Source: Salipiger mucosus DSM 16094 (GTDB lineage: Bacteria; Pseudomonadota; Alphaproteobacteria; Rhodobacterales; Rhodobacteraceae). Taken from it: a stretch of DNA of 64,000 nt. The position numbers and the translations under genes were made by a program. Within the stretch, counting starts at the first letter, position 1. The number at the start of each line of letters is the position of its first letter. The stretch lies in NCBI RefSeq assembly GCF_000442255.1, contig NZ_KE557278.1:162467-226466 (forward strand). The letters run 5' to 3'. Positions 1 through 64,000 of this stretch are shown here, one piece after another. Below the pieces are notes generated by a model, which was not told the origin of the DNA, did no database searches, and worked only from the letters and a program-made list of their open reading frames with translations.

Positions 1-19
1 GCGGGGGGGGGGGCGTGGA

Positions 20-619
20 TCAGAAGCGGTAGTTCAGGCCCACGGTGGTCGTCGTTGCGTCGACCTCGAGATCGGTGTCGTCGAAGTCGTCGAACTTGTT
101 GTAGGCCACTTCGCCGCTCACGGTGACGTTTTCGGTCACGAAGTGCTCGGCGCCGATGCCGACGTAGTAGCCGCCCGAGTCGCCCGGATCGATGTCATCG
201 TCGTCGGTGAAGGCATGGGCGTAACCGCCGGTGCCGTAGACCATGGTGCGGCCGAGGTCATAGCCCGCGCGGCCGCCGATCTTGCCGATGCCATTGAGCG
301 TCGCGCCGTCGCCCATCTCGATGTCGGCGCCGTCGTACTGCACGCCGCCGCCGGCGACCCAGTTGCCGAAGTCGTAGTCATAGAAGGCACGTGCGCCGTA
401 GAGCGCGCCGTCGTCTTCGCTGTCGATCGGGTCGTCGGCGTCGAGGTTGCCGTAGCCCAGCTGCACACCGACCGAGGGGCCGGACCAGTCGTAGGTGGGC
501 GTCGCTGCAACGGGTGCGACCGGGGCCGCGGGCGCCGGCTCGGGCTGGGCGGTGTCCAGCGAGCCCGCGAATGCGGGGGTGGCGAGGAAGGGGACGAGGA
601 TCAGCGGTTTGAAGGTCAT
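20..619 (-). CDS. Outer-membrane beta-barrel protein (Omp25/OmpW-like small porin family)
   Basis: This 199-residue protein has a Sec signal peptide (residues 1-18, ending ATPAFA), a short Pro/Ala-rich linker (about 25-42) and then alternating aromatic/Gly-rich strands typical of a small eight-strand outer-membrane barrel. It ends in the C-terminal Phe (NYRF) recognised by the BAM complex. Many Asp residues lie in the predicted loops, so the surface is acidic. The start is supported by AAGGAG eight bases upstream. The exact function (adhesion, structural or channel) cannot be told from sequence. The stop codon lies only 20 bases from the left edge, next to an 11-G run. Confidence 0.8.
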   Translation of the reverse strand: MTFKPLILVPFLATPAFAGSLDTAQPEPAPAAPVAPVAATPTYDWSGPSVGVQLGYGNLDADDPIDSEDDGALYGARAFYDYDFGNWVAGGGVQYDGADIEMGDGATLNGIGKIGGRAGYDLGRTMVYGTGGYAHAFTDDDDIDPGDSGGYYVGIGAEHFVTENVTVSGEVAYNKFDDFDDTDLEVDATTTTVGLNYRF

Positions 620-920
620 GCTCTCTGCTCCTTTTGGTGTTCTCTGGACCGGCGCTTTGCCGGTCGCGTGGAGAAGGAACAGATGCGGGCGCGAGAGGCT
701 CCATGCATCCCGGTCACATCATCGTGCTGTTGCGGAACAGGCACGGAAACGCCACGATTCCAAAGGTTTCGGCAGGATTTGGCGCAGCGTGAGAGAGTGT
801 CGGCAGAGTTTGGCCGGCTGGCGTTACGTCAATGGAACCGTGGCGCGCTCCGGCTGCGTGCACCGTGGCATCGGGCGCGCGGCCAGAGGCGCCGCGCCTG
901 CCCCGTTTGACGCCCTGATT
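620..920. other. Intergenic region upstream of the outer-membrane protein gene
   Basis: About 300 bases without a convincing gene between the barrel protein gene and the 3' end of thyX. The part next to the barrel gene should hold its promoter and leader. A 7-bp inverted repeat (GACCGGC/GCCGGTC, 647-665) would form a hairpin in the 5' untranslated region. No ORF here looks conserved, and I see nothing else. Confidence 0.5.
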
Positions 921-1826
921 TCAGCCGATGAGGCCCTGGAACTCGCGCCATTCGCCCTTGGACATGCCGGAGTTTTCCTGTGTCACCTCTTCACCCTTGA
1001 GCATCCGGCGGACGCACTCCAGGCCGGCAGCCGAGAGGGTGGCGCCGCCCATGCGGTAGTCTTCGAAGGCCCGGTAGGCGAAGGGCACCCAGTCCTTGAC
1101 CATCTCGCAGATGGCATCGGCATAGACGCGGATCTCGTATTGCGCGTGGCTGTCGGCGCGCAGGCGCAGGAAGTGCAGCAGGTTGTGCAGATCCACCTTC
1201 CAGTACCATTGCGTGTAGATGTTCGCCGGCAGGTTCATCCGTGCCAGTTCCCGCGCGAGGCCGTCCTGTCCCTCGGTCGAGATCATCTCCTCGTAGTGGT
1301 CGTAGGCGCGCATCGCGTCGTCGCGCAGGTAGCGCAGCACGCGCTCGGCCTCCTCGCCCGTCAGCGCCGCGCCGCGACCCTGGTTGTTGACCGTCGACTG
1401 CGCCGCCAGTGCGTCTGCTTCGGGGATGTAGAACTCGCGGTCGAGGATCGAGTAGCGCGCGGAGTACTCGTTCACGTTGGCGGTGCGGTGGCGGATCCAC
1501 TGACGCGCCACGAAGACCGGCAGCTTCACATGCAGCTTGATCTCGCACATCTCGAAGGGCGTCGAGTGCCAGTGCCGCATCAGGTAGCGGATCAGCCCCT
1601 CGTCGTTCGAGACGCTCTTGGTGCCGCGTCCGTAGCTGACCCGCGCCGCCTGGGTGATCGCCGCGTCGTCGCCCATGTAGTCGACCACCCGCACGAAGCC
1701 GTGGTCCAGCACCGGCCGCGCGTGGTAGAGATGCGCCTCCATCCCGGGCGAGACCGCGCGCAGGGTCTGCTGCGGCTGGCTGCGCAGCTCTTCGATTTCG
1801 GCCTGCTGGTCGGGCGAGAGGGGCAT
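921..1826 (-). CDS. thyX: FAD-dependent thymidylate synthase ThyX
   Basis: ThyX makes dTMP from dUMP using methylene-tetrahydrofolate and NADPH through bound FAD. The 301-residue protein carries the ThyX signature [14 protein letters not shown] in the position of the family motif RHRx7S, followed by a long helical domain with [17 protein letters not shown] chose the ATG at 1826 because AAAGGGA lies just upstream and the family N-terminus (MPLSPDQQ) begins there; a longer ORF extends upstream but looks non-coding. It is divergent from the lipoprotein gene at 2015. No thyA is visible in the window. Confidence 0.95.
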
Positions 1827-1949
1827 GGACGAATCCCTTTCCACTAGATGAGTCGTTCGCGAACCATATCTGGCGGGAGCTCGGCGTTGAACCGCGATAT
1901 GCGGTGGCGACGGATTTGCCTCACCGGCCGGCATTTTCCGCGGGCTCGA

Positions 1950-1977
1950 TTGACTTTCAAGGCGGCTCCCGTAGCCT
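1950..1977 (+). promoter_or_regulatory. Candidate sigma70 promoter for the lipoprotein-Slam unit
   Basis: TTGACT (1950-1955) and TAGCCT (1972-1977) are separated by 16 bases, about 40 bases upstream of the lipoprotein ATG at 2015, in the gap divergent from thyX. The -35 is good and the -10 is weak. This is inference from consensus only. Confidence 0.35.
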
Positions 1978-2014
1978 CACGTCAAAATACACGGGCAGGA
2001 ACCGGGGCAGTACA

Positions 2015-3097
2015 ATGTATCGTTATTTCATGATGCTCGCGCTTGCGGGTGTTCTTGCTGGCTGTTCGTCCGGCGGAGGAGGCGACAACCCGCTCTCCGA
2101 GGACGAGGAATGCGTCCGCGAGAACCCCTTGCAGGAGTGCGAGGAGGCCGAAGAGGAAGAGGAAGTCGTCGAGGAGGAGGAAGAGGGCGTGCCCGATGAC
2201 CTCGCCGAAAGCCTCGCCAGTTTCAGGCTCTCCGAGGACAAGAGCACGATGTCGGTCAGCGTCGTTTCGGTCGACACCACACCGCTCGAGGCGACCTACC
2301 AGAGAAACACCGCGCTCGACGTGCGCAACGACGCAGGCGAGATCGCCTACCTCGCCTACTCGGTGCAGGAGGACCCGCTGGACCGCTTCTTCATGGCGCT
2401 CGGCAACCGCAGCGCCGACGGCTCGGTCGAGGCGACGGCCGTCGCCTCGGGCGGGCAGTTCGGCACCGTCTACCATGGCAGCGGCTACTCGCGCGACGGT
2501 GCCTATACTCCGCCGACCGTCGGCGATGGCCCGGGCGAGGGGCAGGTCAGCTATGCCGGGCGTTACGTCTCGATGCTGAGCCTCACCGGCCGCGACGACA
2601 CCACGGCGGACGGCGACCCGGTCATCATCCTGCCGGTCGCGGATGGGACCCCCCTGGCGATCACGCCGTCGCAGCCCGCGGTGATCGAGGGGGTTATCTT
2701 CCTCAATGCCAACTTCGCCGAGGCGACCGTCGAAGGGATCATTTTCGATCGTGTGGCCGAGAACCCCTCGCCAAATCCCAACCTTCTGGACGACGATCCG
2801 AGCAACGACGACCAGATCCCGGAAGGCTACAACGCAACGCGCAGCTTCGAAGATGTCGACCTCTACGTCTCGGACATCGACGAGAACGGCGAATTCCTTG
2901 GCGAAGGCAGTGTGAACGATCAGAATGTCGGCAGCTACGGCGGCATCTTCGGCGGCGAGGATGCGGGACATGTCGCGGGCGTGACGAATTTCAACATCGA
3001 GAACAACTCGATCGAAGAAATCGGCGCTTTCGTCCTGACTCAGTGCGGCCTCGACGGAGATGACGCGGTTTGCGACCAGGCGGCGCCGTTCGAGTGA
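2015..3097 (+). CDS. Surface lipoprotein with acidic N-terminal linker and TbpB-like barrel; predicted Slam cargo
   Basis: A 360-residue lipoprotein. The signal peptide ends in a lipobox LAGC with the lipidated Cys at 17, followed by a Gly-rich tether and a run of Glu/Asp (about residues 41-57). The rest is beta-rich with many Gly/Asp turns. Near the C terminus, YGGIFGGEDAGHVAG resembles the G-x-F-G-x2-A-x-x-x-x-G hallmark of the barrel lobe of TbpB-like surface lipoproteins. The stop overlaps the ATG of the next gene (TGATG), which encodes a Slam translocator, so it is very probably that translocator's substrate, displayed on the outer leaflet. The acidic tract after Cys17 also fits a surface lipoprotein. 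The ligand is unknown. Two C-terminal Cys residues could form a disulfide. Confidence 0.75.
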   Translation: MYRYFMMLALAGVLAGCSSGGGGDNPLSEDEECVRENPLQECEEAEEEEEVVEEEEEGVPDDLAESLASFRLSEDKSTMSVSVVSVDTTPLEATYQRNTALDVRNDAGEIAYLAYSVQEDPLDRFFMALGNRSADGSVEATAVASGGQFGTVYHGSGYSRDGAYTPPTVGDGPGEGQVSYAGRYVSMLSLTGRDDTTADGDPVIILPVADGTPLAITPSQPAVIEGVIFLNANFAEATVEGIIFDRVAENPSPNPNLLDDDPSNDDQIPEGYNATRSFEDVDLYVSDIDENGEFLGEGSVNDQNVGSYGGIFGGEDAGHVAGVTNFNIENNSIEEIGAFVLTQCGLDGDDAVCDQAAPFE

Positions 3098-4509
3098 TGC
3101 GCCGCACGGCGGCCTGTCTCGCCGCGGCGCTGCTCGCGGCGTTGCCGGTCGCGGAACCGGTGAGCGCCCAGACCGAGGCCGTGCAAGACGATCCGCCGGC
3201 GACGGCCGTCGAACTGACCCTGCCCCAGCTGCGTGCGCTTGCCGCCCGGGCGGTCCAGGCGGGGCGCTACGACGCGGCGCTGCAACTGGCCGGGCTGATG
3301 CTCGCGGCGGATGCCGAGGATAGCTACGCACATTTCGTCGTCGCGGAGGCCCATCTGCGGGGCGGCGATCCGCGTCTCGCGCGCGAGGCGGCGCATCTTT
3401 CCTACCGCCACGCCGACACCGACGTGCAGAAACACGAGGCAGCCCGCGCCGCGGCGGCCGCCAGTGCGCGCGAGGGGCGGTTCCTGCCCGCCCAGATCTG
3501 GATGCGCCGCGCGCTCTGGTCCTCGCCCGGCGAGGCGATGACGCAACGGGCCGCGAACGAGTTTCGTGCCCTGCGGCGCAAGGCGAGGCTGCGGATCGAC
3601 GGAGGATTGACCGTCGCGCCCTCATCTAACGTGAACGGTGGATCCTCGGAACGTGTGAACACCATCGAGGGTCTGCCTCTCGTGGGCATCCTGTCACCGA
3701 CCGCGCAGGCGCTGTCCGGTACCGTCGCACGCGCGGAGATGACGCTGCGCTACCGCCTCGCGCGCAACGAGAGGGCGCAGACCGAGCTGCGTGCGCATGG
3801 TGAGGTCAAGCGGGTCTGGCTGAGCGATGAGGCGCAGGACAAGGCGCCCTCGGCAGACAACGGGGACTTCGGATCCAGCCTGCTGGAAGCCGGGCTGATG
3901 CATCGCCGTAGTCTCGCCGAAAAGGGGCCGGTGCTTTCACTGGGGGTACATGGCGGGCGCAGCTGGGCCGCCGAGGCGCCGCGCTATGATTTCGGCCGGG
4001 TGAGCGCAGCAATGGTGCAGTCGCTGGGCGCGCGAACGGCGCTGACCATCGGCCACATGCGGCAGGAACAATACGACCTTGATGGCACGGCCGATAACGT
4101 GACCACGCAGGCTTGGTCGTTGGGCGTGATGCGGCGGCTTGCGCAGGGCAGTCGCCTGTCCCTGAACTACCAGGTCGCGGACAGCCAGTCCGAGAACGTA
4201 AACGCTGTGCGCCGGACCGAAGGTCTGCGCGCACGTTTCGACCTGGGCCGGCCCGTCGGTCCGGTAAAACTGGGGCTGTCGCTTTCGGCCTTCGACAGTC
4301 ACTATCCCGATTACCGCGTGGTGTTGCCGGTGCCGGGGGGGCGCGAGGACAGGTTCTACGGCGCCGATCTCGACCTGACGCTGCATCGGTTCGATGTCGC
4401 GGGGTTCGTGCCGAAGGTGCGGCTGAGTGCCGAACGGAGCGAATCCAACGTCAGCCGGTTCGATACCGAGGAGTACTCGATCTCGGTCGGCATCGAGTCG
4501 CGGTTCTGA
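3097..4509 (+). CDS. Slam-family outer-membrane lipoprotein translocator (surface lipoprotein assembly modifier, DUF560; type XI secretion)
   Basis: A 470-residue protein with a signal peptide (1-25, ending VSAQ), an alpha-helical TPR-like periplasmic domain (about 35-150: repeated Ala-rich helices with GRYDAAL and AREGRFLPAQ) and a C-terminal barrel (about 165-470) ending in the outer-membrane C-terminal Phe (IESRF). The barrel opens with a GGLTVAPSSNVNGG segment typical of Slam barrels. Slam proteins carry lipoproteins across the outer membrane and are usually encoded beside their substrate. Here the ATG overlaps the stop of the lipoprotein gene, implying translational coupling. The 470-residue length fits Slam. 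I chose the internal ATG at 3097 because it begins the signal peptide. Substrate specificity is inferred from linkage only. Confidence 0.85.
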   Translation: MRRTAACLAAALLAALPVAEPVSAQTEAVQDDPPATAVELTLPQLRALAARAVQAGRYDAALQLAGLMLAADAEDSYAHFVVAEAHLRGGDPRLAREAAHLSYRHADTDVQKHEAARAAAAASAREGRFLPAQIWMRRALWSSPGEAMTQRAANEFRALRRKARLRIDGGLTVAPSSNVNGGSSERVNTIEGLPLVGILSPTAQALSGTVARAEMTLRYRLARNERAQTELRAHGEVKRVWLSDEAQDKAPSADNGDFGSSLLEAGLMHRRSLAEKGPVLSLGVHGGRSWAAEAPRYDFGRVSAAMVQSLGARTALTIGHMRQEQYDLDGTADNVTTQAWSLGVMRRLAQGSRLSLNYQVADSQSENVNAVRRTEGLRARFDLGRPVGPVKLGLSLSAFDSHYPDYRVVLPVPGGREDRFYGADLDLTLHRFDVAGFVPKVRLSAERSESNVSRFDTEEYSISVGIESRF

Positions 4510-4589
4510 ACGCTCGACAACCAGGCGGCGGCTGCTAGCCTCTTGGCGGACCGGAACGTCCCGGAATGACAATGACAAGGAGACCGCTC

Positions 4590-5024
4590 ATGGGCATCCG
4601 CTACCTTCACACGATGGTCCGGGTGAAGGACCTGGACAAGTCGCTGGAATTCTACAAGCTGCTGGGCCTCAAGGAGCGCCGGCGCAGCGAGAACGAGAAG
4701 GGCCGCTTCACGCTGGTCTTCCTCTGCCCGCCCGAGCAGGACGACGGCACCGCCGACGTGGAATTGACCTACAACTGGGACGGAGACGAGGGACTGCCCT
4801 CGGATTCGCGCCATTTCGGCCATCTGGCCTACACGGTCCCCGACATCTACGAGATGTGCCAGACGCTCATGGACGCGGGGGTGACGATCAACCGGCCGCC
4901 GCGCGACGGGCACATGGCCTTTGTCCGCTCGCCCGACAACGTGTCGATCGAGCTGCTGCAGCAGGGCGACGCCAAGCCGCCGCAGGAGCCCTGGGCGAGC
5001 ATGGAAAACACGGGCCATTGGTAA
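4590..5024 (+). CDS. gloA: Lactoylglutathione lyase (glyoxalase I)
   Basis: Glyoxalase I isomerises the methylglyoxal-glutathione hemithioacetal to S-lactoylglutathione. The 144-residue protein is a vicinal oxygen chelate fold with two beta-alpha-beta modules. It starts MGIRYLHTMVRVKDLDKSLEFY, with His at residue 7 as first metal ligand, and contains FGHLAYTVPD and SIELLQ supplying the later His and Glu ligands. AAGGAG six to nine bases before the ATG at 4590 fixes the start. The following gene overlaps its stop by a few bases. Confidence 0.95.
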   Translation: MGIRYLHTMVRVKDLDKSLEFYKLLGLKERRRSENEKGRFTLVFLCPPEQDDGTADVELTYNWDGDEGLPSDSRHFGHLAYTVPDIYEMCQTLMDAGVTINRPPRDGHMAFVRSPDNVSIELLQQGDAKPPQEPWASMENTGHW

Positions 5025-5722
5025 GAGGGCTGCGAGCCCTCGCGCTGGCCGCCGCGCTGGCGATCGGGGCGGCCGCGGCCGCCCCGGCCCAGGGCTGCCG
5101 GCTGGCGCTGTTGCTCGCGCTCGACGTCTCCTCCTCGGTCGACGATGCCGAATACAAGCTGCAGAAGGAGGGGCTCGCCGGGGCGCTGAGCGATCCCGAC
5201 ATCCGTGGCGCGATCCTCGACGGCAATGAGCGGGTGGCGCTGGCCGTCTACGAGTGGAGCGGCCGCCACCAGAGCGCCACCGTGCTGGACTGGACGCTGC
5301 TTGACGGGCCGACGGCCCTGGATGGTGCGGTCGCGCGTATTCTCTCGGCGCCGCGCAGCTATAATCGGTTTCCGACAGCGATGGGATTTGCGCTTGGCTA
5401 TGGCGCCAACCTGCTGGAGCGCGCTCCGAGTTGTACGCGCAAGGTGATCGACGTTTCCGGCGACGGGATCACCAACGACGGGTTCCGACCGCAGCAGGCC
5501 TACGTGCATTTCCCCTTCGCGGACGTGGTGGTCAACGGGCTGGCCGTTCTGGGTTCGGACCCGCGCGTTGCCGACTACTACCGTGGCGAGGTGGCCCACG
5601 GGCCCGGCGCTTTCGTCGAGGTGGCCGAAGGATATGCCGATTTCCGGCGTGCCATGACGCTCAAGCTTTTCCGGGAGCTCAACGACATGGTCGTCGGTCG
5701 CCTGGGACCCGGCCTGCGCTGA
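5018..5722 (+). CDS. DUF1194 von Willebrand factor A-like secreted protein
   Basis: A protein of about 234 residues with a signal peptide (Ala-rich, ending APAQG) and a VWA-type fold carrying the MIDAS motif DVSSSVD, so metal-dependent protein binding outside the cytoplasm is likely. DUF1194 proteins of this size are common in alphaproteobacteria, but the role is unknown. No in-frame ATG or GTG precedes the signal peptide. The best start is TTG at 5018, inside the end of gloA (7-base overlap), with CTG at 5030 as alternative. The gene converges with the MarR-type gene 21 bases downstream. Confidence 0.8.
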   Translation: MVRGLRALALAAALAIGAAAAAPAQGCRLALLLALDVSSSVDDAEYKLQKEGLAGALSDPDIRGAILDGNERVALAVYEWSGRHQSATVLDWTLLDGPTALDGAVARILSAPRSYNRFPTAMGFALGYGANLLERAPSCTRKVIDVSGDGITNDGFRPQQAYVHFPFADVVVNGLAVLGSDPRVADYYRGEVAHGPGAFVEVAEGYADFRRAMTLKLFRELNDMVVGRLGPGLR

Positions 5723-5743
5723 CCGCCTGCCACTCCGATGCGC

Positions 5744-6241
5744 CTAGTAGATGTAGCGGATCTGGTCTGTCCAGAACCGCTCGATCCGGCGCAGCGCGGT
5801 GTTGATGCTCTCCATCTCCTCGAGGTCGATGACCTTTCGCGACTCGATGCCCTCGGCATGGCGCTCGAAGAGGGTATCCACGAGGTCGCGGATCTCGCGC
5901 CCGCGGGCGGTAAGGCGGACCCGTACCGAGCGGCGGTCGATCTCGCAGCGCTGGTGGTGCATGTAACCCATGTCGACCAGCTTCTTGAGATTGTAGCTGA
6001 CGTTCGAGCCCTGGTAGTAGCCGCGCGACTTCAGCTCGCCGGCGGTGACCTCGTTGTCGCCGATGTTGAACAGCAGCAGCGCCTGAACCGCGTTGATCTC
6101 GATGATGCCGACGCGCTCGAACTCGTCCTTGATCACGTCGAGCAGGAGACGGTGCAGCCGCTCGACCAACGCGAGCGTTTCGAGGTATCCGGCCATGACA
6201 CCGTGACCCGGCTTTTTGCCCATGGAGGCATGAATGCTCAT
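5744..6241 (-). CDS. MarR-family winged-helix regulator, LdtR-like
   Basis: A 165-residue winged-helix protein. The recognition region contains GYYQGSNVSYNLKKLVDMGY, followed by the wing (HHQRCEIDRRSVRVRLT) and a C-terminal dimerisation helix. This strongly resembles LdtR-type MarR regulators of alphaproteobacteria, which in Liberibacter and Sinorhizobium control an L,D-transpeptidase and stress response; that assignment is from memory of the family. The start at 6241 is supported by GGAG eight bases upstream. It is monocistronic, with sdhE upstream on the same strand. Confidence 0.85.
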   Translation of the reverse strand: MSIHASMGKKPGHGVMAGYLETLALVERLHRLLLDVIKDEFERVGIIEINAVQALLLFNIGDNEVTAGELKSRGYYQGSNVSYNLKKLVDMGYMHHQRCEIDRRSVRVRLTARGREIRDLVDTLFERHAEGIESRKVIDLEEMESINTALRRIERFWTDQIRYIY

Positions 6242-6331
6242 AACCGTCTCCGCCTGTTCTGTTTGGCGGCAGATTTGAGCGAAAAACACCAACAATCGGT
6301 TAAGTCTTGGCGGAGACCTGGAGAATGCGAC

Positions 6332-6598
6332 CTAAGTCGGCCCCGTGCAGGCAGTGCGGGTGATATCCTCGACCAGCGGGCGCAGGGCGTCGGGCGCAGG
6401 CTTCTGTCCTGAAACCCACTGGTAGAGATCCTGGTCGTTCTCGTCGAGTAGGGCCTCGTAGCGGTCGAGCTCGTCCGGCGACATCTGCCCCAGCCGCGCA
6501 TCGGCAAAGCGCATCAGGATGATGTCCATTTCCTTGATGCCCCGGCGCGACGAGCGCATCCGCAGGCGTTTCAGGCGATTTTCCGGGGTTTCTATCAT
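6332..6598 (-). CDS. sdhE: FAD assembly factor SdhE (YgfY/Sdh5 family)
   Basis: This 88-residue protein promotes covalent flavinylation of succinate dehydrogenase SdhA. It contains the family motif RRGIKEMD (RGxxE) near residue 19 and an all-helical composition of usual family length. Its ATG overlaps the stop of the upstream XRE regulator gene by four bases (ATGA), so the two are likely co-transcribed. A second SDH assembly factor (DUF1674) lies at 49.6 kb. Confidence 0.93.
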   Translation of the reverse strand: MIETPENRLKRLRMRSSRRGIKEMDIILMRFADARLGQMSPDELDRYEALLDENDQDLYQWVSGQKPAPDALRPLVEDITRTACTGPT

Positions 6599-6990
6599 GC
6601 GTCGTCCTGCAACAGCGTGCGCAGCTTCTTTTCCAGTCGTCCCAGCTTTTCGCCGGACTGCAGGATCTGCGTCTTGAGCGCGCGCACCTCGAGCAGCGTT
6701 TCGTTGATGTCGGCGGGCAGGGCGTCCTCGACCTCGTCGGGGCCGGCGATGCCGTCGCCCTCTCCGGTAAGCAGCCAGCGGATCGAGACGTTGAGCAGCC
6801 CGGCCACCATCTGCAGCTTGTTCGCGCGCGGCTCTGAGACGTCCTCTTCCCAGCCCTTGAGCGTCTTGAGCTTGATGCCGAGCCGCCGTGCGAGCTGTTC
6901 CTGCGTCATGCCGGCGGCCTCGCGGGCCGCGGCGACGCGGTCGCCGAAGGTGGCCGCCTCGGGGCCGTACCAGTCGCCTTGATCGTTCAT
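6595..6990 (-). CDS. XRE-family helix-turn-helix regulator
   Basis: A 131-residue protein with a Cro/C1-type HTH at about residues 15-70 (FGDRVAAAREAAGMTQEQLA followed by IKLKTLKGWE). It ends with a coiled-coil-like segment (LLEVRALKTQILQSGEKLGR) that may mediate oligomerisation. The ATG at 6990 is chosen because the HTH lies at normal distance; a much longer ORF upstream is antisense shadow. It overlaps sdhE by four bases and is divergent from the aminotransferase gene. Targets are unknown. Confidence 0.9.
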   Translation of the reverse strand: MNDQGDWYGPEAATFGDRVAAAREAAGMTQEQLARRLGIKLKTLKGWEEDVSEPRANKLQMVAGLLNVSIRWLLTGEGDGIAGPDEVEDALPADINETLLEVRALKTQILQSGEKLGRLEKKLRTLLQDDA

Positions 6991-7062
6991 GTCAGTCTCC
7001 TCCCGGCCGGGCGGCCGTGCTATGGCGCGAAGCCGCTTGAACGGGGTTCCGGCGCAGCCTAA

Positions 7063-8298
<1,236 letters not shown>

Positions 8299-8304
8299 GC
8301 GATC

Positions 8305-8332
8305 GCGCATCGGCAGATTTTTGCCGATGCGC
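8305..8332 (+). terminator. Hairpin after the aminotransferase gene
   Basis: A perfect 11-bp stem GCGCATCGGCA/TGCCGATGCGC with a six-base T-rich loop, seven bases after the aminotransferase stop. There is no following T tract, so it may be a weak terminator or an mRNA 3'-end stabiliser. Confidence 0.55.
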
Positions 8333-8428
8333 CCGCGGTGCGGATTGAGTTTTTTCCGAATTGGGCGAAAGTTTTTGGTCAATCGCGAGTCAATACGCGA
8401 TCCATCGAGCACATCATCCGAGGGACCC

Positions 8429-8980
8429 ATGAGCGTGACCAACGCCATTCCGTCGTCGCTGCGCAGCCTTCTTCTGGTCTGCGCTCTGGGCGGGCTGACC
8501 GCCGCCTGCAGCAGCACGCCGCGCCAGCCGACCATGCTGTCCGAAGTCGATCCGCAACGCCTGTCGGTCGCCCTGCGCGAAGTGCGCGAACTTCGTTCCG
8601 AGGGGCGGCGAGTCTGGTGCGTGCCCTTCGCGCGCAACGCGAGCGGGATCGAGATCCGCGGGAACGCCCACACCTGGTGGCACAAGGCCAAGGGCGAATA
8701 CGCCCGGGGCGACACGCCGCAGCCGGGCGCGGTGATGTCCTTCGCGCCGACCGGCTCGATGCGGCTGGGGCATATCGCCGTCGTCGCGCGCGTGATCTCG
8801 CCGCGCGAGATCGAGGTCCATCACGCCAACTGGGAACGCAACGAGGTGTCGCTCGCGATGCCCGTGATCGACGTCTCCAGCCGGGGCGACTGGTCCGAGG
8901 TGCGCGTCAAGAGTCAGCCCACGGCCTTCGGCAGCGTCTACCCGGTCAACGGCTTCATCTATCCGGACTCCCGGGGCTGA
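8429..8980 (+). CDS. CHAP-domain lipoprotein (putative cell-wall amidase/endopeptidase)
   Basis: A 183-residue protein with a lipobox LTAAC (Cys at 27), then a CHAP/NlpC-P60-like cysteine peptidase domain. The predicted catalytic Cys is in RRVWCVPFAR (Cys64), the His in MRLGHIAVV and a third polar residue in HHANWE. Such domains cut peptidoglycan peptides or amide bonds. As a lipoprotein it would act in the periplasm from a membrane anchor. ATG 8429 is chosen because the signal peptide begins there. Confidence 0.85.
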   Translation: MSVTNAIPSSLRSLLLVCALGGLTAACSSTPRQPTMLSEVDPQRLSVALREVRELRSEGRRVWCVPFARNASGIEIRGNAHTWWHKAKGEYARGDTPQPGAVMSFAPTGSMRLGHIAVVARVISPREIEVHHANWERNEVSLAMPVIDVSSRGDWSEVRVKSQPTAFGSVYPVNGFIYPDSRG

Positions 8981-9054
8981 TTGCCGGCGCCGCTGGTGAC
9001 AGCGGCGGTCGCCTGCTAGACAAGCCTCAAGGGCCGATACAGGGCGGGTGAAAG

Positions 9055-9465
9055 ATGGCAGGCGAGCTTCCCGAGTATTACTTCCGCGTGCGCGACAACG
9101 GCGCGGCTGTCTTTCGCGTCGATGCCGAGAACCGCCAGCGCCGGATCGAGATGGACCAGATCGCGGTGGTTCACCTCAACCGTGACGAAATCCGGCCGCA
9201 CGGAGATCGCGACCTCACGGAGGCAGACCTTGCCGCGATCCGCAGCTGGATGGCCGAACGCCGCGCGCTGCTCGAGCTGCGCACGATCGACGACATCCAC
9301 CGCACGGTGGACCAGCTGAATACCACGGCCCAATGGGCGCAGTCGCGCGCCAGCGACGAGGAACTCGACGAGGTGACCGAGGCGCTGCTGCTCGCCATGC
9401 ACGACCTGCGCGGCGTTCTCGTGCGCAAGAAGGCGGACCGCCTCAGCCAGGCGCCGCGAGGTTGA
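9055..9465 (+). CDS. Conserved hypothetical protein
   Basis: A 136-residue cytoplasmic protein with no signal or membrane segment. The N-terminal half is beta-rich (YYFRVRDNGAAVFRV) and the C-terminal half is helical and charged (TVDQLNTTAQWAQSRASDEE). I do not recognise a domain with a known role. It converges with, and overlaps by 23 bases, the membrane-protein gene on the other strand. Base composition matches the neighbours, so it looks like a genuine native gene. Confidence 0.75.
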   Translation: MAGELPEYYFRVRDNGAAVFRVDAENRQRRIEMDQIAVVHLNRDEIRPHGDRDLTEADLAAIRSWMAERRALLELRTIDDIHRTVDQLNTTAQWAQSRASDEELDEVTEALLLAMHDLRGVLVRKKADRLSQAPRG

Positions 9466-10087
9466 GGCGGATTCGCGCCCGCCCATACTGGAACCAGAAC
9501 GTCGTCCAGCTTGCGAACCCGGCGAGCTTGAGCAGGTCCTCGGTGGCATAGGACGACTCGCCGAGCAGTTCAAAGTCCGCGACCACTGCCAATCCCATGA
9601 AGCACAGGGAAGGCCAGAGGCCGGCAGCGCCGCGCGGTCCGAGCTCGCGCAGTGTCAGGACCATGATGCAGGCGCCGACAATCGCATAGACGGCGACGAT
9701 CGCGGCCTCGGGAACGCCCAGGACGTGCGGCAGGGCGCGTTCGTGCAGCATGAACTGGTCGTCCGTCGCCATGAACAGCGACAGGCTTGCGACCAGCAGT
9801 GGCAACATGCGACCGGAGCGCAGGGTCAGGGCGGTCTGCAAGGCGACCGCACCCGCAGCGACGAGCAGCGAGACCGTGAGCCAGGTCACGCCCCCGGCCA
9901 TGGTTGGAAGGTCGAAAGCGGCTGCCGCGTCCCGGAGCACTTCCCCGGACGAGAGCCCCTGACTCTTTCCGATCTCGATCAGAATGCCCCCGAGTGCCGC
10001 ACCGGCAATGCCGATCGCAGTCGAGATGAGGGCCGCGCGGGACGCGGATGTGTGGTGCGGAGCAGGGGGTTTCATGGCAGCGCTCAA
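9443..10087 (-). CDS. Hypothetical integral membrane protein
   Basis: A 214-residue protein with about five or six hydrophobic segments (around residues 18-37, 68-90, 95-108, 128-148, 158-172 and 185-200) and charged loops containing DDQFMLHERALPH. No family with a known function is recognised. The start may be 10087 or the Met four codons later. Its 3' end overlaps the convergent gene by 23 bases. Confidence 0.65.
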   Translation of the reverse strand: MSAAMKPPAPHHTSASRAALISTAIGIAGAALGGILIEIGKSQGLSSGEVLRDAAAAFDLPTMAGGVTWLTVSLLVAAGAVALQTALTLRSGRMLPLLVASLSLFMATDDQFMLHERALPHVLGVPEAAIVAVYAIVGACIMVLTLRELGPRGAAGLWPSLCFMGLAVVADFELLGESSYATEDLLKLAGFASWTTFWFQYGRARIRLNLAAPG

Positions 10088-10336
10088 AAAGGGTTCAAGG
10101 CGCCCGATTGTTACATTTCCGTCATGGTTTCAATGGCCGGCGACGATTCGCAACGGAACGTGATGTGAGATGATGAGGCGAATTGGCTGGCATACGTGTG
10201 CAATTTGGACGATTTTGGGGTAATTGTTCCCGGTTTGGCAGGATTGCATCTTCGGTCCGGCGATCGCGTTGACGAAGAGGGGCGCGCTGGTAACGTCCAA
10301 GAGACGAGTATTTGTCATTTTCCGGGATCAGATAGC

Positions 10337-10663
10337 ATGCGCACATCCGTTTTCTTTGGAGCCCTCGCGGCCCTGACCGTTTCCGCGTCCGGCGCACTTG
10401 CCTGGAACGATGCCTATACCGGCGATGCCACCGCCGACCCGTCGCGTCAGCCGCTGGTCCAGGCTTACCCGGCGGCGAACTACTGCCCGGCGGGCAAGCA
10501 GCCGGTGATCCTCGGCGGCGTGATCTGCTGCGGCGTGCCCAACGCCGGCACCTACTACAACCCTGTCTCCGTGCGCAAAGCGGCACCGCGGCCGGCACCG
10601 GCCACCAGCTACATGCCGCGCCCCTATGCCCCGGTGGGTGAAAAGGGCGTCGCCTACGACTGA
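10337..10663 (+). CDS. Small secreted hypothetical protein
   Basis: A 108-residue exported protein: signal peptide 1-22 (ending ASGALA), then a short mature part with a Cys-containing core (YCPAGKQPV...GGVICCGVP) and a Pro/Tyr-rich tail. The three Cys residues could form disulfides. The ATG at 10337 is chosen because the signal peptide starts there. The 250-base leader region upstream is less GC-rich than its surroundings and probably holds its promoter. Function unknown. Confidence 0.7.
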   Translation: MRTSVFFGALAALTVSASGALAWNDAYTGDATADPSRQPLVQAYPAANYCPAGKQPVILGGVICCGVPNAGTYYNPVSVRKAAPRPAPATSYMPRPYAPVGEKGVAYD

Positions 10664-10743
10664 CACTGCGCCCGCTCGGGCCTTGGCAATCGCGAACGGG
10701 CCGCGTATACGCGCGGCCTGAACCAGTTCCGAGGGCCAAGACC

Positions 10744-11535
10744 ATGCAGGGCAGTGCCAATATCAACATCATGATCAAGGCGGCGCGCAAGGCGGGTCGC
10801 TCGCTGGTCAAGGACTTCCGCGAGGTCGAGAACCTGCAGGTCTCGATGAAGGGGGCGGGCGACTTCGTGTCCCGCGCCGACATCGCGTCCGAGAAGATCC
10901 TCAAGGAAGAGCTGATGGACGCCCGGCCGAACTACGGCTGGCTGGGCGAGGAAAGCGGTGGCGAGGACGGCAAGGACCCGACGCGCCGCTGGATCGTCGA
11001 TCCGCTCGACGGCACGACGAACTTTCTGCACGGCCTGCCGCACTGGGCGGTCTCGATCGCACTCGAGCACAAGGGCGAGATCGTCGCGGGCGTGGTCTTC
11101 GACCCCGCCAAGGACGAGATGTTCTACGCCGAGAAGGGCGCCGGCGCCTGGCTGAACGACTCGCGCCGCCTGCGCGTCTCGGGCCGCACGCGGATGGTCG
11201 AGGCGGTCTTTGCCACCGGCATCCCCTACGCCGCCAAGAACACGCTTCCCGCGACCCTGCGCGACCTCGGCCGCCTGATGCCGGAATGCGCCGGCGTGCG
11301 CCGCTTCGGCGCGGCCTCGCTGGACCTCGCCTACGTGGCCGCGGGCCGCTACGAGGGTTACTGGGAACGCGAGCTGAACATCTGGGACATCGCGGCCGGC
11401 GCGCTCATCGTGCGCGAGGCCGGCGCGCTGGTCGACGGCGTGCGCGAGGGGCAGGATCCGCTCGAGAGCGGCTCGATCCTCTGCGCGAACAACGGCATCT
11501 TCGACAGCTTCGCCAAGGTCATCCGCCAGGGCTGA
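10744..11535 (+). CDS. suhB: Inositol-1-monophosphatase family protein SuhB
   Basis: A 263-residue Mg-dependent phosphatase. Metal-binding motifs are GEESGG, WIVDPLDGTTNFLHG (the IMPase DPxDGT signature) and the late ELNIWDIAAGALI (WDxAAG). It hydrolyses inositol phosphates in vitro, and in E. coli SuhB also takes part in rRNA antitermination. A second IMPase-family gene lies at 45.3 kb, so the two may have distinct substrates. It converges closely with the GFA gene. Confidence 0.92.
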   Translation: MQGSANINIMIKAARKAGRSLVKDFREVENLQVSMKGAGDFVSRADIASEKILKEELMDARPNYGWLGEESGGEDGKDPTRRWIVDPLDGTTNFLHGLPHWAVSIALEHKGEIVAGVVFDPAKDEMFYAEKGAGAWLNDSRRLRVSGRTRMVEAVFATGIPYAAKNTLPATLRDLGRLMPECAGVRRFGAASLDLAYVAAGRYEGYWERELNIWDIAAGALIVREAGALVDGVREGQDPLESGSILCANNGIFDSFAKVIRQG

Positions 11536-11544
11536 GCCAGCGCC

Positions 11545-11913
11545 TCAGCGGTCGGAGGGATGGTTCACGCCGTCGTTCCAGGGGATCGGCTCGTGTTCGG
11601 CCGGGTTCACACCCTCGATCGCGCCCATGTTCACACCGTATTCGTTCGGGTTCGACCGGCGGCGGTGGTACATGTAGATGCCGCAAACCGTACAGAAGTA
11701 ATGCCGAGCCGTGCCGGTGCCGAACTGGTAAAGTGTCAGGCTGTCGGCGCCCCGAAGCACCTCTACCCCGCCCAGCGGCGCCGAGACGGCGGGCACCGCG
11801 CGCCGCCGGCAATAGGAACAGTCGCAGCGCCGCGCGGTCTTCAGCCCGTCCGTCAGCTGAACCCCCAGCTCCACCGCGCCGCAGTGGCAGGTGGCCTTTA
11901 CCGTCTCGACCAT
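11545..11913 (-). CDS. GFA-family zinc protein (glutathione-dependent formaldehyde-activating enzyme-like)
   Basis: A 122-residue protein with the Zn-binding Cys pattern of the GFA/CENP-V fold: ATCHCGAVELG, RRCDCSYCRR and FCTVCGIYMYH. Members bind zinc through these cysteines; only some act on S-hydroxymethylglutathione, so the substrate is uncertain. The start at 11913 overlaps the 3' end of the rhomboid gene by 16 bases on the same strand, implying one transcript with possible translational coupling. Confidence 0.9.
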   Translation of the reverse strand: MVETVKATCHCGAVELGVQLTDGLKTARRCDCSYCRRRAVPAVSAPLGGVEVLRGADSLTLYQFGTGTARHYFCTVCGIYMYHRRRSNPNEYGVNMGAIEGVNPAEHEPIPWNDGVNHPSDR

Positions 11914-12674
11914 GGGCCCGAACCTCTCTTGCGGCGCCCGCCCGCGCGGGGGACATGCGTGCGTCCCCGGACGTAGCGCGCCTCGGGGTGGGGCGGGTGC
12001 CCGTGCGTGCGGTTCCAGAAGGCCGGACCGCCGCGCTTCAGCCAGAGCGGCACGGTCAGCGCCATGCCTGCGATGAAGCCGCCAGCATGTGCCCAGTAGG
12101 CGACGCCGGCCTCGCCGGGGCCCGAACCGAAGCCGCCGAAGAGCTGGAGCGCGAACCAGACCGCAAGCATGATCCAGGCCGGCACCGGCAGGACCTTGAA
12201 GATGATGACCAGGATGATGAGGATGTCGATCCGCGCCTTCGGGAAGAGCAGCAGGTAGCCGCCCATGACGCCCGCGATGGCGCCCGAGGCGCCCACCGTC
12301 GGCACCGGCGAGAAGGGCGCCATGGCGTAGTGCGTGACCCCCGCGAGCAGCCCGCAAGCCAGGTAGAAGCCGAGAAAGCGCAGATGGCCCATCTCATCCT
12401 CGATGTTGTCGCCGAAGATGAAGAGGAACAGCATGTTCCCCGCGAGATGCGCGAGCCCGCCATGCAGGAACATCGAGGTGACGAAGCCCGGCAACCCGGC
12501 GCCCTCGGAGACAAGCGCGGGGATCAGCGCAAAATCGACGAAGAAGGCGTTTAGCGCGCGGGGCTGCTGGAACAGCGACCAGTAGCTCAGGAAGATCGCG
12601 ATGTTCGCCACGATCAGCCCGTAGGTGACATAGGGCGTGCGGCCCGAGGGATTGTGATCGCGGATCGGAAACAT
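11898..12674 (-). CDS. Rhomboid-family intramembrane serine protease
   Basis: A 258-residue polytopic protein. N-terminal FPIRDHNPSG is typical of bacterial rhomboids. The catalytic Ser is in GASGAIAGVMGG and the His in YWAHAGGFIAG, with HGGLAHLAGNM supplying the oxyanion helix. Six transmembrane segments run from about 18 to 215, followed by a basic cytoplasmic tail (GRRKRGSGP). It cleaves membrane-spanning substrates that are unknown here. The start at 12674 is chosen by family N-terminus. Confidence 0.92.
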   Translation of the reverse strand: MFPIRDHNPSGRTPYVTYGLIVANIAIFLSYWSLFQQPRALNAFFVDFALIPALVSEGAGLPGFVTSMFLHGGLAHLAGNMLFLFIFGDNIEDEMGHLRFLGFYLACGLLAGVTHYAMAPFSPVPTVGASGAIAGVMGGYLLLFPKARIDILIILVIIFKVLPVPAWIMLAVWFALQLFGGFGSGPGEAGVAYWAHAGGFIAGMALTVPLWLKRGGPAFWNRTHGHPPHPEARYVRGRTHVPRAGGRRKRGSGPWSRR

Positions 12675-12736
12675 CACGCGCAGAGTGGCGCGATTTGCGG
12701 GGGCGTCAAGGGCAGACGCCCTTCGGCGGACCGGGC

Positions 12737-12768
12737 GCTCCGGGCCGGGCGTGTGCCGGGCCCGGAGC
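12737..12768 (-). terminator. GC-rich hairpin downstream of putA
   Basis: A 9-bp inverted repeat GCTCCGGGC/GCCCGGAGC eight bases beyond the putA stop, in the short gap before the rhomboid gene on the same strand. No T tract follows, so strength as an intrinsic terminator is uncertain. Confidence 0.45.
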
Positions 12769-12775
12769 ATGACGC

Positions 12776-15700
12776 TTACATGTTGCCGCTCAGCAGCGCG
12801 GCGTTGCCGCCCGAGGCCGTGGTGTCGATGCAGACGTGCCGCTCGGCCCGGGCGTGGCCGGTGTCGGGCGTTCCGGTGACCAGCGCCACGATGGGCCCGT
12901 CACGCCGCGCCAGCGCCTTGCGGCAGGCGCGGGCGGTTTCCGCGTCGCCCCACCAGAGCGCCGCCGAAAAGCCCTCGAGCGAGGTCAGCGCCTCGGGCGC
13001 CACGGTCCCCTGCGCGACCACGGCCTCGCCCCCCAACTCGCGGATCGCCTTGGCCTGAGCCTCGGCGGCTTCCTTGCCGGGCCCGAGGCACAGCACCGGC
13101 GGACGGGCCAGCGTGGTGTACTGGTTGGCCTCGCCGGTCGGGCCGGGCAGGGCCTCGGTCGCGGTCTGAGGCGCCTTGGCCGCGCCCTTCAGGGCCTTCT
13201 GCAGGCGGTCGGCGCTGTCCTGGCTGTCCCAGCCGCCGCCCGAGGAAGGCGCCGCGTGCTGGCGGAAGCGGTCGAGGTAGAGCGGCCCGCCGGCCTTGGG
13301 GCCGGTGCCCGAGAGCCCCTCGCCGCCGAAGGGCTGGCTGCCCACGATGGCGCCGATCTGGTTGCGGTTGACGTAGACGTTGCCCGCCTCGATCCGTTCC
13401 GAGACATGCTGCACGCGGTCGTCGATCCGCGTCTGCAGGCCGAAGGTCAGCCCGTAGCCCGTGGCGTTGATCGTGTCGATCACGCGGTCCAGCTGGTCGG
13501 CCTTGAAGGTCGCGATATGAAGCACGGGGCCGAAGATCTCGCGCTCCATCGCCTCGATGCCATTCACGCGGATGAGCGTGGGGGGGACGAAGTGGCCCGT
13601 CTGCGGCACGTCGATCTGGTGCACGACGCGGCCGTCCTTGCGCGCCGCCTCGATGTAGTCGGTGATGCCCGCCTTCGCCTCGGCGTCGATCACCGGGCCG
13701 AGATCCGTCGAAAGGTCCCAGGGTGCGCCGGGGCTCAGGGCGTCCATGGCGCCAGTCAGCATCTCGGTGAAGCTCTCGACGATGTCCTCCTGCACGTAGA
13801 GGCAGCGCAGCGCCGAGCAGCGCTGGCCGGCGGACTGGAACGAGGACTCGAGGATCGCTTTCACCGCCTGCTCGGGCAGGGCGGTGCTGTCGACGATCAT
13901 CGCGTTGAGACCGCCGGTCTCGGCGATGAAGGGCGTGCCGGGCGCGAGGTTCTCGGCGATGCTCTTGTGGATGATCTGGGCCGTGTCGGTCGAGCCGGTG
14001 AAGGCCACGCCACCCACCTGCGGATTCGAGGTCAGCGCCGCGCCGACGTCGCCCGCGCCGGGCAGAAGCTGCAGCGCCGTCTCGGGGACGCCCGCCTGGT
14101 GCAGCAGCTGCGCCGCGCGATGCGCCAGCAGGGGCGTCTGCTCGGCGGGTTTCGCGAGAACCGCGTTGCCCGCGGCCAGCGCCGCCGTCATCTGCCCGGT
14201 GAAGATCGCCAGCGGGAAGTTCCAGGGCGAGATGCAGGCGAAGAGGCCCACTGCAGGCGCGCCCTCGGCTCGGGCCGCGTAGTAGCGCAGGAAGTCGACC
14301 GCCTCGCGGATCTCGGCCACCGCATCCAGCAGGCTCTTGCCCGCTTCGCGGTGCAGGATCGCGAAGAGCTCGCCGAAGTTCGCCTCGTAGAGGTCGGCGG
14401 CGCGGGTCAGCGCCTCGGCCCGCACTTCGGGCGGGGCATCCCAGGGCTGTGCGGCCTGCGCCGCCGCCGCGACCGTCTCGGGCGAGGCCCAGGTCACATG
14501 GCCAACGACGTCAGAGGGATCGGCGGGGTTCACCACGGGCTCTTCCGCGCCCACCGGCGCCTCGCAGGCGACCAGCGGCGCCGCTTTCCACGTCGCGGTG
14601 CGGAAGGGATCGCGCGCCGCGTCGATCATCGCCAGCGTCGGACGGTGCGCGAGGTCGAAGCCCTTGGAATTGCGCCGCTCCGGCAGGAAGAGCTCGTGCC
14701 CGCGCTTGAGCGGCTTGGGCGTGCCGGTCTCGAAAGGATCGGCCGCCACGGTCTCGGGCGGCACCTCCTCGTCGACGATCTGGTTCACGAAGGACGAGTT
14801 CGCCCCGTTCTCGAGCAGGCGCCGCACGAGGTAGGCCAGCAGGTCGCGGTGCGCGCCCACCGGTGCGTAGATGCGGCAGCGGGTGCCTTCCTTGTCCTTG
14901 ACCAGTTCGTGCAGCGTCTCGCCCATGCCGTGCAAACGCTGGAACTCGAAGCTGTCGCGATCCTCGGCCATGTAGAGCACGGCCTCGACGGTATGCGCGT
15001 TGTGCGTTGCGAACTGCGGGTAGATCCGGTCGGTCATGTTCAGCAGCTTGCGGGCGTTCGCGATGTAGGAGATGTCGCTGTGCGTCTTCGAGGTGAAGAC
15101 CGGGAAGCCCTCGAGCCCCGCGACCTGCGCGCGCTTGATCTCGGTGTCCCAGTAGGCGCCCTTGACCAGACGCACGGTGAAACGCCGGTCGTAGCGCTCC
15201 GCCAGCGCGTAAAGCCAGTCGAGCACCATCGACGCCCGCTGTCCGAAGGCCTGAACCACCACGCCGAAGCCGTGCCAGCCGGCGAGGCTCTCCGAAGCCA
15301 CCGCCCGTTCGATCACGTCCAGCGAGAGCGAGAGCCGGTCGGCTTCCTCGGCGTCGATGTTGAGCCCGATGTTCAGCTTGGCGGCCTGCTCGCAGAGCTG
15401 GAGCAGGCGCGGCGTCAGGATCTCGAGCACGTCGGCGCGCTGCGCCTCCTCGTAGCGCGGGTAGAGCGCCGAGAGCTTGACCGAGATGCCGGGGTTGTCG
15501 CGGATGTCGCCCTTGGTCGCGGCCTTGCCGATGGCGGCGATGGCATTCGAGTAGGACTCGAGGTAGCGCAGCGCGTCCTCCTCGGTGCGCGCGGCCTCGC
15601 CCAGCATGTCGTAGCTGTAGGTGTAGCCCTTGGCCTCCTGCCTCGCGCCGCGCTTCATGGCGCCCTGGATGGTTTCGCCCAGCACGAACTGCGCGCCCAT

Positions 15701-16204
15701 CTCGCGCATCGCGCGGCCCACGGCGGTGCGGATCACCGGCTCGCCCAGCCGCTTTACGGCGTTGCGCAGGTGGCCGGCGGGGCCGGGGCGGCGCTGGGGG
15801 TCAAGCACCTTGCCGGTCAGCATCAGCGCCCAGGTCGAGGCGTTGACCAGCGGCGAGGCCGAGCGGCCCATGTGCTTGCCCCAGTCCGACGGTGCGATCT
15901 TGTCCTCGATCAGCGCGTCGATGGTCTCGGCGTCGGGCACGCGCAGCAGCGCTTCGGCGAGGCACATCAGCGCGATGCCCTCGTCGGTCGAAAGGCCGTA
16001 CTCGGCCAGGAAGACCTCCATCAGCCCCGGACTGGTCGAGCCGCGGATGTCGCGCACGAGCTTGGCCGCGTTCCCGCAGATCGCCGCGCGATCCTCGGGC
16101 GAGAGCGCCGCCATCTCGCACAGCCGCGCGACGGTGGCCGTCTCCTCGGCGTACATGGCGGTGTCGATCTCTTCGCGGATATCGGGGCGGGTGTCTTTTG
16201 GCAT
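12776..16204 (-). CDS. putA: Bifunctional proline dehydrogenase / L-glutamate gamma-semialdehyde dehydrogenase PutA
   Basis: A 1142-residue enzyme oxidising proline to glutamate. An N-terminal helical arm (1-120) is followed by the FAD proline dehydrogenase barrel (about 140-480, with GYTYSYDMLGEAARTEEDA and IRVYAPVGAHRDLLAYLVRR-like segments) and an aldehyde dehydrogenase domain (about 520-1000, with SPWNFPLAIFTGQ, the Cys nucleophile region SAGQRCSALR and EIFGPVLH). It ends in a C-terminal extension. There is no N-terminal ribbon-helix-helix domain, so this is a non-DNA-binding type B PutA. The divergent Lrp-type gene probably controls it. Confidence 0.97.
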   Translation of the reverse strand: MPKDTRPDIREEIDTAMYAEETATVARLCEMAALSPEDRAAICGNAAKLVRDIRGSTSPGLMEVFLAEYGLSTDEGIALMCLAEALLRVPDAETIDALIEDKIAPSDWGKHMGRSASPLVNASTWALMLTGKVLDPQRRPGPAGHLRNAVKRLGEPVIRTAVGRAMREMGAQFVLGETIQGAMKRGARQEAKGYTYSYDMLGEAARTEEDALRYLESYSNAIAAIGKAATKGDIRDNPGISVKLSALYPRYEEAQRADVLEILTPRLLQLCEQAAKLNIGLNIDAEEADRLSLSLDVIERAVASESLAGWHGFGVVVQAFGQRASMVLDWLYALAERYDRRFTVRLVKGAYWDTEIKRAQVAGLEGFPVFTSKTHSDISYIANARKLLNMTDRIYPQFATHNAHTVEAVLYMAEDRDSFEFQRLHGMGETLHELVKDKEGTRCRIYAPVGAHRDLLAYLVRRLLENGANSSFVNQIVDEEVPPETVAADPFETGTPKPLKRGHELFLPERRNSKGFDLAHRPTLAMIDAARDPFRTATWKAAPLVACEAPVGAEEPVVNPADPSDVVGHVTWASPETVAAAAQAAQPWDAPPEVRAEALTRAADLYEANFGELFAILHREAGKSLLDAVAEIREAVDFLRYYAARAEGAPAVGLFACISPWNFPLAIFTGQMTAALAAGNAVLAKPAEQTPLLAHRAAQLLHQAGVPETALQLLPGAGDVGAALTSNPQVGGVAFTGSTDTAQIIHKSIAENLAPGTPFIAETGGLNAMIVDSTALPEQAVKAILESSFQSAGQRCSALRCLYVQEDIVESFTEMLTGAMDALSPGAPWDLSTDLGPVIDAEAKAGITDYIEAARKDGRVVHQIDVPQTGHFVPPTLIRVNGIEAMEREIFGPVLHIATFKADQLDRVIDTINATGYGLTFGLQTRIDDRVQHVSERIEAGNVYVNRNQIGAIVGSQPFGGEGLSGTGPKAGGPLYLDRFRQHAAPSSGGGWDSQDSADRLQKALKGAAKAPQTATEALPGPTGEANQYTTLARPPVLCLGPGKEAAEAQAKAIRELGGEAVVAQGTVAPEALTSLEGFSAALWWGDAETARACRKALARRDGPIVALVTGTPDTGHARAERHVCIDTTASGGNAALLSGNM

Positions 16205-16309
16205 GGTATCCTCCAGGCGTTTGCCCTAGCTTAAGGGGTAGCTGTCGGGCCTTTCGACCTAACTGAGCCGCAATCGCGGTCGATCCGACCGAAACAACGG
16301 GGCTTCGCG

Positions 16310-16786
16310 ATGCAAAGCGAATACGAGGACTTCGACCGGTTCGATCGGGCGATTCTAACCACGCTCGCCACCGATGGGCGCATCTCCATTACAGAATTGG
16401 CAAGGCGGATCGGTTTGTCAAAGAGCCCGACCCAGGCGCGGCTCCGAAGGCTCGAGGATCTTGGCGTCATCCGGGGGTATCGCGCGATTCTCGACCCCAT
16501 CCGCCTCGGTCTTGATCACGTGGCCTTCGTCGAGGTCCGGATGACGGATACGCGGGAAAGTTCGCTCGAGGCGTTCAACGCCGCCGTGGCCGCGATTCCC
16601 GAGATCGAGCAGGTGCACCTGATCGCGGGGAACTTCGACTACCTGATGAAGGTGCGCACCGCCGACATGCGCAGCTACCGGCGCGTGTTGGCCGAGAAGA
16701 TCTCGACCCTGCCGCATGTTTCGACCACTTCGACCTATGTCGCCATGCAGGCGGTCAAGGAGGACGGACTCGCCGACGTCACCTGA
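16310..16786 (+). CDS. putR: Lrp/AsnC-family transcriptional regulator, probable activator of putA
   Basis: A 158-residue protein with an N-terminal HTH (about 10-55, [20 protein letters not shown] then [16 protein letters not shown]) and a C-terminal RAM ligand-binding domain (about 70-150, HVAFVEVRM and [20 protein letters not shown]). It is divergent from putA across 105 bases. PutR-type Lrp proteins in Rhodobacter and Agrobacterium activate putA in response to proline, so this role is inferred from position and family. The symbol rests on that context. Confidence 0.85.
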
Positions 16787-16846
16787 CCCGGCGGATGTGT
16801 TCAAACCCTTTCCAAGCGCGCCGTTTTCCGCCAGACAGGGCGCCGG

Positions 16847-16932
16847 GCCCGCGTGGTGGAATGGTAGACACAGGGGACTTAAAATCCCTAGGCCGGAAGG
16901 CCGTGCCGGTTCGAGTCCGGCCGCGGGTACCA
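16847..16932 (+). tRNA. tRNA-Leu (anticodon UAA)
   Basis: An 86-base class II tRNA with encoded CCA. The acceptor GCCCGCG pairs with CGCGGGT (G1:U72 wobble as in other tRNA-Leu). The anticodon stem GGGGA/TCCCT encloses the loop CTTAAAA with anticodon TAA at 16880-16882. A long variable arm (CCGGAAGG) and the T loop TTCGAGT follow. It decodes UUA/UUG leucine codons. Confidence 0.96.
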
Positions 16933-16961
16933 GCCCTGGCACCCACAGCCGTCCCGGCGCG

Positions 16962-18209
16962 TCAGATCAGGAAATCGTCGGCGGTCAGGTCCAGGGTGCC
17001 GAGCAGCGCGATCTCGAAATCGGCTGCGCCGTCGCCGTCGAAATCCGCCTGCACGATGGTCATGCCAAGCTCCTGCCGGTAACCGAGCTGGCCCGCCTCG
17101 GTGAAGGCGGCGTCGCCAATCCACTCGAAGGCTTGCTTGAAACCCTGCGTCGTGTCGGCGTCGAACCGACTCAACTCGATGCGGTCCTCGCCGGCCACGA
17201 AATCGGTGATGATGTCGCGTTCGTTCGCGCCGGCGGGCGATTCCTCGGGTTGGAAATAGATGAACCGGTCGCGGCGGTCGTCGCTTGCGTCGCTGGTGCT
17301 GTTTCCGCCGGTCATGATGTCGGCGCCGAGGTTGCCATAGAGCGCGTCCGCCCCGTCGTTGCCGCTGATCAAGTCGTCGCCCGCGCGACCGTAAAGCCGG
17401 TCCGACACGCCGCCGCCCACCAGCACGTTGTCGCCGCTGTCGCCGCGCAGGTTGTCGGCGTAGGCGCCGCCGACGACGTATTCGATGCTCTCGTAGGTGT
17501 CGCCCTGGACGAAGCCCGCGTCGAAGAACTTCAGGAAGCCCGCGCCGGTCAGGTCGGACTGCAGGTCGACCAGGACGCGCCCCGGAGCATTGGCATAATC
17601 GGCCACGTCGGTGCCAGCCCCGCCATCGTAGGCGTTCGCGCCCGAGCCGCCGATCAGCACGTCGTCGCCGCTACCGCCGAAGAGGTCGTCGTCGCCCGGG
17701 CCGCCTTCGATCGCGTCGCTGCCCCCGGCGCCGCGAATGGTGTCGTTGCCCGCGTAGCCCAGCATCAGGTCGCCGTCCGAGGTCCCGTCGAGCACATCGG
17801 CGCCCGAGGTGCCCGCGATGGCGTTGCCGGGCAGGAGCGCGCCGGACCCGAGGTTTTGCTGCGAGGTGTCGTTGGCCCAGTCGACGATGGCGGAGCCGGT
17901 CGCGCCGCCGACCGCGTTCTCTTCCTCGAAGACGATCAGAAAATCGGTGTTGCCCGAGACTGTCGGCTCGTCTCCGAAGACGTGGCCGGTATTGCCGTCG
18001 AAGCTCCCGCTGCCGAGAAAGTAACCGGTCGCATCGCTGACTCCGCCGGCATCCAGCACACGTTGGTTGTCCGTTGCGATCAGAACGGCGTCGCCCGGGT
18101 CGATGGCTCCGTCATCGATGGTTGCGCTGATCGTGCCGGGGATCCTCGAACTGGACAGCACCCCGCGGCCGATGCCGATCGCCGCCTCGAAATCGAATGT
18201 GGTCGCCAT
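16962..18209 (-). CDS. RTX calcium-binding protein, probable type I secretion substrate
   Basis: A 415-residue protein without an N-terminal signal peptide. After a unique N-terminal region (1-130) come nonapeptide RTX repeats (about 130-185 and 225-285, e.g. [13 protein letters not shown] and [13 protein letters not shown]) that form Ca-binding beta rolls. A serralysin-type C-terminal domain ([14 protein letters not shown]) follows, and it ends in DLTADDFLI, typical of type I secretion signals. The N-terminal part resembles a beta-rich surface domain but no enzyme motif is visible. No ABC exporter is nearby. The ATG at 18209 has AGGAG upstream. Confidence 0.88.
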
Positions 18210-18499
18210 ACCGAAACTCCTCTGAAAAACTCTTTCTCGCGATCGGTCGTGATCGCCGTGTTCAAATACGCCATGTGACTGTTGTCAGCCGCCGCCGTGG
18301 CGGGGCAGTTCCACTGCCTGCCGATCGCTTGCGGACCTGTCAAGGCCGCGCCGGGCGGGCCGTGGCGTGTCTCGTCGTCTACGCGCATCGGGGCTCGTGG
18401 TCTGCGGCGCGCCGCCCGGGGCCGCGCCTCGCGCATTGCCCCGCAACAGGCGAGCGGCCATTCTGGCCGCGTTCCGCCCGATCAAGGAGCCCGCCGACC

Positions 18500-19096
18500 A
18501 TGACGTCCCGCATCGATACGATCCTGAGCCGCATCGACGCCCTGCACGAGGAACTGGAAGACGAGATCTCGCGCCGCAGGATCGCCTTTCGCTACCGACT
18601 GGAACACGACCGCGTCCGCTTCGAGGCCGAGGCGCTGCAATGGCAGCGCCAGTTCCGCGTGCGGCTGCGCAGTTTCCTCGCGCGGGCCCGGCCGCTCACC
18701 ATCGTCACGGCGCCGGTGATCTACGCGCTGATCGTGCCCTTCGCGCTGCTCGATCTCTGCGTGACGATCTATCACGCGATCTGCTTCCCGGCCTATGGCA
18801 TCCCCAAGGTGCGGCGCCGCGATCACATCCGCATCGACCGCCACCACCTGGCCTATCTCAATGCGGTGCAGAAGCTGAACTGCGTCTACTGCGGTTACAT
18901 CAACGGGCTGATTTCCTACGTCCGCGAGATCGCCTCGCGGACCGAGGCCTTCTGGTGCCCGATCAAGCATGCAGCCCATGTCGCGCGGCCACACGACCGC
19001 TACGCGCAGTTCCTCGACTACGGCGATGCCGAGGGGTTCCAGGACGGGCTCAAAGCCTCGCGCCGCGCGGTCACGCGGCGCGATCCGCCGGACTAG
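18500..19096 (+). CDS. Conserved hypothetical membrane-associated protein with CxxC motif
   Basis: A 198-residue protein. The N-terminal helix (1-60) is strongly charged and coiled-coil-like (LHEELEDEISRRRIAFRYRL). One or two hydrophobic segments follow (about 66-98), then a conserved-looking soluble part with His residues (IRIDRHHLAYLNAVQ) and three Cys (CVYCGY at 128/131 and FWCPIK at 153), suggesting metal binding. AAGGAG upstream supports the ATG at 18500. I recall similar proteins in marine bacteria without assigned function. Confidence 0.75.
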   Translation: MTSRIDTILSRIDALHEELEDEISRRRIAFRYRLEHDRVRFEAEALQWQRQFRVRLRSFLARARPLTIVTAPVIYALIVPFALLDLCVTIYHAICFPAYGIPKVRRRDHIRIDRHHLAYLNAVQKLNCVYCGYINGLISYVREIASRTEAFWCPIKHAAHVARPHDRYAQFLDYGDAEGFQDGLKASRRAVTRRDPPD

Positions 19097-19185
19097 CGGC
19101 CTTGCGTCAGGTGCTCGCGCAGGGGTCGCGGCCGTGCTATCGGCCGGGTATCCTGTCCAGTATCGTACGAGAGACCGTTGTCCAG

Positions 19186-19497
19186 ATGACCACACAGATC
19201 AGACCGACCGAGGCCGCCACGCCGGCGCTGTCGACCGAGGATCGCGCCGCCATGACGCGGCTGGCCGATGCCCTCGAGACGCTCAACGCGCAGAAGGTGC
19301 TGCGCATCAACGCCTCGAAGGGACGGATGATGTGGTTCCAGTTCCTGCGCGGCGCGGCCTTCGGGCTGGGCTCGTTCCTGGGCGCCTCGGTCGGCGTGTC
19401 GCTGCTGATCACGCTGCTGGCGCAGGTCGAGTTCGTGCCGATCCTCGGCGATTTCGCCGGTCAGATCATCCAGCAGATCGACACCGATACCGAGTGA
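19186..19497 (+). CDS. Small membrane protein, DUF5665-like
   Basis: A 103-residue protein with a soluble N-terminal helix (about 18-45) and a hydrophobic segment (about 53-82, FLRGAAFGLGSFLGASVGVS), resembling the DUF5665 family of one-pass membrane proteins. The ATG at 19186 gives the family N-terminus. It is followed by a bidirectional hairpin before fabI. Function unknown. Confidence 0.75.
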   Translation: MTTQIRPTEAATPALSTEDRAAMTRLADALETLNAQKVLRINASKGRMMWFQFLRGAAFGLGSFLGASVGVSLLITLLAQVEFVPILGDFAGQIIQQIDTDTE

Positions 19498-19516
19498 GCC
19501 TGGCGAAGCGCCCGGA

Positions 19517-19535
19517 CCCCGCCCGCCGGGCGGGG
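19517..19535. terminator. Bidirectional hairpin between convergent genes
   Basis: A perfect CCCCGCCC/GGGCGGGG stem with a 3-base loop between the convergent DUF5665-like gene and fabI. It is likely to end transcription from either side, although T tracts are poor. Confidence 0.5.
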
Positions 19536-19558
19536 CAGGGGCCGTGCAGTTCCGGTCG

Positions 19559-20350
19559 TCAGAGGTTCTCGTACTGCGGCATGCCCAGCACGTGGAAGCC
19601 GCCGTCGACGTGCACGATCTCGCCCGTCGTGCAGGCGCCCGCGTCCGAGACCAGCCAGACCGCCGTCCCGCCGACCGCCTCGAGCGTGGCGTTGGCGCGC
19701 AGCGGCGCGTTCATGTCGGTGTGCTTGTAGGTCTTGCGCGCCCCGCCGATGGCTGCGCCCGCCAGCGTCTTCATGGGGCCCGGCGAGATGGCGTTCACGC
19801 GGATGCCCTCGGGGCCGAGGTCGTTCGCGAGGTAGCGCGTCGTCGATTCCAGCGCCGCCTTGGCCACGCCCATGACGTTGTAGTTCGGCACAACGTGCTG
19901 CGAGCCCTGGTAGGTCAGCGTCAGCATCGTGCCGCCGTTCTCGGACATCAGCGGATAGGCCCGGCGGGCGACGTCGATGAACGAGTAGCAGGAGATGTCC
20001 ATCGAGTTCTTGAAGTTGGTCCGGCTGGTGTTCATGAACCGGCCCTGCAGCTCGGACTTGTCCGAGAAGGCGATGGCATGGACCACGAAGTCGATGGTCG
20101 GCCAGCGCGCTGAAATCGCCTCGAAGGCCGCGTCGAGCGAGGCATCGTCGGTCACGTCCACGTCGACCATCAGGTCGCTGCCCACGCTCTCCGCCAGCGG
20201 GGCCAGCCGCTTGCCAAAGCCCTCGCCCTGGTAGGTGAAGGCCAGCTCGGCCCCCGCCGCGTGCAGCGCCTGCGCGATTCCCCAGGCGATCGACCGCTCG
20301 TTCGCGACCCCCATCACCAGCCCGCGCTTGCCCTCGAGTTGCTTGCCCAT
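19559..20350 (-). CDS. fabI: Enoyl-[acyl-carrier-protein] reductase FabI
   Basis: A 263-residue short-chain dehydrogenase that reduces enoyl-ACP with NADH in the last step of fatty acid elongation. FabI features are the N-terminal GKRGLVMGVANERSIAWGI nucleotide-binding segment and the catalytic Tyr/Lys in LTYQGSQHVVPNYNVMGVAKAAL (Y-x6-K spacing). It is third in the minus-strand order fabA-fabB-fabI, 22 bases after fabB. FabI of this type is the triclosan target, as known for the family. Confidence 0.96.
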   Translation of the reverse strand: MGKQLEGKRGLVMGVANERSIAWGIAQALHAAGAELAFTYQGEGFGKRLAPLAESVGSDLMVDVDVTDDASLDAAFEAISARWPTIDFVVHAIAFSDKSELQGRFMNTSRTNFKNSMDISCYSFIDVARRAYPLMSENGGTMLTLTYQGSQHVVPNYNVMGVAKAALESTTRYLANDLGPEGIRVNAISPGPMKTLAGAAIGGARKTYKHTDMNAPLRANATLEAVGGTAVWLVSDAGACTTGEIVHVDGGFHVLGMPQYENL

Positions 20351-20372
20351 GTCCGTCCGTTCCGTCCTGTGC

Positions 20373-21602
20373 CTATGCGTCGAAGCGGCTGATCAGCATG
20401 GAGCCGTTGGTGCCGCCGAAGCCGAAGGAATTGGTCATCACCGTGTCGAGCCCCGCGTTCTCCTTGAGCTCGGTGGCGATCTCTTCGGGCTTCAGGGCCG
20501 GGTCGAGGGTCTCCACGTTGATCGAGGGGATGATGAAATCGTGCTTGAGCGCGAGCAGCGCATAGATGGCTTCCTGCGCGCCGGTGGCACCCTGGCTGTG
20601 GCCGGTCATCGACTTGGTCGAGCTGACGGGCGGCGTGCTGCCGTCGCCGAAGACACGGCGGACCGCCTCGATCTCGCCCACGTCGCCCACCGGCGTCGAG
20701 GTGCCGTGCGCGTTGATGTAGCCGACCTCGCGGCCCTCGGGCAGGGTCGAGAGCGCGAGCCGCATGGCACGTTCGCCGCCTTCTCCCGAGGGGGCGACCA
20801 TGTCGTGCCCGTCGGAGGTGGCGGCATAGCCCGTGACCTCGCCATAGATCGTGGCGCCGCGGGCCTTGGCGTGCTCGAGTTCCTCGAGCACCAGCATGCC
20901 GCCGCCGCCCGAGATGACGAAGCCGTCACGATCCGCGTCGAAGGCGCGCGAGGCGCGGTCGGGCGTGTCGTTGAACTTGGTGCTGAGCGCGCCCATGGCG
21001 TCGAAGAGGCAGGACAGCGTCCAGTCGAGCTCCTCGCCGCCGCCGGCGAACATCACGTCCTGCTTGCCCATCATGATCTGCTCGGCGGCGTTGCCGATGC
21101 AGTGCAGCGAGGTCGAGCAGGCCGAGGTGATCGAATAGTTGATTCCCTTGATCGCGAAGGCGGTCGAGAGGTTCGCCGAGATGGTCGAGCACATGGCTTT
21201 GGGCACGGCGAAGGGACCGACGCGCTTGGTGCCGCCTGTCTTGAGCACGGTCTGGTGCGCGGTCAGCAGGGCGCTGGTCGAAGGACCGCCCGAGCCCGCC
21301 ACGAGGCCGGTGCGCGGGTTCGAGATGTCGCTCTCCTCGAGCCCGCTGTCGGCGATGGCCTGCTGCATGGCGATATGCGCATAGGCGGCGCCCGGCCCCA
21401 TGAAGCGCAGGGTGCGCTTGTCGACGTGTTCCTTCACGTCGATGTCCACGTCTCCGGCGATCTGGCTGCGGAAGCCGTGTTCCTTCATCTGCTCGTTGGC
21501 GGTGATGCCCGAGCGGCCGGCCTTGAGCGAGGCCAGCACCTCTTCTGCGTTGTTTCCGATGGACGAGACGATGCCCAGTCCCGTGACGACGACGCGGCGC
21601 AT
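20373..21602 (-). CDS. fabB: 3-oxoacyl-[acyl-carrier-protein] synthase I FabB
   Basis: A 409-residue condensing enzyme with the Cys-His-His triad: nucleophile in [13 protein letters not shown], and His residues in [12 protein letters not shown] and [12 protein letters not shown]. The pairing with fabA upstream and the N-terminal [20 protein letters not shown] identify FabB, which elongates the cis-3-decenoyl intermediate in unsaturated fatty acid synthesis. It sits between fabA and fabI. Confidence 0.96.
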
Positions 21603-21725
21603 GAGGCCTCCCTTGATCTGTCGGGGGTCTGTCTATGGCAATGGGGGCGGCGGGCGCAAGGTGGGGCGTGCCCTGGGGCGCCGAAGACCGCGTGCGATCA
21701 TGCGGCGCCGGCCCCTCTCGCCGGA

Positions 21726-21759
21726 CCCCGGCCGCGCGTTTGCGCCGCGCGGGCCGGGG
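21726..21759 (-). terminator. Long GC-rich hairpin between fabA and fabB
   Basis: CCCCGGCC plus GCGCG pairs with CGCGC plus GGCCGGGG around a 7-base loop, leaving one unpaired G. It lies about a dozen bases after the fabA stop. It could partly terminate or stabilise the fabA message and so set fabA/fabB dosage. Confidence 0.4.
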
Positions 21760-21771
21760 GCCAGCTCAGGG

Positions 21772-22281
21772 TCAGGTCTCGCTGAGAGCGACCTTCATGT
21801 CCTTGACCTGGTAGATGACCTCGCCGTCGGCCTCGACGATGCCATCGGCCACGCCCATGGTCAGGCGGCGCGTCTGGACGGCCTTGGTGAAGTCGACCTT
21901 GTAGGTCAGCATCTTGCGGTCGGGACGCACCATGCCGGTGAGCTTCACCTCGCCCACGCCGAGCGCGTAGCCGCGGCCCTGCCAGCCGCGCCAGCCCAGG
22001 TTGAAGCCGGTGAGCTGCCACAGACCGTCGAGCCCGAGGCAGCCGGGCATGATCGGGTTGCCGGGAAAGTGGCATTCGAAGAACCACAGGTCCGGCGTGA
22101 TGTCGAACTCGGCCAGGACGTGGCCCTTGCCGTGCGCGCCGCCATCTGCCGAAATGTCGGTGATGCGGTCCATCATCAGCATCGGCGGTTCGGGCAGCTG
22201 CGCGTTGCCCGGGCCGAAGAGCTCGCCGCGGGCGCATTTCAGCAGGTCGTCCTTGCCGAAGCTGGTGGGATAGTCGGCCAT
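21772..22281 (-). CDS. fabA: 3-hydroxydecanoyl-[acyl-carrier-protein] dehydratase/isomerase FabA
   Basis: A 169-residue hot-dog enzyme that dehydrates 3-hydroxydecanoyl-ACP and isomerises the product to cis-3-decenoyl-ACP, the branch point to unsaturated fatty acids. The active-site His lies in [20 protein letters not shown] and the Asp in the following LGLDGLWQ helix. The ATG at 22281 gives the standard length. It heads the fabA-fabB-fabI cluster and is divergent from irr across 177 bases. Confidence 0.97.
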
Positions 22282-22398
22282 GCGTGAGGAACCCCTCGTT
22301 CCTGGTTTCCGGATCGTCGCCCCCTCTAGCACCGCGCCCGCGCGCCTTGCAAGCCTGCGACAGGGCCGCGCGCGGAGGCCCTGGCCCCGCATTTTCGT

Positions 22399-22428
22399 TT
22401 GTAATCCATGGGGTCGGCCCCCTATATA
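22399..22428 (+). promoter_or_regulatory. Candidate irr promoter
   Basis: TTGTAA (22399-22404) and TATATA (22423-22428) with an 18-base spacer, about 30 bases before the irr ATG. The spacer contains the inverted repeat GGGGTCGGCCCC, a possible operator. Inferred from consensus alone. Confidence 0.5.
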
Positions 22429-22458
22429 TACCGGAACCGAGCAAGGAGCCCGAAGGCA

Positions 22459-22875
22459 ATGAACGCGGAAGCGATCGAGCGGGGAACGGAGTGGCTGGGC
22501 CAGGCGGGGCTGCGGCCGACACGTCAGCGCGTGGCGCTGGCGGCACTGCTCGTGGGCGATGGTCAGAACCGCCACGTCACCGCCGAAAGCCTCTTCGCCG
22601 CCGTCAAGGACAAGGGCGAAAGCGTATCGCTGGCCACCGTCTACAACACGCTGCGCGCCTTCTGCGACGCGGGCCTCATGCAGGAGGTCACTGTGGACGG
22701 CACGCGCAGCTATTTCGACACCAATACCCACGACCACCCGCACTTTTTCTGGGAAGACGACGGCCACCTGACCGATGCGCCGGCCTCGGAACTGGTGATC
22801 GCCAAGCTGCCCGAGGCGCCCGAGGGGGCCGAGATCTCGGCCGTGGACGTGGTGATCCGCCTGCGCCAGAAGTGA
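22459..22875 (+). CDS. irr: Iron response regulator Irr (Fur family)
   Basis: A 138-residue Fur-superfamily protein. The winged helix (about 10-85) contains [13 protein letters not shown] and [20 protein letters not shown]. The dimerisation region has the His-rich [16 protein letters not shown] segment, matching the HxH haem-linked motif of Irr rather than classical Fur metal sites. Irr accumulates under iron limitation and controls haem synthesis and iron genes in Rhizobiales and Rhodobacterales. AAGGAG lies upstream (start 22459). It is divergent from fabA. Confidence 0.9.
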
Positions 22876-22884
22876 TCCTGCGGC

Positions 22885-22903
22885 GCCCGGCCAAGGGCCG
22901 GGC
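22885..22903 (+). terminator. Hairpin after irr
   Basis: GCCCGGCC/GGCCGGGC, an 8-bp stem with loop AAG starting ten bases after the irr stop. The tail is not T-rich, so termination efficiency is uncertain. Confidence 0.5.
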
Positions 22904-22920
22904 ACGGGTTTCTGGGGTTG

Positions 22921-22986
22921 AGGGGCGCTGCCCCTCTTCGCGCCTGGGGCGCGAATTCACCCTGGCGTATTTTCCGGAAAGATGAA
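22921..22986 (+). repeat. Dispersed intergenic repeat, copy A
   Basis: Two adjacent small hairpins (AGGGGC-GCT-GCCCCT and CGCGCC-TGG-GGCGCG) followed by a tail ending GTATTTTCCGGAAAGATGAA. The same three-part layout occurs at 34.3, 40.5 and 49.5 kb and in diverged form at 57 kb. Confidence 0.75.
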
Positions 22987-23061
22987 GGCACGGGCAGCGC
23001 GGGGCGGGAACCTCGGGTATGAGCCGGACGTTTTGCGGTGAATTCGCAAACGGAGGTCACA

Positions 23062-23748
23062 ATGACCCAGACGCTGACGCTGAAAAGCATCGAACCCGTC
23101 ACGCATGACACCCATCATCTCGTCTTCGACAAGCCCGAGGGATTTTCCTTCGAGCCCGGCCAGGCCGTCGACATGGCCCTGGATCGCGACGGCTGGCGCG
23201 AGGAGAAGCGGCCTTTCACCTTCACCTCGCTGCCGGACGAGCGCGAGCTGGCCTTCGTGATCAAGTCCTATCCCGAAGGCTCCGACGGGCACGAAGGGGT
23301 GACCGACCGGATCGGGAAGCTGACGCCCGGCGACACGGTGCTGGTCGATGAGCCCTGGGGCGCGATCCACGACGCGGGCGACGGCGTCTTCATCGCCGGC
23401 GGTGCCGGGATCACGCCCTTCATTGCCATCCTGCGCGACAAGCTGCGCCGCAACGGGACGCTGGAGGGCAACACGCTGGTGTTCTCGAACAAGACCGAGG
23501 CGGACATCATCCTGCGGGACACCTTCCACGAGATGTCGGGTCTCAAGCCGGTCTTCGTGGTGACCGACGAGCCGGAAAGCCGTCTGCACCGCGGCAAGAT
23601 CGACGAGGCGCTGCTTGGCGAGCATGTCACGCCGGGTCGGGACAAGTGCTATGTCTGCGGGCCGGACCCGATGATCGAGGCGATGGAGGCGGCGCTGCGC
23701 AAGCTCGGCGTGGCCGACGACGACATCATCACCGAGGAGTTCGACTGA
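23062..23748 (+). CDS. Flavodoxin/ferredoxin-type reductase (FAD/NAD-binding oxidoreductase)
   Basis: A 228-residue FNR-fold protein: an FAD-binding barrel (1-100, with EEKRPFTFTSLP as the RxYS-like FAD motif) and an NAD(P)-binding domain (about 105-228, with IAGGAGITPFIAIL and CYVCGPDPMIEAM). It lacks a [2Fe-2S] domain, so it probably passes electrons to a separate flavodoxin, ferredoxin or terminal oxidase. ACGGAGGTCACA precedes the ATG at 23062. Redox partner unknown. Confidence 0.9.
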   Translation: MTQTLTLKSIEPVTHDTHHLVFDKPEGFSFEPGQAVDMALDRDGWREEKRPFTFTSLPDERELAFVIKSYPEGSDGHEGVTDRIGKLTPGDTVLVDEPWGAIHDAGDGVFIAGGAGITPFIAILRDKLRRNGTLEGNTLVFSNKTEADIILRDTFHEMSGLKPVFVVTDEPESRLHRGKIDEALLGEHVTPGRDKCYVCGPDPMIEAMEAALRKLGVADDDIITEEFD

Positions 23749-23763
23749 GGCGGGCGCCTCGCC

Positions 23764-24633
23764 TCAGAACCACTGCCCCGGTTCCATGAGGCCAAGATCG
23801 AGCAGCTGGCGCGAATGCCATTCGAAGGGCGTCGAATTGTGCCAGCGGAAGGTCGGGATGTCGAAGCTGGAGCCGGGGTTGCGCTTGAGCGCCTTGGCCG
23901 TGCGAAATGAGGCCAGCGCCGCCGTCAGGTTGTTGTGCCAGGGGCAGGCGTAGGTGTTGTATTCCTCGTCGTTGAAGGTGTGGTCCGGCCGCAGGTGCAG
24001 GCCGGGCTTCGCGCGGAAGAGGGCGATGCGGTCGATCTTGCGCCGGTCGGGCGGCACGTGTTCTTCGTGCCGCCACCGCAGTCCTCCGAAAAAATCGAGT
24101 TGCCGCTCCTTGGGATGGTTGTGGTTGGCCGGGTCGGGCCGGGCCAGCGCGTAGTAGCCGGACCGGTCGATCCAGGCATCGTCCAGCGACACCGCGTCAG
24201 GGTGGCGGTCGAGGTCTCCGGCGTAGAGGTCTACCACGTAGGTGAGCATGGCATCGCGCCGTTCCTCGGCGTGGAAGGCCAGCAATTCGGGGACCGAGCG
24301 CGTTTCGCAGAACGGATAGAAGAGGTACTCGGCGTTGTAACCGTAGAACATCCAGGTGCCGGGCGCTGCCGCGATCGCGGCGTTGACGGCGCGCGGCACG
24401 GCGCCCTCGGCGCTCGGATCGTAGGTGACGCGGTGCACGGTCTCGGCGACGTCGGGGGCCAGCGACAGGTGCGCGGGCATGAAGGCCGCGACCGTGCGGA
24501 AGCCCGACTGCAGATGATGCCGGAGCGTCGTGTCGACCTCGACCTCATCCTCGCAGAAGACCAGAGCCACCGGGCCCCGGGAGAGGGCGCCGCGTGCGTC
24601 TTTCAGGAAGGCCTCGAGCGAGGGATGATGCAT
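23764..24633 (-). CDS. Hypothetical protein, possible glycosyltransferase-like fold
   Basis: A 289-residue soluble protein. The N-terminal part (LVFCEDEVEVDTTLRHHLQS then GFRTVAAFMPAH) looks like the start of GT-A glycosyltransferases of the family 2/92 type. A later DLYAGDL-like segment, a WRHEE-rich part and a C-terminal DEEYNTYACPWHNN could hold metal and acceptor residues, but no clear DxD is evident. I would treat the glycosyltransferase idea as weak. Start 24633 (MHHPS) is chosen because upstream codons do not look coding. Confidence 0.7.
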   Translation of the reverse strand: MHHPSLEAFLKDARGALSRGPVALVFCEDEVEVDTTLRHHLQSGFRTVAAFMPAHLSLAPDVAETVHRVTYDPSAEGAVPRAVNAAIAAAPGTWMFYGYNAEYLFYPFCETRSVPELLAFHAEERRDAMLTYVVDLYAGDLDRHPDAVSLDDAWIDRSGYYALARPDPANHNHPKERQLDFFGGLRWRHEEHVPPDRRKIDRIALFRAKPGLHLRPDHTFNDEEYNTYACPWHNNLTAALASFRTAKALKRNPGSSFDIPTFRWHNSTPFEWHSRQLLDLGLMEPGQWF

Positions 24634-24760
24634 CGTCTGTCTCCGGGGCGGCCGCCGGGCGGGACCGGTGCAAGGATTCGGTGAAAATCTCGTGCATTGC
24701 AAGGCAGGGGCGGAATGCGCTATGCGCGCGCTCTGAACCCGCGCCAACCCGAGGTATGTC

Positions 24761-26068
24761 ATGACCGGGCCCAGGAAGCTCTACATCAAGACCTATGGCT
24801 GTCAGATGAATGTCTACGACAGCGAGCGCATGGCCGAGGCCATGGGCGGACAGGGCTACGTGCAGACCGACCGCCCCGACGACGCCGACATGATCCTGCT
24901 CAACACCTGCCACATCCGCGAGAAGGCCGCGGAGAAGGTCTATTCCGAGCTGGGTCGCTACAAGGGGCTCAAGGCCGCCAAGCCCGATCTGCGCATCGGC
25001 GTGGCCGGCTGCGTGGCGCAGGCCGAGGGCGAGGAGATCATGCGGCGCCAGCCCATGGTGGACCTGGTGGTGGGGCCGCAGAGCTATCACCGCCTGCCCG
25101 AGATGGAGGCGCGCGCCGGCAACGGCGCCAAGGTGCTCGACACGGACTTCCCCGAGGAAGACAAGTTCGAGCGGCTCAAGGGCCGGTCGAAGGCGAAGCG
25201 CGGCCCGACCGCCTTCCTGACGGTGCAGGAGGGCTGCGACAAGTTCTGCGCCTTTTGCGTGGTGCCCTACACGCGCGGCGCCGAGGTGTCGCGCCCGGCC
25301 GACCGCGTCATGGCCGAGGCGCGCGACCTCGTGGAGCGCGGCGTGCGCGAGATCACCCTGCTGGGGCAGAACGTCAACGCCTACCACGGCCATGATCGGG
25401 GGCTCGCGGGGCTGATACGCCAGCTGGCGACCATCGACGGGCTCGAGCGCATCCGTTTCACCACGTCGCATCCCAACGACATGGACGATGACCTCATCGC
25501 CGCGCATGGCGACTGCGAGAAGCTGATGCCCTATCTTCACCTGCCGGTGCAGGCGGGCAGCGACCGCATCCTCAAGCGGATGAACCGCCAGCACACCGCC
25601 GAAAGCTATCTCCGGGTCATCGAGCGCCTGCGCGCTGCGCGGCCCGACCTGCACCTCTCGGGCGATTTCATCGTCGGCTTCCCCGAGGAGACCGAGGAGG
25701 ACTTCCGCGCGACGCTCGACCTGATCGAAGCGGTGGAATACGGCTCGGCCTTCTCGTTCAAGTATTCCGAGCGCCCCGGCACCCCGGCGGCCGAGCGTCC
25801 GCAGGTCCCGGAGGACGAGAAGGACGACCGCCTGCAGCGCCTGCAGGCGCTGCTGACACGCCAGCAGCGGGCGCTGCAGGACGCCATGGTCGGGCGCGAG
25901 GTCGGCGTGCTCTTCGAGAAGCCAGGGCGGCAGCCCGGGCAGATGGGCGGCAAGTCGGAATACCTCCACGCCGTCCATGTCGAGGCAGAGGGCCTGCAGC
26001 CGGGCGACCTGCGCAAGGTCCGGATCACCGACAGCGGACCGAACTCGCTGGCCGGCACGCTGGTCTGA
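24761..26068 (+). CDS. miaB: tRNA-2-methylthio-N6-dimethylallyladenosine synthase MiaB
   Basis: A 435-residue radical-SAM methylthiotransferase that modifies i6A37 of tRNAs. The N-terminal UPF0004 domain has the first cluster cysteines ([28 protein letters not shown]). The radical-SAM core has [15 protein letters not shown] (CxxxCxxC). A TRAM domain lies at the C terminus (about 370-430). It starts the conserved miaB-phoH-ybeY order and is closed by a strong terminator. Confidence 0.97.
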
Positions 26069-26101
26069 CGCCAAGTCGCCACACTTCGCAGGAATGTGTC
26101 C

Positions 26102-26130
26102 ACAATCGGACGGGCCCCGTCCGATTGTTT
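26102..26130 (+). terminator. Rho-independent terminator after miaB
   Basis: A perfect 12-bp stem (ACAATCGGACGG/CCGTCCGATTGT) with loop GCC, followed by TTTCCCC. It lies about 34 bases after miaB and isolates it from the next genes. Confidence 0.85.
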
Positions 26131-26272
26131 CCCCATTTGTTCGCAGGGCGCACCGTTTTTTCTTCACAGGCGCAGGCTGTCTGCTAATGTGTTGATTATA
26201 GTGAGTTTGCCCCGGCGGCCCGAATCCGCCTTCCGGGGTGCCTGGGGGATAACAATCAAGGGGACAGAGGCT

Positions 26273-26887
26273 GTGGCGAATTTCATTACCCAAGCCTTCC
26301 GCGGCGCCGTTGGCGCGGCGGCTCTGGCTGCCCTCGCTGCCACGGGGGTCACCGCGCCCGCCGCTGCCGGCAGCGACAAGGTGGCCAACGCACCGATCAT
26401 TTCCACGCAGAACACGCGCACCATCCGGGGCGAGCGTTACGTGCCGGGGGTCTCGATCTCGCCGGACGGCTGCGAGATCTGGGTCATGGATGACGGGGTC
26501 GAGGGCTACGCGGTGTCGCGCATGACGCCCGATGGCCGGCCGGTGTGCCGCGACATCAACGTCTGCGGTACGCTGAACACGGATCAGTACTTCGCGACCG
26601 ACAAGTACAACATCCATCCCAAGGGCCAGGCCCGCCTGCGCGAGTTCTTCGACAGCGCCTCGGCCTTCGGCTTCATCATCGTGGGGCACACCGACGCCCG
26701 CGCGAGCGACGAGTACAACATGCGGCTCAGCTACAACCGCGCCAACGCGGTGGCGAAGGTGGCGCGCACCACGGGCGCCCGCATCATCGACGTGCGCGGC
26801 TACGGCGAGGATTTCCCGGTCGCGACCAACCGGACCGCGCTGGGGATGTCCAAGAACCGTCGCGTCGAAATCCTGTGTGTGCGCTGA
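26273..26887 (+). CDS. OmpA-family peptidoglycan-binding protein with PDGC module
   Basis: A 204-residue exported protein: signal peptide 1-32 (ending PAAAG), then a 30-residue module (63-92) with PDGC-x2-W-x2-DDGVEGY and PVC, and a C-terminal OmpA-like domain (about 105-204, NIHPKGQARLREF, GHTDARASDEYNMRLSYNRA). The last binds meso-diaminopimelate in peptidoglycan. The start is GTG at 26273 with AGGGGACAGAGG upstream. The following lipoprotein repeats the same module, so the two may interact. It lies between miaB and phoH. Confidence 0.85.
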   Translation: MANFITQAFRGAVGAAALAALAATGVTAPAAAGSDKVANAPIISTQNTRTIRGERYVPGVSISPDGCEIWVMDDGVEGYAVSRMTPDGRPVCRDINVCGTLNTDQYFATDKYNIHPKGQARLREFFDSASAFGFIIVGHTDARASDEYNMRLSYNRANAVAKVARTTGARIIDVRGYGEDFPVATNRTALGMSKNRRVEILCVR

Positions 26888-26900
26888 GGAGGGCAGACCC

Positions 26901-27218
26901 ATGAAATCCATCAAACTCGCCCTCGTGCTGGGCGCCGCGGCGCTCGTCTCTGCCTGTGCCACCGATGTTCCGATCGGCGCTGACAAGAGCAAGGACGTGA
27001 ACCTCGTCGACCGCGACGATCTGAGCCAGCTTCGCTGGGGCGTCTGGGTCGATCCGGACGGCTGCGACAACTGGATCGCCGACGACGGCGTCGAGGGTTA
27101 CCTCGCGCGTCGCTACGACCGCTACGGCAAGCCTGTCTGCTCGGGCGTCGCGCCGCCGACGGTCGCCAGCGGCGACTTCAAGCAGGGGTCGACCTCGGTG
27201 ATCGGCGACCCGCTCTGA
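26901..27218 (+). CDS. Small lipoprotein with PDGC module
   Basis: A 105-residue lipoprotein with a lipobox VSAC (Cys at 19). Residues 51-80 match residues 63-92 of the preceding OmpA-type protein without a gap: PDGC-x2-W-x2-DDGVEGY, then G-x-PVC with the same 25-residue Cys-to-Cys spacing. The two Cys may form a disulfide. It starts 13 bases after the preceding stop, so they form one operon. It could be a membrane-anchored partner. Function unknown. Confidence 0.8.
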   Translation: MKSIKLALVLGAAALVSACATDVPIGADKSKDVNLVDRDDLSQLRWGVWVDPDGCDNWIADDGVEGYLARRYDRYGKPVCSGVAPPTVASGDFKQGSTSVIGDPL

Positions 27219-27243
27219 TCCGAACGCCACGGAAAGCATCCGG

Positions 27244-27276
27244 AACGGCCGTGCGGCATCGCCCGCGCGGCCGTTT
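27244..27276 (+). terminator. Terminator after the PDGC lipoprotein gene
   Basis: AACGGCCG/CGGCCGTT stem with a 16-base, partly self-pairing loop, followed by TTTCG. It separates the pair from phoH. Confidence 0.65.
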
Positions 27277-27348
27277 CGCGTGCGGCGGGCTTGCCATCCG
27301 GCGCGGCGCTTGGCACCATTGGGGCATTCTCAAGCGCAGGAGACATGC

Positions 27349-28329
27349 GTGAGCACAGGCACTCTCGGCGACGCCATCCTCGAGTTTCCGGACAACCGCC
27401 TTCTGATCGACCTATGCGGCGAATACGACCGCAATCTCACCGATATCGAGTCGCGCACCGGGGTGCAGATCCTGCGCCGCGGCAACCAGCTCGCGCTGCA
27501 CGGGCCCGAAGAGGCGCAGGTCGCGGCGCGCGAGGTGCTCTCGGCGCTCTACGAGCGGCTCGAGCAGGGGCGTAGCGTGGGGCACAGCGACATCGACCGC
27601 GAGTTCCGCCTCGCGCCGGACGAGAACGCGGCGGACGCGCAGCTCGAGATGTTCGGAGGCGGCAAGATCGAGATCAAGACGCGCAAGAAGCTCATCGAGC
27701 CGCGGACCGACGCGCAGAAGGACTATGTCGCGTCGCTCTACCGCAACGAGATGTGCTTCGGCATCGGCCCTGCGGGCACCGGCAAGACCTATCTTGCCGT
27801 GGCGGTGGGCGTGAACATGCTCATCACCGGTGCCGTCGACCGCATCATCCTGTGCCGCCCCGCCGTCGAGGCGGGCGAGCGGCTGGGCTTTCTGCCCGGC
27901 ACGCAGGAAGAGAAGGTTGACCCCTACATGCAGCCGCTCTACGACGCGCTGAACGACTTTCTGCCGGGCAAGCAGCTTGCCAGGATGCGCGAGGAAAAGA
28001 CGGTCGAGATCGCGCCGCTGGCCTTCATGCGCGGGCGGACCCTGTCGAACGCCTTCGTGGTGCTGGACGAGGCGCAGAACGCCACGACCATGCAGATGAA
28101 GATGTTCCTCACCCGTCTGGGCGAGGGCTCGCGCATGGTCATCACCGGCGACCGCACCCAGGTCGACCTCCCGCGCGGCGTGCCCTCGGGGCTGCGTGAC
28201 GCGGAGCGGATCCTCAAGCCCATCGACGGCATCGGCTTCAACTACTTCACGGCCGCAGACGTGGTGCGTCACCCGCTGGTCGCCGCGATCATCGACGCCT
28301 ACGACAAGGACTTCGAGGGCACGACCTGA
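27349..28329 (+). CDS. phoH: PhoH-family ATPase
   Basis: A 326-residue protein of the PhoH/PhoL family. An N-terminal KH-like RNA-binding part (about 1-110) is followed by the P-loop ATPase domain with Walker A GPAGTGKTYLAVAVG and Walker B VVLDEAQNATTMQ. It is linked to ybeY, as in most bacteria, and probably acts in rRNA or RNA metabolism. GTG at 27349 with GCAGGAGA upstream is the start. It is the first gene of a phoH-ybeY-CBS-lnt run. Confidence 0.93.
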   Translation: MSTGTLGDAILEFPDNRLLIDLCGEYDRNLTDIESRTGVQILRRGNQLALHGPEEAQVAAREVLSALYERLEQGRSVGHSDIDREFRLAPDENAADAQLEMFGGGKIEIKTRKKLIEPRTDAQKDYVASLYRNEMCFGIGPAGTGKTYLAVAVGVNMLITGAVDRIILCRPAVEAGERLGFLPGTQEEKVDPYMQPLYDALNDFLPGKQLARMREEKTVEIAPLAFMRGRTLSNAFVVLDEAQNATTMQMKMFLTRLGEGSRMVITGDRTQVDLPRGVPSGLRDAERILKPIDGIGFNYFTAADVVRHPLVAAIIDAYDKDFEGTT

Positions 28330-28353
28330 GCGCATGGGCCGCCGAGACCGACC

Positions 28354-28854
28354 ATGCTGACCGACACCATCCTCGAAGACGACCGCTGGGCCGTGATCGA
28401 CCTCGAGGCGCTGGCAGAGAGTGCCGCACGCGCCGCGCTCAGCCATCTCGGGATCGATCCCGAGGCGCACGAGATCGTGGTGCTGGGCTGCGACGACGCC
28501 CGCATCGCGACACTCAATGCCGATTTCCGCGACAAGCCCCGGCCCACCAACGTGCTCTCCTGGCCCTCCGAGGAGCGCGCCGCGGCGCAGGACGGCGGAT
28601 GCCCCGAGCCGCCCGAACCGGGCATGCCGGGCGATCCGGCCGAACTTGGCGACATCGCGCTTGCCTGGGAAACCTGCGCGCGCGAGGCCGCCGAAGCCGG
28701 CAAGACGCCGGCCGATCACGTCACGCATCTGGTCGTGCACGGCACCCTGCACCTTTTGGGCTACGATCACGAGCGTGACGCGGATGCCACGTTGATGGAA
28801 ACTCTCGAGACGAAGATACTTGGCAAACTGGGGGTCGCGGACCCATATGGGTAG
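28354..28854 (+). CDS. ybeY: Endoribonuclease YbeY
   Basis: A 166-residue zinc protein for 16S rRNA 3' maturation and ribosome quality control. The zinc site is HLVVHGTLHLLGYDHE (H-x3-H-x5-H) at about 126-140, preceded by RPTNVLSWP typical of the family. Its 3' end overlaps a possible early start of the CBS-domain gene. Confidence 0.96.
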   Translation: MLTDTILEDDRWAVIDLEALAESAARAALSHLGIDPEAHEIVVLGCDDARIATLNADFRDKPRPTNVLSWPSEERAAAQDGGCPEPPEPGMPGDPAELGDIALAWETCAREAAEAGKTPADHVTHLVVHGTLHLLGYDHERDADATLMETLETKILGKLGVADPYG

Positions 28855-28900
28855 TGTCGGGGTCCGTGCCCCGGTATGCGAACAGGATCGAAACGGACAG

Positions 28901-29848
28901 ATGGGCGAGACAGACGGCTCGTCTAAGGCAGCGCAGAGCGCGCCTTCGACAGAGCAGACAGAGTGCAAGACGGGGTTCTTCCGTCGTATTTTCAACGGCC
29001 TGAACGGGGCGCCGGACGAAGACGCGCCGGAAAACGGGCAGGCTGTGCCCGCGCCGCACCGTCCGGCCCACGGCATGATCAACCTGCGCCGCATGCGGGT
29101 CGAGGACGTGGCGATTCCCAAGGCCGACATTGTGGCCGTGCCCGACACCATCGACCGCGAGGGGCTGGCCGAGGTGTTCCGCGAAAGCGGAATGACCCGC
29201 CTGCCGGTCTATTCCGGCACGCTCGACACCCCGGTCGGCATGGCGCACCTCAAGGATTTCGCCCTGAAGTACGGCTTCAACGGCCACGGTGAAGAGGACT
29301 TCGATCTGTCCGAGTTGGTCCGGCCGCTTGTCTTTGTCCCGCCCTCCATGCCGATCGGCGTCCTGCTCACCAAGATGCAGACCGAGCGGCGCCACATGGC
29401 GCTGGTGATCGACGAATACGGCGGCGTCGACGGGCTCGTGACCATCGAGGACCTCATCGAGCAGGTCATCGGCGAGATCGAGGACGAGCACGACATCGAC
29501 GAGGGCCGCAACTTCACCCGCGAATCCTCGGGCAGCTACCTTGCCCTAGCCAAGACCCCGCTCGAGGAATTCGAGGCGGGGACCGGGCTCGCGCTCACGG
29601 ATCACGACGAGATCGACGAGGAAGGCATCGATACGCTGGGCGGGCTGGTCTTCATGCTCGCCGGCCGGGTGCCCGCGCGCGGCGAGGTGGTGCCTCACCC
29701 CGGCGGCGTCGATTTCGAGGTGGTCGAGGCGGATCCCCGCCGCATCAAGCGGCTGCGCGTGCGGCCCTCGGCCGAGGCCCTGCAAGAGGCCGCGCCTGTC
29801 GTGGACCAGCCGCTTGGCGATGGACGTTCGGCCGCGCAGGGTGCCTGA
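28901..29848 (+). CDS. CBS-domain transporter-associated protein (CorC/hemolysin family)
   Basis: A protein of about 315 residues with two CBS domains (about 75-215, MRVEDVAIPKADIVAV and MALVIDEYGGVDGLVTIEDL) and a C-terminal CorC_HlyC domain (about 225-310, TLGGLVFMLAGRVPARG). It has no membrane region, matching soluble CorC-type regulators of magnesium/cobalt efflux rather than full transporters. The start could also be the ATG at 28847, overlapping ybeY; I favour 28901 from homologous N-termini. The next gene overlaps by 29 bases. Confidence 0.88.
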   Translation: MGETDGSSKAAQSAPSTEQTECKTGFFRRIFNGLNGAPDEDAPENGQAVPAPHRPAHGMINLRRMRVEDVAIPKADIVAVPDTIDREGLAEVFRESGMTRLPVYSGTLDTPVGMAHLKDFALKYGFNGHGEEDFDLSELVRPLVFVPPSMPIGVLLTKMQTERRHMALVIDEYGGVDGLVTIEDLIEQVIGEIEDEHDIDEGRNFTRESSGSYLALAKTPLEEFEAGTGLALTDHDEIDEEGIDTLGGLVFMLAGRVPARGEVVPHPGGVDFEVVEADPRRIKRLRVRPSAEALQEAAPVVDQPLGDGRSAAQGA

Positions 29849-31376
29849 GGCAAGACTGCCGCGACTGACCGGTCGGCGCGCCGGCGTGATGCGCCTGGCG
29901 GCGGCCCTGGCCTGCGGCCTTGTCATGGCGCTGGGGCAGCCCCCCTGGAACCTCTGGCCATTGGCCTTCGCCGGACTGGCCGGGGCATTGCTCCTGTGTC
30001 GGGACGCGCCGCGCGGGCGCGGCTTCTGGACCGGCTGGGCCGTCGGGCTTGGGTATTTCGGGCTCTCGCTGGGCTGGATCGTGGAACCCTTCCAGGTCGA
30101 TGCTGCCGTGACCGGCTGGATGGCTCCCTTCGCGCTGATCGGCATGGCAGCCGGCATGGCCCTGTTCTGGGGGCTGCCCGCATGGCTTGCCTCACGCTCA
30201 CGGGACGGTCGGCGCATGCTGGCGCTCGTGGCGCTATGGGGCGCGGCGGAAGTGCTGCGTGCCTTTGCCTTCACCGGCTTCCCCTGGGGCCTCGTCGGGT
30301 ATCTCTGGGCGCCGACGGCGGCGGTGCAATGGGCCTCGGTGACAGGGCCCTACGGTCTCACGCTGGCGACGCTCGCCGCCGCCGGCGCCATGGCCTCGAC
30401 GTTGCGGCCCGGGGCGCGTGGCCGCGTGGTCAAAGGCATCGCCGCGGGGCTGGGCCTCGCCGTGCTCATCGGGGGCGGCTGGGCGCTGACGCCGCCGCTT
30501 CAAGATCTGTCGGACCGTCCCGTCGTGCGCCTGGTCCAGCCCAACGCGCCGCAGCACGAGAAATGGGATCAGGCGATGATCCCCACCTTCTTCCGCCGGC
30601 AGGTCGAGTTCACGGGCGCGACGCCCCAGTCGCATGTGAACGAGCGCCCGGCGCTGGTGGTCTGGCCCGAAACCGCGCTGCCGATGCTGCTCGACAACGC
30701 GGGCGAGGCCCTGGCCATCGCCACCGAGGCGGCCGCGCCGGGAAACCTTGCCGTGGGGGTCCAGCGGCTCGAGGGACGTGCCTACTACAACTCGATGGCG
30801 CTGGTCGCCCCGGGGCCCGAAGTGCGCCAGGTCTACGACAAGCACCACCTCGTGCCCTTCGGCGAATACATGCCCTTTCCCGAGCTGTTCCTGCGCATCA
30901 ACATCTCCGGTCTCGCGGCGCGGGCGGCGGGCGGCTACGCGGCGGGCCCGGGGCCGGAACTGGTGGACTTCGGTCCGCGCGTGGGCATGGGGCTGCCGCT
31001 CATCTGCTACGAGGCGGTCTTTCCGCGCGACACCCGGGCCGAGGAGCGGCCCGATTTCCTGCTGCAGATCACCAACGACGCCTGGTTCGGACGGTTCTCG
31101 GGCCCCTACCAGCACCTGATGCAGGCGCGCATGCGCGCGATCGAGCAGGGGCTGCCGCTGCTGCGGGCCGCCAATACCGGCGTCTCGGCGGTGATCGACG
31201 GGGCAGGGCGCGTTCTGAAGGCACTCCCGCTGGGGCAGGCGGGCTATCTCGACACCGCGCTGCCGGAGCCGCTTCGACCGACGATTTACGCCCGCACGGG
31301 CGATCTGCCTGTCTTTGCGGCACTTTTTCTGCTCGTTCTGATGGCCTTTGTGCCTTCCAGACGCGAATGTGATTGA
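29820..31376 (+). CDS. lnt: Apolipoprotein N-acyltransferase Lnt
   Basis: A 518-residue inner-membrane enzyme that adds the third acyl chain to lipoproteins. An N-terminal multi-pass region (about 22-220) is followed by a periplasmic carbon-nitrogen hydrolase domain with the Glu (VWPETALPM), Lys ([12 protein letters not shown]) and Cys ([10 protein letters not shown]) triad. A final transmembrane helix lies near the C terminus. ATG 29820 lies inside the end of the CBS gene. With lspA at 55.9 kb, it serves the lipoproteins in this window. Confidence 0.95.
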
Positions 31377-31417
31377 CCCCCCCGTCGCCGCGGCGTAGGT
31401 CAATCTCGTTCAATCCC

Positions 31418-31463
31418 CCGTCACAACGGCTTCCTGGCGTGACGGCAGGTATCCCAATGGAGC
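31418..31463 (+). promoter_or_regulatory. SAM/SAH riboswitch upstream of metK
   Basis: The leader contains a 7-bp stem CCGTCAC (31418-31424)/GTGACGG (31439-31445) closing the loop AACGGCTTCCTGGC, then AATGGAGC whose GGAG (31459-31462) is the metK ribosome-binding site. This matches the known SAM/SAH riboswitch: a small pseudoknot in which loop UUCC pairs with the SD GGAG and represses translation when SAM or SAH binds. The class is known only from Rhodobacterales metK leaders. Confidence 0.88.
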
Positions 31464-31468
31464 GCTAC

Positions 31469-32646
31469 ATGTCCCGACAGAACTATACCTTCACCTCGGA
31501 ATCCGTTTCCGAGGGCCACCCCGACAAGGTCTGCGACCGGATTTCGGACGCAATCCTCGACGCCCTGCTTGCCGAGGATCCACTGGCGCGCGTCGCCTGC
31601 GAGACCTTCGCCACCACCAACCGCGTGGTGATCGGCGGCGAGATCGGCCTGACCGATCAAGCCAAGCTGTCGGAATACATGGCGGCCATCCCCGATATCA
31701 CCCGTGCCTGCATCAAGGACATCGGCTACGAGCAGGACAAGTTCCACCACGAAACGGTGGAAATCACCAACCTCCTGCACGAACATCCGCGCACATCGCC
31801 CAGGGCGTGACCGGCGAGCGCGGCGACGAGGGGGCCGGCGACCAGGGCATCATGTTCGGCTACGCCACCAACGAGACGCCCGAGCTGATGCCGGCGCCGA
31901 TCCTCTTCTCGCACGCCGTGCTCAAGCGGCTGGCCGAGGCCCGAAAGTCCGGCGAAGCGCCGACGCTCGGGCCGGACGCCAAGTCGCAGTTCTCGGTCCG
32001 CTACGAGAACGGCAAGCCGGTGGGCGTGACCTCGGTGGTGCTCTCGACGCAGCACACCGATCCGGGCCAGACCTCGGAGGACATCCGTGCCATCGTCGAG
32101 CCCTACATCAACGAGGTCCTGCCGGCCGGCTGGCTGAGCGACGAGACCGAGTGGTGGGTAAACCCCACCGGCACCTTCGTCATCGGCGGTCCCGACGGGG
32201 ACGCGGGTCTGACCGGGCGCAAGATCATCGTCGACACCTACGGCGGTGCCGCACCGCACGGCGGCGGCGCCTTCTCGGGCAAGGACCCGACCAAGGTGGA
32301 CCGTTCGGCGGCCTATGCCGCGCGCTACCTGGCCAAGAACATCGTGGCTGCCGGCCTGACCGAGCGCTGCACCGTGCAGCTCTCCTACGCCATCGGCGTG
32401 GCCAAGCCGCTGTCGATCTACGTCGACACCTTCGGCACCGGCGAGGTCGACCCGGCCGCGATCGAGGCCGCGATCCCCAAGGTCATGGACCTGACCCCGC
32501 GCGGCATCCGCACGCACCTGGACCTCAACAAGCCGATCTACGAGCGCACGGCGGCCTACGGTCACTTCGGCCGTGCGCCGGACGCGGACGGCGGGTTCTC
32601 GTGGGAGAAGACGGACCTCGCAGAGGCGCTGGCCAAGGCCATCTGA
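31469..32646 (+). pseudogene. metK: metK S-adenosylmethionine synthase, interrupted by a one-base deletion
   Basis: MetK makes SAM from methionine and ATP. The first part (from 31469) reads [20 protein letters not shown] through [10 protein letters not shown]. At about 31785-31786 one base is missing: codons CAC GAA CAG TCC GCG CAC ATC are expected, but GAACATCCGCG is present, so the frame shifts and stops at 31808-31810. The other frame restores [19 protein letters not shown] through to the normal C terminus at 32646, including [20 protein letters not shown] and [19 protein letters not shown]. Outside that one base the gene looks intact. The start follows the riboswitch-borne GGAG. MetK is essential, so a sequencing error or a second copy is more likely than a true knockout. 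Confidence 0.93.
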
Positions 32647-32673
32647 GGACGCGGATCCTCTTGAAAAGACCTG

Positions 32674-32703
32674 GGGCGCGGCCGGAGACGGCGGCGCCCT
32701 TTT
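32674..32703 (+). terminator. Rho-independent terminator after metK
   Basis: GGGCGC/GCGCCC closes an internal GC-rich stretch and is followed by TTTT (32700-32703). It lies about 28 bases after the metK stop. Confidence 0.7.
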
Positions 32704-32781
32704 CGCGTCCGGCTTGTATCTGGACCGGCTGTCGGACCGCGCTATCTCTGGGCGTATCGGGATGGACAGGGAGAGAGACCG

Positions 32782-33531
32782 ATGATCCGACTTGGTGCCG
32801 TGGCGCTGGCCGCCGCGTGTCTCGCCAGTGCAGCGCAGGCTGAACTTCTGACGCAGGACCACCGTTACGAGGTCGATGGCAAGACCTTCGAGGGCTATGT
32901 CGCCACCAACACCGACGTCACGCCGAAGGGCACCGTGCTGATCGTGCACGACTGGGACGGCCTGACCGACTACGAGAAGCGCCGCGCCGAGATGCTGGCG
33001 GCGCTGGGCTACACCGTCTTTGCCATCGACGTTTACGGCGCCGACGAAAACCCGCAGAGCGTCGAGGAGAACCGGGCGCTCTCGGGTGCGCTCTATGGCG
33101 ACCGCGAGACCTTTCGCGCGCGGCTGATGGGCTCCATCGCCGAGGCCGACAACATCCCCGGCGCGACCGAGGCCAAGGTGATGCAGGGCTACTGTTTCGG
33201 CGGGGCCGCGGTGCTGGAGGCAGCGCGCGCGGGCGCGGACCTGGATGGCTTCGTGAGCTTCCACGGCGGTCTTGGAACGCCGGAGGGGCAGGACTACAGC
33301 GCGACGACCGCGCCGGTCATGCTGTTCCACGGCTCGGCCGACCCGGTCTCGGGCATGGATGCCATGGCCGCGGCACTGTCGCAGATGCAGGAGGCGGGCG
33401 TCGAGCACGGCGCGCAGGTCTTTGGCGGGGCGCGGCACAGCTTCACGGTCTGGGGCTCGGACGACTACGATCTCGAGGCCGACCGCGGCGCCTGGGACGG
33501 CCTGCTGGACTTCCTTGGCGAGCGGCTCTGA
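32782..33531 (+). CDS. Dienelactone hydrolase family protein, exported
   Basis: A 249-residue alpha/beta hydrolase with a signal peptide (1-20, ending ASAAQA). The nucleophile is a Cys in MQGYCFGGAAVLEA, as in dienelactone hydrolases, with the acid in HGSADPVSG and the His in ARHSFTVWG. The periplasmic location suggests an ester or lactone substrate not tied to a chlorocatechol pathway. GGGAGAGAGACC precedes the ATG. Confidence 0.88.
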   Translation: MIRLGAVALAAACLASAAQAELLTQDHRYEVDGKTFEGYVATNTDVTPKGTVLIVHDWDGLTDYEKRRAEMLAALGYTVFAIDVYGADENPQSVEENRALSGALYGDRETFRARLMGSIAEADNIPGATEAKVMQGYCFGGAAVLEAARAGADLDGFVSFHGGLGTPEGQDYSATTAPVMLFHGSADPVSGMDAMAAALSQMQEAGVEHGAQVFGGARHSFTVWGSDDYDLEADRGAWDGLLDFLGERL

Positions 33532-33603
33532 GACGCGGGTCCCGGCCGCCTGACGCGCGGCCGGTGTTGCCCCCGGCGCCGGGCGGGGCTAAACGCCCTC
33601 GCC

Positions 33604-34317
33604 ATGACAACGTCCAACAAGCATCCCGCTGCTCCCTGGCGCAACTTCTACGGCCGCATCAAGGGCAAGTCGCTGCGCCCCTCGCAGGAGGCCTACCTGC
33701 AGGAGGACCTCGACCGGCTCTCGCCCGGTCCGGTCGACTGGGAAGAGAACCCCGAGCGCGCGCCGCTGGATCTCGGGGCGCTCTTCGGCGAGCGCGAGGT
33801 CTGGCTGGAAGTGGGCTTCGGCGGCGGCGAGCACATGGTGCACCAGGCCGCGCGCAACCCGCAGGCCGGTATCCTGGGCTGCGAGCCCTACATCAATGGC
33901 GTGGCCATGCTGCTCGGCAAGATCCGCGAGGCGGGCGTCGACAACCTGTCGGTCTACCCCGGCGACGTGCGGAACCTCTTCGACGTGCTGCCGGACCAGT
34001 GCCTCGACCGGGCCTTCCTGCTCTACCCCGATCCCTGGCCCAAGAAGAAGCACCACAAGCGCCGCTTCGTGACTCCGGAGCACCTCGAGCCGCTGGCGCG
34101 AGCGATGAAGCCGGGCGCGATCTTCCGCGTGGCGACCGACATCCCCGACTACGTCCGCCAGACCATGGTGGAGGTTCCGAAGGCGGGATTCGATTGGCTG
34201 GCCGAGGGACCCGGCGACTGGCGTGCGCCCTGGGACGACTGGGTTTCGACGCGCTACGAGCAGAAGGCGCTGCGCGAGGGGCGGGTGCCGCACTACCTGA
34301 CCTTCCGCCGGGGGTGA
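33604..34317 (+). CDS. trmB: tRNA (guanine-N7-)-methyltransferase TrmB
   Basis: A 237-residue SAM-dependent enzyme making m7G46 in tRNA variable loops. The motifs are WLEVGFGGGEHMVHQA (SAM binding), GCEPYINGVAMLLG, and the family-typical FLLYPDPWPKKKHHKRRF with the catalytic Asp. The start MTTSNKHPAAPWRNFYGR is the usual alphaproteobacterial N terminus. Intergenic repeat copy B follows shortly after. Confidence 0.96.
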   Translation: MTTSNKHPAAPWRNFYGRIKGKSLRPSQEAYLQEDLDRLSPGPVDWEENPERAPLDLGALFGEREVWLEVGFGGGEHMVHQAARNPQAGILGCEPYINGVAMLLGKIREAGVDNLSVYPGDVRNLFDVLPDQCLDRAFLLYPDPWPKKKHHKRRFVTPEHLEPLARAMKPGAIFRVATDIPDYVRQTMVEVPKAGFDWLAEGPGDWRAPWDDWVSTRYEQKALREGRVPHYLTFRRG

Positions 34318-34330
34318 GGGCGGGCCGGGG

Positions 34331-34389
34331 AGGGCTCTGCCCTCTTCGCCTGCGGCGAATTCACCCGGGATATTTGCAGCCAGAAGATG
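34331..34389 (+). repeat. Dispersed intergenic repeat, copy B
   Basis: Hairpins AGGGC-TCT-GCCCT (34331-34343) and CGCC-TGC-GGCG (34347-34357), then a tail with CCCGGGATATTTGCAGCCAGAAGATG. It lies between trmB and aroA. Confidence 0.8.
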
Positions 34390-34464
34390 CCCCCTCGAGG
34401 GCGCGATGGACGGGCGCGCCGGGCGCTGCTATCAGGCTGCGCGAGCGATAACGCGAGGGACATG

Positions 34465-35811
34465 ATGTCGAGCCACGGTGAGCCCATTCCGATGAAATCC
34501 AGCCGATCCGGGCCGCTGCGCGGCACCGCCGAGGTGCCCGGCGACAAGTCGATCTCGCATCGTGCGCTGATCCTCGGGGCGCTCGCGGTGGGCGAGACCA
34601 CGATCACCGGCCTGCTCGAGGGGCAGGACGTGCTGGATACCGCCGCGGCCATGCGGGCCTTCGGTGCCGAGGTCGAGAAGCGGGGCGAGACCTGGCACGT
34701 GCACGGCGTGGGCGTCGGCGGCTTTGCCGAGCCCGACCGGGTGATCGATTGCGGCAACTCGGGCACCGGCGTGCGGCTGATCATGGGGGCCATGGCCACC
34801 ACGCCCATCGCCGCGACCTTTACCGGGGACGCGAGCCTGGCCAAGCGGCCCATGGCGCGGGTGACCGATCCGCTGGCGCTGTTCGGGGCACGCGCCTACG
34901 GGCGCAGCGGCGGGCGGCTGCCGATGACGATCCGCGGGGCCGAGGCACCGGTGCCGGTGCGCTATGCGACGCCCGTGCCCTCGGCGCAGGTGAAATCGGC
35001 GGTCCTGCTGGCTGGGCTCGGCGCGCCCGGCGAGACGGTGGTGATCGAGCGCGAGGCGACGCGGGATCACTCGGAACGCATGCTCGCGGGGTTCGGGGCG
35101 CAGGTCTCGACCGAGGTGACGGACGAGGGGCGTGTCATCACGCTTGTGGGCCAGCCCGAGCTGCGGCCGCAGAGCCTTGCAGTGCCGCGCGATCCCTCTT
35201 CGGCGGCCTTTCCGGTCTGCGCCGCGCTGATCACCGAGGGCTCGGACGTGCTGGTGCCCAACATCGGGCTCAACCCGACGCGGGCGGGCCTTTTCGAGAC
35301 GCTGCGCGAGATGGGCGCGGACCTGACCTACGAAAACGAGCGCGAGGAGGGGGGCGAGCCCGCCGCCGACCTGCGTGCGCGGTTCTCTCCGAACATGCGC
35401 GGCATCGAGGTGCCGGCCGAGCGCGCGGCGAGCATGATCGACGAATACCCCGTGCTGTCGGTCGTCGCCGCCTGTGCCGAGGGCGCGACGCACATGCCCG
35501 GCGTGCGCGAGCTGCGCGTCAAGGAGAGCGACCGGATCGATGCCATGGCCACCGGGCTGCGCGCCTGCGGCGTGTCGGTCGAGGAGGGGCCCGACTGGTG
35601 GACCGTGCAGGGCCGCGGTCCCGGCGGCGTGCCGGGCGGGGCCATGGTGCAAAGCCACCTCGACCACCGCATCGCCATGTCGTTCCTGGTGCTGGGGCTT
35701 GCCGCGCGGGCGCCGGTGCAGGTGGATGACGGCGGGCCGATCGCGACCTCCTTCCCGATCTTCGAGCCGCTGATGGCCGGGCTCGGGGCCGAGATCGTGC
35801 GCGAGGCATGA
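34465..35811 (+). CDS. aroA: 3-phosphoshikimate 1-carboxyvinyltransferase (EPSP synthase) AroA
   Basis: A 448-residue two-lobed enzyme joining PEP to shikimate-3-phosphate. Motifs are [34 protein letters not shown] and [12 protein letters not shown]; the DxKS and NSGTG loops bind substrates. The length and [16 protein letters not shown] motif resemble class II, glyphosate-tolerant EPSPS of Agrobacterium type. ATG 34465 has GAGG at good spacing; 34462 is an alternative. cmk and rpsA follow, an order common in proteobacteria. Confidence 0.96.
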
Positions 35812-35940
35812 GGCGGCGCGGCCTCGGCGGGCGGGGCGCAATGGTCTGCGGCCGCCGGGCTGCGAGGCTTCAAATCCTCGCGGGTCGCGCGTAAACCTCG
35901 GCAGGAACGGGACGAGCCGCAGGATCAGGCAGGAGCAGAC

Positions 35941-36546
35941 ATGGCCTTCACAATCGCGATCGACGGACCGGCGGCAGCGGGCAAGGGCACCATCAGCCAG
36001 GCCGTGGCGGCGCATTTCGACTTCGCGCATCTGGACACCGGTCTGCTTTACCGCGCGGTGGGCAAGCGCATGCTGGACGGGATGGGCCCGCTGGAGGCCG
36101 CGCAGACGCTGACCGCGAGCGATCTCGAGGCCGAGGGGCTGCGTACGCCCGACGTGGCGCAGGCGGCCTCTTACGTGGCGGCGATCCCCGAGGTGCGCGC
36201 GGCGCTGGTGGATTTCCAGCGCGCCTTTGCGCGGCGCGACGGTGGCGCGGTTCTGGACGGACGCGACATCGGGACGGTGATCTGCCCCGAGGCCGAGGCC
36301 AAGCTCTTTGTCACCGCGAGCGCCGAGGTTCGTGCCCGGCGCCGCTACGACGAGCTGGTGAAGGCCGGGGTGACGACCGACTATGAGACCGTGCTGAACC
36401 AGACGCACGAGCGTGATCACCGTGACAGCACCCGGCAGGATGCGCCCTTGCGCCCGGCCGATGATGCGGTGATCCTCGACACATCGAAACTGGACATCGA
36501 GGCCGCCATTTCCGCCGCAGTTGCGGCCGTGAACTCGATGCGCTGA
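35941..36546 (+). CDS. cmk: Cytidylate kinase
   Basis: A 201-residue P-loop kinase phosphorylating CMP/dCMP. Walker [14 protein letters not shown] lies at the N terminus. CMP-binding residues are in the [11 protein letters not shown] segment and [13 protein letters not shown], and the lid is in RRRYDEL. It follows aroA by 129 bases, in the usual aroA-cmk-rpsA order, but an aldo/keto reductase gene comes before rpsA here. Confidence 0.95.
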
Positions 36547-36578
36547 GGCCGAGGGACAGGCGAGGGGGAGAGCACCGG

Positions 36579-37577
36579 ATGAAGACGCGCGCGATGGGGC
36601 CCGGCGGGCCGCAGGTTTCCTGCATCGGGATCGGGGCCATGTCGTTCACCGATTTCTACGGACCGACGACCCGCGAGAACTCCTTTGCCGTGCTCGACGC
36701 GGCGGTCGAGGCCGGGGTGAGCCACATCGACACCTCGAACGTCTACGGCATGGGCGGCTCGGAGGAGACCATCGGCGCCTGGCTTTCCGCCAACCCCGGC
36801 GGGCGCGACCATTTCCACATCGCCACCAAGGGCGGCATCACCAAGGATGCCGAGGGCCGGCGCTGCTACGACAATTCGCTCGAGCATCTCGAGGCCGAGC
36901 TGGAGGGCTCGCTGCGGCGGATGGGCCTGGACTGCGTGGATCTCTACTACGTGCATCGCCGCGAACACGAGCGTCCCATCGAGGAGGTGACCGAGGCGCT
37001 GGCCTCGCTGGTCGCGAAGGGCAAGTGTCGCGCCATCGGCTTCTCCGAGATCGCCCCCTCCAGTCTCCGGCGTGCCCATGCGGTGCACCCGGTCGCGGCG
37101 GTGCAGTCGGAGTACTCGCTGGCGACCCGCGCGCCCGAGCTGGGGCTGGTACAGACCTGCGAGGATCTCGGCACGACCCTCGTGGCCTTCTCGCCCACGG
37201 GCCGCTCGCTCCTGACCGACAGCCCGATCGCGCCCGGGCGCGTGCCGGAGGTGGCGTTCCTCGCGGCGAACCCACGCTTCCAGCAGCCCGAGCTGGGCTA
37301 CAACCTCGCGGCCACGGATCGCTTCCGCGCGCTGGCGGCCGAGATGGGCGTGCCTGCCGCAGGGCTGGCGATGGCATGGCTCCTGGCGCGCAGCGGGAGC
37401 ACGATCCCGATCCCCGGCACCCGCTCGGTGGAGCATTTCCGCGAGCTGCTCGCGGGGGCGGAGATGACGCTGGGCGCAGACGACATGGCCCGCATCGAGG
37501 CGGTGCTGTCCGTCGGCTGGTGCCACGGCGACCGCTACACCGCCGCGCAGTGGGTCGGCCCGGAGCGCTACTGCTGA
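36579..37577 (+). CDS. Aldo/keto reductase
   Basis: A 332-residue (alpha/beta)8 NADPH-dependent oxidoreductase. The catalytic set is visible: Asp in SHIDTSNVYGMGGSEE with Tyr, Lys in HIATKGGI and His in LYYVHRRE. The C-terminal IPGTRSVEHFRE binds the cofactor phosphate. The GMGGSEETIG pattern resembles YghZ/YajO-type members acting on small aldehydes. It is inserted between cmk and rpsA on the same strand, 33 bases after cmk. Substrate unknown. Confidence 0.92.
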   Translation: MKTRAMGPGGPQVSCIGIGAMSFTDFYGPTTRENSFAVLDAAVEAGVSHIDTSNVYGMGGSEETIGAWLSANPGGRDHFHIATKGGITKDAEGRRCYDNSLEHLEAELEGSLRRMGLDCVDLYYVHRREHERPIEEVTEALASLVAKGKCRAIGFSEIAPSSLRRAHAVHPVAAVQSEYSLATRAPELGLVQTCEDLGTTLVAFSPTGRSLLTDSPIAPGRVPEVAFLAANPRFQQPELGYNLAATDRFRALAAEMGVPAAGLAMAWLLARSGSTIPIPGTRSVEHFRELLAGAEMTLGADDMARIEAVLSVGWCHGDRYTAAQWVGPERYC

Positions 37578-37631
37578 AGGCGGGCGCATGTCCCGGGCGG
37601 CGCGGCCCGGGTGCCGAGAGGCGCTTCACCC

Positions 37632-37660
37632 TTGCCACGGCGGGGCAAAACGCGTATATC
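37632..37660 (+). promoter_or_regulatory. Candidate rpsA promoter
   Basis: TTGCCA (37632-37637) and TATATC (37655-37660) are 17 bases apart, the ideal spacing, and predict a start near 37667, giving a leader of about 150 bases before rpsA. It is a good match for a housekeeping promoter. Confidence 0.6.
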
Positions 37661-37706
37661 CCCGCGCGTCAAGACAGGCACGAACGCCGCGGACAGGAGG
37701 ACGAGC

Positions 37707-37735
37707 AGGGCCGGACCACCGGCCCTCTTTGTTTT
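37707..37735 (+). terminator. Terminator-like hairpin in the rpsA leader (possible attenuator)
   Basis: AGGGCCGG/CCGGCCCT with loop ACCA is followed by CTTTGTTTTG, an intrinsic-terminator layout. It lies downstream of the candidate rpsA promoter and 94 bases before the rpsA ATG. It may end aldo/keto reductase transcripts, attenuate rpsA, or both. Confidence 0.65.
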
Positions 37736-37820
37736 GCGGCAGCCCGACCAGACCAACCCCAAGACCGGCGGAGACAACCGCCCGGCCAGAAAAGACCGAT
37801 GAAAAGGAACATGGAGCCAC

Positions 37821-39500
37821 ATGGCTAACGCAACCATGGAGGAATTCGAGGCCCTCCTTAACGAAAGCCTCGAAATGGACACGCCCGACGAGGGCACTGT
37901 CGTCAAGGGCAAGGTCATCGCCGTCGAAGCGGGCCAGGCCATCATCGACGTCGGCTACAAGATGGAAGGCCGCGTCGATCTCAAGGAATTCGCGAATCCC
38001 GGTGAGCAGGCCGACATTTCGGTCGGCGACGAGGTCGAAGTCTACCTCCGCGCAGCCGAGAACGCCCGCGGTGAAGCCGTCATCTCGCGCGAGATGGCCC
38101 GCCGCGAAGCCGCATGGGACCGCCTCGAGAAGGCCTACGCTGACGATGCCCGCGTCGAAGGCGCGATCTTCGGCCGCGTCAAGGGCGGCTTCACCGTCGA
38201 TCTCGGCGGCGCCGTGGCCTTCCTGCCCGGCAGCCAGGTCGATGTGCGCCCCGTGCGCGACGCCGGCCCGCTCATGGGTCTCAAGCAGCCGTTCCAGATC
38301 CTCAAGATGGACCGTCGCCGTGGCAACATCGTTGTCTCGCGTCGTGCGATTCTCGAGGAATCGCGTGCCGAGCAGCGTGCGGAAGTCATCGCCAACCTGT
38401 CCGAGGGCCAGACGGTCGAGGGCGTGGTCAAGAACATCACCGAGTACGGCGCATTCGTCGACCTCGGCGGCGTCGACGGCCTGCTGCACGTGACCGACAT
38501 GGCGTGGCGCCGTGTGAACCACCCCTCCGAGATCCTGTCGATCGGCGAGACCGTCAAGGTCCAGGTCATCAAGATCAACAAGGAAACCCACCGCATCAGC
38601 CTGGGCATGAAGCAGCTGCAGGAAGATCCGTGGGACCTGGTGGGCGTGAAGTACCCGCTGAGCTCGGTCCACAAGGGTCGCGTCACCAACATCACCGACT
38701 ACGGCGCCTTCGTGGAGCTGGAGCCGGGGGTCGAGGGCCTCGTTCACGTCTCGGAAATGTCCTGGACCAAGAAGAACGTGCACCCGGGCAAGATCGTGTC
38801 GACCTCGCAGGAAGTCGACGTCATGGTGCTCGAGATCGACCCGGCCAAGCGCCGCGTGTCGCTCGGCCTCAAGCAGACCATGCGCAACCCCTGGGAAGTC
38901 TTCAAGGAGACGCACCCCGAGGGCACCGAGGTCGAGGGCGAGGTCAAGAACATCACCGAGTTCGGCCTGTTCATCGGTCTCGACGGCGAGATCGACGGCA
39001 TGGTGCACCTGTCGGACCTCAGCTGGGACCAGCGTGGCGAGGAAGCCATCCAGGAGTACCGCAAAGGCGACGTGGTCAAGGCCGTGGTCACCGAGGTGGA
39101 CACCGAGAAGGAGCGCATCTCGCTCTCGATCAAGGCGCTTGGCGGCGACAAGTTCGCCGATGCGGTCGGCGGCGTGAAGCGCGGCTCGATCGTGACCGTC
39201 GAGGTCACCGCGATCGAGGATGGCGGCATCGAGGTGGAATACGAGGGCATGAAGTCCTTCATCCGCCGCTCCGACCTGTCGCGTGACCGTGCCGAGCAGC
39301 GCCCCGAGCGGTTCTCGGTCGGTGACAAGGTCGACGTCCGCGTCACCAACATCGACAGCCGGTCGCGCCGCCTGGGTCTCTCGATCAAGGCCCGCGAGAT
39401 CGCCGAAGAGAAAGAGGCCGTGCAGCAGTATGGCTCCTCCGACTCGGGTGCATCGCTGGGCGACATCCTCGGCGCCGCGCTGAACCGCGACGACGAGTGA
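37821..39500 (+). CDS. rpsA: 30S ribosomal protein S1
   Basis: A 559-residue protein with six S1 (OB-fold) repeats at about 33-100, 118-184, 205-273, 290-360, 377-447 and 464-530, seen as recurring G-x-V-x-N-I-T-x-Y/F-G-A/L-F-V/I-x-L segments. It binds mRNA and delivers it to the 30S subunit. The length is as usual in alphaproteobacteria. GGAG lies seven bases before the ATG. A 9-codon ORF starting at 37799 ends inside its start region. Confidence 0.97.
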   Translation: MANATMEEFEALLNESLEMDTPDEGTVVKGKVIAVEAGQAIIDVGYKMEGRVDLKEFANPGEQADISVGDEVEVYLRAAENARGEAVISREMARREAAWDRLEKAYADDARVEGAIFGRVKGGFTVDLGGAVAFLPGSQVDVRPVRDAGPLMGLKQPFQILKMDRRRGNIVVSRRAILEESRAEQRAEVIANLSEGQTVEGVVKNITEYGAFVDLGGVDGLLHVTDMAWRRVNHPSEILSIGETVKVQVIKINKETHRISLGMKQLQEDPWDLVGVKYPLSSVHKGRVTNITDYGAFVELEPGVEGLVHVSEMSWTKKNVHPGKIVSTSQEVDVMVLEIDPAKRRVSLGLKQTMRNPWEVFKETHPEGTEVEGEVKNITEFGLFIGLDGEIDGMVHLSDLSWDQRGEEAIQEYRKGDVVKAVVTEVDTEKERISLSIKALGGDKFADAVGGVKRGSIVTVEVTAIEDGGIEVEYEGMKSFIRRSDLSRDRAEQRPERFSVGDKVDVRVTNIDSRSRRLGLSIKAREIAEEKEAVQQYGSSDSGASLGDILGAALNRDDE

Positions 39501-39531
39501 TCGCCTGACGGCATCGACTGACTGATCGGAC

Positions 39532-39558
39532 GGGCCCCGGGATTTCCCGGGGCCCTTT
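39532..39558 (+). terminator. Rho-independent terminator after rpsA
   Basis: A perfect 10-bp stem GGGCCCCGGG/CCCGGGGCCC with loop ATTT, followed by TTTGCTTTGG. It lies 31 bases after the rpsA stop. Confidence 0.85.
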
Positions 39559-39753
39559 GCTTTGGTCCGGTGTCACGCCCCGCGGCGGTGCCTTTTCGCG
39601 GGGCAGGGGCGTCGAATCGGTCCCGGCCCGACGGTGCGTGCTGCGATGCGGCGCCGGCCCGCAAGCGCTGCCCTGCGAGCCGGCGGGCGGCGTCACAGGC
39701 GGCGACAGGTCGCCAAAGTGCTGCAATTCATGGGTTTTCGCGCGATCTCCCGG
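39559..39753. other. Intergenic region between rpsA terminator and ihfB promoter
   Basis: Part of a 329-base gap between rpsA and ihfB. It contains an 8-bp inverted repeat GCCCCGCG/CGCGGGGC near its start but no plausible coding sequence or RNA gene that I can recognise. Confidence 0.4.
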
Positions 39754-39782
39754 TTTCCGTTTTGCGCGACCGCGCGTATAGT
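39754..39782 (+). promoter_or_regulatory. Candidate ihfB promoter
   Basis: A good -10 TATAGT (39777-39782) with a weak -35 TTTCCG (39754-39759) at 17-base spacing, about 48 bases before the ihfB start. Confidence 0.45.
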
Positions 39783-39829
39783 CCTACCGAGGAGACGCGC
39801 GACACGACGGCTTCAGGGGGATTGTGGGG

Positions 39830-40111
39830 ATGATCAGGTCTGAATTGATCCAGAAGATTGCGGATGAAAACCCGCATCTCTATCAAAGGGACGTCGAGAG
39901 GATCGTGAACACGATCTTCGAAGAGATCACCAATGCCATGGCCCGGGGCGACCGGGTCGAGTTGCGCGGCTTCGGCGCCTTCTCGGTCAAGAAGCGCGAC
40001 GCGCGTCTGGGGCGGAACCCGCGGACGGGCGAAGCGGTTCAGGTCGATGAAAAGCACGTGCCCTTCTTCAAGACGGGCAAGTTGCTGCGCGATCGTCTGA
40101 ACGGAAAATAA
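39830..40111 (+). CDS. ihfB: Integration host factor subunit beta
   Basis: A 93-residue HU/IHF-family DNA-bending protein. N-terminal helices [20 protein letters not shown], beta-arm GRNPRTGE and C-terminal [14 protein letters not shown] are as in IhfB, and the length is canonical. The ATG at 39830 gives the family N terminus; the upstream GTG is not needed. It is co-directional with the LapA-like gene four bases downstream. Confidence 0.95.
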
Positions 40112-40114
40112 TTC

Positions 40115-40465
40115 ATGCGTTACATCCGCTATGTGTTCCTCGGCGTTCTCGCCGTCCTGCTGATCGCCGTGGCGCTGGCCAACCGCAACATGGTGACGTT
40201 GAGCCTGCTGCCGGAAGAGATGGCGGCGCTGCTGCAGTTCCAGTGGTCGGTTTCTGTGCCGCTCTTCATCGTGTTCTTCGGCGGCATTCTCGTCGGGCTG
40301 ATGATCGGCTTCGTCTGGGAGTGGCTGCGCGAACACAAGCACCGCGCCGAGGCGCGCGCGCGCAAGGCCGAGGCACGGCGGCTCGAGCGCGAACTCAAGC
40401 GCACGCAGGCCGAGCGCGACAAGGACAAGGACGAGGTCCTGGCGATTCTCGACCAGAGCGCCTGA
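40115..40465 (+). CDS. LapA-domain membrane protein (DUF1049)
   Basis: A 116-residue protein with two transmembrane helices (about 5-24 and 45-68; VPLFIVFFGGILVGLMIGF) and a long charged C-terminal helix (72-110) rich in Arg/Lys/Glu, the layout of LapA/YciS proteins that associate with LPS assembly in E. coli. It lies immediately after ihfB, as often in proteobacteria. Confidence 0.88.
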   Translation: MRYIRYVFLGVLAVLLIAVALANRNMVTLSLLPEEMAALLQFQWSVSVPLFIVFFGGILVGLMIGFVWEWLREHKHRAEARARKAEARRLERELKRTQAERDKDKDEVLAILDQSA

Positions 40466-40479
40466 TCCGGCCGGGGGCA

Positions 40480-40540
40480 GGGGCTCTGCCCCGTCACGCC
40501 TGCGGCGCGACTCCCCGGGATATTTGACGGCCAGAAGAAG
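40480..40540 (+). repeat. Dispersed intergenic repeat, copy C
   Basis: Hairpins GGGGC-TCT-GCCCC (40480-40492) and CGCC-TGC-GGCG (40497-40507), then CCCCGGGATATTTGACGGCCAGAAGAAG. It lies just before the trpF ATG. Confidence 0.8.
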
Positions 40541-40549
40541 CAGGGGGCC

Positions 40550-41215
40550 ATGCCCGACGTGAGTGTCAAGATCTGCGGTCTGACGCGCGAAAGCGACGTC
40601 GCCGTCGTGGCGGCGGCGGGGGCGCGGTATTGCGGCTTCGTCTTCTTCGAGAAAAGCCCGCGTTGCGTGACGCTGCCGCAGGCGCGAACGATGGCCCTGG
40701 CGGCCCCGCCGGGGCTGGCCAAGGTGGCGCTGACCGTGAATGCCTCCGATGCCGAGCTTGACGAGATTGTCGAGACGGTGCCGCTGGACATGCTGCAGCT
40801 TCACGGCCGCGAGACGCCGGAGCGCGTGGCCGAGGTGCGGGCGCGCTACGGGCTGCCGGTGATGCGCGCCGTGGGCGTGGCAACCGAGGCCGACCTGCCG
40901 GCGCTGAGCGAGTTCGGGCGCGTTGCCGACCAGCTCCTCGTGGATGCCAAGCCCGCGCCGGGCGCTGATCTGCCCGGCGGCAACGGGCTGGCCTTCGACT
41001 GGCGGCTCATCGCGGGGCGGCGCTGGCCCTGTCCCTGGATGCTGGCAGGCGGGCTCACGCCCCAGAACGTCGCCCGGGCGATCGAGATGACGGGCGCGCG
41101 GCAGGTCGACGTGTCGTCCGGGGTCGAGGAGGCGCCGGGCCGCAAGGACCCTGGCCGAATCGAGGCCTTCGTGAAGGCTGCGTCGCAGAGCGTCCCGGCA
41201 GTGCCGCGGCTCTGA
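40550..41215 (+). CDS. trpF: Phosphoribosylanthranilate isomerase
   Basis: A 221-residue (beta/alpha)8 enzyme of tryptophan synthesis. The catalytic Cys lies in [14 protein letters not shown] and the Asp in [11 protein letters not shown]. Phosphate-binding loops are in [15 protein letters not shown] and [16 protein letters not shown]. Repeat copy C ends ten bases before the ATG, so its translation region abuts the repeat. trpB does not follow here. Confidence 0.95.
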
Positions 41216-41240
41216 GGCATTCACGACATCGTGTCATGCA

Positions 41241-41270
41241 AAAGAAAAGGGCCACCCCGTGGGGTGACCC
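41241..41270 (-). terminator. Rho-independent terminator of rpmJ
   Basis: Read on the minus strand, GGGTCACCCC and GGGGTGGCCC pair (one G-U) and are followed by TTTTCTTT. It lies about 28 bases past the rpmJ stop, in the gap convergent with trpF. Confidence 0.75.
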
Positions 41271-41298
41271 TTGCATCACGTTGACACGCAGACGCGTT

Positions 41299-41424
41299 TC
41301 AGCCCTGGCGGGCCTTGAAACGACGCTGGGTCTTGTTGATGACGTAAACGCGGCCCTTGCGGCGCACAACGCGGCAGTCGCGATGGCGCTTCTTGAGCGA
41401 GCGGAGCGAGTTTGCGACCTTCAT
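41299..41424 (-). CDS. rpmJ: 50S ribosomal protein L36
   Basis: A 41-residue protein ([20 protein letters not shown] through RFKARQG) whose basic composition and [20 protein letters not shown]-type C terminus identify L36 of the longer alphaproteobacterial type. Only one Cys is present, so the zinc-ribbon of the Cys4 form is absent. It is a lone gene with its own terminator. Confidence 0.95.
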
Positions 41425-41503
41425 TCCGGTCTCTCCTCTTGTCGCGGCGCGCGAGCGCCAGGCGTTGCAGTGTCCCGGGGCCGAGGCCGCGGGGGTGAAT
41501 TCA

Positions 41504-41578
41504 TGGTGGGCGGTACTGGGATCGAACCAGTGGCCCCTACGATGTCAACGTAGTGCTCTACCGCTGAGCTAACCGCCC
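41504..41578 (-). tRNA. tRNA-Val (anticodon GAC)
   Basis: A 75-base tRNA including CCA. The acceptor GGGCGGT pairs with ACCGCCC, the anticodon stem CTACG/CGTAG encloses TTGACAT (anticodon GAC), and the T arm has GGTTCGATCCC. It decodes GUC/GUU. Promoter elements lie about 70 bases upstream. Confidence 0.96.
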
Positions 41579-41645
41579 GTGATACCTGCACGTTCCGTGG
41601 CCCCGAAAGAAAACGGGGCGCGGGAGATCCGCGCCGGTAGCGGGC

Positions 41646-41674
41646 TCTATAAATAGAGTCGGAGGCGGGATCAA
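41646..41674 (-). promoter_or_regulatory. Promoter of tRNA-Val
   Basis: On the minus strand TTGATC (41674-41669) and TATAGA (41651-41646) are 17 bases apart. The -10 lies within a 14-base palindrome CTCTATAAATAGAG (41645-41658). Confidence 0.65.
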
Positions 41675-41680
41675 GGGCTT

Positions 41681-41708
41681 TTGGCAAGGGATTGTTTCGG
41701 TCTATTAT
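41681..41708 (+). promoter_or_regulatory. Promoter of the amidohydrolase gene
   Basis: TTGGCA (41681-41686) and TATTAT (41703-41708) with a 16-base spacer, back-to-back with the tRNA-Val promoter. The predicted leader is only about 13 bases but still includes AAGGAG. Confidence 0.6.
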
Positions 41709-41727
41709 CTTTTCCAAAGGAGCGCGG

Positions 41728-42588
41728 ATGCCCAAAGTCGCCTACCACCTCGATCTGCCGGATGCGGCCACGTCCTGCGTGGTCTTCGCCTCGCCGCATT
41801 CGGGGCGCGACTACCCATGGAGCTTCCTGCGCAACACGGTTCTGGACGAACATTCCATCCGTTCGTCCGAGGATGCCTACGTGGATCGCCTGTTTGATTG
41901 CGCGCCGCAGTTCGGCGCGCCTTTTCTGCGGGCCGGGGCGCCACGGGCCTTTATCGACGTAAATCGCGCGGCCGACGAGCTGGACCCGGCGCTGATCGAG
42001 GGCGTGCGGCGCAGCGGGCACAATCCGCGAGTCGCGAGCGGGCTGGGCGTGGTGCCGCGCGTGGTCGCGAACGGGCGGGCGATCTACCGCGGCAAACTGC
42101 CGCTGTCCGAGGCCGAGCGGCGAATCGCGCGCTACTGGACGCCCTACCACGCCCGCCTGCGCGATCTGCTCGACCGTGCGCATGACGCATTCGGCGAGGC
42201 GATCCTGATCGATTGCCATTCCATGCCGCACGAGGCCGTGGCGAGCGCCGCCCGCAGCACCGGGGCGCGGCCCGAGATCGTGATCGGCGACCGTTTCGGC
42301 GCGTCCGCCGGCGGAGAGATCGTCGACCGGGTCGAGGCTGCCTTTCAAGCGGCGGGGCTCGTCGTGGCGCGGAACACGCCCTTCGCGGGCGCCTACATCA
42401 CGCAGCACTACGGCCGCCCGGCACGGTGCCGTCACGCCATCCAGATCGAGATCGACCGCGGGATCTACATGGATGAGGCGCGCATTCGGCCCAACGCGAA
42501 TTTCCATACCTTCCGGCGCACCCTGCGCAGCGTGGTGTCCTCGATCGCGGCGATCGGCAACCGCGAGCAGCGCCTCGCGGCGGAGTGA
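41728..42588 (+). CDS. N-formylglutamate amidohydrolase family protein
   Basis: A 286-residue zinc hydrolase of the HutG/FGase family. Visible motifs are VVFASPHSGRDYP (metal His), the conserved AFIDVNRAADELDP and LIDCHSMPHEA (metal and catalytic residues), and HAIQIEIDRGIYMDE. The family removes formate from N-formylglutamate in histidine breakdown, but no other hut genes are nearby, so the physiological substrate is uncertain. AAGGAG six bases before ATG 41728 fixes the start. Confidence 0.9.
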   Translation: MPKVAYHLDLPDAATSCVVFASPHSGRDYPWSFLRNTVLDEHSIRSSEDAYVDRLFDCAPQFGAPFLRAGAPRAFIDVNRAADELDPALIEGVRRSGHNPRVASGLGVVPRVVANGRAIYRGKLPLSEAERRIARYWTPYHARLRDLLDRAHDAFGEAILIDCHSMPHEAVASAARSTGARPEIVIGDRFGASAGGEIVDRVEAAFQAAGLVVARNTPFAGAYITQHYGRPARCRHAIQIEIDRGIYMDEARIRPNANFHTFRRTLRSVVSSIAAIGNREQRLAAE

Positions 42589-42659
42589 GGCCGCAGGGCC
42601 GGGCGCACGTTCCGTCGACGGACCTGCAAGTCTGTTCGGACGGAGCCGGTCGTGCGACC

Positions 42660-43649
42660 TCAGGCGAAAAGCGCGTCCAGCGCAGCGTCCAGCGGACCGG
42701 GTGCGTCGATACGCAGCCGCACGGGCAGGGTCAGGACTTTCTGGCGGAAGTCCGGGGGCAGGCGCACCGCGTCCTTCTCAGTGGTCACCAGTTGCGCGCC
42801 CAGCCGCGCCGCGTCCGTTTCGAGCCGCGTGAGCAGTGCCGGCGCGAGGTTCTGGTGATCGTCCAGCGGCTCGCCGTGGCGAAGCTCGGCGCCAAGGCCG
42901 CGCAGCGTGGCGAAGAATTTCTCCGGGTGACCGATGCCGGCAAAGGCCAGCACCGGCAGATCCTGCCAGTCCATGCCGGTTTGCAGGGGCTCCAGTACGC
43001 CGGTCAGATCTGGCACCTGCACCGCGTCCGACCAGAGCGCCTGGAAGCGGTGCTGCGCTTCGGGCGGGCCGATCGAGAGCAACAGGTCGGCCCGGGCAAG
43101 ACCTGCGCTCACGGGCTCGCGTAGCGGCCCTGCGGGCAGGCAGCGCCCGTTGCCGAACCCCTTGCCGGCGTCCACCACGACCAGGGACAGGTCCTTTTCC
43201 AGTGCCGGGTTCTGGAAACCGTCATCCAGCAGGATCGCCTCGGCGCCCGCCTCCACTGCGGCTCGGGCGCCGGCGGCGCGGTCGCGGGCCACCCACACGG
43301 GCGTAAAGGCTGCCAGCAGCAGTGGCTCGTCGCCCACCTCGGCGGCAGTATGTCCGCGCGGATCGACCTGCACCGGGCCGCGCAGTTGTCCGCCGTAGCC
43401 GCGCGAGACGACGTGAACGGACACGCCGCGGGCGGTCAGGCGCTCGATCAGGGCGATCACCGTCGGCGTCTTGCCCGTGCCGCCCGCGTTGAGATTGCCG
43501 ACGCAGATCACCGGGACCGGAAGTCGCGCACCCGCGCGGGCCACGCGTCGCGCCGTGGCGCGCGCCGTGAGCCGGCCCAGCGGCGCCAGCAGGCGGGCGC
43601 GCCAGTCGGGCCGGTCGGGCGGCGTGTCCCAGAAGCGCGGCGCGCGCAT
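42660..43649 (-). CDS. lpxK: Tetraacyldisaccharide 4'-kinase LpxK
   Basis: A 329-residue inner-membrane-associated P-loop kinase adding the 4'-phosphate of lipid A. Walker A is [17 protein letters not shown]. The LpxK-specific HVVSRGYGG and [14 protein letters not shown] segments are present. The ATG overlaps the stop of the upstream waaA-like gene (TGATG), implying coupled translation. It is last in the pmbA-IMPase-DUF4170-waaA-like-lpxK operon. Confidence 0.96.
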
Positions 43650-44875
43650 CAGGCGGCCTCGTCTGGGGCGTCGATCCGCTCGAAGGCCAGCTCGATCACC
43701 TCGTCGGCCAGCGCAGCCCCCTGGCTGACCACGTCCCAGCCGGCATGGGCCATGACCGCCGCCTGGTCCGGTGCCACGAGCTGCGAGACCGCTGTGCCCA
43801 GCGAATCGAAATCGCGCACGATCCGTGCGGCGCCGGCCTCGACCAGTTGCGAGTAGGCGGCGAGGTGGCGTCCGACGTTGGGGCCGTAGAGCAGCGCGGT
43901 GCCATGCGCGGCGGCTTCCATAGGATTCTCGCCGCCGTGTCCGGGGACCAGCGAGCCGCCGAGAAAGGCGATGGGCGAGAGGCGGTACCAGAGCCCGAGG
44001 TCGGTCGAATCCTCGGCCAGCAGGATCTGCGTGGTCTCGTCGGGCGTCTCGCCCGCTTCCCAGCGGCACAGCCGCAGCCCGCTGTCGGCGGCGGCGCGTT
44101 CGGCGGCCTCGGCCTCGGCCCGGTCGGCTGGGGAGATGATCAGCAACAGGCGATGGGCCAGCCGCACCGCGCGGCGATGTGCGCGGACGATGTCCTCGGC
44201 CTCGGCTCCGCGAAGGCGGGCGGCGAGCCAGATCGGGCGCCCGGTCAGCGCCGAGGCCATGTCTTCGTGCAGGCTGTCGGAGCACTCGAGCGGCGGCTCG
44301 GTTGCCGTGAGCGGACCCGCGGGGATCAGGCGCTGGTCCGGAAGCCCGAGGCGCCGCAGCTGGCGCTGTGCGGCCCGGTTCCGGGTGAAGGCGCGGTGAA
44401 AGAGGGCAAGCGTGGCCGGCGCGACATCCGGCATCCAGCCGGGCGCGGGCGTCGTCCAGGGCGCGTCGGAGGCACCCAGCAGTATCAGCCGCGTGCCGCT
44501 GTCATGCAGCTTGTGCAGCAGGGCAGGGCGCAGCGCCGTGCCGGTCCAGAGGCCGACCTCCGGGCGCCAGTGCGCGGCGAAGGCCTCGGTCTCGGCCGCG
44601 GTCTCGGCGGGCAGGTCGGCCGCGATGACGTCCTCGTCGTCCTCGGCCGGCACGCAGGTCTCGCAGCAGGCCCCGGTGGCGAGGATGGTGATCTCGCTGC
44701 GTTGGGCGCGCATCCGCGTGGCGATGGCGGCCAGCGCCCGGGCGTCGGTGGCATCGGCGGCATGCAGCCAGACCAGCGGGCCGCGCGGGCGCGGGGGCGG
44801 TGCGGGTAGAGGCCGGGATGACCGGCTGCGGCCCAGCGCGAGATAGGCCGAGAGGGAGAAGGGCCGTCGCGCCAA
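43649..44875 (-). CDS. WaaA/KdtA-like glycosyltransferase with substituted catalytic residues
   Basis: A protein of about 408 residues with the two Rossmann domains of Kdo transferase WaaA. The C-terminal CMP-Kdo region is conserved ([20 protein letters not shown]). In the N-terminal domain, the base-bearing HxxSVGE segment reads HAADATD (38-44), so the Glu is Asp. The canonical METELWP region reads TGTALRP, losing both Glu. It may be an inactive or re-specialised paralogue, with a true WaaA elsewhere. No ATG fits; TTG at 44875 is the likely start, abutting DUF4170. Confidence 0.82.
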
Positions 44876-44880
44876 GGCGG

Positions 44881-45123
44881 TCAGCCGAGTTCCTCGGTCG
44901 GCGAGGCTTCGGCCTCCTCGTCGCGCAGGCGGTGGATATGGGCGATGAAGTAGCGCATGTGCGCGTTGTCCACCGTGCGCTGCGCCTCGGCCTTCCAGGC
45001 GTCGTGCGCACTCTGGTAGTCGGGGAACATGCCCACGATGTGGATGTCGTCGACGTTCTTGAATTCGGTCCGTTCGGGGGTGACGAGCTCGCCGCCGAAG
45101 ACGAGGTGAAGGCGTTGGGTCAT
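44881..45123 (-). CDS. DUF4170 family protein
   Basis: An 80-residue soluble protein (LHLVFGGELVTPERTEFKNV, HIVGMFPDYQSAHDAWKAEA) matching DUF4170, an alphaproteobacterial family almost always beside waaA/lpxK. The role is unknown; the position suggests lipopolysaccharide assembly. GGAG lies before the ATG. Confidence 0.9.
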   Translation of the reverse strand: MTQRLHLVFGGELVTPERTEFKNVDDIHIVGMFPDYQSAHDAWKAEAQRTVDNAHMRYFIAHIHRLRDEEAEASPTEELG

Positions 45124-45264
45124 TGCCGGCTCCTTTCACGCGCTTGTGTGCCGCAAACTACGGGCTGGACGGGGCGCGTCAAGCCACGCGCGATGGCTGC
45201 CCCGGGCGCCGGGCGCTTTCCAAAAACGCGTGCAAATCCTCTAAAGGAGATTTGGTTACCGTCC

Positions 45265-46047
45265 TCAGGTCTCGTGCGCCAGCCGGTCGATGATTTCCTC
45301 GTGCAGTGCCGGACCCGCCGCGATCATGCCGGCATGGCGCGGCATCGGTGCGTTGAACCGGATCGGCTGGCCCGCGCGGTCGGTCGCGAGACCGCCCGCC
45401 TCGGCCACGATCAGCGCTCCCGCGGCGATGTCCCACTCCCACGAGGGGCGGAGCGTGAGCATGGCATCATAGCGCCCCTCGGCCACCAGCCCCATGCGGT
45501 AGGCGATCGAGGGCCGGTGGCTGCGCTTCAACGCGGGGACCTCGCCGCGCCAGTGCTCGGGCGCCAGCGCGGGCCGGGTGGCCAGCACCTTGGCGGTCTC
45601 CAGCGCGCCGCCCGGCGTGACCGAGATGGGCGCGCCCTCGAGCCGGGCACCGTGGCCGGCCGCCGCGGTGTAGAGCTTGCCGCGCATCGGCAAGAAGATC
45701 ACTGCCGCCGTCACCTCGCCGCCGCGCGCCACGGCCAGCGAATGCGCCCAGGTGTCCTCGCCCTCGATGAAACTGCGGGTGCCGTCGATGGGATCGACGA
45801 TGAAGACATGCTCGGCCTCGAGCCGTGCCGCGTCGTCGGCGCTTTCCTCGCTCAGCCAGCCGTAGTCGGGCCGCGCCCCGCGCAGGATCTCCGACAGCAC
45901 GGCGTCCACGGCCATGTCGGCATCGGTCACCGGGCTGCCGTCCGCTGCCTTGTGGCGGATGTTCAGGGCGCCGCCGATGTAGGTGGTCGCGACCTCGGCC
46001 GCCGCCTGCGCGGCCTCTTCGAGCAGGGCGAGATCACGTTCCGGCAA
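45265..46047 (-). CDS. Inositol monophosphatase family protein (CysQ/IMPase-like)
   Basis: A 260-residue Mg-dependent phosphatase with GWLSEESADD, FIVDPIDGTRSFIEG (DPxDGT) and SWEWDIAAGALIVAEAGG. It is divergent enough from the SuhB at 10.7 kb to suggest another substrate such as 3'-phosphoadenosine 5'-phosphate. The start appears to be TTG at 46047, overlapping the pmbA stop by 14 bases; the next in-frame ATG would remove conserved residues. Confidence 0.88.
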   Translation of the reverse strand: MPERDLALLEEAAQAAAEVATTYIGGALNIRHKAADGSPVTDADMAVDAVLSEILRGARPDYGWLSEESADDAARLEAEHVFIVDPIDGTRSFIEGEDTWAHSLAVARGGEVTAAVIFLPMRGKLYTAAAGHGARLEGAPISVTPGGALETAKVLATRPALAPEHWRGEVPALKRSHRPSIAYRMGLVAEGRYDAMLTLRPSWEWDIAAGALIVAEAGGLATDRAGQPIRFNAPMPRHAGMIAAGPALHEEIIDRLAHET

Positions 46048-47380
46048 GCGTGAGCCCCTCGATGCGCAGCGACGGCACGATGCGGCTCAGCCAGGGTCGC
46101 GCGTCGTTGGCCGGTGTCATGCCAAGCAGCATGTCGCGCAGGTTGCCCGCGAGCGTCACGCCCGAGACCGGCCCGGTGATCTCGCCGTTCTCGACCCAGA
46201 GCCCGGCCGCGCCGCGCGAGTAGTCGCCGGTGTTGGGGTTGATGGTCGAGCCGATCATCGAGGTCACGATCAGACCGGTGCCCATCTCGGCGGCCAGCGC
46301 GTCGCGGCTCTGCGTGCCCTGCGTCAGCTCGAGGTTCCAGGCGCGCGGCGATGGCCCGGACGAAGGCCCGCGCGCGGCGTTCCCGGTCGGCTCCATGCCC
46401 AGCTTGCGCGCATTGGCGAGGTCGAGGGTAAAGCCCTTCAGCACGCCGTTCTCGACCACCGCGCGGCGCCGCGTCGGCAGGCCCTCGGCGTCGAAGGGGC
46501 GCGAGGCGGGCGCGCGCGCCCGGTGCGGATCCTCGATCAGCGACAGGCCCTCGGGCAGCACCTGCTCTCCCATCGCGTCGCGGAGCCAGGATGCACCACG
46601 CGCCACGGCCCCGCCGCTCGCGGCCGCCACGAGATGCCCGATCAGCGAGGCGGCGACGCGCTCGTCGAAGATCACCGGGTAGGCGCCGGTGCGCGGGCGG
46701 CTCGGGTTCAGCCGTCCCAGCGCCCGTTGGGCGGCAGTGCGGCCGATTTCCTCGGCGCTCCTCAGATCGGACTGGAAGACGCGGCTGTCGCCGTCGTGAT
46801 CGCGCTCCATGCCCAGTCCTTCGCCGGCGATGGCCACACAGGAGCGCCCGCGCGAGGTGCGCGCGTAGCCGCCCGAAAAGCCGTTGCTCGCCGAAAGATG
46901 CACCCGCTGAGCGCTGTAGCCGGCCGAGGCGGACTGCACCTGAGCGATGCCCTCGACCGCGAGCGCGGCCGCCTCGGCGGCGCGGGCATCGTCTTCCAGC
47001 GCGGCCGGCGCCGGTTCGGGCGCGGGATCGGCCATCTCGAGCGCCGCCGCATCCCAGTCGCGCGCGAGCTGCGCGGGGGCCGCGAGCCCGGCCCAGGGGT
47101 CCTCGGGCGCTTCGCGGGCCATGGCCACGGCCCGCTCCGCCATCGCGCTGATCGTCTCCGCCTTGGTGTCCGAAGCCGAGACAACCGCGCTGCGCTGCCC
47201 CACGAAGACCCGCAGGCCGATGTCGGTGCCCTCGGCCCGCTCGGCCTGTTCCAGCGCTCCCCCGCGCACGTCGATCGAAAGCGAGGTGCCGTCCATCGCG
47301 ATGGCATCGGCGCTGTCCGCGCCTGCCTTTGCGGCGGCGTCCAGCAGGGCATGGGTCAGGGTTTCGGGCGTCTGGGCCAT
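46034..47380 (-). CDS. pmbA: TldD/PmbA (TldE) family metalloprotease subunit
   Basis: A 448-residue protein of the PmbA/TldE type. It lacks the HExxxH zinc motif of TldD, carries family segments such as GLRVFVGQRSAVVSASD and MIGSTINPNTGDYSRGAAG, and has the C-terminal GVTLAGNLRDML. TldD/TldE heterodimers degrade unfolded peptides and process small antibiotic peptides. tldD is not in the window. It is first gene of the operon reaching lpxK. Confidence 0.93.
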   Translation of the reverse strand: MAQTPETLTHALLDAAAKAGADSADAIAMDGTSLSIDVRGGALEQAERAEGTDIGLRVFVGQRSAVVSASDTKAETISAMAERAVAMAREAPEDPWAGLAAPAQLARDWDAAALEMADPAPEPAPAALEDDARAAEAAALAVEGIAQVQSASAGYSAQRVHLSASNGFSGGYARTSRGRSCVAIAGEGLGMERDHDGDSRVFQSDLRSAEEIGRTAAQRALGRLNPSRPRTGAYPVIFDERVAASLIGHLVAAASGGAVARGASWLRDAMGEQVLPEGLSLIEDPHRARAPASRPFDAEGLPTRRRAVVENGVLKGFTLDLANARKLGMEPTGNAARGPSSGPSPRAWNLELTQGTQSRDALAAEMGTGLIVTSMIGSTINPNTGDYSRGAAGLWVENGEITGPVSGVTLAGNLRDMLLGMTPANDARPWLSRIVPSLRIEGLTLAGT

Positions 47381-47446
47381 GTCGTCTCCGGTTGCGGCGA
47401 TGTCAGGGAGGTAGGCCGTGCCGCGTCGCGGCGCAAGGCCGGGGGC

Positions 47447-48190
47447 TCAGCCGGCGGGTTCGACGACGCCGACCATGGGTCCCAGGTCGCGCCCGAAATC
47501 CGACCGGTTGATCCCGGGCGCATGCACGCGCGAGACGTTGCCGTCGAAGAACAGCGCATCGGGCAGGCCAAGCCCGTCGCGGAAGAGCCGGGCGAACTCG
47601 TGGAAGTTGACCGCGCTTTCCGAGATCGCGAAGACCGCCGTCGTCCCGTCCGCCGAGGTGCCCACGCCGTTGCGAACATAGCGCGAGTCGCTGTCGGCCA
47701 GGAACCTCGGGTGCAGCTCGCCATCGATGACCAGCATCGGCCCGGACTGCGTGGCAAAGGCGCAGTCCGGCCGGTCGCGGATGAAATCCCGCGTCTCGAT
47801 CACGTCGGCGCGCCCCTCGCGGATGCACAGCAGCCCGTTCGGGAGCAGCCCGAAATTCCCGGGCCCGGGGTTCGAGACCACGCCCATGACCTCGTTGCCC
47901 TGCTCGACGTAGTAGCCCACCGGCGCGCGGTCGGCGTGGTACATGCCGGCGTTCATGGCGAAGGCCAGCTGCTCGCCGGTTTCCCGCAGCGCCGCGTCGA
48001 GCGTGGCGAACTGGCCCCAGGGAGTGCCATCGCTGTCGTAGAGGAAGGTGCGCAGGTCCTCCTGCGCGGCATCCACGGTGCAGAGCGTGTAGCGCGTGCC
48101 GTCGAACTCCCGTGCCTCGCAGGTGACGGCCCCGGCGGCGTCGGCGCCGAAGGTCAGGCCGACCGCGGCCAGCGCGACGAGGCGGCGCAT
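47447..48190 (-). CDS. Exported phosphodiester glycosidase family protein (NAGPA/DUF2233)
   Basis: A 247-residue protein with a signal peptide (1-21) and a DUF2233/NAGPA domain: AFAMNAGMYHADRAPVGYYV, GPGNFGLLPNGLLCI, FATQSGPMLVIDGE and DALFFDGNVSRVHAP are its recurrent motifs. Members hydrolyse or bind sugar-phosphodiester links in the periplasm or wall. Substrate unknown. It starts four bases after the rbfA stop, so it is probably co-transcribed. Confidence 0.9.
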   Translation of the reverse strand: MRRLVALAAVGLTFGADAAGAVTCEAREFDGTRYTLCTVDAAQEDLRTFLYDSDGTPWGQFATLDAALRETGEQLAFAMNAGMYHADRAPVGYYVEQGNEVMGVVSNPGPGNFGLLPNGLLCIREGRADVIETRDFIRDRPDCAFATQSGPMLVIDGELHPRFLADSDSRYVRNGVGTSADGTTAVFAISESAVNFHEFARLFRDGLGLPDALFFDGNVSRVHAPGINRSDFGRDLGPMVGVVEPAG

Positions 48191-48194
48191 CGCC

Positions 48195-48590
48195 TCAGTC
48201 CTCGACGTCGCGGCGCACCGCATCCTGGGAGAACAGCCGCCGCGTCTCGTCGAGCCGGTCGAAGGTCTCGTCGAGGCGGAAGCGCAGCTCGGGCGCGAAC
48301 TTCAGCGTCAGTTCCTTCGAGACCGCGCGCCGCAGCTCGCTGCGGTTGCGATCGAGCAGCTCGAACATGTCGCCCTCGTGCTTGCCACCCAGCGGCACGA
48401 CGTAGGCGGTCGCGACCTTGAGATCGGGCGAGACGCGCACCTCGCCGACGGTGATCGACAGGCGGTTCAGCTCCGGGTCATGGATGTCGCCCCGCAACAG
48501 CACGTCCGAAAGCGTGCGGCGGATGAGTTCGCCCACGCGAAGCTGACGCTGGCTCGGCCCCGGGCCGTCGGTGAATCTGTTCTTGCCCAT
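48195..48590 (-). CDS. rbfA: Ribosome-binding factor A
   Basis: A 131-residue KH-like protein for 16S rRNA maturation. Features are QLRVGELIRRTLSDVLLRGD at the N terminus and VRVSPDLKVATAYVVPLGG, with the typical family length. truB does not follow it; the DUF2233 gene does. It is divergent from dapB across 84 bases. Confidence 0.95.
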   Translation of the reverse strand: MGKNRFTDGPGPSQRQLRVGELIRRTLSDVLLRGDIHDPELNRLSITVGEVRVSPDLKVATAYVVPLGGKHEGDMFELLDRNRSELRRAVSKELTLKFAPELRFRLDETFDRLDETRRLFSQDAVRRDVED

Positions 48591-48674
48591 GCCGCAGACT
48601 TAAGGCCTGTGCGCCCCTTTGCCAAGCGGCGCGCCGCGCGCTAAGCAGGCTCCGACACAAAGCAGGAGAGCGCA

Positions 48675-49490
48675 ATGACCGAGAGGCCCGGAGTGGTGGT
48701 CACGGGGGTGTCGGGCCGCATGGGCCGGATGCTCGCGGGCGAGGTGATGAAAAGCGACCGCCTCGAACTGGTCGGCGCGCTCGAACGCGCGGGCCACGAC
48801 TGGATCGGCCAGGACCTCGGCACGGCCATGGGTGGCGCGGAACTGGGCCTGACGGTCGAGGACGACGCGCTCGAGGCCTTTGCCCGCGCCCAGGCGGTGA
48901 TCGACTTCACGGCGCCCGCCGCCACCGTCGAATTCGCCGATCTCGCCGCCCAGGCCCGGGCGGTCCACGTCATCGGCACGACCGGCCTCTCCGAGGAGGA
49001 CCTGCACCGCATCCACGTCGCCGCGCGCCACGCGGTGATCGTGCGCGCCGGCAACATGAGCCTCGGCGTGAACCTGCTCACCCAGGTCACGCGGCAGGTC
49101 GCGGCGGCGCTCGATGCCGACTGGGACATCGAGATCATCGAATCACACCACAACCAGAAGGTCGACGCACCCTCGGGCACCGCGCTCATGCTGGGCGAGG
49201 CCGCCGCCGAGGGACGCGGCGTCAAGCTCGACGAGGTCTCCGACCGCGGCCGCGACGGCATCACCGGCAAGCGCGAGCCTGGCCACATCGGCTTTCACGC
49301 CATCCGCGGCGGCGACATCGTGGGCGAACACGAGGTGCTCTTCGCCACGGCGGGCGAGCGGATCAAGATCAGCCATATCGCCTCCGACCGCGCACTCTTT
49401 GCCAGGGGTGCGCTGAAGGCCGCGCTCTGGGGGCAGGACCAGCGCCCGGGCGAATACGACATGCTCGACGTCCTCGGCCTCAAGGACTGA
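48675..49490 (+). CDS. dapB: 4-hydroxy-tetrahydrodipicolinate reductase
   Basis: A 271-residue NAD(P)H reductase in the diaminopimelate/lysine pathway. An N-terminal Rossmann fold ([15 protein letters not shown]) is followed by a substrate domain with the His-containing [20 protein letters not shown]. Its partner dapA lies at 62.5 kb. AGGAGA precedes the ATG. Confidence 0.96.
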
Positions 49491-49500
49491 CCGCCCCGCA

Positions 49501-49564
49501 GCATCTTCTGGCCGCAAATATCCCGGGAGAGTCGCGGCCTGCCGCGACCGGGGGCAGCGCCCCC
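49501..49564 (-). repeat. Dispersed intergenic repeat, copy D (reverse orientation)
   Basis: In reverse complement it reads hairpins GGGGC-GCT-GCCCC and GTCGCGGCA-like, then CTCCCGGGATATTTGCGGCCAGAAGATGC, matching copies B and C. It lies between the convergent dapB and DUF1674 genes. Confidence 0.78.
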
Positions 49565-49567
49565 GCC

Positions 49568-49588
49568 GGTCCGGGCGACGCCCGGACC
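49568..49588. terminator. Hairpin between dapB and DUF1674 gene
   Basis: GGTCCGGG/CCCGGACC stem with a 5-base loop in the convergent gap; likely bidirectional, though T tracts are short. Confidence 0.5.
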
Positions 49589-49623
49589 GCAACTTTCTCA
49601 AGAGAACATTCTCGCGCCGCCGA

Positions 49624-49806
49624 TCAGAAATCGATGGCGAGGCCCTTTTTCTCCCAGTCGCCGTAGCGCGCCGGGTCGAGGCCGTCGCGGCCGCCCAGTT
49701 CCACGGGCCGCGCCGCCTCGGCCGCCTCCATTGCCTTGCGCCGCTCGGCCGCCTCGGCAAGGGCGCGCTGCGCGGCGGGGGGAAGCTCTTTGTCGGTGTC
49801 GCTCAT
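49624..49806 (-). CDS. DUF1674 protein, succinate dehydrogenase assembly factor 4-like
   Basis: A 60-residue protein with the conserved C-terminal motif of DUF1674/SDHAF4: ELGGRDGLDPARYGDWEKKG followed by AIDF. The mitochondrial homologue protects flavinylated SdhA during complex II assembly; bacterial function is inferred from this. It complements sdhE at 6.3 kb. It converges with dapB and is divergent from rsmB. Confidence 0.92.
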   Translation of the reverse strand: MSDTDKELPPAAQRALAEAAERRKAMEAAEAARPVELGGRDGLDPARYGDWEKKGLAIDF

Positions 49807-49876
49807 GTGCGGTTCCTTCCTCGCGTGCCCCTTGATATACGCCCGCGCATCCCGCCCTCAACCCCCGGAGACCGCC

Positions 49877-51139
49877 ATGCCACAGCCCACCACCGCCCGC
49901 GCGCAGGCCGTGGCCCTTCTCGGGCAGGTCCTGGGGCAGGGACGGCTGATGTCCGAGGCCATGACCGGCCCCGCCTGGGAGCGCCTCGCGCCGCCCGACC
50001 GGGCCGCCGCGCAGCGGCTCGCGACCGAGGTGCTGCGCAACCTCGACCGCTGCGACCGCGTGCTGCGGCCGCACCTGCGCAAGGCGCCGCCGGCACTGGT
50101 GCGCAACGTGCTTCGGCTGGGCACATGGGAACTCTGCACCGGCGGCGCGGCGCATGGAGTCGTGAACGAGTGCGTCCAGATCGTTTCCGCCGACCGCCGC
50201 GCCAACAGCATGAAGGGCCTCGTCAATGCCGTTTTGCGCCGCGTGGCCGAGGAGGGGCCCGCGCAATGGGCCAAGCTGCGCGTGCCGCGCCTGCCGCGCT
50301 GGCTGCGCGACCCGCTGTCGGCCGCCTGGGGGCGCGAGGCCGTCACCGCCATGGAGGCCGCGCATCTCGCGGGAGCACCGCTCGACCTGACGGCGCGCAG
50401 CGATCCTCAGGCGCTCGCCGCACGGCTCGAGGGCGAGCTTTTGCCCACGGGCTCGGTCCGGCTGCAGGAGGCAGGACAGGTCTCGGCCCTGCCGGGCTAT
50501 GCCGAGGGCGACTGGTGGGTGCAGGACGCCGCCGCCGCGATGCCGGCGCGGCTGCTTGGCGAGGTGACGGGCCTGCGCGTGCTCGACCTCTGCGCCGCTC
50601 CGGGCGGCAAGACGCTGCAGCTTGCCGCCGCGGGCGCCAGGGTCACCGCGCTCGACATCTCCGATGCGCGCCTCGCGCGGCTGCGGCAGAACCTCGAGCG
50701 CACGGGGCTCTCGGCAGAGATCGTGACCGGCGACGCGCTGGAGCATACCGGCAACTACGACGTGATCCTGCTCGACGCGCCCTGTTCCGCCACCGGCACG
50801 ATCCGCCGTCACCCCGACCTGCCGCACGCCCGGCAGGGCGAGGGCATCTCGGAACTCATCGAGCTTCAGGCGGCCATGATCGATCACGCCCTCGGTCTGC
50901 TCGCCCCCGGCGGGAGGCTCGTCTTCTGCACCTGCTCGCTCATTCCCGACGAGGGCGAGTGCCAGGTCGAGGAGGCGCTGGCGCGTCACCCGGGCCTCGC
51001 GGTGCAACAGCCCGGGGCGGACTGGATCGAGCCCCACTGGCGCAGCGAGGAGGGCGGCTTGCGCCTGCGGCCCGATTTCTGGGCGGAGCGCGGCGGAATG
51101 GACGGGTTTTACATGGCCGTGCTCGTCAAACCGGCCTGA
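49877..51139 (+). CDS. rsmB: 16S rRNA (cytosine-C5)-methyltransferase, RsmB/Sun family
   Basis: A 420-residue protein with an N-terminal NusB-like RNA-binding domain (about 1-135) and a C-terminal Rossmann methyltransferase domain: LDLCAAPGGKTLQLAA (SAM), ILLDAPCSATGTIRRHPD (PC catalytic loop) and FCTCSLIPDEGE (second Cys). It methylates C967 of 16S rRNA in E. coli. GGAGACC lies before the ATG at 49877. rsmB, the heparinase-like gene and purH run in one direction. Confidence 0.93.
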   Translation: MPQPTTARAQAVALLGQVLGQGRLMSEAMTGPAWERLAPPDRAAAQRLATEVLRNLDRCDRVLRPHLRKAPPALVRNVLRLGTWELCTGGAAHGVVNECVQIVSADRRANSMKGLVNAVLRRVAEEGPAQWAKLRVPRLPRWLRDPLSAAWGREAVTAMEAAHLAGAPLDLTARSDPQALAARLEGELLPTGSVRLQEAGQVSALPGYAEGDWWVQDAAAAMPARLLGEVTGLRVLDLCAAPGGKTLQLAAAGARVTALDISDARLARLRQNLERTGLSAEIVTGDALEHTGNYDVILLDAPCSATGTIRRHPDLPHARQGEGISELIELQAAMIDHALGLLAPGGRLVFCTCSLIPDEGECQVEEALARHPGLAVQQPGADWIEPHWRSEEGGLRLRPDFWAERGGMDGFYMAVLVKPA

Positions 51140-51246
51140 GACACGCCGCGCCCGGCATTCCAAGGTGACTCGGGCCCGCACGCGCGGTATCGTGCCGCAA
51201 AGGCTTTACAACGCGCCGGATGCGAACCGGGCGAGAGGCAGAGCGG

Positions 51247-52995
51247 ATGTCGGAACGGGTCACATGGCCGGCCGCGGCGACGCGGTGTCTCAATCGCGTG
51301 CACGCGCGGCTGGCGGCGCGCGCGCGTCCCGTCACCGCCTTCGTCTCGCAGCCCGAACCTCGCTCGACCGGCTCGGTCGCGCGGGGGCGCCAGCTTTGCG
51401 CCGGTAACCTCATGTTCGCCGGGCATCTCGTCGAGGCGCCCGATGTCATGATCTGGGACATCGACCCGCCCTCGGCCACATGGGAGGCCGAGATCCACGG
51501 CTTCGGCTGGCTCGACGACCTCGCCGCCGTGGGGGATGCCCCGGCGCGCGCCCTGGCGCAGCGCTGGCTCTGGGGTTGGATCGAGCGACACGGCGCCGGT
51601 CGCGGCCGCGGCTGGGTGCCCGAACTGGCCGGACGCCGCCTGATCCGCTGGATTCATCACGCCATTTTCCTGCTGCGCGGTATCGACCGCGACCGCTCGG
51701 ATGCCTTCTACCGCGCGCTCGGCGCGCAGACGCTGTTCCTCGCGCGCCGCGGCGCGGCGGCCCCGCCCGGCTTGCCGCGCTTCGAGGCCCTGACCGGGCT
51801 CATCTACGCCAGCCTCTCGCTGCAGGGCATGGAGCGCCTGACCGCCCCTGGCGAAGGCGCGCTCGAGGCGGAGTGCACCCGGCAGGTAGACGCGCAGGGC
51901 GGCATCCCGACGCGCAACCCCGAGGAACTGCTCGAGGTCTTCACTCTGCTGACCTGGACTGCCGCCGCGCTCGAAGAGGCGGGGCACGAGTGCGGCCCGG
52001 AACTGCAGAAGGCCATGGCGCGCATCGCCCCGACGCTGCGCCGCCTGCGTCACGCCGACGGCGCGCTCGCGCGGTTCCAGGGCGGCGGGCGCGGGCTCGA
52101 GGGGCGGCTCGACCAGGCACTTGCCGTCGCCGGCGTGAAGCGGCGCCCCTCCGAGGGGCTCGCCATGGGCTATGCCAGGCTGGCCGCCGGGCGCACGACC
52201 GTCCTGATCGACGCCGCTTCGCCGCCGGAGGGGCGGGCCTCGATCGATGCCCATGCCTCCACGCTCGCCTTCGAACTGACCTCGGGCCGGCGCCCGCTGA
52301 TCGTGAGTTGCGGCTCGGGCGCCACCTTCGGCGAGGACTGGCGCCGCGCGGGTCGCGCCACGCCCAGTCATTCGACGCTCTGCCTCGACGGCTACTCCAG
52401 CGCCCGTCTCGGCCCGCCGACCTGGATCGGCGGCGTGGAGCACGAACTGCTCGAGGATCTGCCGCACAGGGTGCCGGTGGAACTGACGACCACCGCGACC
52501 GGCCAGCGCTTCGAGGGCGGGCACGACGGGTTCGTGTCGACCCACGGGCTGACCCATGCCCGCACGCTGGAACTGGCGCAGGACGGGCGTGGCCTCTCGG
52601 GCGAGGACGTGCTCGTCACGCTGACCGAGGCCGACAAGCGGCTCTTCGACCGGCGGCTGGATTCGGTCCGTCTTTCGGGGCTGCCCTGGCAGATCCGCTT
52701 CCACCTGCACCCCGAGGTCGAGGCCGAGATCGACATGGGCGGGTCGGCGGTGTCGCTGTCGCTGCGATCGGGCGAGGTCTGGGTCTTCCGCTGCGATGCG
52801 GAGCCCGACCTGACGGTCGAGCCCTCGGTCTACCTCGAAAAGGGACGGCTGCGGCCACGCGCCGCCAAACAGGTCGTTTTATCCGGTCGCGCGATGGAGT
52901 ATGCGACGCGCATCCGCTGGAGCCTGGCCAAGGCGCAGGACACCGCCGTCGCGGTGCGAGACGTCGAGCCGGCCGAGGTAGAACTGACCGATTGA
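51247..52995 (+). CDS. Heparinase II/III family protein
   Basis: A 582-residue protein: an N-terminal alpha/alpha toroid (about 50-330, WIERHGAGRGRGWVPELAGR, RLIRWIHHAIFLLRG) and a C-terminal beta-sheet domain of the Hepar_II_III type (about 330-560, ASTLAFELTSGRRPLIVSCG, FEGGHDGFVSTHGLTHARTL). No signal peptide is seen, which is unusual for a polysaccharide lyase, so the substrate is doubtful. The gene is regularly found between rsmB and purH in alphaproteobacteria. Start 51247 has AGAGG upstream; 51220 is possible. Confidence 0.87.
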   Translation: MSERVTWPAAATRCLNRVHARLAARARPVTAFVSQPEPRSTGSVARGRQLCAGNLMFAGHLVEAPDVMIWDIDPPSATWEAEIHGFGWLDDLAAVGDAPARALAQRWLWGWIERHGAGRGRGWVPELAGRRLIRWIHHAIFLLRGIDRDRSDAFYRALGAQTLFLARRGAAAPPGLPRFEALTGLIYASLSLQGMERLTAPGEGALEAECTRQVDAQGGIPTRNPEELLEVFTLLTWTAAALEEAGHECGPELQKAMARIAPTLRRLRHADGALARFQGGGRGLEGRLDQALAVAGVKRRPSEGLAMGYARLAAGRTTVLIDAASPPEGRASIDAHASTLAFELTSGRRPLIVSCGSGATFGEDWRRAGRATPSHSTLCLDGYSSARLGPPTWIGGVEHELLEDLPHRVPVELTTTATGQRFEGGHDGFVSTHGLTHARTLELAQDGRGLSGEDVLVTLTEADKRLFDRRLDSVRLSGLPWQIRFHLHPEVEAEIDMGGSAVSLSLRSGEVWVFRCDAEPDLTVEPSVYLEKGRLRPRAAKQVVLSGRAMEYATRIRWSLAKAQDTAVAVRDVEPAEVELTD

Positions 52996-53016
52996 ACCAT
53001 CCGGGACCCGAACCTC

Positions 53017-54606
53017 ATGTCTGACCTGCACCCCGTCCGCCGCGCCCTGCTTTCCGTATCCGACAAGACCGGCCTGATCGAGCTGGGCGAGGCGCTGGCC
53101 GCGCGCGGTGTCGATCTGCTCTCGACCGGCGGCTCCGCCAAGGCGCTGCGCGAGGCGGGCCTGACCGTGCGCGACGTGGCCGAGGTGACTGAATTCCCCG
53201 AGATGATGGACGGCCGGGTCAAGACGCTGCACCCGCGCATCCACGGCGGCCTTCTGGCGCTGCGTGACGCGCCCGAGCACACCGCCGCGATGGAGACCCA
53301 CGGCATCCCCGGCATCGACCTGCTGGTCGTGAACCTCTACCCCTTCGAGGAAACCGTCGCCAAGGGCGCCGACTACGACACCTGCATCGAGAACATCGAC
53401 ATCGGCGGTCCGGCCATGATCCGCGCCGCCGCAAAGAACCACGGCTTCGTGAGCGTCGTGACCGACGTGGCCGACTACCCGGCGCTTCTGTCCGAACTCG
53501 AGGCGAACGACGGCGCCACCACCTATGCCTTCCGCCAGAAGCTGGCGCAGGTGGCCTATGCCCGCACCGGCGCCTACGACGCCGCCGTCTCGACCTGGAT
53601 GGCCGGCGCGCTGGGCGACAATACCCCCCGCCGCCGGGTCTTTGCCGGCACCCTCGCGCAGGACCTGCGCTACGGCGAGAACCCGCACCAGGCCGCCGCC
53701 TTCTACCGCGACGGCTCGGGCCGGCCCGGGGTCGCCACGGCGACCCAGCACCAGGGCAAGGAACTCAGCTACAACAACATCAACGACACCGACGCCGCCT
53801 TCGAGCTGGTCTCGGAATTCCTGCCCGGCGACGGCCCGGCCTGCGCCATCATCAAGCACGCCAATCCCTGCGGCGTGGCCAAGGGCTCGACGCTGACCGA
53901 GGCCTACCGCAAGGCCTTCGACTGCGACCGCACCTCGGCCTTCGGCGGCATCGTGGCGCTGAACATGAAGCTCGACGTCGAGACCGCGCAGGCGATCTCG
54001 GAGATCTTCACCGAGGTCGTCATCGCGCCGGGCGCCGACGATGCCGCGCGTGAGGTCTTCGCCAGGAAGAAGAACCTGCGCCTGCTGACCACCGACGGGC
54101 TCGCCAATGCCGCCGAGCCGGGCGTGGCTTTCCGGCAGGTCTCGGGCGGGATCCTCGTGCAGGACAAGGACAACGGCCGCATCACGGCCGATGACCTCAA
54201 GGTCGTGACCAAGCGCCAGCCGACCGAGGCCGAGATCGCCGACCTGCTCTTCGCCTGGACGGTGGCCAAGCACGTCAAGTCGAACGCCATCGTCTACGTC
54301 AAGGACGGCGCGACCGTCGGCGTCGGCGCCGGCCAGATGAGCCGCGTCGATTCGGCGATGATCGCCGCGAAGAAGTCCGAGCGCATGGCCGAGGCGCTGG
54401 GCCTCGACGCGCCGCTCACCAAGGGATCGGCGGTGGCTTCCGACGCCTTCTTCCCCTTCCCGGACGGGCTGATGGAGGCCGCGGCGGCCGGCGCCACCAC
54501 CGTGATCCAGCCCGGTGGCTCGATGCGCGACAACGAGGTCATCGCGGCCGCCGACGAGGCCGGGCTTGCCATGGTCTTCACCGGAATGCGCCACTTCCGC
54601 CACTGA
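53017..54606 (+). CDS. purH: Bifunctional AICAR formyltransferase / IMP cyclohydrolase
   Basis: A 529-residue enzyme for the last two purine steps. The N-terminal IMP cyclohydrolase domain (1-200) has [17 protein letters not shown] and [14 protein letters not shown]. The formyltransferase domain (200-529) has the conserved [12 protein letters not shown] and [11 protein letters not shown] segments. It starts 21 bases after the heparinase-like gene. Confidence 0.97.
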
Positions 54607-54622
54607 ACCGAAAGGGGGCGCC

Positions 54623-55789
54623 ATGCGCCTGTGTCACGCACTGGCCGGACTTCTGATCGCAGCCCTCGGCGCCACCGGCGCCGGGGCGCAGACGGCCGAG
54701 GAGGTGCTGGAGCGGCTGCTGACCGAGGGCGCGGACGCGGTGACCTTCTCCCAGCAGTTCCGCGACCAGGTCTCGGTCGAGACGGTGCAGCGTGTGCTCG
54801 ACCGCTTCCGCGACGACTACGGCGAGATGCGTGCCCTGCGCTTCGAAGAGGAGTCGGGCGCGGTGATCTACGACGGGCACCGCCTGCCGGTCTCCTTCGC
54901 GCTGAACGACGCGGGCGAGGTGGCGCTGCTGCGCTTCGATCCGGCGGAACGCATCGTCGGCGACCTCGCCGAGGCGGTCGTGGCCTTCCACGAGCTCGGC
55001 GCCGATGTCGCCTGGCTCGCCACTCGCGAGGGCGAGGTGCTGAGCGCGCAGGATGCCGATGCGCCCCTCGCGGTCGGATCGGCCTACAAGCTGGGCGTGC
55101 TCTCGGTGCTCGTGGCGGACATCGAGGAGGGAGCGCGCGACTGGGCCGATGTCGTGCGCATCGCGGATGCCGACCGCTCGCTGCCCTCGGGGCGGATGCA
55201 GGACTTCCCGGCTGATGCGCCGGTGACCCTGCACACGGCCGCGCTGGCGATGATCGCCGAAAGCGACAACACCGGCGCCGACCTGCTCACTCGCGTGCTG
55301 GGCCGCGACCGGGTGGCGGAGCGACTGGGCATTGCGGCGGAGGATTTCCTGACCACGCGGGAGTTCTTCGGCCTGAAGGCCGACGCCGACCTGCGCGCCC
55401 GCTGGCGCGAGGCCGAGGCGGCGGAGCGCCCCGCACTGGCCCGCGAAGCCGCGGGGACGCTGCCCGATGCGGCCGATGTCATGGCGCCTTACACCGCAGG
55501 CGTGGAATGGGAGATCCCGCTGGAGCGCCTCTGCGCATTGATCGAACCGCTGGCGGACGAGCCGCTCATGCAGGTCAACCCCGGCCCCCTGCGCGGCAGT
55601 GACTGGGCGCGCGTGGCCTACAAGGGCGGCTCGGAAACCGGCGTGGTCAATTTCACAGCCTTCCTGCGCGACCCGGCAGGGCAAGGGCATTGCCTGGCGC
55701 TTACGGTCAACGACCCGGAGGCGGTCTCGCTCGAGGAGGCCGCGGCGGCTTTCCGCACGGCGGCGGGGGCGCTGCGGCTGGCGCCCTGA
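54623..55789 (+). CDS. Exported serine hydrolase with class A beta-lactamase-like fold
   Basis: A 388-residue exported protein (signal peptide 1-22). A small N-terminal domain (about 25-110) is followed by a serine-penicillin-recognising fold with SxxK (VGSAYKLG), SDN (ESDNTGAD) and KGG (YKGGSETG) motifs. All three active-site boxes are present, but no clear Glu166-type ExxLN loop is seen, so it may be a peptidase or esterase rather than a beta-lactamase. It starts 16 bases after purH and may share its transcript. Confidence 0.83.
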
Positions 55790-55857
55790 GCGCGCTTTTC
55801 ATCCCGCCCCGGACGGGCTAGAGGCGGACGACGACGATACGTGAAGGGAAATGCGCC

Positions 55858-56343
55858 ATGCGAACGGTGGCCGGGGTGGCCCTGCTCATCTTCCTGCTCG
55901 ACCAGCTGACCAAGTGGCTGGTGGTCCATGTCATGGGGCTGGCGCAGCGCCGGTCCATCGACGTCTGGCCGCCCTATCTCAATTTCCGCATGGCCTGGAA
56001 CGACGGCATCAACTTCGGCCTCATGGGCGGCGAGGGCGCCGCCGCGAAGTGGATCCTAATCTCGGTCGCGCTGGGCATCGTGCTGTTCGTGCTGGTCTGG
56101 CTGCGCCGCGATCCGCCGGGGCTGTTGGGCCTCGTCTCGGGCGGGCTGCTGATCGGCGGGGCCATCGGCAACGTCATCGACCGGCTTCTCTATGGCGCGG
56201 TGGCGGACTTCCTGAACATGTCCTGCTGCGGCATCAACAATCCCTTCGCCTTCAACGTGGCCGACATCGCGATCTTCGTCGGCGCCGTCGGACTGGTGGT
56301 GTTTCCCGACAAGGGCGGCAAGGCCGGGAAAAAGGCCCCGTGA
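55858..56343 (+). CDS. lspA: Lipoprotein signal peptidase (signal peptidase II)
   Basis: A 161-residue inner-membrane aspartic protease with four transmembrane segments. The catalytic Asp residues are in GNVIDRLLYGAVADFL and FNVADIAIFVG, and the family N-terminal LLIFLLDQLTKWLVV is present. It cleaves prolipoproteins before the lipidated Cys and serves lnt and the lipoproteins in this window. GAAGGGAA precedes the ATG. Confidence 0.96.
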   Translation: MRTVAGVALLIFLLDQLTKWLVVHVMGLAQRRSIDVWPPYLNFRMAWNDGINFGLMGGEGAAAKWILISVALGIVLFVLVWLRRDPPGLLGLVSGGLLIGGAIGNVIDRLLYGAVADFLNMSCCGINNPFAFNVADIAIFVGAVGLVVFPDKGGKAGKKAP

Positions 56344-56396
56344 CGGGGGGCGGGAGATACGTTAAAGCAGAGCGAGGCAAGGACCGGAGGCTGGCA

Positions 56397-56933
56397 ATGA
56401 CGCTGTCGCGGATCGTGATGATGATGGGGCTCATCGGGCTTGTCGCCGCCTGTTCGCGCGGCGGCGGTGCACCTGGCGAGACCAGTCTGCGCAACCTGCG
56501 CAACAACCGCGCCACGCCCGAGGAATTCTCGATCGTCCCGAACAAGCCGCTGCAGCAGCCGGAAAGCTATGCCCAGCTGCCCGCGCCGCGACCGGGCGGG
56601 GCGAACCGGACCGACCAGACGCCCCTGGGCGACGCGGTGGGCGCGCTGGGCGGCAACCCCGCCGCGCTGCGACCGGGCACTGGGGTGCCGCAGGGCGACG
56701 TCGCGCTGGTGAGCCGCGTCTCGCGCTACGGTCGCGACGGGAACATCCGGGCGACGCTGGCGGAGGAGGACTATGATTTCCGCCGCCGCAAGTCGATCCT
56801 GAACTGGAAGCTCTTCCCCGACGACGAGTACAACCGCGCCTACCGGCGCCAGCGGCTCGACGCGGATGACGCGCTGAGATGGTTCCGCGCCCGCGGCGTG
56901 CGCACGCCCTCCGCTCCGCCCGAAGCCAACTGA
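56397..56933 (+). CDS. DUF3035 lipoprotein
   Basis: A 178-residue lipoprotein with lipobox VAAC (Cys at 19) and the DUF3035 segment NLRNNRATPEEFSIVPNKPL. It is typical of alphaproteobacteria, where it follows lspA; function unknown. The start at 56397 gives a proper signal peptide. The C terminus is basic and charged. Confidence 0.88.
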   Translation: MTLSRIVMMMGLIGLVAACSRGGGAPGETSLRNLRNNRATPEEFSIVPNKPLQQPESYAQLPAPRPGGANRTDQTPLGDAVGALGGNPAALRPGTGVPQGDVALVSRVSRYGRDGNIRATLAEEDYDFRRRKSILNWKLFPDDEYNRAYRRQRLDADDALRWFRARGVRTPSAPPEAN

Positions 56934-56954
56934 GGCGGGCCTGGGCGCTCGGTC

Positions 56955-57005
56955 ACGCTGCGGCGGTCCCCGAGGACCTTTCCGAGTATTTGTGGAAAGA
57001 GGATG
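56955..57005 (+). repeat. Dispersed intergenic repeat, diverged copy E
   Basis: CACGCTGCGGCGG and then TTTCCGAGTATTTGTGGAAAGAGGATG, resembling the tail of copy A (GTATTT...GGAAAGATGA). The first hairpin is largely lost. Confidence 0.5.
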
Positions 57006-57133
57006 GACCGGCTGCGCGGGGCGCGGCCGGCAGATCTTTCACGAAACCGACAGTAACGTCCGGGCCGGGTTGCATGGGCGCTGGCGCACCGTAGGTTATG
57101 CATATCCGCACAATGATCCGGAGACAGTTGCCG

Positions 57134-58519
57134 ATGACACGACTGGCCGCGGCTCTGGCCGCACTGATGTTCGCTGCGCTGCCGGCGCAGGCGCAGGACA
57201 TCCGCGAGACGCTCGAGGAGGTCACGACCTTCGAGCTGGACAACGGGATGGAGGTCGTGGTGGTCGAGGATCACCGCGCCCCGGTGGTGGTCCACATGGT
57301 CTGGTACCGCGCCGGCGCCGCCGACGAACAGCCCGGCGCCTCGGGCGTGGCGCACTTCCTCGAGCACCTGCTCTTCAAGGGCACCGACACGCTGGAGCCC
57401 GGGGAGTTCAGCGAGGTGGTCGCCCGCAATGGCGGCAGCGACAACGCCTTTACCAGCTTCGACCAGACTGCCTACTACCAGCGCGTCGCCGCCGACCGGC
57501 TGGGGCTGATGATGGAGATGGAGGCCGACCGCATGGTCAATCTTCGCCTCGACCGCGAGGACATCCTGACCGAGCGCGACGTCATCATCGAGGAGCGCAA
57601 CATGCGCGTCGAGAACGACCCCTCGGCGCTGATGCGCGAGCAGTTGAACGCGGCGCTCTATCTCAATCACCCCTACGGCACGCCGATCATCGGCTGGCGC
57701 GAAGAGATGGTCTCGCTGGATCTCGACGATGCCTATGCCTACTACGACCGCTTCTACGCGCCCAACAACGCGATCCTCGTGGTGGCGGGCGACGTCTCGC
57801 CGGACGAGGTACGGGACATGGCCGAGGAGCACTACGGCGCGGTGCCCGCGAACCCCGAGGTGGGTGCGCCGCGGACGCGTCCGCAGGAGCCGCGCCAGAT
57901 GGCCGAGCGTCGCCTGACCATGGAGGATCCGCGCGTCTCGCAGCCCTACGTCATGCGCAGCTACCTCGCGCCCGAACGCGATCCCGGCGACCAGCGCGAG
58001 GCGGCCGCGCTCACGCTGCTCGAGGAGGTGCTGGGCGGCGGACAGACCTCGGTGCTGAACCGGGCGCTGCAGTTCGACCGCAAGATGGCGGTCTACGCCG
58101 GGGCCTTCTACGACGGCACGAAATACGATGACGGCAGCTTCGGCTTCGCGGTCGTGCCGGCGCCGGGCGTCAGCCTCGAAGAGGCGGAGGCGGCGCTGGA
58201 CGAGACGCTGCAGGACTTCCTCGAGGAGGGCGTGGACCCGGACCAGCTTGCGCGCATCAAGTTCCAGATGAAGGCCTCGCGGATCTACGCGCAGGACAAT
58301 GTCGGCTCGATCGCGCGGCGTTACGGCCGGGCACTGACCTCGGGGCTCACGGTCGAGGACGTGCAGGCCTGGCCCGCGCTGCTGCAGGAGGTGACCGGCG
58401 AGGAGATCGTCGCCGCCGCGCGCGAGGTCTTCAATCGCGACAGCTCGGTGACGGCCTACCTGAAGGCGCCCGAGGCCGAGCAGGACGCGGCACAAGAGAA
58501 CGAGGAGGTGATGCAATGA
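57134..58519 (+). CDS. M16-family zinc metallopeptidase, catalytic subunit
   Basis: A 461-residue exported pitrilysin-type peptidase (signal peptide 1-21, ending AQAQ). It has the inverted zinc motif HFLEH with the distal Glu in ERDVIIEERNMR, and the N- and C-terminal M16 domains (about 30-215 and 220-430). It forms a pair with the next gene, as in two-subunit M16B enzymes that degrade short peptides in the periplasm. The start at 57134 follows GGAGACAG; 57113 is possible. Confidence 0.93.
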   Translation: MTRLAAALAALMFAALPAQAQDIRETLEEVTTFELDNGMEVVVVEDHRAPVVVHMVWYRAGAADEQPGASGVAHFLEHLLFKGTDTLEPGEFSEVVARNGGSDNAFTSFDQTAYYQRVAADRLGLMMEMEADRMVNLRLDREDILTERDVIIEERNMRVENDPSALMREQLNAALYLNHPYGTPIIGWREEMVSLDLDDAYAYYDRFYAPNNAILVVAGDVSPDEVRDMAEEHYGAVPANPEVGAPRTRPQEPRQMAERRLTMEDPRVSQPYVMRSYLAPERDPGDQREAAALTLLEEVLGGGQTSVLNRALQFDRKMAVYAGAFYDGTKYDDGSFGFAVVPAPGVSLEEAEAALDETLQDFLEEGVDPDQLARIKFQMKASRIYAQDNVGSIARRYGRALTSGLTVEDVQAWPALLQEVTGEEIVAAAREVFNRDSSVTAYLKAPEAEQDAAQENEEVMQ

Positions 58520-59835
58520 CCCGGATCCTGAGCCTCCTGGCCGCCATGGTGCTGGCCGGACCCGCGCTTGCGGCCATCGAGATCGAGGAGGTCGAGACCC
58601 CCGGCGGCTTCAACGCCTGGCTGGTCGAAGAGCCCTCGATCCCGTTCACCGCGCTGGAACTGCGTTTCACGGGCGGCGCGGCGCTGGACGCCGAGGGCAA
58701 GCGCGGCGCGACGAACCTCATGGTCGGCCTGCTCGAGGAAGGTGCCGGCGACATGGACGCGCGCGGCTTCGCCGAGGCGACCGAGGAACTGGCGGCGAGT
58801 TTCAGCTACGAGGCCAGCCAGGACACCGTCTCGGTCTCGGCCAAGTTCCTCACCGAAACGCGCGACGACTCGGTGGCGCTGCTGCGTGAGAGCCTGGTGA
58901 ACCCGACCTTCTCCGAGACCGCCATCGAGCGCGTGCGCAAGCAGGTGCTCTCGGGCCTGCGAAGCGACCGCACCGACCCCGATGCCATCGCCAGCGAGGC
59001 CTTCGACCGTACGGTCTTTGGCGATCATCCGTACGGTTCGCCCAAGAAGGGCACCATCGAGAGCGTCGAGGCGATGACCCGCGACGACATCCTCGCCGCC
59101 TGGCGTGCCGCCATCGCGCAGGACCGAGTGGTGATCTCTGCCGCGGGCGACATCTCGGCCGAGGAACTGGCCAGCCTGATCGACGAGCTTCTCGGCGACC
59201 TGCCCGAGGAGGGCGCGCCCAAGCCTGAGGATATCGACGTCGGGACCGCGGCCGGCAACACGGTCATTCCCTTCGACACGCCGCAATCGGTGGCGATCTT
59301 CGGCCACGAGGGGATCGAGCGCGACGACGAGGACTTCTTCGCAGCCTACGTGATGAACACGATCCTCGGCGGCGGCGGCTTCGAGGCACGGCTGATGGAG
59401 GAGGTGCGCGAGAAGCGTGGCCTGACCTACGGGATCTATTCCTACCTCATGCCGATGGACCACGCCGAGCTTTACCTCGGCCGTGTCGCCTCGGCCAACG
59501 ACCGCATCGCCGAGGCGATCTCGGTCATCCGCGACGAGTGGCGCAAGCTGGCCGAGAACGGCGTGACCGAGGCCGAGTTGGAGCAGGCCAAGACCTACCT
59601 GACCGGCGCCTACCCGCTGCGCTTCGACGGCAACGGGCCGATCGCGCGCATCCTCGTGGGAATGCAGATGGACGGCCTCACGCCGGAGTACATCGAGACG
59701 CGCAACGACCGGATCGAGGCGGTGACGCTCGAGGACATCCAGCGCGTCGCTGCACGGGTCTTGAAGCCGGACGCGCTGCGCTTCGTGGTGGTGGGCCAGC
59801 CCGAGGGGCTGGAGACGGATGCGCCGGTGCAGTAA
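58516..59835 (+). CDS. M16-family peptidase-like protein, non-catalytic subunit
   Basis: A 439-residue exported protein of the same fold (signal peptide 1-19). The zinc motif is lost: NLMVGLLEEGAGD stands where HFLEH would be. It keeps the substrate-binding Arg/Tyr region near the C-terminal half (REKRGLTYGIYSYL). It overlaps the catalytic gene by four bases (ATGA), indicating a heterodimer with shared translation. A strong terminator follows. Confidence 0.93.
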   Translation: MTRILSLLAAMVLAGPALAAIEIEEVETPGGFNAWLVEEPSIPFTALELRFTGGAALDAEGKRGATNLMVGLLEEGAGDMDARGFAEATEELAASFSYEASQDTVSVSAKFLTETRDDSVALLRESLVNPTFSETAIERVRKQVLSGLRSDRTDPDAIASEAFDRTVFGDHPYGSPKKGTIESVEAMTRDDILAAWRAAIAQDRVVISAAGDISAEELASLIDELLGDLPEEGAPKPEDIDVGTAAGNTVIPFDTPQSVAIFGHEGIERDDEDFFAAYVMNTILGGGGFEARLMEEVREKRGLTYGIYSYLMPMDHAELYLGRVASANDRIAEAISVIRDEWRKLAENGVTEAELEQAKTYLTGAYPLRFDGNGPIARILVGMQMDGLTPEYIETRNDRIEAVTLEDIQRVAARVLKPDALRFVVVGQPEGLETDAPVQ

Positions 59836-60900
<1,065 letters not shown>

Positions 60901-60976
60901 GCGGTTGGTTCGCGCGGCCGAAAGGAACGAATCGCCGGGCGCGCCGGTTGGGATGCCAACCCGGAGGTATCCACAC

Positions 60977-62479
60977 ATGGCGCAGACCGAGAGCAATTCG
61001 CAGAGCAAGAGCAAGACCGGCGGCCAGCGCGCCGGAAACGCGCGGTCGCAGACCCGCAAGACGTCGGAGAAGGCACAGCGGAAGGCCGGCCCTGCCGGCG
61101 GGAACGGCCCCAGCCCGGTTCAGCCCGTCACCAGCCTTGTCGAGGACTACAAGGGCATTGCCCGCGCTTTCGCCGAGAATCCGGTGGTCATGCGTCCCTG
61201 CAATCTCGACGGACATGCCCGACGCCTGCACGTGCGTGCGACGATCATCGAGGATCACGCAGTACGTATTGACCAGCAGTCGCAGGGGGCCGAGGAGAAG
61301 TTCAAGAAGCTGTCCGAGTCGCTCTTCAAGTTCTTCCGTGGCACCTCGCTTCTGTTCCACCGCGACATGGCCGGCGACGACGAGCGCATGCCGACTGTCC
61401 TGGTTCTGGGCGACGTGCACCCCGAGAATTTCGGCGTGATGCCCAACGCCGACAACGTGCCGATCTTCGGCGTGAACGACTTCGACGATGTGCTCTACGG
61501 CCCCTTTACATGGGATCTCAAGCGCGGCGTCACCGGCTTCATGATCGCCTCCGAAGAGGTCGGGGGCCACAAGAAGAAGACCCGGCGCAAGATCGCGAGC
61601 CGCTTCGTGAAAGGCTACCGCGCGGGCATGGAATACTATTCCCGGCACAACACCGAGGCGACCGAGCAGATGCGGGAGGACAACAGTCCCAAGATCATCC
61701 GCAAGCTCTTCGACGAGGCGGAGGAGAGCCGCAAGGAATGGCTCTGGGACCGGTACCTCGACGAGACCGGCCGCGGATTCCGCGCGAACGAGGAGTTGAC
61801 GCCGATCTCTAGCCGGCTCGACGAATTCCAGGCCTACGTCGACAAGCTGGCGGGTCAGAACGAAATCGCGCGCGACGGCCGCGCGGGCAAGCTGCGGGTC
61901 AAGGACGTGGCCATGCGGCACGGTCAGGGCACGGCCTCGCTCGGCCTGCCGCGCTACTACTGCCTGATCGAGGGGCCGGCCGGCGACGCCACGGACGATC
62001 TGATCCTCGAATTCAAGCGCGCCCGCCGCTCGGCGCTGGACGGACTGGTGCCCAAGCATGACTTTGATGCGGGCCAGGAAGGCGACCGCATCGCGCACGG
62101 CCAGTCGGTGCACCTCGCCAAGGGCGACGTCTTCTACGGCAGCGTCGAAATCGACGGCGAAAGCTTCATGTCGCGGGAACGCGCGCCTTTCCGCGAGGAC
62201 ATCGACCTCGACGAGCTGTCGAAGAAGAGCTGGAAGCACTACGCCGAGGCCTGCGGCCACGCGCTGGCGCAGGCTCACGCGCGCTCGGACGACGCGGGCC
62301 AGCTCGACTACCGGATCGAGCCGCGCATCCTCGAGGCGATGGAGCCCTTCGGCCTGTTCGTCGACGACATGCTGTGTTTCGCCGAGGAGGCGGTCGAGCG
62401 CATGCGCCGTGACCATGCCTTCTACAAGCGCGACCTCGAGATGGGCGCATTCGACATGACGCTCAAGCGCTACCGCTGA
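60977..62479 (+). CDS. DUF2252 family protein (kinase-like active-site signature)
   Basis: A 500-residue cytoplasmic protein. A low-complexity, Ser/Lys-rich N-terminal tail (1-48) precedes the DUF2252 domain. Within it, VLVLGDVHPENFGV and FGVNDFDDV lie 20-odd residues apart, resembling the catalytic-loop HxDxxxxN and the metal-binding D of aminoglycoside phosphotransferase-like kinases. Whether it phosphorylates anything is unknown. CCGGAGG precedes the ATG at 60977. It is monocistronic and converges with dapA. Confidence 0.85.
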   Translation: MAQTESNSQSKSKTGGQRAGNARSQTRKTSEKAQRKAGPAGGNGPSPVQPVTSLVEDYKGIARAFAENPVVMRPCNLDGHARRLHVRATIIEDHAVRIDQQSQGAEEKFKKLSESLFKFFRGTSLLFHRDMAGDDERMPTVLVLGDVHPENFGVMPNADNVPIFGVNDFDDVLYGPFTWDLKRGVTGFMIASEEVGGHKKKTRRKIASRFVKGYRAGMEYYSRHNTEATEQMREDNSPKIIRKLFDEAEESRKEWLWDRYLDETGRGFRANEELTPISSRLDEFQAYVDKLAGQNEIARDGRAGKLRVKDVAMRHGQGTASLGLPRYYCLIEGPAGDATDDLILEFKRARRSALDGLVPKHDFDAGQEGDRIAHGQSVHLAKGDVFYGSVEIDGESFMSRERAPFREDIDLDELSKKSWKHYAEACGHALAQAHARSDDAGQLDYRIEPRILEAMEPFGLFVDDMLCFAEEAVERMRRDHAFYKRDLEMGAFDMTLKRYR

Positions 62480-62486
62480 GGGACGT

Positions 62487-62517
62487 GGCGCCGCGCGGGC
62501 TTGGCCAGCGCGGCGCC
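62487..62517. terminator. Hairpin between convergent DUF2252 and dapA genes
   Basis: A perfect 10-bp stem GGCGCCGCGC/GCGCGGCGCC with an 11-base loop, in the 43-base convergent gap. Confidence 0.6.
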
Positions 62518-62522
62518 TCCGA

Positions 62523-63398
62523 TCAGTTCAGCAGGCCGGCGTGGCGCAGGGCGTCGTCCACGAGGCCCTTGGTGCCGTCCGTCAGGGTCTCGAGCGGCAG
62601 ACGCACCTCGTCCTCGCAGAGGCCCAGCCGCGACATGGCGTATTTCACGCCGCAGAGCCCCGGCTCGGTGAAGATCGCCATGTGCAGCGGCATCAGCCGG
62701 TCCTGGATCTCGAGCGCGCGCTGGTAGTCGCCTTCGAGTGTCGCCGTCTGCAGTTCGGCGCACATGCGCGGCGCGACGTTGGCCGTGACCGAGATGCAGC
62801 CCGTGCCGCCCTGGGCGTTGAAGCCGTGCGCGGTCGCATCCTCGCCCGAGACCTGGATGAAGTCCTTGCCACAGGTCATGCGCTGCGCCGAGACCCGCGC
62901 CAGGTCGCCCGTGGCGTCCTTCACCCCGATGATGCGCGGCAGCTTCGACAGCGCGCCCATGGTTCCGGGCAGCATGTCCACGACCGAGCGGCTGGGGATG
63001 TTGTAGATCATGATCGGCAGGTCGCAGCATTCGTGCAGCGCGGTAAAATGCGCGATCATGCCCGACTGAGTGGGCTTGTTGTAGTAGGGCGTGACCACCA
63101 GCGCCGCATCGGCGCCCGCCTTTTCGGCGAACTGCACGAAGCGGATCGCCTCGGCAGTGTTGTTGGACCCTGCGCCGGCGACAACCGGGATGCGCCCGGC
63201 GGCGGCCTCGACCACGCAGGCGATGACCGCCTCGTGCTCCTCGTGGGTCAGCGTCGGGCTCTCTCCCGTGGTGCCCACGGGAACCAGCCCGTGGCTGCCC
63301 TCGGCGATGTGCCATTCGACGAGATGTTTGAGCGTGTCGAAATCCACCTGGCCGTCTTTCAACGGCGTGACCAGGGCAGGCATCGAACCTTTCAGCAT
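62523..63398 (-). CDS. dapA: 4-hydroxy-tetrahydrodipicolinate synthase
   Basis: A 291-residue (beta/alpha)8 aldolase condensing pyruvate with aspartate semialdehyde. [14 protein letters not shown] (the Thr-Thr pair), [12 protein letters not shown] with the proton-relay Tyr, and the Schiff-base Lys in [10 protein letters not shown] are present. ATG 63398 is chosen because AAGGAG lies ten bases upstream. dapB is at 48.7 kb. It is divergent from the lytic transglycosylase gene. Confidence 0.96.
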
Positions 63399-63529
63399 CA
63401 CACGCTCCTTCATTCCGCGGTTCCTCCCGAGAGTTTGCCATCTGACCCGAATGTGAGTTTGCCATACGGGTTCGGCGGAATACTCTCTGGGCGGCGTCTA
63501 TCCCTTTTCGGCAAGGAAATTGCAAGCTC

Positions 63530-64000
63530 ATGTCGCGCCGTTTCGCCGCACTTCTTCTCTTCATCATCAGCCTTGCCACCGGCGCCTCCGCGCAGGGGGA
63601 CCGGGCCCTCGGGCAGGCCATGCAGGACATGCGCGAGGGCAACTGGGCCGCCGCGCTGATCGAGGCACGCGGCGACGGCCAGGTCGGTCTCGACGTGGTG
63701 CTCTGGCACTACCTGCGCGCCAGCCGGGGCGACCCCGGCCAGATCATGGACTTCGTCGAGCGCAATCCGGACTGGCCGGGCATGCCCTACCTGCGCGAAA
63801 AGTCCGAGATCGCGATTTCGGAGGCCGATAACGACACCGTCACGGCCTTTTTCGAGAACCATCGTCCGCAGACCGGGGCCGGGACACTGGCGCTGGCCCG
63901 GGCACTCGCGGCGCGCGGAGAGCGCGGCGCCGCCGAGGCCGAGGTCGTGCTCGCCTGGCGCACCCTGCCGCTGTCGTCCGAGGAGCGTCGCACTTTCCTG
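63530..64000 (+). CDS. Lytic murein transglycosylase (Slt70-like), partial at the window edge
   Basis: The open frame from 63530 runs off the right edge (157 codons visible). It has a signal peptide (1-21, ATGASAQG) and then Ala-rich helices (ALGQAMQDMREGNWAAALIE, LDVVLWHYLRA, FVERNPDWPGMPYLREKSE) characteristic of the superhelical U-domain of soluble lytic transglycosylases. The catalytic domain is outside the window. The position beside dapA is usual in Rhodobacterales. Confidence 0.85.
   Translation, partial: MSRRFAALLLFIISLATGASAQGDRALGQAMQDMREGNWAAALIEARGDGQVGLDVVLWHYLRASRGDPGQIMDFVERNPDWPGMPYLREKSEIAISEADNDTVTAFFENHRPQTGAGTLALARALAARGERGAAEAEVVLAWRTLPLSSEERRTFL

Follow-up and report, generated by a model that had tools for sequence, protein, structure and literature searches.

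A probable Slam-type exporter and surface-lipoprotein cassette at the thyX-gloA site of Salipiger mucosus

The window, a 64,000-nucleotide stretch of Salipiger mucosus DSM 16094, carries a gene pair enclosed by two conserved flanks. The left flank encodes the thymidylate synthase complementing protein ThyX (921-1826, minus strand; Thy1 E 8e-57), while the right flank encodes a glyoxalase-fold protein, GloA (4590-5024, plus strand; Glyoxalase E 8e-17), adjoined by a DUF1194 (vWA-like) protein (5021-5722, plus strand, start codon assumed; E 1.4e-66 in a scan of 5021-5700). Between them lie, both on the plus strand, the genes of a 360-residue lipoprotein (2015-3097) and of a 470-residue outer-membrane protein (3097-4509). 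The lipoprotein stop codon, TGA 3095-3097, overlaps the exporter ATG at 3097, as the preliminary description had noted, and the two genes are probably translationally coupled. This locus is already described as marine cluster 3 of the Rhodobacteraceae/Roseobacteraceae by Grossman et al. 2025 (PMC12282271), with the gene set found here: ThyX, cargo, T11SS OMP, lactoylglutathione lyase and DUF1194. That paper was the only one found on the branch of the window exporter; according to its abstract, the verified exporters all belong to cluster 1, and no experiments on any cluster 3 exporter were found in the literature. The present analysis adds the cargo frequency, the apparently passive nature of the flanks, the probable exchange of the pair as a unit and a post-cysteine motif.

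Translation of the first gene confirmed a lipoprotein with a LAGC lipobox at residues 14-17 (signal peptide and predicted lipidated Cys17, 2015-2065, plus strand) and an acidic linker at about residues 29-57, both read earlier from the sequence. The segment YGGIFGGEDAGHVAG, which had been taken for the end of a TbpB-like barrel, was also present, and the AlphaFold2 model (pLDDT 85.2) agreed with that reading, predicting a beta-strand handle domain (residues about 66-160; 2210-2494, plus strand) and a C-terminal eight-strand barrel (residues 177-343; 2543-3043, plus strand). The 50 Foldseek matches listed were all entries of fHbp, TbpB, HphA and NHBA, with E values of 1.5e-6 to 7.5e-5 and modest query-normalised TM-scores, mostly 0.3-0.4. 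The protein itself matched no family in a Pfam scan, and NCBIfam slam_lipo reached an E value of 0.079. Among 24 relatives (E <= 1), FHBP_C was detected in 10, TbpB_B_D in 9 and slam_lipo in 13, the last with a best E of 3.5e-9.

The second gene had been described as coding for a signal-peptide, TPR and 14-strand-barrel protein ending in Phe, and each of these elements was recovered. The N terminus is signal-like as judged by eye, and the AlphaFold2 model (pLDDT 92.8) shows seven helices at residues 42-162, assigned to a periplasmic TPR domain (3220-3582, plus strand), followed by a predicted outer-membrane barrel at residues 165-470 (3589-4506, plus strand) closing with Phe. The barrel has 14 long strands between residues 165 and 468, a count that omits two short stretches (3-4 residues each; 187-190 and 196-198). 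TPR_14 was detected in 15 of 24 exporter relatives (E <= 1), and a profile built from the relatives matched TPR structures. The SlipAM family (PF04575), matched over residues 318-470, was found in 20 of the 24 aligned relatives (E <= 1; best E 1.2e-6). It exceeded the Pfam cut-off in 26 of 60 exporter-positive genomes tried, one of which (G156) counts solely through other SlipAM genes, and gave no match at E <= 0.01 in 21 of the 60. The score of the window exporter alone is borderline and straddles the cut-off of 22 bits, at 21.4 bits in the protein scan and 23.7 bits in the six-frame search. In the profile check first proposed, against DUF560 and TbpB-barrel families, the exporter reached SlipAM about the cut-off, and the lipoprotein fell outside Pfam, with TbpB_B_D or FHBP_C in some of its relatives.

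In the Foldseek search with the exporter model the polysaccharide exporters BcsC and PelB ranked first, and Slam was absent among the 50 matches listed, a result in favour of a polysaccharide exporter with a TPR domain and barrel, akin to BcsC, PelB and PgaA. We consider this identity extremely unlikely, as the model has 14 strands versus 16 for PgaA (PMC8406197) and the protein matches SlipAM, although PgaA homologues also fell in the SlipAM family in the same source. Moreover, 91 of the 101 exporter loci have a lipoprotein with a Slam-cargo fold as neighbour, and no polysaccharide synthesis gene occurred in the eight neighbouring ORFs scanned. A Slam-type exporter with a surface-lipoprotein cargo, as first proposed, remains the best reading of the pair, given the SlipAM match, the TPR domain with a 14-strand barrel and a cargo fold shared with fHbp, TbpB, HphA and NHBA. 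The lipoprotein might instead be an accessory subunit of the barrel on its periplasmic face; this is very improbable, since its fold matches the Slam-displayed lipoproteins fHbp and TbpB (PMC5449769) and the exporter is a member of the Slam family.

PMC5449769 also describes the Neisseria Slam1 and Slam2 with TbpB, LbpB, HpuA and fHbp, which share with the window pair a TPR domain joined to a 14-strand DUF560 barrel and lipidated cargos made of a handle and an eight-strand barrel. The window pair differs in having no linked TonB receptor and a Pfam similarity near the detection limit, and its cargo has one lobe and an acidic linker. An N-P-[FLW] sequence follows its lipidated cysteine, the motif comparison being confined to cargos other than those of Neisseria. 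PMC12282271 gives marine cluster 3 cargos of 282-375 residues, a range that includes the 360 found here, with an eight-strand barrel and no TonB receptor in both cases. HphA/hemophilin (8glo, 8gm3), also among the Foldseek matches of the window cargo, differs from this cargo, which is lipidated and has no adjacent TonB receptor.

No TonB-dependent receptor lies beside the pair: the genome has five PF00593 matches and none is on the contig that carries the window (C6). The receptor linkage typical of TbpB/HpuA-type iron piracy is therefore missing at the locus. The preliminary description was right about this absence, which it took to set the pair apart; the feature is already given as a hallmark of marine cluster 3 T11SS in PMC12282271. 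No conserved heme ligand was recognised by eye in the cargo alignment, and iron or heme capture was set aside as the default, though not as a possible, use on these two grounds.

To what extent exporter and cargo occur together was evaluated in 198 genomes sampled from the family, own genome counted. A homologue of the exporter (E <= 1e-3) was found in 101 of them, and 100 places from 95 genomes were fetched, leaving out G032, G067, G102, G144 and G155, all exporter-positive, and several weak second rows. A same-strand lipoprotein homologue was present at 91 of the 101 exporter loci read, 86 of the 91 having a lipobox by a simple rule; lipoprotein structure alignments were restricted to cargos with a recognised lipobox. 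At 86 of these 91 loci a possible exporter start lay no more than 35 nt from the end of the cargo gene; gap lengths were measured to the start codon closest to that end and therefore lean short. Spacing was long or unmeasurable at the other five (L061, L065, L097, L121 and L124), and in L124 the cargo frame is broken. No cargo was recognised at the remaining ten loci. In three the contig ends no more than 140 nt upstream (L068, L125, L131), two are syntenic and offer no space for a cargo (L089, L114), one has a different short lipoprotein (L116), one has a broken exporter frame (L129) and, among the matches listed, three are off-site copies (L046, L082, L107). In a second, overlapping set the cargo occurred at 77 of 80 exporter loci.

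The cargo profile was found in all 40 exporter-positive genomes tried, the best-scoring among the 101, versus 3 of 80 genomes defined as lacking the exporter because the window protein had no match there at E <= 1e-3 (80 of 97 such genomes were examined). These three (G001, G015, G115) each have another SlipAM gene, and another SlipAM protein was encoded elsewhere in 11 of 60 exporter-less genomes checked. The cargo family is thus nearly absent where the window exporter is absent. Judged by domain, PMC12282271 reports a low cargo number of 0.21 per exporter, although for the syntenic locus that it inspected the figure is 10 of 11. The present counts, by contrast, give a cargo for 91 of 101 loci, with the flanks resident also where the exporter is absent. 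Cargos are therefore not absent; most of them escape domain models, which bears on the inference drawn in that paper.

The same paper treats the neighbouring genes as functional associations, with significant co-occurrence against its own control. On this account the exporter would be tied to ThyX, the glyoxalase and DUF1194 through one-carbon metabolism, aldehyde repair or metal uptake, or with DUF1194 as partner or cargo, and our own counts at exporter loci fit it, with ThyX and GloA both detected at 72 of 101 and DUF1194 at 65 of 101. However, ThyX and GloA are also both present in 60 of the 80 exporter-less genomes examined. In three of these the genes lie on different contigs; in the other 57 they share one contig and are all divergent and within 3.2 kb, with a gap of 65-398 bp in 47 of the 57. 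DUF1194 occurs in 16 of 20 exporter-less loci fetched (ten chosen for long gaps, ten by hand) and is no rarer there than beside the exporter. A genome of the same genus (G088) keeps the thyX-gloA arrangement without the cassette, with a gap of 226 bp. Alignment of this empty site with the window ends at about 1978 and resumes at about 4513; as the intergenic alignment scores barely exceed those of shuffles (39 versus a maximum of 35, and 34 versus a maximum of 34), the exact insertion junction is only suggestive. Diverged cassettes were also sought in the ten thyX-gloA gaps of 0.6-3.2 kb: a lone cargo was found in one (L253), none in the other nine, and profile searches of up to six longest ORFs per gap detected no exporter.

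The position of ThyX, GloA and DUF1194 is thus independent of the cassette, and a functional tie was judged, from the empty sites, to be even less probable than a periplasmic accessory role of the lipoprotein. Since all 57 testable exporter-less genomes have ThyX and GloA side by side in divergent orientation, the metabolic association published for this locus appears to be passive synteny, an address rather than a pathway, and misleading leads to the ligand are thereby removed.

The evolution of the pair was analysed on 53-58 loci selected for clean genes. Exporter distances correlate with cargo distances (rho 0.52; none of 500 permutations as high), while either protein against RpoB or its own flanks gave rho 0.02-0.08. 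When cargos were divided into two types by cutting an average-linkage tree in two, cargo type required 4 changes on the exporter tree (shuffle mean 17.4; 0 of 200 as low) and 16 on the RpoB tree (shuffle mean 17.8; 48 of 200 as low). On a tree of the flanks (58 loci with and 20 without the cassette) the raw counts were 14 changes for presence and 19 for cargo type. Because topology tests rejected every exchanged topology, including the exporter tree for the cargo and the reverse, relative tree costs were relied on. As the pair co-varies, is decoupled from RpoB and flanks, and has a cargo type that is random on the RpoB tree but structured on the exporter tree, it seems to move as one unit, by exchange at a constant position.

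Exchange would be unneeded if exporter and cargo were inherited vertically and evolved so fast that distances saturate. The mean protein distances of 0.70 for the exporter and 0.68 for the cargo, versus 0.11 for RpoB and 0.20 for the flanks, are in keeping with this, and vertical signal does remain, because the exporter data are fitted at lower cost by the RpoB tree than by shuffled trees (2506 versus a mean of 3292 and a lowest of 3102) and some close species pairs, such as G005 and G073, share similar cassettes. In the 30 closest RpoB pairs the exporter distance is also slightly lower, 0.66 versus 0.70. On the other hand, just 13 of these 30 pairs have the same cargo type, the diverged exporter and cargo alignments still agree with each other, cargo type is shuffle-like on the RpoB tree, and G178, G121 and G034, 4-5% apart in RpoB, have exporters that differ by 66-75%. 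Saturation alone is thus rather unlikely, though far less so than the other alternatives, and horizontal exchange would be the cause of the decoupling.

Taken with the predicted folds, the computed family matches and the linkage, these data suggest, with a probability of roughly 0.87, that the two genes constitute one Slam/T11SS surface-display cassette between the divergent ThyX and GloA genes, gained, lost and replaced together. The lipoprotein would be synthesised with its lipoprotein signal peptide and lipidated on Cys17. The Lol route to the outer membrane is an established pathway, and the lipoprotein presumably follows it. The TPR and 14-strand-barrel exporter would then move it outside, recognising its eight-strand C-terminal barrel, so that surface exposure would depend on the exporter and the handle, facing the medium, would be the ligand-binding part. 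The cassette has no evident functional tie to either flank.

As to its use, we tentatively propose, at somewhat short of even odds, a surface-exposed binding protein subject to diversifying exchange, for contact with phages, protists or partners, and not TonB-linked iron capture. The natural matched and mismatched exporter-cargo pairs at one fixed site are suited to cargo-specificity swaps and offer a better lead to the ligand. Slightly closer to even odds, the thyX-gloA gap could be a Rhodobacteraceae-wide exchange site where cassettes are swapped by flank recombination like surface-polysaccharide loci, barrel and cargo co-diversifying and N-P-[FLW] serving as a sorting or exporter-entry signal. 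In the window cargo this sequence is Asn-Pro-Leu (residues 25-27; 2087-2095, plus strand), of the class [NQ]P[FLWVMY], whose letters were picked after the sequences were seen. The class occurs after the cysteine in 90 of 126 cargos, drawn from overlapping collections, but in none of 34 control lipoprotein-like ORFs, of which 15 come from random stretches and some are probably spurious. Within one genome set it was present in 63 of 86 cargos.

The lipoprotein gene of the window (2015-3097, plus strand) encodes 360 residues, among them the LAGC lipobox and an acidic linker; its stop is overlapped by one base by the start of the exporter gene (3097-4509, plus strand), whose product of 470 residues ends in Phe. 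The preliminary description had given these coordinates and features correctly, and the observation of the gene pair was confirmed. The neighbouring genes were assigned to Thy1, the flavin-dependent thymidylate synthase ThyX (921-1826), a glyoxalase, GloA (4590-5024, Pfam match), and DUF1194 (5021-5722, Pfam match). For Rhodobacteraceae and Roseobacteraceae, Grossman et al. 2025 (PMC12282271) describe a locus of conserved synteny with genes for flavin-dependent thymidylate synthase, a lipoprotein, a T11SS OMP, lactoylglutathione lyase and DUF1194. The lipoprotein, of 282-375 aa and with a C-terminal barrel of eight strands, was there in 10 of the 11 loci that they inspected, and TonB receptors are rare at the locus. 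The window shows the same set, Thy1, glyoxalase and DUF1194 included, and its pair is a fresh instance of this already described locus; searches joining DUF560 with Rhodobacter or T11SS with Roseobacter returned nothing besides this paper. Within the literature searched, four points are apparently new: the near-universal cargo, another explanation for the metabolic association, a pattern of evolution in which the pair behaves as if exchanged, and a post-cysteine motif.

The window lipoprotein had no Pfam match in the protein scan and matched the NCBIfam Slam-dependent lipoprotein model (slam_lipo) weakly (E 0.079). Among 24 relatives, matches at E <= 1 were obtained for slam_lipo in 13 (best 3.5e-9), FHBP_C in 10 (best 1.6e-5) and TbpB_B_D in 9 (best 6.2e-7), and the profile of these relatives matched PDB chains of factor H binding protein over the barrel (best E 0.0069). 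An AlphaFold2 model (mean pLDDT 85.2, pTM 0.79) displayed a beta handle (residues about 66-160) followed by eight strands (177-343); the 50 Foldseek matches listed were fHbp, TbpB, HphA and NHBA entries (E 1.5e-6 to 7.5e-5) with modest TM-scores.

In the exporter, the Pfam SlipAM model covered residues 318-470 in the protein scan (E 2.1e-4; 21.4 bits, just short of the cut-off of 22), while the six-frame genome search returned 23.7 bits, over the cut-off. SlipAM was matched by 20 of 24 aligned relatives at E <= 1 (best 1.2e-6) and TPR_14 by 15; among 60 exporter-positive genomes tried, 39 matched SlipAM at E <= 0.01 and 26 passed the cut-off, one (G156) solely via other genes. By these scores, the branch lies at the edge of the SlipAM model. 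The AlphaFold2 model, built with 71 sequences (mean pLDDT 92.8, pTM 0.82), showed seven helices at residues 42-162 and 14 long strands from 165 to 468, a count omitting two pieces of 3-4 residues. Of the 50 PDB matches in the Foldseek listing, BcsC and PelB ranked highest, and none was named as a Slam.

The two models thus contain the handle, the barrel and the 14 strands expected from the earlier proposal, and the reading as a Slam-type exporter with a surface-lipoprotein cargo is supported. In the Slam scheme, Sec export and lipidation are followed by Lol transport, capture through the cargo barrel, translocation and display of the handle. The scheme also appears in passages of PMC5449769 and PMC8406197. 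By analogy, the window cargo would be exported by Sec and lipidated, undergo Lol transport, and be captured via its barrel and then translocated by the exporter, with the handle displayed at the end of the route. As had been proposed, no TonB-dependent receptor adjoins the pair; since the five receptor matches in the genome all lie outside the window's contig, TonB-linked capture would have to act in trans, which is possible though unsupported.

Exporter homologues were found in 101 of 198 family genomes, that of Salipiger mucosus included, and 101 loci were read: that of the window plus 100 further places, which lie in 95 genomes. An iterated profile seeded by the window lipoprotein detected a same-strand cargo homologue at 91 of the 101, with a lipobox by our own rule in 86 of the 91; at 86 of the 91 loci, too, the exporter could start no more than 35 nt from the cargo stop. 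A second set, the best 80 of 235 loci and overlapping the genomes behind the first, had a cargo at 77. The 91/101 proportion contrasts with the 0.21 cargo per exporter counted by known domains in PMC12282271, which itself lists below-threshold similarity as one possible reason for few cargos; the present searches find just such similarity. The contig edge was reached at 3 of the 10 loci without recognised cargo. One locus (L116) bore a shorter, different lipoprotein (about 206 aa, CSTTTTPGSKG) upstream of the exporter in the usual cargo's place, possibly another cargo type, and three off-site exporter copies without ThyX/GloA (L046, L082, L107) had no cargo recognised by the profile; theirs may come from a different family.

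Genome-wide, the cargo profile matched 40/40 exporter-positive genomes tried and 3/80 genomes without a window-exporter match at E <= 1e-3, all three with another SlipAM gene. In G015 the match adjoins this gene by coordinates, in G001 it is weak (E 9e-5), and in G115 (locus L253) a lone cargo, with CGGSSDTNPF after the lipobox, occupies the thyX-gloA gap, where no exporter accompanies it, and may represent an intermediate of decay. A record titled Nocardioides marinus (Actinomycetota; L206, JAHVJD010000002.1) also bore an exporter and a cargo of the Rhodobacteraceae type, and given this mismatch its assembly has probably been mislabelled or contaminated.

Following the cysteine, the columns of Asn25, Pro26 and Leu27 (window numbering) had a pairwise identity averaging 0.66, 0.84 and 0.46, respectively, in a 71-sequence cargo alignment, against 0.22 for the linker after them. 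The pattern [NQ]-P-[FLWVMY], its letters picked after the data were seen, lay within 14 residues of Cys in 90/126 cargos versus 0/34 other lipoprotein-like ORFs, a small control, and in 63/86 cargos of the sampled-genome set. Nothing relevant emerged when the literature was searched for an NPF motif in connection with Slam and lipoprotein; our guess is a sorting or exporter-entry signal.

PMC12282271 reports an association of this T11SS branch with thymidylate synthesis, glyoxalase and DUF1194. Of the 97 sampled genomes that lack this exporter, 80 were checked: ThyX (E <= 1e-60) was present in 60 and GloA (E <= 1e-45) in 75, and all 60 ThyX-positive genomes had both. The two genes shared a contig in 57 of the 60 (different contigs in three), always divergent and at most 3.2 kb apart, with a gap of 65-398 bp in 47 and 0.6-3.2 kb of other DNA in ten; in G088, of the same genus, the gap is 226 bp. 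DUF1194 occurred in 16/20 fetched loci without this exporter versus 65/101 exporter loci. Since the arrangement stands in genomes lacking the exporter, the reported association needs no function and reads as an address, the cassette occupying a standing neighbourhood. On the far side of ThyX lies a small outer-membrane beta-barrel protein gene (20-619, minus strand; OMP_b-brl, E 5e-20). A CHAP-domain ORF (8189-8980; E 1.8e-14) has a lipobox-like LTAACSS about 105 residues past its listed start; the real start probably lies further in, and the product is probably a lipoprotein.

Distances were compared at 53 loci with RpoB. RpoB agreed with the flanks ThyX+GloA (rho 0.49, 0/500 permutations) and exporter with cargo (rho 0.52, 0/500), whereas neither exporter nor cargo agreed with RpoB (rho 0.08, 61/500; rho 0.04, 86/500) or with their own flanks (rho 0.02, 203/500; rho 0.06, 47/500); 58 loci compared without RpoB gave the same picture. 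In log-likelihood, the loss for the exporter data was 906 with the cargo tree, 2506 with the RpoB tree and 2296 with the flank tree (average for shuffled trees, 3292); for the RpoB data it was 707 with the flank tree versus 2858 with the exporter tree (3638 for shuffles). When the cargo was divided into two types (24 and 29 loci), the RpoB tree required 16 switches of type (mean of shuffles 17.8; 48/200 as low) and the exporter tree 4 (mean of shuffles 17.4; 0/200). Exporters were 66-75% different in three genomes only 4-5% apart in RpoB, and some other close genome pairs shared similar exporters. The rival account, fast divergence alone without replacement at the site, fits this decoupling less well; we read the data as indicating that the whole exporter-cargo pair has probably been replaced repeatedly at a single site, while part of the vertical signal survives. 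Turnover this rapid at a fixed location suggests that the protein is exposed and under pressure to vary.
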